From contig WHVA01000068.1 of NCBI GenBank assembly GCA_015179125.1, positions 1 through 64,000 on the forward strand: a stretch of 64,000 bases of DNA, in the 5' to 3' direction. Numbering within the stretch: position 1 is the first letter of the stretch; each line of letters starts with the position of its first letter. The notes below the pieces were generated by a model. It saw only the letters and a list, made by a program, of their open reading frames with translations, was not told the origin of the DNA and did not search any database. The translations under genes were made by a program, and so were the position numbers. The DNA comes from Gautieria morchelliformis (taxonomy: Eukaryota > Basidiomycota > Agaricomycetes > Gomphales > Gomphaceae). Positions 1-64,000 of this stretch are shown in pieces.

Positions 1-11
1 CCGCCATACCC

Positions 12-110
12 TTTACTGTAGGTTGACCTGCATTGACTATGGAATGATGTTAATAAGCTATGGCACATCCATGTATGCGCAGTTGCTGCTGCTGGTAGTA
101 TCCGTTTAAT
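12..110 (-). repeat. Duplicated ~95-bp segment, copy 1
   Basis: This stretch matches positions 14738-14830 at roughly 85-90 percent by eye. Both contain the same GTAGGTTGACC start and a run of GCTGCTGCTG. In the second copy the segment lies immediately 3' of the G-alpha fusion gene and may be its last exon. On the minus strand both copies can be read as a short tail (YYQQQQL...) ending in TAA. It may therefore be a relic of another G-alpha-type gene beside WD40 gene A. A non-coding dispersed repeat is equally possible. Confidence 0.6.
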
Positions 111-460
111 GCTCCAAGGCACGGCGACATCTTTGGGCACAAATGAGTCGGTGAAGACGAGACGCACGAACGTTGTCGTCGGTATCTGTGCTGCGTCCGC
201 CGGCATCGCTGCAATTGTTACCATCTGGTGGACGGTGTGGCATATGTGGCGTAAAGACGACGCCAAACACCGTCGCTTGAGGGAACTCAGCGACCCCAAC
301 AGTGGAGCGGGGGTGTATATATATACGGCACGCATGATGACGATCGGAGGACCAGCTTTTTCCGCGCAGAGGACCGGGTTATTATGGTGTCTCTGCGACG
401 GTTGTCCCGCAGGTTCCCCCACCAGGATCCATCGGAACCAATGTCATACAGCAGAGATAA
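109..460 (+). CDS. Small single-pass membrane protein, hypothetical
   Basis: I do not recognise the family. The model joins 109-312 and 413-460 across a 100-nt GT-AG intron (GTGTAT to CCCGCAG) in phase 0 and gives about 83 residues. Residues 22-45 form one strongly hydrophobic segment (VVVGICAASAGIAAIVTIWW), followed by a basic stretch with MWRKDD and KHRR, then a short polar tail ending VIQQR. This fits a single transmembrane helix with a cytosolic basic tail. The start could lie further upstream because the window begins here. Without the splice the frame runs on to 534 with poor composition. It could be the end of a larger gene cut by the window edge. Confidence 0.3.
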
Positions 461-838
461 AGAGCTCACACGCAGCCGCGACGCCGACCACATATGCGAC
501 AAGTCTCAATATCAGCCCCCGTCCTGCAATTTAGCAGTATCGATCGCTGATGACCTCAACATTCCCTCTTTATCGTTAATCGACCCAGATGCAAACATCT
601 CGCCCCACCCTCGCCGGCATACTATACCCTACGATCATTGTGGGCGCCACCATCCCCCACTTTACGGCATTTTCACCTCGTCTTGGACCCTGTATCACAC
701 AACAGTTATCCGATACCGGCCGACGCCGGGGAAGTGGCGCGGAGGAGTTTCTCGGACAAGGAACTGCCGACACGGCAACAGTACTAGTGCAAGTGCCTGC
801 CAGGGTGCCTGCAGCGTTCCCTTTCCAGTTGGGATAGG
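461..838. other. No confident gene
   Basis: A short open frame at 589-837 on the plus strand (82 codons) has no recognisable motif. No splice model linking it to the upstream membrane-protein frame could be supported. I see no RNA gene or repeat here. Confidence 0.5.
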
Positions 839-1504
839 CTTTGCACGTGTACGATCACAGCCTTATCACTGCTTATTTTCCTTTGCTTTTCCACATGTTC
901 TTACTAGATTGGTCATCACAGATGCATAATAAGTTGCTGACATAAAAGCCTTGCAACGCTCCAACTTCAAGTTGGAGGCTGAAGCTTGAAGCTTAAAGCA
1001 TGACTCGCCCACGTGCATTTTACAACGGCTGTGAGAACTTGTGCACTGAGCAGTATGGGTGTCAAACTGTACAAAAATCAAATTCCACGCATGCGCGCGC
1101 CAGAGTATGTCACCCCATGGGTGGGTATGTTACAGTAGCTTGCGCGACGTTGGATTGTCCTCTCTGCCCTTGGTTTCTCACCTGAGGCTGGATCGCTTAA
1201 AACGGTCATAAGCCTGGCGCCAAATGCTTTTTTGAGATGCATCTCTAAAAGGAAATTCCGTGTCATGCCGACTCAATGCCGACTTAAGGGCGATGTGTCA
1301 TGCTAATAGTCAATAACCACCCATACCCACCCATTTGGTCACATGGCGCGTGGAATGTGATATTTGTGCAGTTTGACACCCATACGGCAGTCTCCAAGCG
1401 GTACTGTATATCTGCACAGCATTGCTTCGGTTCTAATATAGGATTCTGGATCGACAGACATGCCTTTGCTTTGCCCTTCACCGATCCTTACCTATAGGTG
1501 AATC
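839..1504 (+). promoter_or_regulatory. 5' flank of WD40 gene A, shared with genes B and C
   Basis: This region is homologous to the sequence upstream of WD40 gene C (59840-60345) and in part to that upstream of gene B (minus strand, 29400-29580). Shared blocks include CTTACTAGATTGGTCATC followed by CAGATGCATAATAAG, AAGCCTTGCAACGCTCCAAC, GAGAACTTGTGCAC and the last 60 bases before the ATG (CACCGATCCTTACCTATAGG). The paralogues were therefore copied with their promoters. In gene A the block is interrupted by a MITE at 1056-1382. Specific factor sites cannot be named. Confidence 0.6.
1056..1382. mobile_element. Tc1/mariner-like MITE with TA duplication
   Basis: Ends are perfect inverted repeats, TGGGTGTCAAACTG at 1056-1069 and its complement at 1369-1382. 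The arms stay similar for roughly 80 bp inward. TA flanks both ends (1054-1055 and 1383-1384), as expected for Tc1/mariner-derived MITEs. The matching upstream regions of WD40 genes B and C lack it and read straight from ACTTGTGC into GCAGTCTCAGC, so both are empty sites. No transposase is encoded in its 327 bp. Confidence 0.65.
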
Positions 1505-4500
1505 ATGCGTCCCTTTCAGCCACTCAACGATGACTCGTTCTCTGTCTCAGAGTCCTTGCTAACAGCGACCTCCTCATCCACCGTCTGGGGTCCAGGAGCT
1601 CTGTCCGGAAAGGCACTGAAGGCATTTGGAGAAAGGAGCCTCGACCTGGTTTGCCATGTGTCAATTCGCATGCGACTGGCGAAGATCAAGCGAGCGATTG
1701 AAAACACACCGCATGTCTTCTATGATCCCATGGATGCCATTGAATCCCAGCGATTGGATGAATATCATTCTGACTTGAAAGAGCTCTGCAAGTGAGCTTG
1801 CACCGCCATACTCTAAGAAAACTACTCATACCATGAGCGGTTGTATGATAATAGGGTCAAATATTCACTTTCAGTTCGATGTGCGGCGGGGGATATAATC
1901 AGGAAGATCACACTGATTCAGAGACCTGAGCGTCCCGACCCATCCTGTAGTTCTGTTGGTGAGTGTGATGGTTTCCTGGCATGGCTTCGTATCAATCAGG
2001 TTTCGCACAATAGGACACACACTCTCACAGTGGGAGGTTCTTCTCGCTCCCCTTCTGGCCCCCGGTGGTGTGTTGTTTTTAGAAGAGGTCAACCCTTCGA
2101 GTTTCCGCCCTGACCTCGGAGGTCTGCATTCTGAGAGCCTGGGTGACCGGAATCAGGTGCGCAGCACACCACTATGTTGTGCGGATGTTTGGACTGATCT
2201 CAAAAATTAGATAAATAATGGATTGAGGGCCGCAGGCGGCCCACAAGAGGATCGCCCGGGAAACGTCAACCCTTCGAGTTTCCGCCCTCACTCTCTCAGA
2301 GGTTTGCATCCTGAGAGCGAAGGCCACACCGAGTGGGTCACGTCGGTGGCGTTCTCGCACGACGACAAGCGAATCGTCTCCGGGTCTCGTGACATGACGA
2401 TCCGTGTGCGGAATGCAGACACCCGGGAGCTCATTTTAGCACCATTCGAAGGCCACACCGATTGGGTCACGTCGGTCGCGTTCTCGCACGACGACAAGCT
2501 GATCGTCTCCGGCTCTGGAGACAAGATGATCCTTGTATGGAGTGCAGACACCGGGGAGCTCATTTCAGCACCATTCGAAGGCCACATCGATTGTGTCACG
2601 TCGGTGGCGTTCTCGCACGACGACAAGCTGATCGTTTCCGGCTCTGGAGACAAGACGATCCGTGTATGGAGTGCAGACACTGGGGAGCTCATTTTAGCAC
2701 CATTGGAAGGCCACACCGACTGGGTCACGTCGATGGCGTTCTCGCACGACGGCAAGCAGATCGTCTCCGGGTCTTTTGACAAGACGATCTGTGTGTGGAA
2801 TGCAGACACCGGGGAGCTCATTTCACCACCGTTCGAAGGCCACACCGGCGGGGTCACGTCGGTGGCGTTCTCGCACGACGGGAAGCGGATCGTCTCTGGG
2901 TCTTTCGACAAGACGATCCGTGTGTGGAATGCAGACACCGGGGAGGTAATTTCGGGACCATTCGAAGGCCACACCGACAGGGTCACGTCGGTGGCGTTCT
3001 CGCACGACGGCAAGCGCATCGTCTCCGGGTCTTTTGACAAGACGATCGGTGTGTGGAGTGCAGACACCGGGGAGCTCATTTCAGCACCACTCGAAGGCCA
3101 CGCCGACAGCGTCATGTCAGTGGCGTTCTCGCACGACGGCAAGCGGATCGTCTCCGGGTCTTGTGACAAGACGATTCGTGTGTGGAATGCAGAGAGCAAG
3201 CGGATCGTCTCCGGGTCTAATGACAAGACGATCCGTGAACGGAGTTCAGGCACCAGGGAGCTCATTCCAGCACTATTCGGAGGCCACACCGACTGGGTCA
3301 CGTCGGTAGCGTTCTCGCACGACGGCAAGCGGATCGTCTCTGGGTCTCGTGACAAGACGATCCGTGTGTGGAATGCAGACAGGGTGGACATTATTTCAGC
3401 ACCACTCGAAGGCCACACCGCCTTGGTCAGGTCTGTCGCATTCTCGCACGACGGCAAGCGGATCGTCTCCGGGTCTGATGACAAGACGATCGGTGTGTGG
3501 AGTGCAGACACCGGGGAGCTCATGTCAGCACCATTCAGAGGCCACACCCACTGGGTCACGTCGGTGGCGTTCTCGCACGACGGTAGGCGGATCGTCTCCG
3601 GGTCTTTTGACAAGACGATTCGTGTGTGGAGTGCAGCCACCGGGGAGCTCATTTCAGCACCGTTCGAAGGCCACACACACTCCGTCAGGTCGGTAATGTT
3701 CTCGCACGACGGCAAGCGCATCGTCTCTGGTTCTGATGATAGGACGGTCCGTGTGTGGAGTGCAGATACCGGGGAGTTTATTTCAGCACCATTCAGAGGC
3801 CACGCCGACTGGGTCACGTCGGTGGCGTTCTCGCACGACGGCAAGCGCATCGTCTCCGGGTCTGATGACAAGACGATTCGTGTATGGAATGCAGACACCG
3901 GGAAGGTCATTTCAGCACCATTCAAAGGCCACACCGACTGGGTCAGGTCTGTGGCGTTCTCGCACGACGGCAAGCGGGTCGTCTCTGGGTCTGGTGACAA
4001 GACGATCCGTGTGTGGAATGCAGACACCGGGGAGGCCATTTCAGGTCCATTCAAAGGCCACACCGACTGGGTCAGGTCCGTGGCGTTCTCGCACGACGGC
4101 AAGCGGATCGTCTCTGGGTCTGATGACAAGACAATCCGTGTGTGGAATGCAGAGAGCACGCGCATCGTCTCCGGGTCTCATGACAAGAGGATCCCTGTGT
4201 GGAGTGAAGGCACCGGGGAGCTCATTCGAGCACTATTCGGAGGCCACACCGACTGGGTCATGTCGGTAGCGTTCTCGCACGACGGCAAGCGGATCGTCTC
4301 CGGGTCTCGTGACAAGACAATCCGTGTGTGGAATGCAGACACCGTGGACGTCATTTCAGCACCATTTGAAGGCCACACCGCCTTGGTCAGGTCGGTAGCG
4401 TTCTCGCACGACGGCAAGCGGATCGTCTCCGGGTCTTTTGACAAGACGATCCGTGTGTGGAGTGCAGACACTGGGGAGCTCATTTCAGCACCATTCGAAG

Positions 4501-6113
4501 GCCACACCCACTGGGTCACGTCGGTGGCGTTCTCACACGACGGCAGGCGGATCGTCTCCGGGTCTTTTGACAAGACGATTCGTGTGTGGAATGCAGACAC
4601 CGGGGAGGTCATTTCAGCACCATTCGAAGGCCACACCCACTTCGTAAGGTCGGTGATGTTCTCGCACGACGGCAAGCGCATCGTCTCTGGTTCTGATGAC
4701 AAGACGATTCGTGTGTGGAGTGCACGCACCGGTGAGCTCATTTCAGCACCATTCAGAGGCCACACCGACTTGGTCAGGTCGGTGGCGTTCTCGCACGATG
4801 GCAAACGGATCGTCTCTGGGTCTGATGACAACACGATCCGTGTATGGAATGCAGACACCGGCAATGTCATTTCAGCACCATTCAAAGGCCACACCGGCTG
4901 GGTCACGTCGGTGGCGTTCTCGCACGACGGCAAGCGCATCGTCTCTGGGTCTCGTGACAAGACGATCCGTGTATGGAATGCAGACACCGGGAAGGTCATT
5001 TCAGCTCCATTCAAAGGCCACACCGACTGGGTCAGGTCCGTGGCGTTCTCGCACGACGGCAAGCGCATCGTCTCGGGGTCTGGTGACAAGACGATCTGTG
5101 TGTGGAATGCAGACACCGGGGAGGTCATTTCAGGTCCATTCAAAGGCCACACCGACTGGGTCAGGTCCGTGGCGTTCTCGCACGACGGCAAGCGGATCGT
5201 CTCCGGATCTGATGACAACACAATCCGTGTGTGGAATGCAGAGAGCCAGCGCATCGTCTCCTGGTCTCATGCCAAGAGGATCCCTGTGTGGAGTGAAGGC
5301 ACCGGGGAGCTCATTTCAGCACCATTCAGAGGCCACACCGACTGGGTCATGTCGGTCGCGTTCTCGCATGACGGCAAGCGGCTCGTCTCCGGGTCTCGTG
5401 ACAAGACGATCCGTGTGTGGAATGCAGACACCGTGGACGTCATTTCAGCACCATTCGAAGGCCACACCGCCTTGGTCAGGTCGGTAGCGTTCTCGCACGA
5501 CGGCAAGCGGATCGTCTCCGGGTCTTTTGACAAGACGATCCGTGTGTGGAGTGTAGGCACCGGGGAGCTTATTTTAGCACCATTCGAAGGCCACACCCAC
5601 TGGGTCACGTCGGTGGCGTTCTCGCAAGACGGCAGGTGGATTGCCTCCGGGTCTTTTGACAAGACGATTCGTGTGTGGAATGCAGACACCGGGGAGATCG
5701 TTTCAGCACCGTTCGAAGGCCACACCCACTCCGTCAGGTCGGTGATGTTCTCGCACGACGGCAAGCGGATCGTCTCTGGGTCTGATGACAGGACTATCCG
5801 TGTGTGGAGTGCAGGCACCGGGGAGCTCGTTTCAGCACCATTCAGAGGCCACACAGACTTGGTCTGGTCGGTGGCGTTCTCGCATGACGACAAGCTGATC
5901 GTCTCTGGCTCTGCAGACAAGACGATCCGTGTATGGAATGCAGACACGGGGGAGCTCATTTTAGCACCATTCGAAGGCCACGCCGACTGGGTCACGTCGG
6001 TGATGTTCTCACACGACGGCAAGCGGATCGTCTCTGGGTCTCGTGATAAGACGATATGTGTGTGGAATGCAGACACCGGGGAGGTCATTCCAGCACCATT
6101 CTCAGGTCAATGA
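1505..6113 (+). CDS. WD40 gene A: N-terminal module plus 28 near-identical WD40 repeats
   Basis: Predicted 1465-residue protein from four exons (1505-1791, 1855-1958, 2014-2142, 2236-6113); phases close exactly. Residues 1-170 are the module shared with the G-alpha fusion: acidic/Ser-rich start, SSSTVWGPGALSGKALKAFG, a helical stretch with LAKIKRAIENTP, then YSLSVRCAAGDIIRKITL in exon 2 and LSQWEVLLAPLLAPGG in exon 3. A short linker (NPSSFRP) leads to 28 repeats of 43 residues (129 bp), each close to GHTDWVTSVAFSHDGKRIVS, then GS-x-DKTIRVWNADTGELISAPFE. There is no nucleotide-binding domain. Most change is at the residue after SGS (F, R, D, G, C, A), the two after GHT, and the residue before SVAF, the pattern of NWD allorecognition repeats. 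Intron 2 uses the acceptor ACAATAG because the nearer CAG loses frame. The linker is duplicated, and a 93-nt intron removes the stop between copies. Three irregular repeats (3189, 4149, 5238) carry an extra half-blade. Confidence 0.75.
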
Positions 6114-6392
6114 CCTAGTCAACACCTGTTATCTTGATTTCTTGGAACATGATGAAATCTCTTAATATCCTTTGCACAGCTATGGGGCTTGGGCTTTGAA
6201 ATGCCTCATGGCTGGAAAATGGCTGGTTACTCAACTCACCCCCATACTTCTTTTCTGGATGTTAGAATAAATGGAATAACAACATTTCACATTATTCTAT
6301 GGTTTATGGACTTGCTAATCGTTTTATTAACTGGGAAATATTTGAGACACATGTGGACCCGGGTGTGTGAGCACTGGAATGTGGTGATGTCA
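6114..6392 (+). other. 3' flank of gene A, shared with gene C
   Basis: The sequence from the last repeat (CAGGTCAATGACCTAGTCA) through TTGGAACATGATG and AATGGCTGGTTACT matches 63784-63885 downstream of gene C. Gene A carries about 35 extra bases in the middle. The homology fixes the original end of this gene family. No other gene is visible. Confidence 0.6.
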
Positions 6393-7087
6393 TGTTATGA
6401 CTGTTCGGCTCAACCATCTCTGTCACCTCCAGAACACCTCCGCACCACCTCCGCCTCTATTCCACAACATCCGCAACCCTCAACCTCGACCCCTTGTTCT
6501 TTCAGTACTCCTGGCCACCTCCAGTCACCGGCCCCCGTACTCGACCCTGAACACAGCAAGATACCATTTCTGTAATTCCGTTTGTTCCAATGCCCATTGT
6601 ACTTATGCACCTTGTTCTTTGCCATTGTACTTACTCTACCCCCTGCACCCCCCTTGTCATCCCCTTGTTCCGCATTAGATACTTGCCCCGTATGTCTATC
6701 CGATTCCCACCCTCTCCGGAATTTGCTTAGTACCATACTATTACTTGTTGCTTCAGCTCTTTGTATAAAACCCCCTCATGTATGTCTCCGTTTCTGCAAT
6801 CAGATAATCTACATCGATAGATGAATCCTTTCGCACTATCTCCTGTTCTTAGCACAGCGAGTCTGCAAGCTTTGTCTCTCTCCGCTCTTGATACTCTGTC
6901 CTCTGCCTCTTCCGACCTTTGTCCTCCGACCCTCGACCCTCCACACTCTGTTCTCAACTTCCACCTTCTCCAACATCCAGAAGTCAAATCCGATATACTT
7001 AGGACGGTAGTTCATCAGGGGCGCAACATATAAGTTGAAGCCGTTGTCCTTTCTAGTTCCAACCTCTGGGATTTCCGATAGGTAACA
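6393..7087. mobile_element. Solo LTR, family 1 (copy 1)
   Basis: A 695-bp element running from TGTTATGACTG to GATAGGTAACA is flanked by a perfect 5-bp target duplication, TGTCA (6388-6392 and 7088-7092). It shares its whole length, with indels, with 43073-43731. Shared landmarks are TACTCTACCCCCTGCACCCC, the TATA-like TTTGTATAAAACCCCCTCATG and CACTATCTCCTGTTCTTAGC. No internal region is present, so it is a recombination product of a full LTR retrotransposon. Confidence 0.8.
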
Positions 7088-7648
7088 TGTCATATCTTGG
7101 ATAGATGACTCATCACATGATTACTTGAGCCTTGGTCAATATAACTGAGGTTCTCCATCAGCAAATTGGGCCAGCTCTTCACAGTCTGAGCATTTGAAGG
7201 GGTCATGGCCCTCAGGGAAGAAGGTGATGTCCTCCGAGATAGCTGTCAGGGACTGTGAGGTGGGGAAAAAGAAGTGTTTTTTTTTTTTTTTTTTTTTTTT
7301 TATATCCAAGTTTTTCATCTTTTGGGGCCGCACCCTATGTAAGACGGTGTTTACATCTCCTGTACTATTTGTTTTTCCTTCGCACCTTTCGTCCTCTATC
7401 TCTGCTTATCCTCGATGGGCGAAGCCCCGGGTTTGTCCATGCCTGTGTGGGCGAGGTTGTGTGCGGCCACGTGCCTCCTCCTCTAGTTTTCCTTCTTGTT
7501 CCTCACCTCCCTCTCTTGTCCCTCTTCGCCGTTTGTATAGATAGATCTCCGTGCGTCCTCTCAATGTGTCGTGTATGTACCGGAACAAATGCTCTATTGC
7601 TCTGTGCCCTCCTAGCAGCATTCTTGTGGAATTTGCACCCCTCCTCAG
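7088..7648. other. Unassigned, contains a long T tract
   Basis: A run of more than 20 T residues lies near 7277-7302, next to a minus-strand frame (7136-7262) with no recognised domain. An A tract on the minus strand could mark a retroposed sequence, but no duplication or second end was found. No gene is supported. Confidence 0.4.
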
Positions 7649-8122
7649 TGTAAGGACCTGGCCTTTGGCCGGTTACTTACCGGTAGAACCCTTGTTCCGA
7701 GCCTGAGCCTTGTGATACTCATGCCCAAGTACTCGTGATTCTAAGCCTGCGCCCAAACCCGAGCCTGAGCTTGAGCTCATATCCGACCTTGATCCCATGC
7801 CCGAAATCCCCCTAGTTACTGATCCCGTTCTATCACGCATCACTTGTATATTGACCTCTCCCTGAACCCCCCCGATTATGCTTGCCCCTGACCTTATCTT
7901 CACTCGTATATAAACCCCTTGTATGCATTCCTATTCCTTAGTCTGAAAATCAACTATCGTACCCTCTGATCCTTAGTTAGTTTCTATGCCTTTGCCTCTT
8001 GAGCCAAACCTCGCCTCTTATTCGTTTACCTCTGAAATTGGGACTCGTGTGTAGGGTCGGCGCAGCACATAAGCTGAAGCCCAGTCCCTCTCCGACCTCC
8101 CTACCAGAACCTCGCCCCGTAA
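7649..8122. mobile_element. Solo LTR, family 2, truncated copy
   Basis: Begins TGTAAGGACCTGGCCTTTGG and matches the complete copy at 40269-40766 for about 470 bp: GAGCTTGAGCTCATAT, the TATA-like TCGTATATAAACCCC, CTGAAAATCAACTATCGTA, and GTAGGGTCGG with AGCACATAAGCTGAAGCC. The match stops at GAACCTCGCCCCGTAACC. The last 25-30 bp and the second target duplication are therefore missing. Confidence 0.7.
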
Positions 8123-9135
8123 CCACTCCTCCTCTATGTTCGCTCCATTCGCCCTTCGCCACGTTCACCGAACGACCATTTGCTACTCGCATCATTCGCC
8201 AGCAGGCACACCATCAAACACGATTGACACCCTTTACCCGGCGTGATGGTTCATCACTGGCCCCATCATCTTCCCAACCCAACCCCTTTAGGTGTTCATA
8301 TGACCGGAATGCATTCGTGGGATGTCCTACCCGTAGGTCGTGTGGGATCAACCCAGCAGATGAAGAGTCCATGCAGGGTGGCGTATATGCAGGTCCCAAG
8401 ACGTGTTTTCGTACATAGGTGCATTCGCCCTCTTTCATCTCCATCATTTCATGTTCGCACTCCTCTTCCATTCTATTGTATGTTTATTTCATCTATTTGT
8501 ATCATGACTGCGCACCCCTATCCAACCCTGACTCATGACGGCCTCTTTCCTATTCGCTGTTACCATACAAGCATTCGATATAAGTAGTTTACATTCGCAT
8601 GTATATTCTCCAGTTCAATTATCATACGTCCATCTTGTGCAAAACTCAACCTCGCTGTGACTATCGTCTTGAGCCTCCTCCTGTAGATTTCTATCTTCGA
8701 CCAGAAGAAGACTTAAGCATCACTGGTGAGCTTTCATACTTCATCTTCGTTACCTTAGCCTTCGAACTATTATCTGTGCTGTCAGCGAAGGGCTCCGAAG
8801 GAGCACCTTCACCGGCGAAAGGATTGTTGCTACTTAGACAACCTTTCTGTGACACCTTGCATGTTACATCGTCAAGTGCCATGGGCTATTTCACTACGAC
8901 TGTAGATAGGGCGAGCCCCGATCAGATAGCCCTCTTGTCTTCTGAACATTTATTGGTTCACCCTATTCGCTGAATGGCATACTTATTCGCACAAGTTATT
9001 CAGGCATTCGCTGTGTTCACTAATACACGATATTAACGCCTAAAAACCAATCTTGACAGCTGCATACCTCTCTATTTCCATCCTGTTTCTGTCCAGTACT
9101 GGTTCACATATGCTCGCTAGGCAATGATGTGTGTA
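8123..9135. other. No confident gene
   Basis: Several open frames of 80-140 codons overlap on both strands without motifs, consistent splicing or biased codon use. The sequence repeats ATTCGC-containing words, which may mark old LTR material. I could not assign it. Confidence 0.4.
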
Positions 9136-9360
9136 CCTAAAAATTAGTTCTGAATGTACTTTTTATTAGTGCTAAACAAGCTAGAATTAAGTTCTTTTTG
9201 AGCTGAAAAAACAGTACAAAGTGGGACATTTTCACTACTAGAAATCAGTTCATGGTCGAAGGGGCTGGGAACACTTCGGGAGCTAAAAATCAGTGCTCAA
9301 GTACTGATTTTTAGCTGGTTTTGTACTGGAACTCAAGTTCCGTTTCATCTGATTTTTAGG
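9136..9360. mobile_element. Possible MITE with 12-bp terminal inverted repeats
   Basis: The ends are CCTAAAAATTAG (9136-9147) and CTGATTTTTAGG (9349-9360), inverted with one mismatch. Inside is a perfect 14-bp hairpin arm, AGCTAAAAATCAGT at 9281-9294 with its complement at 9303-9316. No clear target duplication is visible, and the family is not recognised. Confidence 0.45.
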
Positions 9361-9944
9361 TGCCGGCGCTTTCTGCAGTGTGAAATAAAGAGTTTTCCGA
9401 CATAGCATAGTACGTACCAGTGGTGGGACGGCGCATGCCCTACCATACAGTTTGGACTCGATGTTCGTTGCGTGCAGCATGTCGCCCGTGGGTGTCAGGT
9501 TACACGTAGGCTTGTTCTTTTGGTTCGCTAGCTCTTATTTACTGCTTAGTATAGTGGCGCAGCTGTTATGTAACTTGGTATCTCCAGTCGTCCGGCTCGC
9601 TGTTGACGCTGGTTAATAAAGCTACGTCTTCAGCGCGTGGAAGTGCACGAGGATCGCACCTCCCGCGCGGCCCGCCATATGTCCAGCATGTCATGATTGG
9701 ATGCAGAGTAGGCACCGGTGTATCCAAATGCGGTCCAACTGACCCTCTCTTTGCCAGTGATCGCATTGGTCCTCATATGCGAGGCCTTTGTCGTTTATGC
9801 TGTCGTTCCCCCATTTGCTCTTTCATTCTTGCTCACTTCGGCTCAGTCTGGCAATCCCACAACTCTCTCCACCACTCCCCCCTTCCCTCGTGGTCGGCAT
9901 GGTGAGCAGTAAGAGTGAGTGCTATATGGTCGTCAATCCACGTG
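9361..9944. other. No confident gene
   Basis: Frames here are short, overlapping and without motifs. The region precedes the duplicated segment that carries the secreted-protein genes. Confidence 0.4.
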
Positions 9945-10095
9945 CGTGCCCGTTCTGAATGGGTAATGCAGGGAATTAAGAGAGGGACGGGACAGAAAGA
10001 GCCCCATGATTCTGTTCTTCTCCTTCTCCAGCTATCAAGGTACACAACTTACTTGCAGACTATCAATGGGGTTCACCGGGGTCCAAAACAGAAAC

Positions 10096-10594
10096 TTATG
10101 GTAAAGCTCGCGGACAGCAAAATAGGACATGCTGGTCCGAGCCATTCTCCTTGCCACAGGTACCTGCCTTGCGATAGCAGTTTGCCCACCTGCTTCCATC
10201 CGGGGTTTGCGCAGTGTTGGCCTCTTGTCTGGAATATGCAAACATGGTTCAAGCCCTGTAGCCCCATCATGACACGAGACAATGTCACATACGCAGAGTC
10301 GCACTGCACTGAGGCGCCGTCGGCGTAGTTCGTACCACAGAAGGTTCCATCCAGAGGGCCGCGGCTGTCAATGATACCGCAATTGTTGGCATATATCACG
10401 CCGTACTACAAAAAATAGGAGTGGATGTCAGCAGTTGAACTACAGCCGGCAGCTACGGTGCATACTGAAAGACCGCTCGGGTGAGTGCCGAGGCCAATGC
10501 CTATTTCACCCTCCGGACACACACTCAGCGCAGAAGGAAGGGCGCCGAGACCTACAGCAAGCGTGATCATGCGAATGGCGAGATTGTTGATCAT
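10096..10594 (-). CDS. Small secreted 8-cysteine protein, copy 1
   Basis: Three exons (10594-10466, 10405-10293, 10228-10096) with introns of 60 and 64 nt (donors GTATGC and GTATGT) give 124 residues. The start has a signal-peptide-like segment, MITLAVGLGALPSALSVC, beginning either at the first Met or at this second Met eight residues later. The mature part is small, polar and Gly/Ser rich. Its eight cysteines fall in SVC, NNCG, TFCG, VQCD, NCY, TCG and a final FCCP. The tandem copy at 12219-12714 keeps every intron, the reading frame and all eight cysteines while other residues differ, which supports a real gene. The spacing is not that of a hydrophobin. A secreted effector-like or cell-wall role is possible but not shown. 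Confidence 0.65.
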
Positions 10595-11159
10595 GTGGGA
10601 AGAGTGAGAGGCGTCAGTGTTCGAGGCGGTGCTGCAGCCTCAGATTCGCATGGCGCTTCTTAAGTTATACAGGGAGAAATGACGTCGGGCTCTGAACAGA
10701 GCGAAACCAGGTGCACCAAGATATGGAGGATTGATGGCGACTGGCGATAAGTATACTAAAGGGCTGGTAAGTTATAATCCCTGGCCATGTTTTAGTAGCC
10801 TGGTGGTGCTACGGTGTGCTAACGTACTAAGTGGACTATATTGTTGGCACACATTAGCAGCCGATTGGTCGCAAGTCGATCACAAGGGAGATGCAAACAT
10901 AGCACTCCATTGGATGTAAACATTCTTGAAACGCAAACTGCTATAGTATTCCGGGAGGCTAGTAGGGCTCGGCACCACACCCGTACGAGCCGGAATTCAT
11001 ATCAGTCGATTGGCACGGTTCGGGCCCCTGGCGGTGGGATTGCCAGCGCTTTCTGTCCTCCGTTGCCGCGACCGAGTCGTTGTCAGCACAAGTCCCCCGG
11101 GACCACTCCTCAAAATAGCTTCACTGCCGGTGACAGCTCTCTTCACCGGCATAGAGTAG

Positions 11160-11480
11160 CAAAAGGTTAGTTGGCTAGGTTAGCGTTAGGTTAGGGTTTG
11201 GGTTAGCCATGGATGGTTTAATCCTACCGGGTACCCTTACTATACAGAATGCACGAACGAGGCTTTACTGAACGACCCGGCTCGGGGGTGTCGGGACCCC
11301 CCGAGCGCAGCGAGGGAGGGGGTGAATGGTCGGTTCTCTTCGTGCACCAGACGAAACATGTAAAAGCAATGTTTACAAAATCTTCCATAAAACAAAACGG
11401 TTCCGCATGTGTATGGGGTCTTAGGTGCTGGAAAGAGGTCGACCGAGGTGGCGGATAGGCGCCAGGCACCCGAACGGTAC
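11160..11480. repeat. Insert unique to unit 1, with TTAGGG-like tract and GC-rich hairpin
   Basis: This stretch is absent from the second duplication unit. At about 11166-11206 it carries degenerate TTAGG/TTAGGG words (GGTTAG, GCGTTAGGTTAGGG, TTTGGGTTAG). At 11281-11305 there is a hairpin with 8-bp arms, CTCGGGGG and CCCCCGAG, followed by CGCAGCGAGGGAGGG. It may be a small mobile element. Terminal repeats could not be fixed. Confidence 0.4.
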
Positions 11481-11585
11481 CAATCGATCAGTCGATCGAA
11501 GCAATGTGCAGGGCTGTGTGATGGTATGATGCTTCACTTGCTTCTAATTGTGCCGCACTTTAATTGTTCGGCTGTCCAACAGTGA

Positions 11586-12039
11586 GACTTTACCCCTCCC
11601 TGCTTTGACTGGTCTTTGTTCGCGTTTAGGCGTCCCTGTCAAATCGCGCTCTGCTTCTCGATCTTTCTGTGCGTCACTTCTTACTGTAAAGAAGAAGCTG
11701 CAAATAAAGAGAGCGACTCGAAGTCTTAATTGACTATCGAGCGCGATATGTGAGGGAGACGTGACGGGAGAGAGGGAAGAGGAGGAACATGAGCTCTATA
11801 TATACGGACGAGCAGAAATGTGGACCATGTGGGCAATGCGCTGAGATGACACGTGCTTCATCCAGAGAACCCGACAAAGGCCTTTGTCTGAATATATCAG
11901 CTTTCCATAGGTGCAAGCAGAAATTCAATATAGGGCTTATTCTTTTTAAGTACAGTGCCAGGTCTAGGTGTGCGCCGATGATCATCTCTTGCGGTGCGTT
12001 TCTGTCAGGCCCACCCACAAAACCTGGACGTCCTCGTAG
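11586..12039. other. Spacer between duplication units
   Basis: About 450 bp between the two units. Short frames run on both strands (for example 11734-12018 minus) without motifs or supported splicing. No gene is called. Confidence 0.4.
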
Positions 12040-13215
12040 CTCACGTGGTCAACCCACGCGCGTGGCAGTTCTGAATGGGTAATGCAGGGGATTAAGAGCG
12101 GAACGGGACAGATCTGTTCTTCGCCTTCCCTAGTTATCAAGGTATACACCTTACTTGCAGACTATCAATGGGATTCACGGGGGTCCAAAACAGAAACTTA
12201 TTCCGCCGAGGAGAATAGTCAACCTACTCGCGAACAGCAATATTGGACATGCTGGTCCGAGCCATTCTCGTTGCCACAGGAAGCTGACGTTTTAAAGCAG
12301 GGTCCCCAGTCGGTTCCATCCCCGGTTTGCGCACTGTTAGGGACTCGTCTGGAATATGCAAACATGGATCAAGACCTGTAGCCCCGTCATGACACGAGAC
12401 ACCGTCACGTACGCGGAGTCGCACTGCACTGAGGCGCCCTTGGAGTAGTTTATACTACAGAAGGTTCCGTCCAGACTGGCGCGGCTGTCAATGATACCGC
12501 AGTCGTTGGCATATATCACGCCGTACTACAAAAAATAGGAGTGGATGTCAGCAGCTGAAATACAGCCGGCGGCTATGGTACATACTTGAAAACCGTCCGC
12601 TTGAGTGCCGATGCCAATGCCTATATCACGGTCCGGACACACACTCAGCGCAGAAGGCAGGGCGCTGAGACCTACGGCAAGCGTGATCATGCGGATGGCG
12701 AGATTGTTGATCATGTGGGAAGAGTGGGAGGTGTAAGTGTTCGAGGCGGTGCTGCAGCCTCAGATTCGCATGGCGCTTCTTATACAGGGAGAAATGATGT
12801 CAGGCTCTGAACAGAACGAAACACGGTGCACGAAGATATGGAGGATTGGTGGCGACTGGCGATAAGTATACTAAAGGGCTGGTAAGTTATAGTCCCTGGA
12901 CATATTTTAGTAGCCTGGTGGTGCTACGGTGTGCTAACGTGCTAAGTGGACCATATTGTTGGCACACATTAGCAGCCGATTGCTTCACCCTGGCACTAGA
13001 TTGGGTAGAGATGTAAACATTCTTCAATGAAACGCAGAGAGGAGCCCACCGCTATTCCCGAAGTAGGGCTCGGCACCGTATCCGTTCATCCCCGACGGTA
13101 AAGATTGACAACCCGATGTGGCGGCCGTAGCAATCGATCAGTCGATCGAAGCAATGAGTGATGGTATGATGCTTCGCTTGCTTCTATGCTACTCTAATTA
13201 TTTGGCTGTCCAATA
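12040..13215. repeat. Segmental duplication, unit 2
   Basis: Second copy of the segment described at 9945-11585, in tandem. It is compact, without the TTAGGG-like insert, and carries the second secreted-protein gene. By eye the units are about 85 percent identical, so the duplication is not recent. Confidence 0.75.
12219..12714 (-). CDS. Small secreted 8-cysteine protein, copy 2
   Basis: Three exons (12714-12586, 12525-12413, 12348-12219) with introns of 60 and 64 nt (donors GTATGT and GTACGT) give 123 residues. The signal-like segment MITLAVGLSALPSALSVC and all eight cysteines match copy 1 (DCG, TFC, VQCD, PCF, SCG, YCC). Changes concentrate between cysteines, for example PEGEIGIGLG against PDRDIGIGIG, and the C-terminus is SRVG rather than PRALP. 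Exon lengths are 129, 113 and 130 nt, against 129, 113 and 133 in copy 1. Function unknown. Confidence 0.65.
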
Positions 13216-14737
13216 TATCGCCACGCGTTGCTGTTCAATAAAAACACTACTGCCCGCAAACTCTGCTTAGTCAACGTTGCCAAACAATCCACATATTCTT
13301 TGGACCATTTCGATGTCCGAGTCCGGTCTTGCTCTGACGCTGCTGCCTGGTCTTCCTGAGTGGAGATTATTAAGGAGGACAATTGGACCGGTAGTAGTGG
13401 GCAGATCTGCCTATAGGTAGCTTTTTGGAATTGGTTGAATTTCAATTTTTTTAGCAGCAAAAGCAGTACTAAAAATATTTATCATTGCTGCGCATGACCG
13501 AGGTTCGCCGTCAGCTCTCAAAATTTGCGCAAGCGGACGGTGCAAAAGTGCCACGCCATCAGCAGGCCTGTGAGCCGTGTCATATCCGTAGCCGGCTCCC
13601 ACATGGCTTGGCTTGGCTAATTTGCAGCTCGGCTTGCGGCTTAGCCGGAGCCGCGCCAAGCCGGCGGCAACACCTCGATCGCGTCACTTCTCGTCGCCCA
13701 CTTTCGCGTGTAGTAAACTTGAGCTAGTGGACACAGTGGATATCATGTCTTGCTCTCCCTATTCCGGCGCATTCTCGTCAGGACACCCCGCTGTCCCCTC
13801 TTCACGAGTTTATCTCCGAGATGGATTCAACTCCGGACCGTCGGGTTTCAACTACCTACAGGTACTGCACATGCAATGTATCAAATATGATCCGATGCGC
13901 GTGTCACTGCGATGATCGCATCCTCATGCCCTACGATTATGAATATGGTCCCCGAAACGGAGTACTTTGGGGACTGCCCAAAAACAGGATGAGTCACTCG
14001 CATCCCGCTCATATCTCGTATTTACGACTGATGGTCAAATCACAGCATCTCGTTACGTCACGTGTTTATGTACGTGCATCGCAAGCCCAAGCACACAACC
14101 CTACCCTTTCATGACCCGCCACTGCCCTCCCGGCACCACGAGTCGTCTGACTGCAGCAATAGGTCGGTGGTGGCATAAAGCGGCAGGCACACAATCCAGC
14201 GTTAGAGGGATCAGCTATATTGCAGCCACTGAACACTGCGTTCAAACCCAGTGACTGGCTCACTGCGGCGTCGTGTGTTACCGCCGGTGTTATGAGACCC
14301 CACGTAGAGAGGGAAGATGCCACGAGGAAGCAAACTCCAGGATCGCCACGACGGGTGGTAAGTATCGATGCGCAAGTAGCGCAACATGGCCGAGCACGAT
14401 CGGTAGTGTAACTGTACAGTGTCTGCATACCTTGAGCACATGTTCCTGCATGATGCAGGTGTGAGACCAATGGGCCAGGGATAAAGGCGAGGATGGCCCT
14501 GAGGCATCAAGTTTCCTGACGTCTGCATGTTGCAAGATACAGAAACAAAAACTAAACAGGTTATTTTTCGCAAGGGGGAGTGGGGGGTTGGTCGTTAGAA
14601 TTATTACAATTTCAATACTTACTATAACTTTAGACGTGGAGGAGACGGGTGTATTCTACTGAGCAACTGCTGCCAGTTAGCAAGTCATGCATCATGTGTC
14701 AGTACTATTTTAGTCTGACATGATATATCGGCCTTTA
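13216..14737. other. Unresolved region, possible fragments of cysteine-rich genes
   Basis: A plus-strand frame from 13745 (MSCSPYSGAFSSG...) ends at a good donor, CTACAG|GTACTG, near 13860, but no convincing next exon was found. On the minus strand, 14100-14350 holds a hydrophobic segment (FLVASSLSTWGLITPAV) followed by SGC, LCACR and YCCS, resembling the end of a small secreted protein without a visible start. Donor-like sites occur on both strands (GTAAGTATCG at 14358 plus, GTATGCAG near 14434 minus). I could not build a gene. Confidence 0.25.
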
Positions 14738-14830
14738 ACGTAGGTTGACCAGCATTGACATAGGGAGTAATGTTAATAACCTATGGCATATCCATGTATG
14801 CCCAGTTGCTGCTGCTGGTAGTATCCGGTA
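14738..14830 (-). repeat. Duplicated ~95-bp segment, copy 2 (possible last exon of the G-alpha gene)
   Basis: Second copy of the segment at 12-110. Read on the minus strand after a possible intron starting at GTACGT (about 14926) and ending at GTGATAG (about 14857), it gives a tail beginning AKSILIRDEITGYYQQQQL. That resembles the closing helix of a G-alpha protein (hydrophobic I-I-L spacing). The simpler model ends the gene earlier, at TAA 14892. Confidence 0.45.
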
Positions 14831-14891
14831 ATCTCATCTCGGATGAGGATGGATTTAGCTATCACGCACATGTCCAAGCAGTGGACAAACG

Positions 14892-17107
14892 TTAGAAATT
14901 TGACGTATTCTCATCACGTGTTGACCTGAGCAACGTACCCATCATCGCTTTCTCATCGACGGCAGTCGTATAATGGATTTGAAGCGCCCTGTTCTTGTCC
15001 TCGACGAAATCTATAAAACACTTTTCGATATGCCTGCACGCATCCTCGTAAGTCTCCCCTTTATAATCAGGCCTCCATTGGTTCAAGGGGTTATTCTCCA
15101 ACTCCTTCGCGAAAACGTCACCCTTGTTAAATATGAGGGTCTTACCAGGGTTGTAATGTCACTGTTAGGTTCCATGTGACCGATAAGGAAACAGCACCCA
15201 CAATGAGAGCATTGGCGAAATGAGGGCAGTTCACTATAGACTGGAACAATGAAAGAGAATCATCCATACGGTTCTGCGGCTTTCCGGTAAGACAGAGTGT
15301 TTGACTAAGGTAGAGACATACCACACAAGATGTTGATTCATCGTAGAAAAATCCGTTGTAGTCGGACAGTGCAACCACAAACAGTATCGCAGAAACGTTT
15401 TCATAACGATGCCCGAACTGTTTTCTGCGTTCAGACCGTTCACCACCTGTGTCTATGAAACTTAGTGTTCCAGAGTTAGAGTCGAGGATCGTTTCGTGTA
15501 TACCAACCGTGCAGATCCGAGCACGGACAGCATCATGAAAGGTGGGCTTGTAATCTGCAGCAAATATCCTGTCCACAGAGTCGCAGAGACTGAAATAAAC
15601 GCCAGTCAGAAGTGGTAGCTCCCAAAAGGTGTACATACTATTCTAGCGAATCAGGTGCGACGAACAGATCATCACTCAACAAGGCCCTTTTTCTCTGGGC
15701 AGCCTTGCGTATCTCTGGATCTCGCCATAGTGAACGAATCATACGTCCCACAGCTAAAAGCTGCGTAGCTGAGAAATTGTCAACATCATAACTCGCCCAC
15801 GGCAGTTCCAGGATATAACGCTTAGCCTCCAATAACGAAGGATGCAGTCCAGAAGACGGAACATTCAGGAGAAGGCTCTTCATCGAGGCTATCGTATTGT
15901 TGACTATAATTTCTCGAGAGAGGTCGGGCTGGTGATCACTTGGCTTTCCTAGAGATGCATGTTTCTGCTGTTTTATTAAAGTGGACTTGCCGACGCCTCC
16001 CGCTCCGAGTACTAGCACTTTGGGCTCGTAACCAATAAATGGAAATGGTCCAGTTTCGCATGCCGTTAGTCGATCCATAGCTCGGGATACCGTCTGTTTC
16101 GAATTCCGATCATGGTGGCTTCGAGAGCATATGGTCCTCAGGCTTGATCTAGCCAGCCAAGAACGAAACCCCGAAGCCTTTGTCATCATGGAAGCTTCCT
16201 GGATTTCCTGGGTCTGAGTCACTTCCACTGTCACCGCGATGACGAGCCCGCTGCTCTTCGAGTTTGGTTCGTGAGATTGTGGACGTCCTGAGGCACATAC
16301 AGCGTCGCTTTCTGAGCCAATGTTCATGCGCTCTGCAGCTACAAACAATAGCATTTGGTACCTCGTCAAAAATGGTCCAGTCAAAGAATTGTGAGCTTAC
16401 CTATGGTCGATTTCTCCCTGAGTGTTCCTGGGCTCCATCGACGGACGCTGATAAATGGACCATGTTCCGCAAAAAGAAGGGGTTCATGACGTTGAATGTG
16501 AGACAAAAGCGATGCCCACTGGGTATGCTTCGGTGTTGAGAAAAGCGATGTCAATCGTTTGGGGTTGGGCGCAAATCCGAGGATCTCTAGAAAAGGACAA
16601 GATGAGATGCATGACAATGGGGAATTCATCCGCGCACCATCAAAGAACGACTTGGCTAAAAATCGACTAATGAGCGATACTATATCGCTGAGCAAATTAG
16701 CAGCTGCCCGGCGCAGTGATAGTGAATAATCTCCCCTATAAGTAGGGAAATGACGAGTACGGTGCATAAGGTATGTCACTTAGACAGTGTTCCGAATCTC
16801 ACCGACAAAGCTCTTCCAGATTGCTGTAAATTGCATCCCTCTGTCGCCAGTCTTTCGCAGACACCGGATTCGTCAAAACAGCGGGACTCCGTTCAAGAGT
16901 TTGTCTGATAAACGCTAATCTGCGGCGGATTATCACGCGGCAGAGGAGGTCCAGACTCGTCTCCCCAAACGCTTTGAGAGCCTTCCCACTTAGAGCTCCC
17001 GGACCCCAGGTGGTTGATGAGGAAGAAGCTGTGTCAACGGTATTTGAGTCCGTGAAAAAGGATAGATCGTCAGACAACCTGGAGATTGGGAGCTGTCCCG
17101 TAGCCAT
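14892..17107 (-). CDS. Fusion protein: WD40-family N-terminal module plus G-protein alpha subunit
   Basis: Six exons (17107-16803, 16735-16401, 16338-15639, 15589-15322, 15273-15202, 15140-14892) with introns of 67, 62, 49, 48 and 61 nt join in one frame to give 642 residues. Residues 1-190 match the module of the WD40 genes: SSSSTTWGPGALSGKALKAFG, LDLLCRVIIRRRLAFI, YSLSLRRAAANLL, TQWASLLSHIQRHEPLLFAE. After a Ser-rich linker the G-alpha domain follows: P-loop LGAGGVGKSTLIKQQ (G1), helical domain, switch I RARICTVGI (G2), switch II DTGGERSERR (G3), NRMDDSLSLFQSIVN, NKGD (G4) and TTAVD (G5). G-alpha proteins bind GTP and relay receptor signals. Three oddities stand out: the catalytic Gln of switch II (DVGGQRS in typical G-alpha) is Glu; the usual GESGKST is GGVGKST; and the extension hides any N-terminal myristoylation Gly. 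A 51-nt in-frame stretch in exon 2 (about 16583-16633) could be a further intron. The last exon may be longer. Two adjacent genes are unlikely, as the frame is continuous across intron 2. Confidence 0.8.
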
Positions 17108-17287
17108 GGCACGCCAGACACCTAGTAGGGGCGATCGAAAATCTTGTGGCAAACCTGCACAATGATTATATGAGCGCCGGAATTTTCGCGGACCTGATTC
17201 TATCTTCGCTACGCACGAGGCAGTGTTTGCTAAAACACATCATCCTGTGCAGAACAGCCTCAATCAGACACTCAAGTACCTGTGATG

Positions 17288-17773
17288 TTAATAAGTAGAT
17301 CTACTTGAGCTCTCGAGTCCATTACTAACAAGCAACTCCTCGGCCTTGAATTTTTTTGAAAGCAGTGCAGCGCATCCATAAGCAATAATAAGCATGGCTC
17401 TAAACAGTATTGCATGACCAGCTGCGGCTAGTACATACTGTTTCTGGGAGTATTGATAACTGTGGAATAGCTGCGACAATAACATTGGGCATGTATAGTC
17501 GGTGTTTGCCTGCCCAGGCAAACACAGACTGTACATGCACGACACATCAGGCGCTGCAATGAGGGAGGACGTAAACTGTCGAGCGGCCAGGTTAGTATCT
17601 TGTAACTGGGCTAACAAGACATACCGTTTCATCGGTATTTCTCGAAGAGACGAGTGTCGGACCGTCGCGTGCGCCGCACTGGCAGATGACTTGTCAGCAC
17701 TTACATCAGCCGTTTTCGATTCTTGACTCTCGTTGGTCTCATCACCGGTCAGGGCCCTCTTTTTCTTTTCCAA
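17288..17773 (-). CDS. Hypothetical open frame, no ATG at its start
   Basis: An open frame of about 160 codons has no recognised family. Its first ATG gives MKRYVLLAQLQD, and a hydrophobic segment follows near the end (YVLAAAGHAILFRAMLIIAYGCAALL), so a membrane protein exon is possible. The frame opens without ATG, so an upstream exon may exist or the frame is chance. A perfect 22-bp palindrome, TGTTTGCCTG-CC-CAGGCAAACA, lies at 17503-17524. Confidence 0.25.
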   Translation of the reverse strand: MEKKKRALTGDETNESQESKTADVSADKSSASAAHATVRHSSLREIPMKRYVLLAQLQDTNLAARQFTSSLIAAPDVSCMYSLCLPGQANTDYTCPMLLSQLFHSYQYSQKQYVLAAAGHAILFRAMLIIAYGCAALLSKKFKAEELLVSNGLESSSRSTY

Positions 17774-18094
17774 TCAATCGAGCTTCAAGTTGAAATGGTC
17801 TGACCACTGTACTCAGATGCACGGTCCGTTTACGGTAGTTTAGTTACTTAGGTGCCACTTTCGATTTTGCCTTTAGGCCCTGGGACCCAACACGGTTTGC
17901 ATCAACCTTGTAGCACCCGTATACGTATTGCACCGCATCCCTGGCACACCTCATCAGCGCTATATCACTGTCACTGCATGCCCTGGCTCAGATGTCAGTG
18001 CAAGTACAGCAAATTGGGTACACGATTTGACGCAGCTACCAGTACAATGTTTTATAAGTTTGCATAAAGAAATGTCAAAGAAAAAAAAGGTATA
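17774..18094. other. No gene seen
   Basis: About 320 bp between the hypothetical frame and the stop of the Rtt106 gene. This is probably the 3' region of the Rtt106 gene. Confidence 0.5.
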
Positions 18095-19630
18095 TCAGTC
18101 TTCTAATTCGTCCACGTCCTCGTCATCATCTCCCACCTGAGCGCGCTTGACGGCGGAGCCACTCATCAAATCCTCTTCAACCAAGCCCACAACGGCACTA
18201 AGCGCTGCCTTGGACATTCTGGGCATCGCCCCTTCGGCGAGTAGAGGATGCTTCGATGGATCAAGTGATTCCTCTTCGTCCTCCCCGTCCCCGTCCCCGT
18301 CCCCTTCCCCCTCCTCTTCCTCCTCCTCTTCCCCCTCCTCCTCATTGCTTCCTGACTGTCCCTCGCCTCCATCTCCTGAATTCCCGCCATCCGAAGAATC
18401 TGAACTTCCAGAGCCGCCGTCTGATTCGGAATCACTCTCAAAGTCAGAGTCATCCGAATCTTCTGGGTCTTCGTCCGCCTTGGTTTCTGGCGTATCCTCG
18501 CCTGCTGCAAGCTCGTTGGTTTGGGTGCCATCCTGAGTCTCGGATGTGTGACGTCGAGTTACCCCGAACCGATGCCGGTTCTCTTGAACCCATCGCGCGA
18601 CAGCATCTTGATTTTTTCCATCAATTAAAGAAAACTCAGTCTCTTCTCCCCCCTCACTCTCATCCCCATCAGTGGCCTCTCTTAGACGAGTCACAAACAA
18701 TGAGAAAGTACGCCCAGTTGCTGACAACGACCTGACATTGTCGATTACCTCCAGTCCAATCCACATACACGGTTTCTTCTCCCCGAAAAGAAGCCCCTCT
18801 TTGAAAAATAGCAGATGCCCATCCTTTGCTCGTAGGTACGTGTCTAAGAACGGCTCGCCTGTTGCAGAGCGGAAAATAGAAGTGGACGGCTCCTGTAAAA
18901 CGACACGGGAGGGAAGGTGGGAAAGAAACTGCATCACAGCAGGCTTCGCCTCGGTGCCTTTCGGGTTAGTGTGAGGAGATGCCGGATGTGTAGTAGTGGT
19001 AAGGGAGGGGGGGACTGCTTCTAAGCCAAATATCATTTGACTTTGTTCAGCATCGGTAAGTATGATGACAGTCCAGTGCGGTTTACTCTTTCCGGGAGTA
19101 GAAATGAGGAATGCCCGAGTCAGAGAACTGTGTGGAATGTAAGCTTCTTGCGCGCCAGACGTCACATGCGTGAAGCGGATTGAATTGTGGTGTATTGTAA
19201 TGTGAACCTTTTTCCGAACGGGAGAGGACGCGGATACCGCATGCAGAGAAAAGATGGGATCGTCTGAGCCTCCGACGCTGTCAGAACCTAGCTTCACTTT
19301 TTTAGCCTTTGGATCAGAGACGGAAGGTTGCAGTGGGTCCTCTTCTCGTGCCCGTTTTTTTCCATTCTCACCTCCCGATCCCAAGCTTGAAAGCGCGTTC
19401 TGGACTTTCTGCCTCTGGGTGTTCCATTCTTCTCGCAAGTCCAGGTCTTCGACATTGCAGTCCCTGTTCAAAGCCAACCGCACAAGCTGATCGAGAGTGT
19501 GTCGCACTACACTTTCACGAGTGGCTCTCGATAGCAAATCGTCGATGCCGGATTTCAAGGAGCTTGGTAGTAGAGGGTAGACCGCATCGAAATGTGTCGT
19601 TTCATGAGACATGGCACGTTTGCCAGGCAT
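18095..19630 (-). CDS. RTT106: Histone chaperone Rtt106-like
   Basis: Single-exon gene of about 511 residues from the ATG at 19630 (MPGKRAMSHE; another ATG follows at 19612). Rtt106 binds histone H3-H4 in the nucleus during replication-coupled and heterochromatin assembly. The N-terminal third holds a helical dimerisation-like region and a basic nuclear signal (KKRAREED, KAKKVKL). Then come the double pleckstrin-homology-like fold segments: KKVHITIHHNSIRFTHV, HWTVIILTDAEQSQMIFGLE, LRAKDGHLLFFKEGLLFGEK and the PCMWIGLEVIDNVRSLS strand. The C-terminal 150 residues are a long Asp/Glu/Ser acidic tail, common in histone chaperones, ending DDEDVDELED. The family call rests on domain order and tail; Pob3/Spt16-type PH proteins are the main alternative, but they are larger. 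Confidence 0.75.
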   Translation of the reverse strand: MPGKRAMSHETTHFDAVYPLLPSSLKSGIDDLLSRATRESVVRHTLDQLVRLALNRDCNVEDLDLREEWNTQRQKVQNALSSLGSGGENGKKRAREEDPLQPSVSDPKAKKVKLGSDSVGGSDDPIFSLHAVSASSPVRKKVHITIHHNSIRFTHVTSGAQEAYIPHSSLTRAFLISTPGKSKPHWTVIILTDAEQSQMIFGLEAVPPSLTTTTHPASPHTNPKGTEAKPAVMQFLSHLPSRVVLQEPSTSIFRSATGEPFLDTYLRAKDGHLLFFKEGLLFGEKKPCMWIGLEVIDNVRSLSATGRTFSLFVTRLREATDGDESEGGEETEFSLIDGKNQDAVARWVQENRHRFGVTRRHTSETQDGTQTNELAAGEDTPETKADEDPEDSDDSDFESDSESDGGSGSSDSSDGGNSGDGGEGQSGSNEEEGEEEEEEEGEGDGDGDGEDEEESLDPSKHPLLAEGAMPRMSKAALSAVVGLVEEDLMSGSAVKRAQVGDDDEDVDELED

Positions 19631-20379
19631 GCTTCGGATCACCGTAAACAGGCGCGATCGGGCTCACCCGTGTATCTGGCCTCTTCCGCAACAACCAACA
19701 ATCATTTCTTTCCAGTCAAGTACAAGGACTTCATACTGTCATGGTTATGCTTGTTGCACACTAGCAATTTTCTCATCAACCCATAAGTGAAAGCATAAAG
19801 ATGTTGATGGCCGAGTGGGAAATCGATTACAATGCCATGAGCGAAAGCTTAAATCAAAGCTTACGCGACTAGTTCGATCGCGATGCCATATGGTGCTCAT
19901 GTCTTCTCTGAGTCGGCGTTCAACGGCGATATTTCGCTGAATTTGACAAGGGGTCACATGTACAGATGAAGAGTCTGAGGGCTGGATTTGGGGGGATGCA
20001 GAAATACACCGATGATTCTGAGGCAGGCGGTGTGACGTCCCAGCACACGATACAGAGTGAGGTCTGTCATCTATATCTTTGTCCTGGGAATTCATCACCA
20101 GTACCTCTGGAAGCTTGACGCGTTCAACGTCGAGGTCGGGCATGTAGATGTCCCGCCCGTCACGCTCACTTCCACCATCTACAACTCATTGTGACCGTTG
20201 AAAGAAATCCCTCAAATGCAAGTCGTTAAGAGCACTGTGATAAAGGTGGCAAGCTGAAGAAACAACGATTCATCGACGCCTCCGAACACATCGGGGAAGG
20301 CAGATGTAAAACGATGCAACCCCCACCTACGGAAATAAAGTTGACACTCTCTGTCATGATTCCCATTTTATAGTTTTGA
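19631..20379. other. Intergenic, no confident gene
   Basis: This holds the upstream region of the Rtt106 gene and the downstream region of the carrier gene. A minus-strand frame at 19745-20143 (132 codons) has no motif, no hydrophobic segment and no splice support. Confidence 0.5.
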
Positions 20380-21764
20380 TCATCCATGTGACTCTTTATC
20401 ACCTATCAGTCTCATCACTTGCTCATACACGGAAAATGTGATGCCACCACTTAGCTATGGTTGATCGTGTATATCATTAGCAGTGTGGAGACAAAGGAAG
20501 ATTCGGGTAACAATGAGACGACTCACTACTAGCCTCATTAATCGGGGCGTTGTCCCTGCCCAAAATCGAAGTAGACCATCCTCGGTATAGGTTTTGTATG
20601 CGCAATGGAAAGAATTTTTATATTTATTCCGGGCTCCTAAGGACTGCATTCGTGTCTTGATCACATCCAAAGGCATAGTGACGTATGTTGTGACTAGACC
20701 CGCCATGGCTCCAACCGCAAAGGTGATAGACCCAGGGAGTTGCTGTCCAGGGCGTGCGTTTCCCTGGACGAACGCTTTGAGTGAAGAGTATGTAGAGAAT
20801 CTAACTGCGCTATTGGCGCCTTGGCGCATCATCTGCAAAATCCTGAGTGCCTGGGCTTTAGGTGTAGGTCAGTGACAAACTAACCACCGGGAACAATCCA
20901 CGATATATTCCCGAGATTCCCTCCGCTTTTATAATCTGGGTTGTGCCATGAACTAAGCCTTTATACTGCGGCACGGCTCTCTTTGAGTCATCTATAAGTT
21001 TCGTCCTTGAATATATATGCTGAGTTCGACATTGTGGGAAAAGGTGCAGGGTATGACTGACTTGATTGTTTCACTCGGAGTAACAGCAATAACCGCCTCT
21101 GCCATGCCAGCACCAAGCCCAGCTAGTTGAGAAATTTCTTATCACCCCCTGCGACGTATGATCTTATCCAGTGATACACATACCAACGAGACTCCTCGGA
21201 GCGCTTACTTTGCCCTCAAGTCGTACTGTGTAGTCGCCTCGAAAAACGTAAAGAAAAAAGCTCTCACCTTCTCATCCGCCAACATATGTTTGAAGTGATC
21301 ATAAGTGAGAAATCTAACCCCTGCTTTCGTTGCATTTCCGACAATCTAATTCGCTATGAGTGAATACTTCTGAAGGTCTAGCTCAGTTGGATGTACCAAT
21401 GCAGTGCAACCTGAATAGAGGCCGGTAAATCCTCTCGTTCGAACAGTATCACGCACAATGGCTATGGGGCCCTCACGCTATAGTGCGTAATAATGTATAA
21501 TCGGATAGATTCAGAATACGTCGAGCTTTACCTTGCCTTCAAACTGGGCACGTGTTTTTATGAAGTCAAAGGGGTAGTTGACAAACCTGTGTCTCACGGA
21601 TAAGACGAGTACGCTCATAGAGCTCTGAGACTTACGCTGGAAAATCATTGTCAGTTCAGACATTGCCCATCCGTCGCTGACCATTATCACTCACCTTCCA
21701 CTGCCCCAGCTGTAGATCCTGCGAGTAGCGAATGAACAGGGTTTTCCTTCTTATTCGCAGTCAT
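20380..21764 (-). CDS. CTP1: Mitochondrial tricarboxylate (citrate) carrier, CTP1-like
   Basis: Ten exons (21764-21695, 21636, 21586-21532, 21477-21397, 21345-21268, 21214-21184, 21122-21062, 21005-20885, 20832-20527, 20454-20380) sum to 879 nt and 292 residues, the usual size of this inner-membrane exchanger. It has three repeats, each opening with a Px(D/E)xx(K/R) signature: YPFDFIKTR, TPSETIKTK and MPLDVIKTR. Citrate-carrier-like stretches include NPVHSLLAGSTAGAVE, YRGLFPVMMRQGANSAVRFS and RFWAGTTPRLMRLVLSGGI. Frame closure demands exactly one base (C, 21636) between two well-formed introns of 58 and 49 nt, so exon 2 is a single-nucleotide exon completing Ala in VEAF. Exon 6 uses an acceptor in TTGAG. 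The gene is convergent with no neighbour in function and faces away from HEM4, with about 145 bp between their starts. Confidence 0.85.
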
Positions 21765-21908
21765 GTCCCGCGCGCCGTAGGCCAAACTTTGCGCAAAAAG
21801 TTAAAGTAAAACGTTGAGGACAATATCCACAATCGACCGTCCTCACTGTAAACTTTGAGTTTGCTGTACCTGTAAGAAAACCCGATTAGGGAACAGCCGA
21901 GCTAACTT

Positions 21909-22880
21909 ATGTCACGTGCCGTGATCTTGTTCAAGTCCCAACCTCGTATCCCAACCGCTGACGCTTATGTCCAACAGCTGGAGGCAGCCGGATACACACC
22001 CTACTTTATTGAGGTGTTGGAATCTACCTTCTCAAATGAACAGATGCTAGAAGGCATTGTCCGTACTGGACCAACGTGTGGTGTGGGGTTTGCCGGAGTG
22101 GTCCTGACTAGCAGCAGAGCAGCGGACGCTTGGATTGCGGCTTTGAGCAGAATAACAGAGCCAGGTAATTGCCAGTAGTACATCAAACACCGAAAGGCTG
22201 ATGTGTTCTTTAGGGGATTGGTCCCAAACACCATTTTATGTAGTTGGGGAATCGACTAAACGTACCCTCAAGCAAATGACCACTATGCATTCCACTAGAT
22301 TTTCTGAATCCCTCATACTCGGCGCAGCCCAAGCAGGCAGTAGTGAACCACTGGCGCGTTTCGTTTTGGACGATCGAGCGTTGAGGCGCACTGGCGGCAA
22401 GCTACTGTATCTAACGGGAGACAAGAATAAGGACACCTTCCATCGCATTATGTCCGAGAACGGGGTGATTGTTGAAGAAATAATGGTATACGAGACGAAG
22501 GCGGCGAATGGTTTAGAGGAAAGGGTTGCAAGCACTGCCCAACAGATTGCCAACGGTGCGGCTGGTTATGTGATTTCATCTGCTCAAACCACTAAGGGCC
22601 ATCATATCCAGTCGAAGGAGGGAACAAATTGACGTGGCTTATTTTTTTCGCACCGTCTTCCTCGGATTTCGTATTGCATTTTCTCCGCAGAAGCTTCCGG
22701 TTTTCCCATGCGAATTCTCCCCAAGACGCCGAATTGACTGCTAAATTAGGAGCAATCGGTGCAACTACGGCGACATTCCTTCGCGAAGAGCGAGGTCTTC
22801 GCGTTGACGCCGTGCCTGCAAAACCTACAGCGGAGCAACTTGTCGCATCTATCTGTGAGTCAGATCGAAACGGAGCCTGA
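21909..22880 (+). CDS. HEM4: Uroporphyrinogen-III synthase
   Basis: Three exons (21909-22164, 22214-22564, 22612-22880), introns 49 and 47 nt, give 291 residues, a normal length. The enzyme closes and inverts ring D of hydroxymethylbilane in haem synthesis, in the cytosol. Seen: N-terminal AVILFKSQPR and VGFAGVVLTSSRAADAW, the second domain start TPFYVVGESTKRTL, GKLLYLTGDKNKDTFHRIM, VYETKAA, then WLIFFAPSSSDFVL and GAIGATTATFLREERGLRVD, and the closing AKPTAEQLVASI, all landmarks of HemD/HEM4 fold proteins. The second intron has an unusual donor, GTTATG, but the acceptor and frame agree. A final donor-like GTGAGT at 22855 could replace the last few residues (stop at 22880). It lies head to head with the carrier gene. 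Confidence 0.8.
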
Positions 22881-23213
22881 GTTGCAAATGTATGTTATCA
22901 GTTACCACGTAGGCAACAGTTGTTTATTAGCCAGGATATATGTTCTTGCGTAGCTTGATGTATTTACCAATGTATGGATCATGACTTGCTTACTAAGCGC
23001 CGAAATAGTCTCACGGCACGTGATCATGACTGGATCGTATATCCAGCTGAATCTAGCTTTCCCTCATGGTTGATCTTGGTTGATGCGCGTTCTCGTGTTC
23101 ATAAGGTGATCTAGCTCTCACGCTCATTATTCCTCACCTCTTTCTAAGCTTTCTCACCCAGCTACGTTTTCCTCTAGAAACACCTGTGTTTGACTAGACC
23201 GGTGGTTTTGGTC
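22881..23213. other. Intergenic, presumed promoter of the second carrier gene
   Basis: No open frame with motifs. This is the only upstream space for the plus-strand carrier paralogue. Confidence 0.5.
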
Positions 23214-24705
23214 ATGTCTAGCAAAAAGGAGAAGCCCTTGCACTCCCTGGTGGCAGGTGCAAGTGCGGGATCGGTCGAAGCGTAAGCCTATGAGCCAGAC
23301 GACCGTCCAATCACACGCTGACGTGTCAGGAGGATACAGTCTCATAACCTATCGTGAGGCGGTTGTAGTCGATATTCATTGGCAGGTTATATCTGAAATG
23401 TGATCAGCGTCGGATTTCGTGAAGACAAGGTCGCAATTCGGAGGCACGGCTGAAGGGCCTATAGCTGTCATCAAGGCGAGCCATTTCTCGCTATTATAGG
23501 TTCCAGGTGGCCAGTGCTAAAACTAATGACGCGTAGAACACGCTCAGGACGAAAGGTTTTTTGGGGTTGTATTCGGGCGCCAGTGCCCTAATTATCGGCA
23601 ATGGAGCGAAGTCGGCAGTCAGGTTCGTGGACACAGTTCACGGCCACAAGATACATCACTCTAACTATTCTCTCCTCAGATTTTCTACGTACGACCACAT
23701 CAAGCACCTTCTGGCCGATGATAAGGTACGAGGATTTGCAGTGACTGCGTGAAATATGGATAGATTGTTTGTCCTAGGGGAAATTGACACCAGCAAGGAA
23801 CGTATTAGGTATGTTGAGACTTTAACGATACTTATTGTCCTTTCATGACGTTATCGTGCACTCTCTAGCGGGGCTTGGTGCTGGAACTTGCGAGGTCATA
23901 TTCCTTGACGAAACGCATTTGTGCTCCTCTGACCTCAGATACAGGCCATCATCGCCGTGACACCGTCGGAGACTATCAAGTGACGATCTTAACATTATAT
24001 GCACTTTCTTTGATTTTAATTTATATCTCAAAGGACGAAGATGGTCCAAGATGCTAGGCGACCTGACCCTCAATACAAAGGCTTGATCCATGGAACCGGG
24101 CAGATTATTAAGAATGAAGGCCTCACAGGCGTATATCGAGGACTCTTCCCCGTTATCATGAAACAGGGAACCAATAGTGCCGTACGATTCACAAGCTACC
24201 AATGTGAGTCTATCCGGCGCGTATACATCGAATTGTTCGGTTTAACATTCGTACCCTTAAGCTCTGAAGCAGTTCATCCAAGGCGACCAGCCCGACAAGC
24301 GACTCTCTGGAGCCGTCACTTTCGGTATTGGTGCGGTGGCGGGACTGATCACTACTTACGCGTCGATGCCTTTCGAGTTAAGCAGTCCATTTTGCTCCTC
24401 CGAAGCTACTTGTAACGTAACGTCGCTTTCATTCAGTGTTATCAAGACTCGCATGCAGTCGCTGGAAGCGCGCACTAATTACCGCAATTCTTTTCATTGC
24501 GCATACAGAATCTTCACGGAAGATGGCATCACGCGCTTTTGGGCAGGCACGACTCCACGGTTGGTTCGCCTTGTAGTAAGTCTAAAAACTTCTTCTGGAG
24601 ACTATCGGTTCGTTATGCTTAATTTTCGTGTAGCTTGCTGGCGGCATTCAGTTTAGTACGTATGAGTTTGTGATGAAGTTGTTCCGTACCGCAGGGACAG
24701 AGTGA
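23214..24705 (+). pseudogene. Second CTP1-like carrier gene, probably damaged
   Basis: Clear homologue of the carrier at 20380-21764 in opposite orientation: MSSKKEKPLHSLVAGASAGSVEA, DFVKTRSQFGGTAEGPIAVI, TKGFLGLYSGASALIIGNGA, STYDHIKHLLADD, AVTPSETIK, RRPDPQYKGLIHGTGQII, GVYRGLFPVIMKQGTNSAVR, SGAVTFGIGAVAGLITTYAS, VIKTRMQSLEARTNYRNSFH and a last exon ending GIQFSTYEFVMKLFRTAGTE. Two sites look broken. I found no acceptor near 23386-23425 that joins exon 1 (ending GAA GC|GTAAGC) in frame to DFVKTR. After AVIK (23480) only a GC donor fits. The rest keeps frame and good splice sites, so the damage is recent, or an unusual exon was missed. Exon 1 continues through the base that is a separate microexon in the intact copy. 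Confidence 0.6.
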
Positions 24706-25140
24706 AGCGCCGTTGTAATCACTTGGTAGAGGCCCTAGACGAAGGGCTCTGACTTAATACACCAACGATGGAGAGGTCATGGAGGAGTGTCAGGAATTTC
24801 ACACCAAACTTGACAGCCTGGAATATAATATATATATATGCCCACAAGCCTTCGATGAACTGAGTCTACTCGTAATGCGTGTATGTGAAATCTATTCTTC
24901 TCACACAGGTTTATAAGGCATGAGAATACACGAGGAATGCTGAACACCTTGTAGAGGTAGTTCCCTAAACCGTGCAGAACGTCGATTTCGTTTATATATA
25001 AAAAGAAAAATACCTCTGTTCCTAACGTACATGCGATGGCACTGGTATCGTCACCTCATTAAATGAAACATGAAAGATATCCAAGAAATCCAAAGAAAGG
25101 CCGGGGGTATATCACGTCGCCCTGGGTTGCCCGCCATCAT
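24706..25140. other. Intergenic, convergent 3' ends
   Basis: No coding signal. An alternating TA tract (ATATATATAT) lies near 24826. The carrier paralogue and the phosphatidylserine decarboxylase gene converge here. Confidence 0.5.
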
Positions 25141-26813
25141 TCACGAAAACCCGGCTACTCCGATCTTTTCTCCCGCCCTTAACAAGACTTCAACTTCCGC
25201 TCCGCTCGCGCGTAAAAGATCCTTATCCCACTGGATATTAGCCCTTTTCGGAAAGACAGCAATCACCGTCGACCCGCCATAAGCGAAGTAGCCCAAACCC
25301 TCCCCCCGGAGTATTTCTTGGCCCGCTCCCTTCTCCCATGCGATGCTACCGACGAGCAGTGCCCCCACTGCTACGAGTGCGACGGGTACAGTGACGGTGG
25401 GGTCCTTGGTCAGCTTGGCGTCTAGCACCGCAACTGACCGGGTATTCGCGGTGAACACGTCCAAGTCTTCGTTGACTGCCAGGGGATTGACAGTGTAGTA
25501 TTCCCCTGGTATGTGCGTTATGGAACGGATCGTCGCAGAGACGGGGGAGTGGAAGCGATGGTAATCTTGGGGTGCGAGGCGCCACACCGCCAGGCACGGC
25601 GTGTCGCCCAAGGAGGCTGTTAATGCGGCGTCCTGTAGGAGCGTGGGAACAGTGAAGTGTCGGCCTTTGATCCTGCGGGTTTTTGGTATTTATTAGTAGT
25701 AACCAAAGATAAAGCGCGGACAGAAGGACACACCAGAGGTTTCTGGCATCCTCTGCGCTGTTAAAGACCATCAGACGAGAATCTGCCGCGGAGCTGATGA
25801 TGGATGGATCGTTGGGTGACTGGGCAGGGCGTGCATTGGGCTTGAGCCGACGGCTGAAGAATGAGTTGAATGACTGGGTGGAATGTGAGCATCATAATTA
25901 TTTATTATAAGATTGGGATTGGCCTATACCGGATATTTCGTCAAGTCGGGCTCGAGAAGTTCCGAGGTGTCAATCGAATACGTTGCGAGGAAGCTCTGTA
26001 TTTGGGGGAGGACCACCTTCGGATCTGTGGAGTCGTATATCTTCCCTTCTGCGTTTCGGAGGGGGAGGTCGCGTCATCAAAGAGTCAACGAGGACGAGCT
26101 ATTTATTGCCTTACGCCTGATGGATTCTTCCTTCAGTAACCTACGTATCCAACTCCATGTCACAAATCTTATCGCAGCGGGCCCGTAGAACAATAGATGC
26201 AGTCCTAGTAGTGAGAGCATCAGATCGAGGAAGACATGATTGTGTTAGTAGTCCACAGACCTACACGTGCATAAATGGGCATATATTCCCATTCCTTTGC
26301 GCCGGTCTTACGCACAATAACAAAGTTTCCTGCCCGCAAAAGAAAGGTCGTCGTCGGGATGATGAGATCACTCCGGATTGACAGACTCACCTAAATTCTC
26401 AGCGGCAAAGAGCTGGATAACATGCCATTCTACATATGTCGGACGAGAGCATATATAAATACCGCACCTTTTCGAAAGTTTCTTTATCGAATAGCTCGGC
26501 CAGCCAGGATGATCTTGTGGCGGGGGCCAAGCTTGATGCGAGCAGTGCTGTAACTGCGCAACACGTCAAGCTCGTCATACAAACGTCCGACGGTGCGAGG
26601 GTTACCTGGTGGCTTCTCGGAGTTGTCGACACATAGTATGAGGGCTTTGGCTAGTCCGTTACGTGTCCTTTGATGGGAGGGGCTAAACGTCCTATCAAAA
26701 CTAGTACCGGGGCGCGCAGACGTACGCCTGGAAGACTTCCCTGTCAACTCATGGGTTAAGCGAGGGTGAGCATCTTCGTCGCGCGAAGCTGGGTGATTTT
26801 CATTGCTACCCAT
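25141..26813 (-). CDS. Phosphatidylserine decarboxylase proenzyme
   Basis: Eight exons (26813-26606, 26553-26468, 26412-26391, 26329-26261, 26204-26115, 26048-25930, 25873-25734, 25672-25141) close in frame to 421 residues. The enzyme makes phosphatidylethanolamine from phosphatidylserine using a pyruvoyl group formed by self-cleavage. Seen: WLAELFDKETFEKLFAAENL, YMPIYARVGLHLLFYG, QGKIYDSTDPKVV, FNSFFSRRLKPNARP, the catalytic-Asp segment SSAADSRLMVF, LWIKGRHFTVPTLL, the His segment APQDYHRFHSPV, GEYYTVNPLA, VGSI and the cleavage motif GGST in GYFAYGGSTVIAVF. There is no C2 domain and no obvious mitochondrial presequence; the N-terminus is short, basic and polar. This resembles the compact extra-mitochondrial (Golgi/endosome) type. 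All eight exons appear intact. Confidence 0.85.
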
Positions 26814-27180
26814 ACTTATCAGTTTCGGTTGCAGTGGAGCTGTGAGCTTCCTTGGAACACGTGACCGGGCGGTCGTGAGACGGTCGCGACACGGGGTGTC
26901 ACATCATCATCACAAGATGTAACACGTTGCGCCGAGTGCTATTTCTGCAGAGTCGAGCATGACCAACCAGAAAACACGTAAGGTTACCCCAAAGACCTGT
27001 AACATGTAAGTACCAAAACGCATCTCCGGCTGATTTCAATGTTTCAAATTTCAACATGCAGCTGCTAACTAAAGTCTAAGTTCTTGGGACTTCACGAAAA
27101 TCATGCTTGGAATGCACAGAACCTGTATAAACACATTTGAAAAAAACCACGTCCGACCGAAGATAACACAGCCACCTCTC
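26814..27180. other. Intergenic, no gene seen
   Basis: Upstream region of the decarboxylase gene. The stretch TCACATCATCATCACAAGATG near 26900 is low-complexity. No other feature is supported. Confidence 0.5.
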
Positions 27181-27675
27181 CTAGGCTGGCAGGGTAGATA
27201 TTGCCACATTTGAGCTGTTCTGAAAAAGGAGCGTCCATTGATAGAAGTCCCTTGACAAGTATCCCTGGTCCGTGCGACTGCGATGGGTTTGCAGTCCTGA
27301 TTCTTTGTTCCAGAATAAGGACAGTAGAAGCACAAGGCGGGCTCCCAAATATTTACGCACTTCTCCTGAAAAAAGATTAGCGCAAGCTGAAAGACTAGTG
27401 CAAGCTGAGAGCTTAGGCTGTAATTGTGACAGAGACCAAAGAGATAACAGAGTCAACATACATGCCGCAGATACAGAGTTGCAAACGTCCCCAGGCCGAA
27501 CGGAGCAAGCGGTCGGAATAGGTATCTTGATCGAATATCCTTGACTCGGAGATAGGGCTGATTCCACGATGATCCCGGCAAGAATGAACGTCCAAATACC
27601 CGGGAGAGACATCAAATCTAAGATCGAGGATGTCGGATCGTCGATGACAGTGTGAATTGGTGGAGTGTTTGCCAT
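27181..27675 (-). pseudogene. Fragment of a membrane-protein gene
   Basis: From the ATG at 27675 the frame reads MANTPPIHTVIDDPTSSILD, then a hydrophobic stretch, LPGIWTFILAGIIVESAL, then IPIPTACSVRPGDVCN. It resembles the first exon of an Agaricomycete multi-pass membrane protein. A second, more decayed copy lies at 59002-59150, split from its continuation at 50539-50565 by the LINE. After about 27440 the frame becomes low quality, with no supported next exon. I cannot name the family. Confidence 0.35.
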
Positions 27676-27740
27676 GTGAGGTCGGCCCAGAAAGCATCCG
27701 AGGAGCTATACGATGAAGATATTTTTATGTGCGGGCATGC

Positions 27741-27812
27741 GATGCTCGTACTATTAGTACTATTGTGTGTCTCTAACAATATGCTTCTCGACTGCTCAAA
27801 GCCAGTCAGCTC
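27741..27812. repeat. Direct repeat flanking gene B, copy 1
   Basis: The words TGCTCGTACTA, ATTGTG-GTCTCT, AACAATATGCTTCT and GCCAGTCAGCTC recur in the same order at about 29588-29690, the other side of gene B, with indels. Gene B thus sits between direct repeats of about 70-100 bp. Confidence 0.5.
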
Positions 27813-27857
27813 AAGCCGTCGTGCGAGAACGCGACCGACTTGACCCAGTCGGTGTGG

Positions 27858-29398
27858 TCATCGAATGGTGCTGAAATTACCCCCGGTGTCTGCATTCCAC
27901 ACAAGGATCGTCTCACCAGACCCAGAGACGATCCGCTTGCCGTCGTGCGAGAACGCAACCGACTTGACCCAGTCGGTGTGGCCTTCGAATGGTCCTAAAA
28001 TTACCTTTCCGGTGTCTGCACTCCACACACGGATCGTCTTGTCACAAGACCCTGAGACGATCCGCTTGCCGTCGTGCGAGAACGCCACCGACTTGACCCA
28101 GTCGGTGTGGCCTTCGAATGGGGCTGAAATTACCCTCCCGGTGCCTGCACTCCACACACGGATCGTCTTGTCACAAGACCCTGAGACGATCCGCTTGCCC
28201 TCCTGCGAGAACGCGACCGAGTTGACCCAGTCGGTGTGGCCTTCGAATGGTGCTGAAATTACCTTCCCGGTGTCTGCACTCCACACACGGATCGTCTTGT
28301 CATCGGACCCGGAGACGATGCGCTTGCCGTCGTGCGAGAACGCGACCGAGTTGACCCGGTCGGTGTGGCCTTTGAATGGTGCTGAAATGGGCTCCCCGGT
28401 GTCCGCATTCCATACAGTGATTGTCTTGTCAAAAGACCCGGAGACGATGCGCTTGCCGTCGTGCGAGAACGCTACCGAGCTGACCGAGTCGGTGTGGCCT
28501 TCGAATGGTGCTGAAATGAGCTCCCCGGTGTCTGCATTCCACACACGTATCGTCTTGTCACGAGACCCAGAGACGACCCGCTTGCCGTCGTGCGAGAACG
28601 CCACCGACATGACCGAGTCGGTGTGGCCTTCGAATGGTGCTGAAATGAGCTCCCCGGTGACCACATTCCATACACGGATCGTCTTATCACCAGACCCGGA
28701 GACGACCCGCCTGCCGTCGTGCGAGAACGCCACCGACGTGACCCAGTCGGTGTGACCTTCGCTCTCAGAATGCAGACCTCTGAGGAAGTCACGGCGGAAA
28801 CTCGAAGGGTCGACCTCTTCCAAAAACAAGACGCCACTGGGGAGCAGAAGGGGAGCGAGAAGAACCTCCCACTGTGTGAGTGTTCTTTCTATTGTGCGAA
28901 ACCCTGAGTAATGCGAAGCCTTGCCACGAAAACATCACACTCACCAACAGAGCTAGAGGATCGGTCGGGACGCTCAGGTGTCTCAATCAGTGTAATCTTC
29001 CTGATTAGATCTCCGGCCGCACGTCGAACTGATAGTGAATATTTGTCCCTGTTATAATACAACCGCTCATGGTATGAGTAGTTTTCTTCGAGTATGTCGA
29101 TTCAAACTCACTCGCAGAGCTCTTTCAAGTCAGAATGATATTCATTCATTCGCTGGGATTCAATGGCATCCCTGGGATCATGGAAGACATGCGGTGTGTT
29201 TTCAATCGCTCGCTTGATCTTCGCCAGTCGTATGCGAATTGCCAGATGGGAAACCAGGTCGAGGCTCCTTTCTCCAACTGCCTTCAGTGCCTTTCCGGAC
29301 AGAGCTCCTGGACTCCAGACGGTGGACGAGGACGACGCTGTTAGCAAGGACTCTGAGGAAGAGAAGGCGCCATCGTTGAGTCGCTGGTAGCGATGCAT
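27858..29398 (-). CDS. WD40 gene B: N-terminal module plus 7 WD40 repeats, 3' truncated
   Basis: Three exons (29398-29112, 29048-28945, 28888-27858) give 473 residues, with exon 1 and exon 2 lengths (287 and 104 nt) identical to genes A and C. The module is intact: SSSSTVWSPGALSGKALKAV, YSLSVRRAAGDLIRKITL, TQWEVLLAPLLLPSG, then the uninterrupted linker FLEEVDPSSFRRDFLRG, which shows the ancestral state of the linker duplicated in gene A. About 6.7 repeats follow. In the last one, DTGG is followed by a one-base frame change and the stop NFSTIR. The old frame continues to about 27812 (ISAPF, HTDWVKSVAFSHDG) and then ends abruptly at unrelated sequence. The copy is therefore 3'-truncated compared with 28 repeats in A. 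Seven blades would still close one propeller, so the product could be functional. Confidence 0.7.
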
Positions 29399-29587
29399 GA
29401 TTCAAGATTGCTGGACCTATAGGTAAGGATCGGTGAAGGGCAAAGCCAAGGCTGGCAAGGGCATGTGCGTCAATCCAGAATCTTATATTAGAACCGAAGC
29501 AATGCTGTGCAGGCAGTTTGAGGAGCGCTGAGACTGCAGGGCACAAGTTCTCACAGCCCTGTAAGGTGCACGTCGGCCCTTCATGGG

Positions 29588-29690
29588 TGCGGTGCTCGTA
29601 CTAAGTAATAATACCATTGTGAGTCTCTGGCTCCTATAACAATATGCTTCTTGACCGTTGATCCCCTCGGAGCCAGTCAGCTCCGTGCTC
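29588..29690. repeat. Direct repeat flanking gene B, copy 2
   Basis: Partner of 27741-27812. It lies just beyond the region homologous to the upstream flanks of genes A and C (GAACTTGTGCCCTGCAGTCTC on the minus strand near 29540-29560). Confidence 0.5.
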
Positions 29691-29789
29691 TTGTGACACC
29701 CGCCCGCGCAAGGACAGGGGGAGCGCGACCGCCAGAGTAGTACGCGCACACACGCCGCCCAGCACGACTCGAAGACGGCCGTGGTGTTG

Positions 29790-29960
29790 TTTCTCTCTTT
29801 CTGTGGCGATGCTCGGGACCTGCACATCCCCCGACGGGGTGGCGGCGGCGGGGTGTGCACCGTGCGGCTGTGGGACGTGGACACGGGGCCTCGTGGCGCA
29901 CAACCACAGCGCGGCAAGGGGCGCGCTCGCTGCAGCATCCGCAGAGGGCGGCGTAGAAAT
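29790..29960 (+). pseudogene. Decayed WD40 repeat of a different gene
   Basis: One frame reads CTVRLWDVDTG and a neighbouring frame reads CTSPDG just before it. These are the core words of a standard WD40 blade, split by a frameshift. Codons are much more GC-rich than in genes A-C, so it derives from another WD40 gene. Only a single blade is visible. Confidence 0.35.
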
Positions 29961-30003
29961 TAGCTCAGTGTCACAGGCTCAGCTGTGCAAGTAGACCACA
30001 TCA

Positions 30004-30555
30004 ATGACGCGCGTCAGCCTTATTTGGAAATCCGTACCGTGGGAACTCACATTTGTGCGATACTCACCTCATGCAAAAAATCGGTGCGCTCTCTTGACGC
30101 AACCTTACCCTCCTCCTCGTCCTACATCCGGCGCACTTCTACCCGCACCGACCACGACCGGCTGCGCGCCCGTCGTCGCTACTCGTCCGCTACTACAAAA
30201 GTGCAGGCTCCCGCGACGGCCGCGCAAAGTGCACCGAGCCATAGCCTCCCTCCGCCGTTCGTCCTTGTGGGCAGCCATGGCCCATTCCCCTTAGCCTCCG
30301 GCCATCTGAACTCCTTCCTCCGCCAACGATCCCCTCTCACCATCATCGCGACTCCTCTTCCCGACGACACGTCCCCAGACCAGCTCAACGACTTCTTTTT
30401 CCCCGATTCCCGCTCGCAGGACCTCCTCGCCGTCATCGACACCTGTCTAAACGAGTGCTATGACGTCCCGCGCGCGAGAGACGTATTCGAGTCCATGCGC
30501 ATTCAGGGCCGCGGCGAGTTCTTGGTGAAGATTCCTCTCTACATCTATTTCGGTA
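30004..30555 (+). pseudogene. 5' fragment, possibly of the mitochondrial RNA polymerase gene
   Basis: The open frame reads through a Ser/Arg-rich, presequence-like start (YIRRTSTRTDHDRLRARRRY), then PLTIIATPLPDDTSP, LNDFFFPDSRSQDLLAVIDT and CLNECYDVPRARDVFESMR. The last part recalls the N-terminal region before the polymerase domain of basidiomycete Rpo41-type proteins, or a PPR protein. It ends at a donor-like TTTCG|GTACGT near 30554, and no next exon is found in the AT-rich sequence beyond. The frame has no convincing ATG. The family call is from memory of the motif pattern and is weak. Confidence 0.3.
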
Positions 30556-30572
30556 CGTATGGCGGAGTTTGA

Positions 30573-31179
30573 AATACATGCCGCCCGGTGCCGCCTGAAA
30601 AGATCGAGCTATATCTCCACAACCATTGATGGTTAAGGGTTGGTATATTGTAGATATTCTGTACTATGTACTTGCTACCATTTGATATAAAAACCTTGGC
30701 TTATTCTGAGTTATTCAATATTTGGATAATTTCACTTATATGCATCATTATGCCCTCAAATTCTTTCAATAAGGTCTATAACTTTGTGAGATTATAGTAA
30801 TATACATATGTAAATGTTTGAAGAAGAAAAACATCCTATAATCAACTGGTTATAGAAGGGGGAGAGGTGCATCCTGCTCCCAGCCTTTTGAGCCTTCTAC
30901 ATGACCAGAACCTCAGCTTTAAGGACTTAAATATAATATAACCTCTATATATACTCTAATTACATTGATGTGACAGTGTCTTGCTTCATCTGCAAGTCTT
31001 ACCGGCATGATGTCATGACATAATGTTGCACGACCACCATCACATGACCGCTACACGCCGTGCTGCACCTAGTGACCTCCATCGCCATGTTCAACGCCTA
31101 CAAAGTTTCATTCTAATCCCTTCATTATGCCTGGTAACAAGAAAAAATCTTCTAAAGCTATAGTATACATTAAATAAGG
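30573..31179. other. AT-rich unassigned sequence
   Basis: No frame with motifs on either strand. The right part (31130-31175) joins the hAT relic across the gypsy insertion and may be the rest of an intron: TAAATAAGG at its end is the target duplication of the gypsy element. Confidence 0.5.
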
Positions 31180-31671
31180 TGTAAGGGCAACCCTGGCTGG
31201 TTGTGGAGACCACACTACCACACAACTGACAAGGGGAAATCCAAAGTATGTATAAATGAACCGAGTATACAAGAGAGGGGATTCTCACCTGACAAGGGGA
31301 AATCCAAAGAGAAAAGTCTAAGGACCCCCAATGTCGGCGAGCCCGTATTATACTACGCCGCGCAGCCAGGGACAACACTTGGCACCCGCCATCAACCCTG
31401 CATCCCCCTGACCTCCCTGACCCTTGATCGACCCTTGATGCCACCTATTACGCGAGTCTCTTGATTTCCGACACTGTTCTGAGAGCGGAAGTCGGAAATT
31501 GGAGTGGAATTGGCAAAGCCAACAGAACTGGTGGAAGGTCTCCCAGAAGCGGAATCATTTCCGAAAGCGGGGGCAGAGATGGAATCGGAACCAGAAGCGG
31601 AGTCGGAAATGGAGTTGGAACTGGGTGTGTGGTGTCGGAACTGGAAATGGAAAACAGGGTGTCCCCTGACA
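31180..31671 (-). repeat. Gypsy 3' LTR
   Basis: Plus-strand left copy; 3' LTR because the element reads leftward. It contains a Pol II-like leader with direct CTGACAAGGGGAAATCCAAAG repeats and the tract of GGAA-rich words before the TG...CA end. Confidence 0.85.
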
Positions 31672-34600
31672 TCACCCCCCTCTAGCGTGCTGCGTCCTCG
31701 AAGCACGGGACACGAGGGATTGAAATGCCAGTGAGTGGATTCGGTGAGGGGCACCAGGGTGTGTCCTATAGAACTTGCGGAGTTTGTCCAGAGCAGAGAC
31801 ATCTTCCTCCGGGACCCACGAATTCTCCTCATACCCATACCCTTCCCATTTCACGAGGAATTGGAGTCGTCCTCACACAAACCGGCTGTCCAGGATCCAT
31901 TCCACCACATAGTGCTCTTCCCCATCTACAATTTCCGGTGGAGGTGGAGGACCTGGAATTGGGTCCTCAAGCGTAGGGAGTAACTTCACTACGTTGAAGA
32001 TGGGGTGGAGGCGGGACATGGACATCGGAAGTTGGAGGTGGTATGCATTCTGTCCGACCCTCCGCATCACTGTGAAGGGCCCAAGGTAGCGGTGGGCAAG
32101 CTTCTGCGAAGGGCGTGTGGTGCAGATGTCACTTGCATCTAGGTACACCTTGTCTCCAACTTGGTACTCTGGGGCAGGAACCCGGCATTGGTTGTAGTAC
32201 CTTGCCATGTCATCCTTGGCCTTCGCAAGGGCCGACTTGGCTTCCGAAAGGGTGGAGTCCATGCGGTCTCGGAACTCATTGACTGTCTTGAGTTGGGACT
32301 CTGCCTGGCATGGCTCGAAGCCCATCCGCGGGTGTCGTCCGGAGTCGAGCATGAAGGGGGTCTGTTGCGTGGCAGAATGTACATGGTTGTTGTATTGGAA
32401 TTCTGCGAGTGGAAGTAACTCATCCCAGTCATCCTGCCTCTCATTGACAAAGAGGTGGAGATATTGCTCCAACTCCTGATTGACCCATTCCGTCTGTCCG
32501 TCACCTTGTGGATGGTACACTGTGGTGGTAGCCAGCTTTATGCCGAGCAGACGGTAGAGCTCCCGAGTCAGTTCCGCGACAAACTGCGGACCTCGGTTGG
32601 AAATGACTTGCTTCGGGAGCCCATGCAACTTCCAGACATGGGCAAGGAACAGGCGGGCTGCTCCGAGGGCTGTGATCATCGTGTGCGTCGGAATGAAGTG
32701 GGACACCTTGCTTACCGAGTCCACGACGTTCATGATTGCGTCGTAGCCATGAGACTCTGGGAGTTCAACGATGAAGTCGATACTGATGGTGTCCCAGCGG
32801 GATTCTGGAATCGGGAGGGAACAAGTTCTCTGACGGGCGGATGTCGTTGCGCTTTGGTTCGGAGACAAAGGTCACATGTCTTCACGTACTGTCCAATGTA
32901 GCGGGACATCTGAGGCCACCAGTAGTTCCGAGCCACTAACTCCAGTGTCTTCCACCTGCTAGCATGCCCAGCGACCCGTGTGTCATGGTGCTGGGGCACA
33001 ATGCGGCGGTGGAGGTCTGCCCCACCTGGAACATAGACCTTGCCTCTGAAGTGGAGCAGCCCATCACGTTCCGACCATTCCGCTGCCCGTACAGACTGTG
33101 AGTGCCCTTTCCGATGTTCCTCCACCGCCTTCACCACCGACTCCTCCTTCTCTCCATTCCGGTACTGCCTCCAGATGTCCCGGAGCATTTCCGCTTCTGC
33201 CCCAACTGCAGTCACTCCTTCTCCTTCGAGGGCACGGATTGCAAAGAGACTTGGGCGGAGCAGTGTCATATCAGCATTGTCTCCACTTCCGCTTCCATGA
33301 TCCGCACGGCGGGATAGGGCATCGGGCTTGCCCATGGTGCAGCCAGGGCGGTGGTGGAGCATGAAGTCGAACTGGGATAGGTGTAGGGACCACCGTGCTT
33401 GTCGTCGGTTCAACTTCTTAGATGTGCGGAAGTACTCGATGTTCTTGTGGTCTGTCCAGATATCAAACGGCATAGAGCACCCTCGAGGAAGTGCCGCCAC
33501 TCCTCCAGCGCTCGGATGATTGCCAGCATCTCCTTGTCGTGGATCTCATAGTTCCGCTCGACTGGACTAAGGCTTTTAGAGAAGAAGGCAATCGGATGCC
33601 ACCCCCCACCATCTTCCGATGACTGTTGTGACAAGACCGCTCCAGTAGCTGTGTCGGAAGAATCCACCTCGACTCAATAAGGGTGAGAGTCGTCGGGAAA
33701 GATCAGGACCGGGGCAGAAGTGATCAGCTCCTTGAGTTTGTCAAAGGAGGCCTGTTACGGCTCTCCCCACCGCCATCCAACCTCCTTCTTGGTGAGGTCA
33801 AAGAGGGCATGGGCGTGGCGGGAGAAGTCCTTGATGAACCGCCGGTAGAAATTGACAAACCCAATGAAGGACTGGACCTCCTTCTTGTTCAGTGGCACGG
33901 GCCAATCCGATACACCGGAAACTTTGACCGGGTCCATTTCCACCTTTCCCTCCGACACAATCACCCCAAGATACTCTATCCGCGTCCGCTCAAATTCACA
34001 CTTTTCCGGCTTGAGACACAGGGTGTACTCCCAGAGCCGTTCCAGCACTCTCCACACAACCTCCTGATGTTCCGACATTGTTTTTGTGAAGATGAGGATG
34101 TCATTGAGGTAGATGCAGACAACCCCTTCTGCTATCATGTCATGGAAGATGTCATTCATCATCGTCTGGAACGTGGCAGGACTGTTGGTGAGGCCAAAGA
34201 ACATGACCTGTGGCTCAAAGAGTCCTTGGTTGGTGCGGAATGCGGCCTTCCACTCGTCTCCCTCCCGGATCCGAACATTATTGAAGCCCCAGCAGACATC
34301 CAGCTTAGTGAAGTACCTTGCCCCGCGGAGTTGTGTGATCAGTTCGGAAATGAGTGGAATGGGGTACCGGTTCTTGATTGTGATCGCATTCAAGGCCCGG
34401 TAAATCCTGCACAAGTCTGAGCGAGCCGTCCTTCTTCTTGATGAAGAACACCGGAGATGCCATGGGTGACTTGGAGGGGTGGACCCTCCCTGTATGGAGG
34501 TTTTCCGCAAGGAATGCATTGAGCTCTACCTGCTCCTTGGGTGACAGCGGGTAGACCTTGCAGTTGGTGGGCTTTGACCCAGGCTCCAACTCGATGGCAT

Positions 34601-35921
34601 AGTCCCACAGCTTCCGTGGAGGCAGGGCATCAAACGACTCCTTGGCAAAGACGTCCTCGAACTCCCGCAGGTACTCCGGAATTTCCGCCTCCACTTTATC
34701 ATTCTTCTTGGAGGCTTCAGCAAGGCGTTGTGAAATATTTCCGGTGGCACGGATGTGTTCCGCTTCCGGTGGAAGGTTCACGTACAGCAAGCGCTCCCCT
34801 TCCGCCAGAGTGTCTTCCGGGCCAAGTTGGATGGCGTCGGAGTCGGAATTGGAATTGGAATTGGAAGTGGGATCCGGTTCAAATTCCGCTTCCGAGTCTT
34901 CTTCTGCAAGCAGTGGATGGGGGCCAGAACGACATGTCTGTATGAGCCATTCAGTCTTCCGCTGCTCCTGGCGCTCCTTCCGTGCTTCCGACCGACACAT
35001 GTGGCATTTGGCTGGGCATCGACTCATAAGTACCTTCCAAGTCTGCCAATCGATCTCTGGGTTGTGCTCCTGAAGCCAGGTGAACCCGAGGATGATGTCT
35101 TGCTTCCCCAGGCTGGTGACTGCAAAGGAAGTGTGTTCTGTGTGTCCATCGTAGCGGAGAATTGTGTCTACTATCTCTGTGATGGACCCTGCCTCATTGG
35201 GGCTTCCATCCACATTGAACACCAGGATTGCACGTTGCAACTTCCGCGTGGTCAGTCGGTTCCATTCCACATAGTCCCGGTCTATAAACTGATCAGTGGC
35301 ACCGCAATCGACAAGGGCGGGTCCAGATTTGACTTCCGCCGTATCTGTCATCTGGATCTCCACCTTAATGACTAGTGACTTGGGGCCAGGGGTGGCAGCA
35401 ACAACATAGCACTTCGGGAGGCGTCTCTCCCAAGGGCGGATGCGAGGTGGATGGGGTGTTGGATTTGGTTTTTGTGTGACTTTATCCGGTGGGTCTGTAC
35501 GAAGTGAGGGGAGTGGGGGCTTTTCATTCTCTACTTCAAGAGAGGCAAACCGGTTATGTACAGGCAGCAGGGGCACACATCTCACCCGCTGCGCGTCACA
35601 AAATCCGACGCATCTTCCACTTCCGATGCACCATGTTCCGCATTTTCGGAAGTTTCTTCCGCAGTGGGCACTCTGCTTATGTCCGCAAGTGCGAGGAACT
35701 CTGGAAGGAGCTCGAGTTTCTCCTCTGGGCTTGGGGGCACTCGCGGGCATAGTGGCCTGGTTGTCGGCATTGGAAGCAGGTGATGGTTTCATGGCCTTTT
35801 CCATGCATGCGGTCAACACCCATCGGGGCAGGGCCACTCTTCGAGGGAGGGGGGCTAGGGTTCCTAATAGGAGCAGGCGGAACAACCGTCGGAAATATTT
35901 TCCGGGTGGGAATGAATGCAC
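31672..35921 (-). pseudogene. Gypsy pol: protease, RT, RNase H, integrase, chromodomain
   Basis: Protease core LVDCGATDQFID, then RT with FTKLDVCWGFNNVRI and FGLTNSPATFQTMM and the catalytic box as YLND instead of YLDD. RNase H begins [14 protein letters not shown] (33660s), and the integrase zinc finger contains HHDTRVAGHAS and CDLCLRTKA. In the integrase core, SIDFIVELPE and HPQGDGQTEWVNQELEQY are normal, but the second catalytic Asp is Asn (ISNRGPQF). A TGA replaces an Arg codon at about 31876 just before the chromodomain (FLVKWEGYGYEENSWVPEED). Frameshifts separate RT from RNase H and RNase H from integrase. The chromodomain marks a chromovirus. The element cannot code for active proteins. 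Confidence 0.85.
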
Positions 35922-36911
35922 TTCCGGATTTTGGCACGGGTGGAGTAGGATGAGCGGAACTGCGTGTCATGTTCCGGTTTGTCTCCACGAAGGCCTCATT
36001 TGCTTCCCTGTTTCGGGACACCCTCCGCGCAGCTTGGTACCACCCTTCCGGGTCATCGAAATCTGGAGCTCCATCCCCAAGCAGCGCAACTTGGTTCTGG
36101 AGTGTCAGATCAAGCCCTCGTCGGAATTTGATGACGATCGTCTTGTTGTCGTCATACTCCGCAAGGTCAATGAGCTCCTGGAAGCGGTCGATGTAGTCAT
36201 CGACTGGATCCTTGGCCTGGTACCAGCTGGTCCCCTCGAGCTTCGTAAGGGCTGTGAGCTGCTCATTTTTCAGGCAGAACTGGTCAGAAAATGTTTTCTC
36301 AAAGGCGTGAAGTAGTTCCCCTTGCCCTTCGCTTCATGTCAGATCACCTTGTTTGCAAAATAGGCTGCACGGTCCGACTTGAAAAAGGACAATGCCCAGT
36401 GAATCCGAGCCTGGTCGTTCGGAAAGAGGTCTCCGACAATTGCAAAGTAGATGCTGCATGTGTTGAAGAACGCACATCCCTTCTCCCTATCTCTGTCAAA
36501 GTCCGCCGGAGTTGCGGGTTTGACCTTTGCCAACTTCGCGGACATCCTCTCTCCACTAGTTCCGCTTTTCCGAAATCTGGCTCATCCAGCATTGCATTTC
36601 CACCACTTTGTGGGATATCTAACTTATCCAAAATCGCTTGTAAGGCTGTTTCAATCGCGTCGGTCTTCATCCGGTTCAGCGTCAATTCCTACTCCATATT
36701 CTGAAGACGATCGTCCGGAACCATGTCAGAAGGAGAAATATGGGATGGGATTTCCAGGGTTGGGAGCTTGACGTAAGAAGAGGGGCTGTCGTATACCATG
36801 TGCGCGGAAGAGGTCGCGATCTCCAAGTTGCTGTCTCCAATTCCGAACGCACCTATGGCGAATGCAACACGCAGTACGACTGCCGGTCCTCTAGGGGAGA
36901 GACTTTTCTGC
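35677..36911 (-). pseudogene. Gypsy gag with zinc knuckle
   Basis: Contains the CCHC knuckle CFQCRQPGHYARECP near 35730-35780 and upstream gag-type text (FNTCSIYFAIVGDLFPNDQA, WALSFFKSDRAAYFA). The frame is interrupted at several points between 36020 and 36690. Confidence 0.75.
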
Positions 36912-37401
36912 TGTAAGGGCAACCCTGGCTGGTTGTGGAGATCACACTACCACACAACTGACAAGGGGAAATCCAAAGTATGTATAAATGAACCGAGTAT
37001 ACAAGAGAGGGGATTCTCACCTGACAAGGGGAAATCCAAAGAGAAAAGTCTAAGGACCCCCAATGTTGGCGAGCCCGTATTATACTACGCCGCGCAGCCA
37101 GGGACAACACTTGGCACCCGCCATCAACCCTGCATCCCCCTGACCTCCCTGACCCTTGATCGACCCTTGATGCCACCTATTACGTGAGTCGCTTGATTTC
37201 TGACACTGTTCCGAGAGCGCAAGTCGGAAATTGGAGTGGAACTGGCAAAGCCAACAGAACTGGTGGAAGGTCTCCCAGAAGCGGAATCATTTCCGAAAGC
37301 AGGGGCGGAGATGGAATCGGAACCGGAAGCGGAGTCGGAAATGGAGTTGGAACTGGGTGTGGTGTTGGAACTGGAAATGGAAAACAGGGTGTCCCCTGAC
37401 A
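36912..37401 (-). repeat. Gypsy 5' LTR
   Basis: Right-hand copy, 490 bp, about 97 percent like 31180-31671. It is the transcription-start LTR for this leftward element. Confidence 0.85.
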
Positions 37402-38008
37402 TAAGGTGTATTACTCACCCTGAGAAGCTGGAGGAAACCCTTGACTGAGTCCCACTCTGCTGGGGTAACGCTGAGCTTCATGAGCTTGATGGACTTGGCC
37501 CGATCCTTCTCTGCCTGGGCTATTTCCAGAATGAAGCGATTGACATGCTTTCAAGGTGGTTGTCATTGACATGGGTGCTTAAATAAGTAGCAATGCACAC
37601 ACCTCTTTCCTTCGATATGCATGATCAAGCATGATGTAAGTGGATGACCAGCATACCACCATATCCATTAACAGCATTTTGGGGTGTGTGACAGTATGTC
37701 ATATTTGTAACATGCGATAGATCTCCTTGTGCTTGGCTGAGGAATGTTCCTGGGAACATGCATCAACGATGATATATTTAGTCCACAATTGGTGCACTGA
37801 CCTTGACACAGAGGGCACAGACTATTGCAGTGACACTCTCATGTGATGCAGTCGCCTGCTTAGTCAGACGTAATACTATACAGTAGCCTGAGTTCAGAGG
37901 GAGAACCTTACTCACTTTTCCCTCCGCACTCAGTACAGAGAAATATAATTACTGTGTTTAACAGGTTATGGGCCCCACGCTCTAATTGAAAAAAAAAAAC
38001 CCTTAACC

Positions 38009-41000
38009 ATGTCAGATTCAGAGGCTGAGCACTGTACCAGAAGCATCAAACTCACAAGCTCGAATTACAATGTCTGGGCTGTCACACTACAGGGAAACCT
38101 CATGACCATAAATGCATGGTGGATAGTTACCGAGGACTTCAAGATGCCAACTGATGCAGTGGAAGCCTTAAAATGGTTTCTGAAAAGGGAGGAAGCCACT
38201 GGAATCCTGCTCAAATCTCTTTCACCAACACAGTACGTCCATGAGGGATGACCCAGTTGAGATGTGGAAGAAACTAAAAGCTGCACACCGATCGCAAATA
38301 GTGAACAGTTGTTTCCATGTGATGCAGAAATTGTTAAGTATATGCAAAGATGACGCTGAGTCCCTCACTGACTACATTACTTGTATCAACATGGCCACGA
38401 ACAACCTCGTAGCACTTACACCAAGCACGCTCACAGTCCAAAACATCATGGATGAAGTCGGGATTCATGCCACAATCACGGGACTCGACCAGATAGAGTA
38501 TGGAGCATTCACTTTGTCCCTCCTCTTAATCAGCACCCTCAACTGCACCACTATATCCACAGCCTTTTGCAACGAGGACCTGAAGCACCAATCATCTTCG
38601 AATTCAACAGCAACAGCCCTTTCCATAGCTTGAGGAAAGAAGCATCCTGCCCCCACCTGTACCATATGCAGGAAGTGTGGACACTCAGTGGATTGATGTT
38701 GGATTGCTCACCCAGAACTCAAGCCAATGCGAAAGGGTGACGGGAACGAGAGGGGAAAACGCACATGCCAGACAGTAGAAGATGGACAAAGCGAAGCAAT
38801 CCAAGAACTTGCTGGAAATGCAAGTTTACGCTCCTCATCCCCACTTCCTCCCAACAGCGATGCTGACTTACGCTGGAACACAGACACAGGCACCACTGGC
38901 CATATGACACCACACCGTCATTGTCTTCGAAACTATGAACTGTACCATATACCTATTTGACTCACAAACAACGACATTGTCTATTCAGTGGGGAAGGGGC
39001 AGGTCTTGTTTACTCCTATCATAAATGGGAAACTGGCACAAAATATCATCTTATCACATGTTTTACATGTACCCACACTCCAAAATAACCTACTTGTGGT
39101 TCTTTGCCTTGCCACCCATCACAATTTCACTGTCAGTATCGTAAAAGATCACATCTCGTTCATGCAAGATGGAAATTTGTGTTTTGTGCCATGGTGCAAA
39201 TGAAACAGGTTTCCTCACTGGAGACATGATCCCCATCTCAGAGCATGCTCTAATAACCTCACCACCTGCAGTTGATCGATTGATGTGGCACTGATGCCTT
39301 GCACACATCGGATCGGCACGCCTAGAGAAACTTCTTGCCAACAATATGGCCAGTGGAATAAGCATAAGCTCAGATGAAAAAATCCCACAAATCTGTGAGC
39401 CATGCATTGCCGCAAAGCAGCATCGTGATCCCTTCCCAAAACTCAGCAGCGACAGAGCTTCAAAACCACTCGATCTTATTGTCTCAGACGTGCACAGACC
39501 TCTCCCGGTCAGAACACCATCCGGACACAGGTATTGGATAACATTTACAGATGCCTGCACGAGATACAGATTCATGTACCTCTTGAAAAGCAAAGACAAA
39601 GCTTTCGAAGCTTATCGATCATATGAAGCACTGGCAGAGAACCAAAATGAACCTTAGAGTAAGGCAATTCAGAGACGACAAGGGAGGTGAATACATCGGT
39701 AGGAAATGGGATGAGCACTTCTGATACTGGGGAATAATTCATGAACATACCACAAAAGGTACACCACAACAGAATGGGATTTCCAAGAGAACCAACCGCA
39801 CTCTCATTGAAGGAACAATAGCACTATTACACCAAGCTCACCTACCAGCATCAATGTGGGGAGATGCGCTACAACTACTAGTCCAAATCATTAACGCTAC
39901 ACCAACATCCGCACTCCCAAACATGACTCCATATGAGGCCTTGCATGGTCATAAACCAGACCTCGGAATGTTGTGCACATTCGGTTGCACTGCCTATGTC
40001 CACATACAGAAAACTGAAAGGAACAGACTGCAACCCTGGTCCCATAAGTGCATCTACCTAGGCTTCGAGACCGGCTACAAGGCCTGGTGCTGCCTTGATC
40101 CCATAACAAAACGCTACATCATATCACACGACATTATCTTTAATGAATCAGAATTCCCAGGTCTCTCTACCAAGAATCCTGGCCACGATTCGCTCCTACC
40201 TGCACCTACTCCACTCACAAAGGACATCATTGCTCCACCAAGATGGCCACCTGACCACAATGATCCAGTGTAAGGACCCGGCCTTTGGCTGGTTACTTAC
40301 CGGTACAACCCTTTTTGCAAGCCTGAGCCTTGTGATACTCATGCCCGAGTACTTGTGATTCTAATCCTGCGCCCGAGCCTGAGCCCGAGCTTGAGCTCAT
40401 ATCTGACCTTGATCCCATGCCTGAATCCCCTTAGTTACTGATCCCGTTCCACCACGCATCATTCGTATATTGACTTCGCCCTGACCTTGCCCTGACCCCC
40501 TCTGAATATTCTCGCCCCTGACCCTTACCCTCGCTCGTATATAAACCCCCCTGTATGCATTCCTACTCCTCAGTCTGAAAATCAACTATCGTAACTCTTG
40601 ATCCTTAGTTAGTCTTCGCCTCTTGAGCCAAACCTCGCCTCTTATTCATTTACCTCCGAAGTTGGGACTCGTGCGTAGGGTCGGTGCAGCACATAAGCTG
40701 AAGCCAAGTCCCTCCCCGACCTCCCTATCAGAACCTCGCTCTGTAGCCTCAGACCGTATTGTAACATCCAGGCCCTGAAGGGGGTGCAGCAGCCAAAGCA
40801 TCATTCATTCCAGCCTTGGAATACATATACAATGAGTCGAACACCGCCAGAGCATATGCAATCTCACCAAATGTAACTGACATTCAACGCCACAATCAAA
40901 GATGATTGCATCCCAAAATCATTTACTGAAGTGATGCAATGTTCTGATGCACCATTGTGAAGGAACTCAACTGATGCGGAAATAGGCACTCCTGAACAAT

Positions 41001-42254
41001 GGCACTTGGGAATTAGTGCACCTACCACCTGGGGAAAAGGCCATCGGTTCACGATGGGTATTTTGAATCAAGCTAAAATTAGATAAATATAAAAGCCGCT
41101 TAGTAGCAAAGGGGTACATGCAGTGACCAGGCATTGACTATGACAAGGTATTTGCCCCAACAGTGTGATGGGTGGCCCTACGCACCATTCTAGCCCAAGG
41201 AGCACTTGGTGATGATGCCCAAATATACATGGAACAGCCAGAGGGCTACCATCAGGGGGGTGCAGACTGGGTGTGCAAACTGAAGAGGGGGCTCTATGGT
41301 TTGAAACAAAGTGGGAGGCTATGGTATGAGCAACTTGGGACAGCATTGGAAAGCATGAAATTCAAGCGCCTCCAATCCGATCCAAGCATCTATATCTGGA
41401 CAAACAATGAAATCAAGGTCATTATACCAGTATTCGTCGATGACTTAACGCTGGTATCAAATTCAAAGCCAGAACTCAACTGAGTGAAGAGTGAACTAGC
41501 CAAAATATTCAAATTAAAGGACCTAGGTGAAATAATGTCGCTGGGTGCGGAGGTCGACTACAATCGCTCACAAAGAACACTGAAACTCTCACAAAAACAA
41601 TACATTGGGGAAATCCTCAAGAGATTTCACAGGTCAGACTGCCAACCTGTGACTACACTGATGTCCCCTGGCTTGAACCTAAGTGCCGCCATGGGACCAT
41701 CAACACCAGAGGAGGTAGAAGAGATGCAGAACACACCCTACCTTAATGTGTTTGGAGTGTTGAACTACTTGGCCATCACAACCTGTCCTGATATCGTCTA
41801 TGCCATTGGATGCCTTGTGCAGTTCAATTCGAACCCAGGCCCGACTCACTGGGTGGCTGTGAAGCACCTTCTATGCTACCTGAAAGGAACCATTGATTTA
41901 GCACTCACGTTCACACCAAATAACTAAACTGAAGCATTCCAAACACGGACTGATGCTTATCACGGAGGGAACCCAGATAATGATCATTCAACCTCAGGGT
42001 TCCTCATCAAAATTGGAACTGGGGTAGTTAGCTGGGCTACCAAGTTACAGAACATCATCATGCTATCCACAACCAAAGCCGAATTTGTAGCAGCAATGTT
42101 AGCTGGAACCAAAATCATATGGTTACGCACCTTACTGGATGAACTCGGCTCAATGATCAGCAAACTGTCTCACCTCCATATTGATAACCAATCCGCCCTC
42201 TCCATTGCCAAGAATCCAGAGCACCATGGCTGGATGAAATATTTGGACCTGTGA
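38009..42254 (+). pseudogene. Copia element 1 gag-pol
   Basis: Gag begins MSDSEAEHCTRSIKLTSSNY with a frameshift near 38245. The zinc knuckle (CRKCGHSVD) is followed by a stop. Protease is WNTDTGTTGHMTP. Integrase has the finger ICEPCIAAKQHRDPF, LIVSDVHRPLPVRTPSGHRY and KGTPQQNGISKRTNRT, split by a frameshift at 39655. A solo LTR (40269-40766) cuts the region between integrase and RT. RT: QIYMEQPEGYHQGG, GLYGLKQSGRLWYEQL, VFVDDLTLVS, then an in-frame stop, and RNase H with TTKAEFVAAMLAGTK and LHIDNQSALSIAKNPEHHGW. Confidence 0.8.
40269..40766. mobile_element. Solo LTR, family 2, complete, nested in copia 1
   Basis: A 498-bp sequence from TGTAAGGACC to GTATTGTAACA with a perfect 5-bp duplication, TCCAG (40264-40268 and 40767-40771). 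It is the complete version of the truncated copy at 7649-8122 and defines the LTR ends of that family. It is a second-level insertion: hAT gene, copia 1, then this LTR. Confidence 0.9.
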
Positions 42255-43072
42255 TACTTTTGGTTACGAGAGAAAGTCACCCAGAAACTCATCCTGGTAA
42301 ATTACATACCCACAAAAGATATGCCCATGGACCTCTTAATGAAAGCACTACCCTGTGAGTCAGTTGAGCGCCATTGTCATGCCATGGGACTTTTTTAGGG
42401 CAGACTGCCAACGTCAGGGGTGTGTGTGCAGTGATGCTCTCAGGTGAATGCAGTCGCCTGCTTAGTCAGATGTAGTACTATACAGTAGCCTGAGTTAGGA
42501 GGGAGAACCTTACTCACTTTTCCCTCTGCACTCAGCACAGAGAAATATAATCACATGGACCAGAGCCACATAGTTGTGTTTCAGGGCATCAGTGTCCAGG
42601 ACATGGATGTCAGGATGTTGGGGGTTCGTAATGTGGTTAGAGTGGGTAGTGAGTATCACCTGTGTCGCCAGGTTGATGCAATGAGCAAGGCAGTTAAGTA
42701 ATCACATGTAAGGCCAGATGTTGACAAGCTCATCTATGATCACATACCAGATGTGTTGCCTTAAAGGGCAATACTTCTTTCTGGTATGCTCCTCAATACA
42801 CTGAGGCAGTTCCTCCATCATCATCGTGTTGTTGTACACATTGCCACACATTACCTATCCAATCTGAGAGATATTCAGTAGAACTAGAATAAAAACTTAA
42901 AAGCAATAAATATATACCTTATTTACTGCTCCTACACAGTCAAATACCTTAAACAGTGTTTGACCTAACCTCTTGCTGGAATGTGATGCACAAATCCTAT
43001 CAATGCATTTTGCAAAGTTAGAGTTTTACCCTTCTTCTCTACCCAGTGTGCAGTGACAGCAAAGTAGCCATC

Positions 43073-43731
43073 TGTTACGACCATGCTATTCCGACTTCCA
43101 ACACTCAGTTCTGCTTCTTTTCTGACATTCTGATACTTACAATAATCCTGCCCCTTGTTATATTCTTTCCCCATTTGATCCTATTACTTGGACCCTCCTG
43201 ACTTGACTCAGAGCACAGAAAGGCCATAAGTCCGTCCCCTCTGGAGTCCTGTTGTTCTGTCATCTCAAATATGCTTTCTGTCCCCTTGTTCTTTTGCCCA
43301 TTGTTGTTGACTCTACCCTGCACCCCCCTTGTAGTTCTTTGTTCCTGATTATTTACTTACCCCATATATCATATCCAACTTCTGCTTTCTTTGGAACATG
43401 CTTAGTAGTACAATGTTACATGTTGCCTCAGCTTTTTGTATAAAAACCCCCTCATGTATGCTCTTGAGTCTGCAATCAGATAATCACCTTTGGTACATGA
43501 TTCCCTTCACTCTATCTCCTGTTCTTAGCACAGTGAGTATTGCAAGGCCTCTGTCTCTCCACCTTCCGCCTTCTGACTTAGTTTCCAACCTTTGACTTCC
43601 TTTGATACTTACTTTGCGACCTCTGACTTCCGATCCAAAATATCTAGGACGATAGCTCATTGGGGTGTAACACATAAGTTGAAGCTACTGTCCTTTGTAG
43701 TTCTGACTTCTGGGATTCACGATATGTACCA
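43073..43731. mobile_element. Solo LTR, family 1 (copy 2), nested in hAT gene
   Basis: Matches the solo LTR at 6393-7087 (TGTTACGACC start; CCCTGCACCCCCCTTGTA; TTGTATAAAAACCCCCTCATG; CTATCTCCTGTTCTTAGC). It lies exactly between the hAT motifs CDAWQASNVNA and DGYFAVTAHW. Removal restores continuous reading. The duplication is degenerate (CCATC against GCATT). Confidence 0.75.
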
Positions 43732-43964
43732 GCATTGACATTTGATGCTTGCCATGCATCACAGGTACTAGAGATTCCACCCATGATGTTTGAACTCTCA
43801 TTCATTCAGTTAGCCATGATATTGAAGATATTTACTTACCTGACTCACCATGTGTCTATAGATCATGCAGGTGTCCTTGAAATGAACTTAATATCTCAGC
43901 CTGGGCAAGCTTATGCCTGGGGATCTTGACACCATCCTTGGCCCGAGATGCCATAGCAATCATC

Positions 43965-46900
43965 TGTTGTGAGAGCAACTTCTGTAGGCAGCTCACAGAC
44001 CTAGACGGCGTCAGATAAAGTCTGTAGCGCTGCTGTACAGTAGTTATGTAATCTATACTAGATGGTCAAGAAAGGAGAGATCGGTCATAGCAAAAGAATG
44101 GGGGATAGCAAGTGGTCAGTCGTTGTCTGGATTTCAACACTCCCCTGTGATTGAACAATCACTGATCCCCAGTTTTGAGGATAGTTTTTGATGTTGTTCG
44201 CGGGGTAGGGACTTCGTCAGGATGTCAGCCGCATTCTCTTTTGTCGATACAGCAGATATCTCCACGATTCCCTTCTTGATGCAGTCACTGATGTAGTGGT
44301 ACTTAACATCTATGTGTTTTGTTCGCTTGTGGAAGACGGCATTTGTGGCGATGGTGTGAGCACCTAGTGAGTCTGAGAAAATGTCGAGTGGCAATTCGAT
44401 TTCGAAGTCGAGTTGCTGGAGAAATGATATGGTCCATTGCGTGTGTTTCGTGCACTCCGTCAGGGCCATGTGTTTGGCTTCTGTCGAGGACAAGGCAACT
44501 GTCCATTGCTTCTGCGTGGCCCATGTGATAGAGCCTCCTGACAGGATGAAGACATAGCCATCTGTTGACCAGTGGCCTTTGGTGTTCGAAGCCAGTCTGA
44601 GTCAGAGTAGCTGACAATTTCCGTGGAGTCATTTTGCCCATATGTTATGCTGTAGCTTCGCGTCGTGGATAGGTCATGAGGGACGTGTTGCGCGGTAATG
44701 AGGTGTTCTGCTGTGGGGTTTGAACCGAATTGTGAGAGTTGGTTGACAGTGAAGCAGATGTCCGGTCTGGAGCCAATCATTGTGTACATGAGCGAGCCGA
44801 TGATTTGCTGGTATTGGGAAACGATGGAGGAGTCGGAAAATTCCTCCATGTGCTGTGTGAGCTTTGTGCCTGGTGGAAAGGGCATGTGTGCTGGTCTACA
44901 CTGCATCATTTCATAGCGAGTCAGCATGCGGTCAATATAATGGGACTGGTCTATCGTTATCATCCTCTTTGAGCGATCGCATATGATGTGGATGCCTAGG
45001 AAATGGTTTCTCTCCCCCAGATCGATGATTTTGTAGTGTGTACCGATCTTCACTTTGAGGTCGCTGATGGCAGTGAGGATGCCGATTATGGCAATGTCGT
45101 CTACGTATACAAGCACGATTGTGGGGTGTTCCCCCTCATCATCATGCTTGATGAATATTGACACATCACCGGCAAGATTATTTTGGAATCCTAGTGTGTT
45201 GAGTGTGTCTTGTAGATGTGCGTGCCATTGCCGTCCTGCCTGTTTCAGGCCATAGATAGCTTTCGTTAATTTGCACACTTTTCCTTCCTTTCCTTGAGCT
45301 GTGAAGCCTTCAGGCTGTTCCATGTACAGCTCTTTGTCCAGGTTGCCGTTGAGGTATGCTGATTTGATGTCAATCTGGTGCACTTCCAGGTTGAATCTTG
45401 CTGCAAGTGATAGCAGCAGTCTCAGTGAGTCCAGTCTTGCGACGGGGGCAAATGTTTCTTCATAGTCAATACCGGCGGTCTGTAGGAAACCTTTGGTGAC
45501 GAGACATGCTTGATATCAGATGATGTTTCCCTGTGTGTCGGGTTTTGTCAGGTAAACCCACTTGCATTAACTGTGTGCCTGCCCTCTGGTAGGTCTGCTA
45601 GCTCCCAGGTTCCGTTTTCTATCAGACACCTTATTTCCTCCTTCATGGCGCGTAGCCATATCTCAGCTTCTGGGGAGGACATCGCGAGTTTGTATGACAT
45701 CGGGTCCCCTGTTGGCATGATGTCGGTTGCTGCCAGGAACACTGAGATAGCATTTGTCCATACGGTTGTCCATACGGCAGTGACCCATCAGTTTTCCCTG
45801 TCTGGGCTGGCATTCATTGGGATGGGGCGTAGGGACTGGCCGATGATTCGTGCCGATCTGCATGGAGGAGGTTGGGGAGGTTGTGGACGCGGTGGAGGTG
45901 GACCAGGTGGCGGTGGTTGCATTGGATTGGTTCCTATGTCCTTGTCATCGCTTTCTGGTAGAGATAAGTCGACTAGCTCAGGTGGCCGCTGCAGCTGTTG
46001 TGAGGGGATGGCGCTTGGTTGTTCAATTTTAGCTGTCAGGGTGCGAAGAGGATATACACTTTCCTCAAAAACAACATCAGTGGATACTATTATTTTGTGT
46101 GAGGATGGTTCCCATAGCTTATACCCCTTTGTGGAACCATCGTATCCGATGAAGACAAACCTTTTCGATTTGCATCGAATTTTGTTCTCTGAGTCGTTGT
46201 GTGCGTGTAGGCTAAACATCCGAAGGTCCTGAGGTAGCTCAGGTTGGGTGGGTGTCCATGGAGACGTTCGTGTGGGGAGATGTAGTCGGTTGCGCATGAT
46301 GGAGCACGGTTTCGTACGTGTGTGGCTGTGGCAACAGCGCTTTCCCAAAAGCCATGAGACATTCCTGCACTCTGGAGCATGGCGCTTGTGGCTTCCACGA
46401 TCATGTGGTTCACCCTCTTAGCAATGCCATTTTGTTGCGGTGTGTGTGGTGCTGTGAGCTCGTGTTTTATTCCCTGTTCCTCGATGTACTAGTTGAACTC
46501 CATCGATAGGAATTCCCCCCTGTGATCCGAGCGTATGGCTGGTAGTGTACCTTTGTAGTGTGTGGAGACGAGCATGTGGTATTTCTTGAAGCATTCGAAA
46601 GTGTCGCTCTTTGCTTGCAAGAAGAAAATCCACTTGTATTGCGTGTAGTTGTCCACAAGCACGTAGTGGTAGCTGTGGCCTTGGATGGATCACATTCGCA
46701 TTGGGCCAGCAAGATCCATGTGGATGAGGTTGAAGGGTTGAGTGCGTTGGTGAGTGGATGGTTTGAAGTTTGAACTTTCATCGTGTGGACTTCCCTAGTA
46801 GGCATCCTTTGCACATGGATAGTGTGTGTCGTGACATCGGATCTATTTGATTGTTTATCCACTTGAGGGATGACCATGATAGATGACCTAGGTAAGTGTG

Positions 46901-48499
46901 AAGGGTGTCAATGGGGATGTTTGTTTGCACTGAGTGGATGGAAGGTGATGCGGAGCTTAGTGCTGGCCAATAGTGTTGTCCATTGAGCTGCCCTTCTGCA
47001 TACTACACTCTGTCTTTGCTGAATATCACTTTTGAGCCCTTGAAAGTGACAGAGATGCCTTTTTCTCCAATTCTGAGTATCGAGATGAAGCGGTCTCCAA
47101 TATCCAGTGAGTGGAGCATGTTTTGGAGTTCAATTTTCTTCTCTCTTCCATTTACCCATGTTTTTGTTGTGACTGTACCACTACCGATGTAGGATACTCC
47201 CTTCTTTTTGTTGGCTAGGAATACAGTGCATGGCGTTTTGAGCCGTTGATATGTGGAGTAGTCGGTGATGTTGTGCATTATGTGGTCAGTACATCCCGAG
47301 TCGATCATCCACTTATTTGATCTCGCGATGCAAATCGAGTCAATTGCAGTGCTGGACGTTACATCGTTAGTGCTATTGGGCAGGTTTGTAGAGTCACCCG
47401 TAATGGCGGCGCTCACGGAAGGTGTCACTTCCTTCGCATCACTTTTCTCTTTCCCCTTCACCTTTCCCTTTCTGTTGCCTGCCCCCCTTTTTCTCTCAGA
47501 CTGTGCCTCTTCTCGAGACAAGCCACGTGCCTTGCGCTGGCAGTCTTTTTCCCCAATGCCTGGTACCCCCACAGTAGTTGCATTTGTCCTTGCTAGACTT
47601 TGACTCCATGCGAATGGCATTTATGTTCGGTTGCGAGCCCTGTCGAAGTTCTTCGGACAGGATGCAGCTCCGAGTGCTCACCCAATCGATCTTGGAGAAG
47701 TTGGTGATGGTAGTGAGGATCGTTTGTTGCACGATCTTGTACAATGCGGGTAGGGCTTGGAGAACGTTGAGAGTATGTAGGGGATTGCTGATGGCTAAGC
47801 CGGTGGTGATGATGCGGTTTTTTAACTCAGACATTTCATCAATTTGCTGAGTGAGCTGGGTGTCGTGTGAAAAGGTCATGGTAGTATACTTTCGGTAATC
47901 GACCCATAGGTTTAGGCCGGTCCTCGTCCCTAAGGTCATTTTGAGATTGCCCCAGTTTTGCTCTAGGGTTTTTGCCATATTGAGGGACTGGTGGACGGAG
48001 GACTTCACTGAGAGCAGCAGCAGTGAGAGACCCTGGTGAGAGCATTTCTCCCAGTCGTTGAGTCGTCTGCGTTCTTCATCGGTGGGGATGATGCTCTGCA
48101 AAGGAGCTGTTTCGGTTCCTTCGGTGATGCGCAGTGCGTCGATGAACATCAGTGCGGCCTTCAGTGAGAAGGACCACATTTTCCAGTTCGTTCCATCAAA
48201 CTTCTCGATAGTTGATAGAAGTTTCAAGGTTGTCATGTCGGCTATGATATGGGTGTGAGACTTTTGTGCGTTTTGTGTCGATGGTTAGGTTAAGTTAAGT
48301 TTTCAGGGAGTGGGGCCCATAACCTATTGTGAGAGCAACTTCTGTAGGCAGCTCACAGACCTAGATGGCGTCAGATAAAGTCTGTAGCGCCGCTGTACAG
48401 TAGTTACATAATCTATGCTAGATGGTTAAGAAAGGAGAGATCGGTCATAGCAAAAGAATGGGGGATAGCGAGTGGTCAGTCGTTGTCTGGATTTCAACA
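43965..48499 (-). mobile_element. Ty1/copia element 2, full length
   Basis: LTRs at 43965-44139 and 48325-48499 (175 bp each, about 95 percent identical) have mirror ends TGTTG/CAACA. The 5-bp duplication TCATC is perfect (43960-43964 and 48500-48504). The presumed primer-binding site GGTTATGGGCCCC follows the 5' LTR. The insertion splits the hAT codons of HFKEM|IAMASR. Removing the element and one TCATC restores the frame. Confidence 0.9.
44134..48236 (-). pseudogene. Copia element 2 gag-pol
   Basis: Gag starts MTTLKLLSTIEKFDGTNWKM and carries the typical UBN2-like text up to a knuckle, CNYCGGTRHW, where the frame shifts into EKDCQRKARGLS. Protease: WMIDSGCTDHIMH. Integrase is broken into several frames (46090-46880; MLQSAGMSHGFWESAVATA, HGHPPNLSYLRTFGC). 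RT (45383-44460): QIDIKSAYLNGNLDKELYME, AIYGLKQAGRQW, LVYVDDIAIIG, with intact YVDD. RNase H: SSTEAKHMALTECTKHTQW to ENAADILTKSLPR, ending in the LTR. At least four frame breaks. Confidence 0.8.
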
Positions 48500-49314
48500 T
48501 CATCTCCTTGAAGTGTGGGTTGTCAAAACTAGAAATAGCCTCAATAACTTGAATTAGATTGAATCTCAAGATGATTTGAGATTAGGACACACCTGATCTG
48601 TTGATATCATCCATTCAACGGCACAGGCACCGAAATCCATCATCTGAATAGGGAATGCCATTTTCAGTCAATTTGGGTGGAGTGGGTGCAAAGTGTTGGG
48701 TCACCAGTCCATTCTTTGCAGCACCCTTGGCTTCTTTAACTACATGAGGGAGTTTGCTGGTGAAACCTGTCCTAGGACACCATTCATTATATTTCCCCTT
48801 CAAACTGGCAAAATTAGCATATGTAATGAAGATCTAGATAGTTAACTGACAATGTGCATGGCCTGCATGTGGTGCCGCAGCATTGATGCTTCATGCACAA
48901 AGCAAGTCTTCTGCTAGTCATTCTTCCTAAAAAGGGAAAAGTCTGTCAATTACATTCATAGTTCATCTCATGTATCACATACTGGCAGAGCTTGCATTCA
49001 ACCATCTTTTTACCTCCCACATCTGGTATATTGTTGAAAAAAGTATGAATATCTAGTGTGCAGTCACCCTGTTTTGATGCACCCTTGGGCATGTCTTCAA
49101 CGCCATCTAGATCCTTGAGCCAGCCCTCTGGGTCGGCTGGCTCTTTTAGGAGATTCACTGGCAGATTTAGACCTCAGATAAGGGATGAATAAATGAGGTA
49201 CATGCATTGAATGCTCATAGGAAGCATCAGCATTCTGAGCTGTGTCTTTTTCTTTGCCCTTTCCACTAGATTTAGCCATTCCATTGGATTTACCTTTTGA
49301 CTGAGTTCCAGTCT

Positions 49315-49713
49315 CACTGGAGGCATATAAAAATTTTCTGGTCTGAAAAACTGTTCAAAAAACTGTAAAAATATTCCAAATTTTTTTAGTGTTTTTAATG
49401 TAAAAAACTTTAACAAAATTTTGTGTTTTTGTTAGAATTTGTTGAGCAAGAAACTTGTAAAAAAATTTATAGTTTTTTGCATGGTTTTTTATGTCTTTTT
49501 ATAAGTTTCTTTGTGAAAACACAAAGAAACCCATAAAAAACCCTGAAAAAAACTTTGAATTTTTTTACAATTTTCTTGCTCAACAAATTCTAATTAAAAC
49601 ACAAAATTTTATTATAGTTTTTTTTTACATAAAAAACACTAAAAATATTTGCAAAATCTTTACGGTTTTTTCAACAGTTTTTCAGACAAGAAAACCTTTA
49701 TATGCCTGCAGTG
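49315..49713. mobile_element. CACTA-like foldback MITE, copy 1
   Basis: A 399-bp, very AT-rich element folds on itself over nearly its whole length. Ends are CACTGGAGGCATAT and ATATGCCTGCAGTG, the centre pairs TTTCTTTGTG with CACAAAGAAA, and a 3-bp duplication TCT flanks it (49312-49314, 49714-49716). CACTG/CAGTG ends plus 3-bp duplications are the rule for CACTA/EnSpm elements. It sits in the hAT N-terminal coding sequence (PPPKKKQKT|GTQSKGK), which stays in frame on both sides. Confidence 0.8.
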
Positions 49714-49924
49714 TCTTCTGTTTCTTTTTAGGAGGTGGCCCTGCAGTATCTATGGGTGCTGAGACACTGTGCTTGGGCTGGCCAGGAACCTTGGCCACGC
49801 TGCTCGGATCTTTGAGGGCTACACTTGGCTTAATCACGCACCCATGGGCACTTTTGATAGGCCTGGCAACCTTGACAACTTCCTCTTCACTGCTGTTACA
49901 ATTGGAAATGCAGGGCAAAGGCAT

Positions 49925-50565
49925 AGGGGGCGGTTGAGAGAGACAGACACAATCTTTTCACTTATTAATATCCAAAAAAAATTTACAACTACCTGTAAAT
50001 TCTGGGTAAAGAGCTGCCTCCAGTATCACCTGAGAAGCACCCAAAAGCCACGGCTTTCGGGCCCGGCTCTGGCTCCATGGATCCTGGGACAGGACCTCAA
50101 CACCAGCCCCATAATGGCTTGGGCCCATCCTGGCTTGGTTTTTTAGCAGCCCAGCTCGAGCTAGGCGAAGGCTTGAGCCAGGACTTGGAAAACACTAGGC
50201 GTCGGCTTCCCCATATGGACCTTCAATTGTGTCAGCAGGGTCACGGTGACCAAAGATAACTGCACATCATGTCGTCCTGAGGGGCTTTGGTAGATACTGG
50301 GACCGCTGGAGTCAGACGTTATGTAACATTAGGGTAGAAGAATTATCAGTAGGAGGGACAAGCTCGAGCTCATTGTCCTCCAATTCAGTTAAGGACTCAG
50401 GTGTGCCCTCAGAATCAATGTCAGATGTTTCAGAGGGGTTATTGGCCTGGACACTGAGGTTGTGACAACATTGATATCAACATTCATGGCACATTCCTCT
50501 TTGTCATGGTGGACACATGGAGGGGGGCATATTTTGCAAGGGATAACAGAGTCAACATATGTGCC
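49925..50565. other. Unassigned, upstream of the LINE
   Basis: This is the 5' flank of the hAT gene and then unresolved sequence. The last 27 bases (GATAACAGAGTCAACATATG...) match 27441-27467 of the membrane-protein fragment and include the LINE target site. A minus-strand frame at 50389-50679 has cysteines (CKICPPPCVHH) but no family. Confidence 0.4.
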
Positions 50566-50736
50566 AAGACAACTCAGCATGAGGACTCCGACCACCACCC
50601 ACACACAACTTTCCCACACTACACCAGACCGCAGAACTTCGAAAAACCAAAAAAATCGGTGAACTACCAGCTCAATCAACTCGATTGTAACATCCGGCGA
50701 CCATCATCCACCCCCACACCCAAAACGCCGGCCCCA

Positions 50737-52182
50737 ATGGCGGGAGTCACAACCAGAAAGACCTCAACCACACGAGCGCCTCCGCTCGATAACGACAAGC
50801 GCGACCCACGTACCAGTACCCAGAATGCAACCGCCAGCGACAATGGAAGCACAGGAGAAACCAATGCACCCAGCCCAGAAAAGGCCCATTAGTACCTGCT
50901 ATCCAAATGGTTGCTGCCAGAGCGACAACTGATAACATTTCACAACTTAGCCACTGCGCTAATCCACCTCGCCGAGGCGCAGGCCACGATCCCCAAGACA
51001 ACTGAGGAAGGGATTTGGGCGATCTCCACGTTGGTAGCTGACCTCGCGGACAGAACTACTATCTTGGAAGTAGCCACTGCGGTCAAGGAACGCTTAGCGA
51101 GCGTAAACGATATGTTGACGCTGGCTATACAGCGGATCGAGAAGGTAATGCAGGCCATCAATAACTCGACTAATAGTCTTGCAGGTATGGTAGAGGAACT
51201 AAGGCAAGAGAGTGATGGGACGGCACAGAGAATAATCGACGCAGTCAGTGCGCAGACCCCATCAACCACAATCACAACACACAGTACAGGAAGGGGCCCG
51301 GCTGACGGGTCTGGGACACAATACCCAACGTACGCTGCAGCATTGGCGGCATGTGTAATGAGACCTGTCAGCCTGCAATCCAGCACGCTGGCAAAGTGTG
51401 ATCTTAGGGCACGCCAACTGCTCATCGACAAAGCCCATGACGCCCCAGATCTCGAAACCTCGCACCTACCCGAACCAGCCATATTAGCCACAGCCAACCA
51501 AGCACTCAAAACGATGGAATGGGAAGAGGAATGAGAGAGACCGAAAGCAGTAGGAGTACAAAGGCTTCCCAACACGGTTTTTTTCATAGAACTTGACTCC
51601 AAAGAGGCAGCAGAGCTCCTCCAAAATCAGCACCATGTAGAGGAATTCTTGGCAGCCTTTGACCGCACCACAGTAATGAAACCCAACACTTGCTCTGTCA
51701 TAGTGGAGTTTGTCCCCATCAGGTTCAATCCAGATGCGCAGGAAGAGTTAGCAGCTGTTGAGGCAGCAAACTCACTAGAGCCGGGAGACATCTTCTTTGC
51801 ACGATGGATAAAGCCACCCGAACGCCGAACAGAATGCCAAACCACAGCTCACCTCATGCTGCAACTCCGCAGCCGCATCGCAGCCAACACACTTATAAGA
51901 CTAGGGGTATTGATCACGGGAACATGGACAGCCGCCAGAAAGTTAATGCAGGAAGCTAAAATATGCCTCAAATGCCAGAGGCTAGGGGTGTCACACATGG
52001 CTGCGCAATTCCCCCAACCCGCAGATGTCTGCGGCACCTGTGGTAGCAAAGGACACAGGTCAAACAATTGCACTGTTACCAACCCCAACGAATTCAGGTG
52101 CATCAACTGTGGAAAGAACGGGCACACCTCCTGGGACCGAGAGTGCCCCACCTTTAAGGAACGCAGTGACAGAATACAGTGA
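50737..52182 (+). pseudogene. LINE ORF1, nucleic-acid-binding protein
   Basis: Starts MAGVTTRKTSTTRAPP, followed by stops at about 50890 and 51532. The middle has a coiled-coil-like stretch (AVKERLASVNDMLTLAIQRI, EKVMQAINNSTNSLAG). The end carries three cysteine knuckles: CLKCQRLGVSHMA (Cys missing at the end), CGTCGSKGHRSNNC and CINCGKNGHTSWDREC. This is the usual ORF1 layout of Tad1 elements. Confidence 0.7.
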
Positions 52183-54239
52183 AAGAACCCAGAAACCAAC
52201 GTGCATTTCTTCCCCTCAAGCAGAGATCCCCAGTCATGGGAAGCGATCAACACACCGCAAGATGACAACCGTCTGCCACCAAATCCACCCACTCGACCAT
52301 GATATGGCACCACTGGCAACATTGAGACCTACCGGCCAGAAACTGACACATACAGGCCAGTGCACTGGGAACAAGCATGAACCCGGACATCATCACGTCC
52401 ACCCCGAGGCCACTCCAGCACCAGGCAGCAAGTCAACAGGGTAGGATGACCCAATCACCCGCTCCACACCTGGCAGTTATCCCTTGGCGACATGGGCTTT
52501 GGAACGCAACAAAATGGAAGAGGCACTCAACCCAATCGCAATCAATATGACTAGTACAACTTCCGAAAACATTACGACACTGAAGATTTGGCAGCAAAAC
52601 CTCAACAAGTCCAGCATAGCGCAACAAGACCTCATCAACTCCATGGACCCAGATGTATATGACCTAATTATTATACAGGAACCTTACTTTGATTTTTTAG
52701 GCAACACGAGAATCAATCACCATTGGCACTCACTAACTCCCACAGCCCATCGGGACAACCCCAAAAAGACACGAGCAGTCACATTTGTAAATAGGCGGCT
52801 ATGCACCAATGCATGGCAACAAATTGCAGTCCCCTCGCAAGATGTGGTAGCAGTACTAATACACACCAGCATGGGCCATATAGCCCTGTTCAATATTTAT
52901 AATGATGGCAAACACTCGCAGAGCCTCAACGCGATGTACAACACCCTACAAGCCGATGCACGTGGGCCAAGAACCATCGACACAACCAAAATGCTATGGA
53001 TGGGGGACTTCAACAGGCATCACCCTTTCTGGGACGAAGAGTGTAACTCACACCTGTTCACTGCCACTAATTTAGATGCAGCGCAGACCCTTTTGGATCA
53101 ACTCGCCCAATACGACCTGCTTATGGCACTCCCCAAGGATATTCCGACACTGTGTGCCACAACGACAAAAAACCTCACACGCCCGGACAATGTGTTCTGT
53201 ACTTCGCAGCTGCACGACCTCTTCCTCCAATGTACAGTCCACCCTGAGCTACAACCACCATGCACAGACCACTTCCCTATATCAAGCACCATCGATGTCT
53301 CAACACCCAGGGCTGAAGAGCCCCCCCGGCGGAACTGGAGACAAGTGGATTGGCCAGATTTTCATAAGCAGCTGCGAGCGCGGCTGGACGCACTTTCCCC
53401 CCCTGTGGAAATAGACACTGTCGAAGAACTGGATGATAGACTAGCGCAGCTCACCACAGCCATCAACACCACAGTCGAAGCGTCAGTACCATACTCAAAG
53501 CCGTCCCCGTACTCCAAACGATGGTGGACAAAAGAGCTAAGTCAAGCCCGGTCGAGGATGCGCTGTTGCAAGACACACTAATAAGGTTAGAAATGACACA
53601 GGGCACCCCAGCCACCAAGAATATCGCGATGCATGAAATGAGTACACTGACCTGATCTGTTCAACCAAACAGGACTTCTGGATTGATTGGCTTGAAGGTG
53701 CAGATGAAACAACTATCTGGACAGCGAGTCGGTTAGTGTCTGGGCCATCAATGGAGGGGGGACGCACGCGAATCCCACCTCTAAAGGTACAGGCGAACAA
53801 TGGAGCGGTAGCCACAGTAACTGACAACGAAGACAAGAGCCAGCTCCTATTCAAGACGTTCTTTCCATCGCAAGGATTCCTGCCACAACAACACGATGCC
53901 AGCCAGTATCCCATGCCCGCATTCGAATATGAGCCAATCACCGACCAACAAGTGTTATGGGCGATCGGAAGAATGAGTCCATACAAAGCGGCAGGGCCTT
54001 CGGGCCTCTCCAACTCAGTACTAACACATTGTGCTGATATACTGACACTGCACTTAGGCTGTATATACTGGGCCACATTCCACCTCAATACCTATCTGCA
54101 ACAATGGAGGACAACAACTATAGCAGTGCTGCACAAACTGGGGAAATCAGATTATGCAGTAGCAAAGGCATATCGCCCAATTACCCTAATGGAAGCACTA
54201 GCGAAACCGCTCTCAGGTTGCATCGTGGAAACTGTTTTG

Positions 54240-55690
54240 GAGCCCTTCAAGACTTTGGTGTTATTGTTAACACTTCAATCTATCAGAACGTGTCGTTTAT
54301 GAGACTCAAAGAATATTAAACAATGCTGCAGCACAACTCCGGAAATAATTTAATAGTTGTACCTTGGTTGCAATCCGTGTAAAAACTAGTCCAAGTTGAT
54401 ACGGATGGAAGGCAATGCGTTTCTTAGCAGCACTGAACAATAAACTAAAAGAATGTAGGTTCAAGGACACTATCGGGGTCCAAGCGTATTCCAAAATATA
54501 AAGGAATGTACTTAGCAGGCGAGTTTATAAATGGACTGCCCTGATAATCTACCAGCACACAGCAATAAAACGAGAGGCAAAGAATAGAATCTAAAGCGGC
54601 TTTTACAAGTAACAGGAATTGACTTGTGAAAGATATTAACCAGGAAAATCAACTGATCAACTCTCTTGGGTATTGGAGTGCGAATGGCAAGACTATCAAT
54701 TGACAGACTCATTCTGTAGAATTACACCCGGAGGATTAGTCTAGGTGGCTAAGCAGAAAGTATCTACTTGACAAGGAATTAGACACTAAAGTAAGTGAAT
54801 AACCCTAGCTGGGATTAGCAGCTTAGTAAGATGCAAGTCACATGAGTCACGTGTAGGATAAAAGCAGTAGATTGCTAGATTGGATGATGATCCTAGGGGG
54901 TCAGAATGGCCTCCTTTTATATTGTAAATTACACAGTATTATATAAAATGGGGAGCTTCTATCTATTAGGTGAGTGATGTCATAAGTAAATATTTGCGCA
55001 GCTAAAACACACCCTTGTAACTATAGTGGTGTGTTTGTGCAAGGAAATTAAGAATAGCTAGCCAATCACCTTCCCTGATTTGCACTGCTCAGCATAGCCT
55101 TACACAGCCCTGCATAGCCTTGCATAGCCCTATGACATCAAGGGTCCTATTTCAGGGGTTGTAGCATTGAGCTTGGAGGCTCATTGTCCAATAGGATTGA
55201 TTGAATATACACCCTAGTTTTGGCTCTGCATATCATTGGGCAGTCTTGCACACAGCCTTACACAGCCATGGTTGCTATGAAGCAAGTCATGTGTCTGCTG
55301 GGTTTGAACTATATTTAAGTGTACAGGCTTGTGTAAGCTGCACCGGATATTCCCAATCTCACCAGCTGAGATTGAAAGAGCCAAAGTGTCGGAGTTGTGG
55401 GTGTTTGAGGACGTGCGGCTCTGAACTAGCGCGTTTGAGGATCGCTCCTGTCGGAGTTTGAAATTGAGCGGCGATGACAAAGTTATGGGCTCTCATGGGT
55501 TCATAGCCTTTGTCAAGCACAGTAAAGCAGTTTTGAGCCAAGGAGGTCAGAATAATTGACGAAAAAATGCAAGAAAATTCAAGGAATATTCTAAAGACAG
55601 TTCCCCATCAAATCTGCGTGTATTGGCTGATGTTAAGATGGGAAAAACGTTTTTTACAGACTTTTTAATGCTTTTTTTCGAGATTTTTAG
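54240..55690. mobile_element. Unclassified 1.4-kb insertion in the LINE RT
   Basis: RT coding stops after SGCIVETV (about 54237) and resumes with AEAHHLLPDTNFGG (from about 55725). The intervening DNA has no coding sequence and is AT-rich. Near 55090-55260 it holds a cluster of repeated GCATAGCC, TTACACAGCC and CTTACACAGCCATGG words. Ends, inverted repeats and target duplication could not be fixed. Confidence 0.5.
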
Positions 55691-57602
55691 ACTAGAAAGA
55701 TGGTTCCTACACAGAAACCCTCTCCCACCATGCAGAAGCCCACCACCTTCTCCCAGACACAAACTTCGGGGGGCGTGCAGGCCGAAATACAGCAGATGCG
55801 CTGCACCTCACCATCAACTTTATAAAGGAGCAGTGGAGAAAGGGTAAAGTAGTGTCGGCCCTCTTCCTGGACGTGAAAGGAGCCTTCCCTAGAGTCGTGG
55901 TCAACAGGTTGCTACACAACATGCGTATGAAAGGTATACCACAGCAGTACACTAATTGGATCGGCAACAGGCTACATGGCAGACAAACCCGCATCCAATT
56001 TGACGACTATCTATCAGAACTGCTCAATATAGACAACGGTTGCGATCAAAGCGACCCGATCTCAGTGGTATTATATCACTTCTATAATGCCGGGCTGATA
56101 GAGCTAGCCAGAAGGGATCGCGGGGAGTTGGCACCAGCGTTCATAGACAACATCACCTACTTAGCAGCGGGCATGACGTTCAGCCAGTCGCATGCAACAC
56201 TCGCGAGAATGATGAACAGAACGGGCGGAGCGTATGACTGGTCCAGGGAATACAACTCTCAATTCGAGTTGGATAAAATGCAGCTAATGGATTTCACCAG
56301 AAAACGTGAAAAGGACCCCACACGAAAAGGAAGAACGAAGCCACTTCACAGGCCCCATCGAAATCAATGGCATGGTCATCCAACCCACACCCTCGCACAA
56401 GCCGCTGGGGCTCATACTTGACCAGGAGCTAAGGTTCAAGGAGCATGCAGCCTATGCAATTGCCAAAGGAACCAACTGGATAATGCAGTTCCGCTGTCTA
56501 GCGAAACCCACCAAAGGAATGTCTTACCGCAATATGAGACATCTCTACCTTAGCATAGCCATCCCAAAAATGCTGTATGCTGCAGACATATGGTATACAC
56601 CGGTACGTAAGGAACCAGGGAACAAGAAAGCCACGGGGATGGTGGGAATGGCAAGCAAGCTGGCAAGGGTGCAAAGAACGGCCTCCCTTCATATCACCGG
56701 AGTGCTACGCTCTACACCCACAGACCTCCTGGATGCTCATGCAGATCTCCTACCCATCAAGCTACAACTGGACCAACACACGTACAATGCAATGCTGCGA
56801 ATGTTGTCACTCCCATGCGACCACCCACTGCACCAACGCCTGCGCAGAGCCACCCGATACGTGCAAAAACACCGATCCCCCCTGCATGAACTCTTACACG
56901 CCCACAAACTGTGACCTGGGTTCATGTAAATCATCCAGCCGCCAACATGACACAAACCTGCATGGACTCCACCCCTCCAAATCACAGTACATAGCGATGA
57001 CAAACAAGCCATGGAGTACGACAGGTCCAATTGCAACACGGTAAGGATATACTCAGATGGGTCAAGCTTAGAAGGGGGCATGGGTGCAGCAGCGGCACTG
57101 TTCATCAACGGAACTCAGCACAAGTCACTACAATATTACCTAGGCACTGATAAGCATCACACAGTGTATGAAGCAGAGCTAGTAGGGTTGGTATTAGCAG
57201 CCACCATTCTACAGGACTTCGATTTCCTGGAGGATGCCTCAATCACCATTGATAATCAAGCGGCGATCAAAACGATGACCAGTTTCAAGAGCGCACCAGG
57301 CCAGTACCTGGCCAGCCACTTCCTTGAGCAGATGCAGACAATAGCCAAACGACACCGAGGTGTGCCCATCAAATTATACTGGATTCCAGGGCACAAAGGC
57401 ATCAAGGGCAACGAAGTAGCAGACTGCCTCGCCAAACAAGCCGCTCAAGGACAAGGTAGCCTGGCGCATATGCTCCCTGTAATCCTGCGTGCAACCCTCC
57501 CTATCAACAAGTCAGCATTGAAGGCAGCCCACAATGAAAAGCTCAAAAGGGATACACGACAGCCCTTTGCTGATTCACCCAGATACGCCTGGTTCCATGC
57601 AA

Positions 57603-58002
57603 CACTGGAGGCATATGAAGATTTTCTGGTCTGAAAAACTGTTCAAAAAACTGTAAAGTTATTCCAATTTTTTTTAGTGTTTTTAATGTAAAAAAACTTT
57701 AACAAAATTATGGGTTTTTGTAAGAATTTGTTGAGCAAGAAAATTGTAAAAAAGTTTAAAGTTTTTTGCAGGGTTTTTTATGTCTTTTTATAAGTTTCTT
57801 TGTGAAACCACAAAGAAACCCATAAAAAACCCTGAAAAAAACTTTGAATTTTTTTACAATTTTCTTGCTCAACAAATCCTAATAAAAACACAAAATTTTA
57901 TTATAGTTTTTTTTTACATAAAAAACACTAAAAATATTTGGAAAATTTTTACAGTTTTTTCAACAGTTTTTCAGATAAGAAAACTTTTATATGCCTGCAG
58001 TG
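57603..58002. mobile_element. CACTA-like foldback MITE, copy 2
   Basis: A 400-bp copy of the element at 49315-49713, about 95 percent identical, with the same CACTGGAGGCATAT and TATGCCTGCAGTG ends. Its own 3-bp duplication is CAA (57600-57602, 58003-58005). It interrupts the LINE protein at FHA|IDPK. Deleting the element and one CAA restores the frame exactly. Confidence 0.85.
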
Positions 58003-59001
58003 CAATCGATCCCAAGGCCCTGTCAGTGGATTATCGAAAAATTGCAGCCACACTGCCTCGCCAACAATCCACCATACTCGTACAGCTGCGAACCGGTCAC
58101 ACACAACTCCAGCACCACCTATATACCATGGGATTGGTAGCTACCCAGTTATGCCCAGCATGCAACCAAAAGGAAGAGTCAGTCCGGCACTTCTTACTGT
58201 CGTGCCTAGCACACACGCGACATCGGCAGTCACTCCTCAATGTCCTAGGACGTGATGCTCATGATATCTCCAAGCTCCTATCAGACCCAACCTGCATCAA
58301 CAGCATGCTGGACTACGCCAAAGCAACCGGTCGATTCCACGCATCCTCACAGCAAACTCTCCCCCAACCCAACCCGCAAAGCTAACCACACCGACCCCGA
58401 GCTCAGACCCATTATTTTAGAGTACTAACAACTTTGTCACAACAGGAACACGCAGCACACTCAGCCCTAGCTGCACCTTGCTCCACGCATACTGCACACT
58501 GCACGCTTCAGCACGCCACATTGCCGCGAGCCACGCGCGCCCCATAACCTCACACCTCACACCTCACCCCTACTGCCCACCCACAACCCCACGCACCCTG
58601 ACCCCACACACCCTATGATAGCCCCATTGAGCTGCCACTGCCCTGCCCTTGCCCGTGCACCACCCACACAGGACCCCCAAACGCACCACGGCTCCTGGTC
58701 TCCCTTCTTGGAATCTCAATGGTCACTTCCAAAATGGTCACTTTCGTAGATAAAAGATGACAGCACAAGGACTCTTTCTACTGCATTACAGGACATGCCT
58801 GTGCACTTTATTATCAGTTAACATACTTTATATTACAGCAAATTAGTAGTCCGTCATGGGACCTCCCTGCCTTAGGGCTAATGTTTCGTGATTCTTGACA
58901 ATGGGCACTCACTAGCTACATGTTCTGTACTATCCTACATGAGCTAGAGCCTCAATGGATATAAATGGATTTTAAAAAAAAAAAAAAAAGAAAGAAAAAA
59001 A

Positions 59002-59155
59002 ACATCTGTGCCACAGTTACAGAGTTGCAAGTGTCCCCAGGCTGAATGGAGCAAGTGGTTGGAAATGTATCTTGATCTAATATGCTTTGAGATAATTAGG
59101 ACTGATTCCACGATGATCCCGGCAAGGATGAATGTACAGATACTGGCTTCCAGAG
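59002..59155 (-). pseudogene. Decayed second copy of the membrane-protein fragment
   Basis: Matches 27467-27610: ACAGAGTTGCAA-TGTCCCCAGGC, GTATCTTGATC, TGATTCCACGATGATCCCGG, CAAGGATGAATG. It is the target into which the LINE inserted (left part at 50539-50565). Too mutated to code. Confidence 0.55.
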
Positions 59156-59242
59156 GTGGATGCGGAAATGGAAGCGGAACTTGGAGGGGTCATCCCCTGA
59201 CATCAGTGTGGTGTTTGAACTGGAAAATGGGGTGTCCCCTGT
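59156..59242. repeat. Fragment of the gypsy LTR
   Basis: GCGGAAATGGAAGCGGAAC, CATCCCCTGACATCA and ATGGGGTGTCCCCTG resemble the terminal 80 bp of the LTRs at 31180 and 36912. Short and rearranged. Confidence 0.5.
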
Positions 59243-59284
59243 GGCAATAATTTAAAACTATGGCAAATGGTGAAGAATTGTTCC

Positions 59285-59720
59285 TTTTTATCACAATTTA
59301 AGACATCAAGGAAGTCTGAATAAAGGCAGATCCATTTTATGCAGTGAATATGATTTATTTTGTCACAATCTATTTATTATAAATATTCAACTGTTTTTAC
59401 TCAGGTTTTCTTGGTATTTTAAATTGTAAAAAGAAGGGAAGGAAGTCTGAACAAAGGCAGATGAATTTTTTTGCATCTTATGCAGTGAATATGATTTATT
59501 TGGTCACAATTTATTTCTTGTAAATAATCATCTGTTTTTATGCAGGTTTTCTTGGTGTTTTAAATTGTAAAAAAAAGGGAAGCATTAGATGAATATTTTC
59601 TTACATCTTATGTATGATTTATTTTGTCACAATCTATTTATTATAAATATTCATCTGTTTTGATTCAGGTTTGTTTTACATAAATTATAAACAAAAAAGG
59701 AAAGACTCTTCAAATTATTA
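59285..59720. repeat. Minisatellite, about 3 copies of a ~140-bp unit
   Basis: Three tandem, imperfect copies begin near 59296, 59440 and 59580. Each holds GGAAGTCTGAA-AAAGGCAGAT, ATGCAGTGAATATGATTTAT, GTCACAAT-TATTT, and AGGTTTTCTTGGT-TTTTAAA followed by TTGTAAAAA. The last copy is partial. AT-rich, non-coding. Confidence 0.7.
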
Positions 59721-59839
59721 CAGGATTAGCTCTTTTGTCACTATTGATTACTGTGGGTTATCTTTCTTTGTTAACTTTGATTCCGTGGCGCCGGTGCGCT
59801 CGCACGGTTGGAACCGGGACATCGCTTATGTCCCGCAGC

Positions 59840-60345
59840 GACTAAGCTTTGCACGTACGATCACAGCGTTATGTAAACGTTAACAACACTGTCATAGATG
59901 AACTCGGCGAGCGCTACAACATGACCATATTTATGTCTGTACCGCGCGGTGGAGGAAGGACTATATATACTACATATAGTGGGCTCACTGCTTATTTTTC
60001 TTTGTTTTCCACATATTCTTACTAGATTGGTCATCACAGATGCATAATAAGTTGTTAAGAAGCCTTGCAACGCTCCAACAAGGGCTTTGAGAACTTGTGC
60101 ACCGCAGTCTCAGCAAGGTGCTACTACAGTAAGTGATTTTGTTGCCAATATATACTGGCTCGACTGAATTGAAAATATTAGGCACTGGCACGATTCAGTT
60201 GAGCTCATAATATCTACTGGTAAGTAGCTATCTGCACAGCGTTGCTTCGGTGCTAATATAGGATTCTGGATTGACAGAGATGCCCTCGCCAGCCTTTGCT
60301 TTGCCCTTCACCGATCCTTACCTATAGGACCAGAAATCTTGAATC
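59840..60345 (+). promoter_or_regulatory. 5' flank of WD40 gene C
   Basis: Homologous to the flanks of genes A and B (see 839-1504), without the MITE. A TATA-rich stretch, GGACTATATATACTACATAT, lies at about 59958-59977. The last 80 bases before the ATG, with GCCTTTGCTTTGCCCTTCAC, are almost identical in A and C. Confidence 0.6.
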
Positions 60346-63300
60346 ATGTATCGCGTCCAGCCACTCAACGATGACTCGTTCTCTTTCTCAGAGTCCTTGC
60401 TAACAGCGTCGTCCTCGTCCACCGTCTGGGGTCCAGGAGCTCTGTCCGGAAAGGCACTGAAGGCAATCGGAGGAATAAGCCTCGACCTGCTTTGCCAACT
60501 GGCAATTCGCGTGCGACTGGCGAAGATCAAGCGAGCGATTGAAAAGACACCGCATGTCTTCCATGATCCCATGGATGCCATTGAATCCCAGCGAATGAAT
60601 GAATATCATTCTGACTTGGAAGAGCTCTGCGAGTGAGTTTGAATCGCCATACTCGAAGAAAACTACTCATACCATGAGCGGTTGTATTATAACAGCGACA
60701 AATATTCACTATCAGTTCGACGTGCGGCGGGAGATCTAATCAGGAAGATTACACTGATTGAGACACCTGAGCGTCCCGACCGATCCTCTAGCTCTGTTGG
60801 TGAGTGTGATGTTTTGGTGGCATGGCTTCGCATCACTCAGGGTTTCGCACAATAGAAAGAACACTCACACAGTGGGAGGTTCTTCTCGCTCCCCTTCTGC
60901 TCCCCGGTGGTGGTTTGTTTTTGGAAGAGGTTTCTGAGAGCGACGGCCATACCGACTGGATCACGTCGGTGGCGTTCTCGCATGACGGCAAGCGCATCGT
61001 CACCGGATCTTTTGACAAGACGATCCGCGTGTGGAATGCAGACACCAGGGAGGTAATTTCAGCGCCATTCGAAGGCCACACCGCCTCGGTCAGGTCGGTG
61101 GTGTTCTCGCACGACGGCAAGCGCATCGTCTCCGGGTCTGATGACGGCATGATCCGTGTATGGAATGCAGACACCGGGGAGGTCATTTCAGCAACAAGCG
61201 GAGGCCGCACCGATGGCGTTACGTCGGTAGCATTCTCGCAGGACGGCAAGCGCATCGTCTCCGGGTCTGCAGACAATATGATCCGTGTATGGAATTTAGA
61301 CACGGGGAAGCTCATTTCAGCACCATTCGAAGGCCACACCCACTCGGTCAGGTCGGTGGCATTCTCGCACGACGGCAAGCGCATCGTCTCCGGGTCTGAT
61401 GACAATACGATCCGTGTGTGGAGTGCAGACACCGGGGAGCTCATTTCAGCACCATTCAAAGGCCACACCGACTGGGTCAGGTCGGTCGCGTTCTCTCACG
61501 ACGGCAAGCGCGTCGTCTCCGTGTCTGATGACAAGACAATCCGTGTGTGGAATGCAAACACCGGGAAAGTCATTTCAGCACCATTTGAAGGCCACACCGA
61601 CTGGGTCACCTCGGTGGCGTTCTCGCACCACGGCAAGCGGATCGTCTCCCGGTCTGGCGACAACTCGATCCGTGTGTGGAGTGCAGACACCGGGGAGCTC
61701 ATTTCAGCACCATTCGAAGGCCACACCGACCGGGTCACGTCGGTGGCGTTCTCGCACGACGGCAAGCGTATCGTCTCCGGGTCCTGTGACAAGACGATCG
61801 CTGTGTGGAGTGCAGACACTGGGGAGGTCATTTCAGCACCATTCGAAGGCCACACCGCCTTGGTCAGCTCGGTGGCGTTCTCGCACGACGGCAAGCGCAT
61901 CGTCTCCGTGTCTGGTGACAAGATGGTCCGTGTATGGAGTACAGACACCGGGGAGGTTATTTCAGCACCATTCAAAGGCCACACCAACTGGGTCACCTCG
62001 GTGGCGTTCTCGCACGACGGCAAGCGCATCGTCTCCGGGTCTTGTGACAAGACGATCGCTGTGTGGAACGCAGACACCGGGGAGGTCATTTCAGCACCAT
62101 TCGAAGGCCACACCGACTGGGTCCGGTCGGTGGCGTTCTCGCACGACGGCAAGCGCATCGTCTCCGGGTCTGATGACAAGACGATCCGTGTGTGGGGTGC
62201 AGACACCGGGGAGGCCATTTCAGCGCCATTCGAAGGCCACACCGACTGGGTCACGTCGGTGGCGTACTCGCACGACGGCAAGCGGATCGTCTCCGGGTCT
62301 GCAGACAAGATGATCCGTGTATGGACTGCAGACACCGGGGAGCTCATTTCAGCACCATTAGAAGGCCACACCAGATTAGTCACGTCGGTGGCATTCTCGC
62401 ACAACGGCAAGCGGATCGTCTCCGGGTCTGGTGACAAGACGATCCGGGTATGGAATGCAGACACTGGGGAGGTAATTTCAGCACCATTCGAAGGCCACAC
62501 CGATGGCGTCACGTCGGTGGCGTTCTCGCACGACAGCAAGCGGATCGTCTCTGGGTCTCGTGACAACACGATCTGTGTGTGGAATGCAGACACCGGGGAG
62601 GTCATTTCAGCACCATTCGAAGGCCACACCGACTGGGTCACCTCAGTGACGTTCTCGCACGATGGCAGGCGGATCGTCTCTGGGTCAGGTGACAAGACAA
62701 TCCGTGTATGGAGTGCAGACACCAGGGAGCTCATTCCGGCACCATTTGAAGGCCACACCGACTGGGTCACATCGGTCGCGTTCTCGCACGACGGCAAGCG
62801 GATCGTCTCCGGGTCTGCAGACAAGATGATCCGTGTATGGACTGCAGACACCGGGGAGCTCATATCAACACCATTCGAAGGCCACACCAGATTAGTCACG
62901 TCGGTGGCATTCTCGCACAACGGCAAGCGGATCGTCTCCGGGTCTGGTGACAAGACGATCCGGGTATGGAATGCAGACACCGGGGAGGTAATTTCAGCAC
63001 CATTCGAAGGCCACACCGATGGCGTCACGTCGGTGGCGTTCTCGCACGACAGCAAGCGCATCGTCTCCGGGTCTCTTGACAAGACAATCCGTGTGTGGAG
63101 TGCAGACGCCGGGGAGGTCATTTCAGCACCATTCGAAGGCCACACCGACTGGGTCCGGTCGGTGGCGTTCTCGCACGACGGCAAGCGCATCGTCTCTGGG
63201 TCTGATGACAAGGCGATCTGTGTGTGGAATGCAGACACCGGGGAGCTCGTTTCAGCACCATTCGAAGGCCACACCGACTGGGTCAGGTCGGTGGCGTTCT

Positions 63301-63665
63301 CGCACGACGGCAAGCGGGTCGTCTCTGGATCTGATGATACGACGATCCGTGTGTGGAATGTAGACACCGGGGAGGTCATTTCAGCACCATTCAAAGGCCA
63401 CACCCACATCATCACCTCGGTCGCTTTCTCGCACGACGGCAAGCGCATCGTCTCTGGGTCTTTTGACAAGACGATCCGTGTGTGGAATGCAGACACCGGG
63501 GCGGTCAATTCAGCACCATTCGAAGGCCACACTGACTGGGTCATGTCGGTGGTATTCTCGCAGGATGGCAAGCGCATTGTCTCCGGGTCTCATGACAAGA
63601 CGATCCGTGTGTGGAATGCAGACACCGGGGAAGTCATCTCAGCACACACTCGAAGGCCACACTGA
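60346..63665 (+). CDS. WD40 gene C: N-terminal module plus 21 WD40 repeats, frameshifted end
   Basis: Three exons (60346-60632, 60696-60799, 60856-63665) give 1066 residues. An alternative exon 3 acceptor at 60841 is also in frame and adds GFRTI. The module is complete: SSSSTVWGPGALSGKALKAI, LAKIKRAIEKTPHVFHDPMD, YSLSVRRAAGDLIRKITL, LTQWEVLLAPLLLPGGGLFL. The NPSSFR linker is missing, so the first repeat follows VSESDGHTDWITS directly. 21 repeats of 43 residues follow, varying at the same positions as in gene A (after SGS: F, D, A, G, C, R, L, H). Repeats 11-13 and 15-17 are near copies, 516 bp (four repeats) apart. The last blade runs into AHTRRPH* because of one extra base near 63643. The product lacks a final blade but is otherwise open. 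Confidence 0.75.
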
Positions 63666-63800
63666 CTGGGTCATGTCGGTGGCATTCTCGCACGATGGCA
63701 AGCACATCGTCTCCGGGTCTTTTGAGTAGACGATCCGTCTGTGGAATGCAGACACCAGGGAGGTCATTTCAGCACCATTAGCAGGTCAATCACCTAGTCA
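63666..63800 (+). pseudogene. Out-of-frame remnant of the last repeat of gene C
   Basis: In the +1 frame the repeat continues as LEGHTDWVMSVAFSHDGKHI, VSGSFE, then TAG at 63727 where DKT is expected, then TIRLWNADTREVISAPLAGQ, the original terminus, as in gene A (SGQ*). Gene C therefore has both a frameshift and a nonsense change at its 3' end. Confidence 0.7.
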
Positions 63801-64000
63801 GTGGCTGTAATCTTCATTTGTTGGAACATGATGGGCCTGGGTTTCGAAATGAATTGTGGATTGATAATGGCTGGTTACTAAACCTGCCCTCAGAACCTTT
63901 ACTCTACCTGGTCACAAGCAGGTCTCTGGCCATCCACAAAGCTTGATTTCACCCAGTTTGAGCATGGCTGATCATTGATGCGATGCAGGGATGCCACATG
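63801..64000 (+). other. 3' flank of gene C
   Basis: Shares TTGGAACATGATG and AATGGCTGGTTACT with the flank of gene A, then diverges. No gene is seen up to the window end. Confidence 0.5.

Follow-up and report, generated by a model that had tools for sequence, protein, structure and literature searches.

Recognition in fungi is known mainly through NLRs, which carry sensor and NTPase on one chain, and fungal G-alpha subunits are known mainly through cell-surface receptors. In the repeats of the HET-D/HET-E family, codons 7, 9, 25 and 27 are under strong positive selection, each pair flanking a conserved site (Paoletti 2007, PMC1805685), and positive selection has also been described for the TPR and ANK arrays of fungal NLRs (Dyrka et al. 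2014, PMC4986451). Plant XLG proteins have a role in immunity, and the passage of the source that describes their extension names a cysteine-rich motif and nuclear signals and does not mention sharing with repeat sensors (PMC8584482). For Podospora, a G-alpha named MOD-D is recorded as suppressing heterokaryon incompatibility, in an entry that gives no mechanism (PMC1325252).

Here we analyse a locus of Gautieria morchelliformis, a member of the Gomphales from a genus counted as ectomycorrhizal (PMC7550596). The window, a stretch of 64,000 nucleotides, comprises bases 1-64000 of contig C759 in an assembly of 122 Mb in 1113 contigs, and everything reported on the family rests on this one genome, from its DNA and the GenBank protein models. 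A sequence-only reading of the window had claimed that one N-terminal module heads both a G-alpha gene and three genes with WD40 arrays. This is borne out, and the family is larger than claimed. The four modules begin where that reading had placed them, at 17107 (-) in the G-alpha gene and at 1505 (+), 29398 (-) and 60346 (+) in genes A, B and C:

1505 to 1958, plus strand: module of gene A (GenBank P0009), exons 1505-1791 and 1855-1958, going on at 2014-2156
2211 to 6113, plus strand: linker and WD40 array of gene A, 28 units counted in a single reading frame
14773 to 16036, minus strand: G-alpha domain (PF00503) with the motifs GAGGVGKST, RARICTVGI, DTGGE and NKGD; exons to 15639, then 15589-15322, 15273-15202, 15140-14939 and 14858-14776, with the stop codon at 14775-14773
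16037 to 16485, minus strand: linker from module to G-alpha, containing the intron 16400-16339
16486 to 17107, minus strand: N-terminal module of the G-alpha gene (residues 1-168 of GenBank P0001), exons 17107-16803, 16735-16638 and, in part, 16586-16486
16587 to 16637, minus strand: intron 2 of the G-alpha gene, phase 1, equal to intron 2 of the WD40 and TPR genes
16736 to 16802, minus strand: intron 1 of the G-alpha gene, phase 2, after ELC, at a position common to other module genes
27858 to 29398, minus strand: gene B, module exons 29398-29112 and 29048-28945, then from 28888; 6 WD40 units counted
60346 to 63665, plus strand: gene C, module exons 60346-60632 and 60696-60799, then from 60856; 21 WD40 units counted

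As had been read from the letters, intron 1 is identical in place and phase in all four genes (phase 2, after ELC). Within the four-sequence set the G-alpha module shares 52% identity with that of gene A over 120 amino acids (E 3e-33), and a six-frame search of the whole genome with the gene C module as query recovers the exon of the G-alpha gene at E 1.4e-22, so that the likeness of the modules is far beyond chance. P0009, which corresponds to gene A, joins the module to WD40 repeats and is marked partial.

In GenBank the G-alpha gene of the window is a single protein of 638 residues, P0001, made up of module and G-alpha and titled "G-protein alpha subunit-domain-containing protein [Gautieria morchelliformis]", and it maps back onto the window in eight exons at 17107-14776 (-). 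The six-exon model of the sequence-only reading closes, at 644 amino acids when rebuilt, but overlooks two introns (16637-16587 and 14938-14859). Because removal of the last one, 14938-14859, gives back the C-terminal G-alpha helix, which is present in paralogues too, the coding end had to be corrected from 14892 to about 14773. The interval at 16401-16338, where a split into two genes had been feared, is a 62-nt intron within one annotated gene. By these gene models, module and G-alpha are joined in one gene. That the fusion is an annotation artefact, with two adjacent genes run together in the gene model, is highly improbable, since the independent GenBank model P0001 also fuses the two parts and the same architecture occurs at eight loci, five of which are fused in GenBank (P0001, P0002, P0004, P0005 and P0006). 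Adjoining the fusion gene, the ORF at 18095-19663 (-) matches the Rttp106-like histone chaperone middle domain (PF08512, E 2.8e-14).

The module is predicted to be a helical piece of about 160 residues with four main helices, and by sequence it appears to match no described domain. Scans of eight members against Pfam gave no convincing family and nothing below E 0.004, although effector families may be too divergent for such a scan to show, and no relative was found in the PDB by sequence. The case in which the module would prove to be a well-described domain thus received no convincing Pfam or PDB match. Structure prediction of the module alone, as proposed in the earlier reading, yielded a helical bundle but no structural match above the level expected by chance among such bundles. 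In this model, predicted from nine sequences, helices span residues 35-67, 78-94, 101-116 and 127-145; mean pLDDT is 62, with about 90 reached solely at residues 51-110 and values below 50 in the leader and in most of the tail. In protein searches the module came up in Gautieria and in no other species, with the copy likeliest to reach other species not among the queries.

Across the genome, the six-frame search with the gene C module returned 34 matches, which correspond to 33 module loci because two rows on C143 belong to one gene; given the search mode, this count is a lower bound. Two divergent modules used as genome queries gave 27 and 28 matches, every one at loci already counted. The partners are WD40 arrays at 16 of the 33 loci, G-alpha at 8 and TPR arrays at 2, with double modules at another 2 (L025 on C652 and L027 on C255), where no domain other than the two tandem modules was seen within 1.5 kb and the first helix looks hydrophobic by eye. 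A further locus, L051 (C371 at 113.4 kb), has a tail that by eye looks ARM-like and a divergent module that shares intron 1, and it may represent an older architecture. No partner was found at two loci, one on C641 and one on C404; the latter, L047, is a module copy with a stop in exon 1, followed by retroelement-like sequence. Two fragments (C848 and C706) make up the rest of the count. Ten proteins containing the module are annotated in GenBank. Contig C759 holds seven module genes within 126 kb, and ORFs with the look, by eye, of Ty3-type, Ty1-type and LINE-type retroelements (about 31.9-36.3 kb (-), 44.5-48.3 kb (-) and 50.9-58.4 kb (+)) sit between the module genes of the window. G-alpha fusions share a contig with WD40 or TPR fusions on C759, C863 and C822, which tandem duplication alone may account for, and tandem pairs of module G-alpha genes on C471 and C863 each combine one young-type module with one of the P0004 type.

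Not every copy looks intact. Four of the eight G-alpha fusions do (the window gene, L034, L040b and L030), while the other four look broken: the frame breaks at the P-loop in L028 and L041a and in exon 1 of the module in L041b (P0006), and the gene model built here for L040a contains a stop. Amongst the 16 WD40 loci, two carry stops in module exon 1 (L032, C759 at 91,769, and L045, C614) and in four (L031, L038, L048 and L050) the WD units are spread over two reading frames, for which introns or assembly errors are possible causes; ten show neither sign of damage, and in genes A, B and C every counted WD unit lies in one frame.

Common descent of the modules is visible in their introns. Intron 1 occupies the same place, in phase 2, in all 23 spliced loci (A, B, C and L031-L050), after ELC or in some cases ELS or EFC, and is also shared by the window G-alpha gene, the P0004 type, L025, L027 and L051. 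Intron 2 is in phase 1 at 19 of the 23. At L039, L040, L041 and L050 the alignment placed it in another phase, and L050 carries a deletion at this position. In a module tree of 30 rows the majority of young copies form an unresolved group, and the G-alpha label needs four changes, three of them forced by well-supported branches; the module of L034, a G-alpha gene, is for instance sister to that of L048, a WD40 gene (support 95/97). With at least three changes needed, partners were swapped, and the module has switched partners more than once. The young set of 19 copies shows weak constraint (pN/pS 0.71). From this set the window G-alpha module has diverged until synonymous sites are saturated (pS 0.75, pN 0.31), with its frame open, and it is therefore not a recent capture. 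Modules of the P0004-type G-alphas are about 32% identical to that of the TPR gene P0003.

At the putative sensor end, the sequence-only reading had taken the WD40 arrays for recognition domains, and their composition agrees with this: units are near-identical, and they are hypervariable at sites equivalent to those of HET-D and HET-E. Both traits mark the repeats of fungal NLRs, where the variable sites of the WD40 propeller lie on its binding face. The 205 WD units collected from the 16 genes have a mean amino-acid identity of 75%; selection was by resemblance to a consensus (24 of 43 residues), which misses diverged units. Likeness was taken unit by unit and not by the threshold of Dyrka et al. 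(85% over 100 aa). The share of units with a counterpart at 85% or above is 26 of 28 in gene A, but 4 of 14 in L043 and 2 of 14 in L045. Entropy is highest, in order, at sites 23, 7, 5, 4, 37, 43, 25 and 40. Sites 5, 7, 23 and 25, which rank 3, 2, 1 and 7 among the 43, correspond to codons 7, 9, 25 and 27 of Paoletti by the conserved sites between them, a matching made once the entropies had been seen. The entropy of this set is reached by 9 of 123,410 four-site sets, the observed one included, and by none when the same geometry is slid to 42 other positions. The four sites hold 104 residue combinations, and by nucleotide diversity their piN over the overall piS is 1.45, 1.68, 2.49 and 0.88, respectively, compared with a piN/piS of 0.61 for the whole unit; sites 4, 37, 40 and 43 are variable as well. 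The TPR array of L033 has 16 units that are on average 80% alike, with site 21 varying most. Recognition is thus the likely role of the WD40 and TPR arrays. The further suggestion that the WD40 part pairs with G-alpha in the manner of a G-beta found no support. In a Pfam scan covering gene B and the partial P0009, but not the full arrays of genes A and C, both stayed below the G-beta cut-off (PF25391, 150 bits) at 136.7 and 93.2 bits, and the near-identical units of genes A (28) and C (21) differ from the seven distinct blades of a G-beta. None of the results demonstrates the adaptor or effector role that the sequence-only reading inferred for the module.

The switch end of the window gene scores 227.1 bits against PF00503 (cut-off 48.8, E 4e-67), its domain model reaches TM 0.85 to solved G-alphas, and the P-loop, the switch I arginine and the guanine motif NKGD are kept; this last motif (NKxD) reads TKGD in P0002, P0004, P0005 and P0006. 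In the DNA of all eight module G-alpha loci, switch II reads DTGGE and not the usual DVGGQ, so that the catalytic glutamine (DxGGQ) is absent throughout. Of 19 module-free G-alphas among the protein search matches listed, a loose control because none is from Gautieria, 18 have DVGGQ and one has M at the Q position. Across the genome, 53 exon matches to G-alpha amount to about 22 loci, eight of them with the module and about fourteen module-free. Regarding the core of a fungal NLR, the claim that NACHT is absent at the module genes stands: a genome-wide search, confined to NACHT without NB-ARC, gave 32 matches, none of which coincides with a module locus. Pfam scans showed neither NACHT nor NB-ARC in P0003 or P0004 at E up to 0.001, or among the best 25 families listed for gene B and P0009, and in P0001 STAND-like models match the P-loop only, below threshold. 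The NTPase core of fungal NLRs was accordingly not found at module loci by these searches, and G-alpha is the sole nucleotide switch seen with the same N-terminus as the arrays.

It seems quite possible, and we tentatively propose, that these genes form a basidiomycete non-self-recognition family without a NOD, in which the arrays would sense and the module would couple them to a G-alpha switch. The helical N-terminal module would be combined either with WD40 or TPR arrays, which would sense variable ligands in the manner of fungal NLR repeat domains, or with a G-alpha GTPase acting as the nucleotide switch. Ligand on the arrays would cause modules to assemble together, and the contact from module to module would recruit or release the G-alpha. 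Receptor and switch would then lie on separate chains connected through a common module, where a fungal NLR unites repeats and NACHT on one chain. Separate chains meeting through the module are the simplest mechanism in which every part has a use. The homotypic coupling with G-alpha as read-out is our conjecture; the precedent of MOD-D makes the coupling idea reasonable, though it is not a test of it. The narrower version, a split immune receptor of array sensors and G-alpha on separate chains in which G-alpha takes the role of NACHT with altered GTP hydrolysis, is doubtful. Alteration is suggested because the catalytic glutamine is a glutamate in every copy; Ras Q61E is faster, not slower.

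The main alternative, somewhat doubtful in our estimate, is that the module serves targeting or dimerisation, for example membrane attachment, and is used independently by unrelated proteins, so that WD40 and TPR proteins would perform recognition and the G-alphas ordinary G-protein signalling without the two ever meeting. A low-confidence serine-rich leader and a first helix with a hydrophobic stretch, by eye strongest in L025, would fit such a function, as would the great differences between partners and the long low-confidence linker that parts module from G-alpha in one full-length G-alpha model; against it, the partner swaps in one young clade and the shared contigs suggest a common pathway, without proving it. 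The module might also be an execution domain that its partners merely release, for instance a helical bundle acting on membranes in the manner of HeLo or MLKL N-termini. We consider this unlikely, even though the module is N-terminal and a predicted helical bundle like fungal NLR effectors, and basidiomycete NLRs include HeLo-like and MLKL-like domains (PMC9815663). Lastly, the fusions could be by-products of 5' exon capture in a repeat-rich genome, module exons and promoter having been copied before other genes with most fusions decaying. The size of the genome, the retroelement-like ORFs of the window, the weak constraint in the young set and the damage signs in four of the eight G-alpha and six of the sixteen WD40 copies speak for this account, which is nonetheless quite unlikely, as the module of the window G-alpha gene is old with its frame open, the P0004-type modules all join G-alpha despite their distance from the P0003 module, and module proteins are repeatedly annotated in GenBank.

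In sum, about 30 genes of this fungus have the same helical start, followed at the other end by rapidly varying sensor repeats or by a G-alpha switch, which suggests a recognition system built without the usual immune-receptor core. If the proposed coupling is true, a module common to both ends, with sensor sites varying as in HET-E, would link the fields of NLRs and G-alphas, and it raises the testable question of whether a G-alpha transduces recognition by NLR-like repeats.

Amongst described systems, the HNWD NLRs of Podospora anserina (HET-D and HET-E; HET-NACHT-WD40) resemble the WD40 genes in their C-terminal arrays of near-identical units, hypervariable at sites mapped to the same four, and in being a multigene family with a domain N-terminal of the repeats. 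The module genes differ from them in that the stretch from the N-terminus to the repeats matches neither NACHT nor NB-ARC, and in an N-terminal module that lacks a Pfam match and also heads G-alpha. Fungal NLRs of the NB-ARC/NACHT-TPR type likewise have TPR_10/TPR_12 units with high internal identity, whereas P0003 is without a nucleotide-binding domain. Plant XLG proteins, compared by description only, also place G-alpha after a long N-terminal extension. Canonical fungal G-alphas, including MOD-D, share the G-alpha fold and the GTP-binding motifs with the module G-alphas, which in turn are set apart by the module in front, by DTGGE for DVGGQ, by GAGG(V/T)GKST for GAGESGKST and, in several copies, by TKGD.
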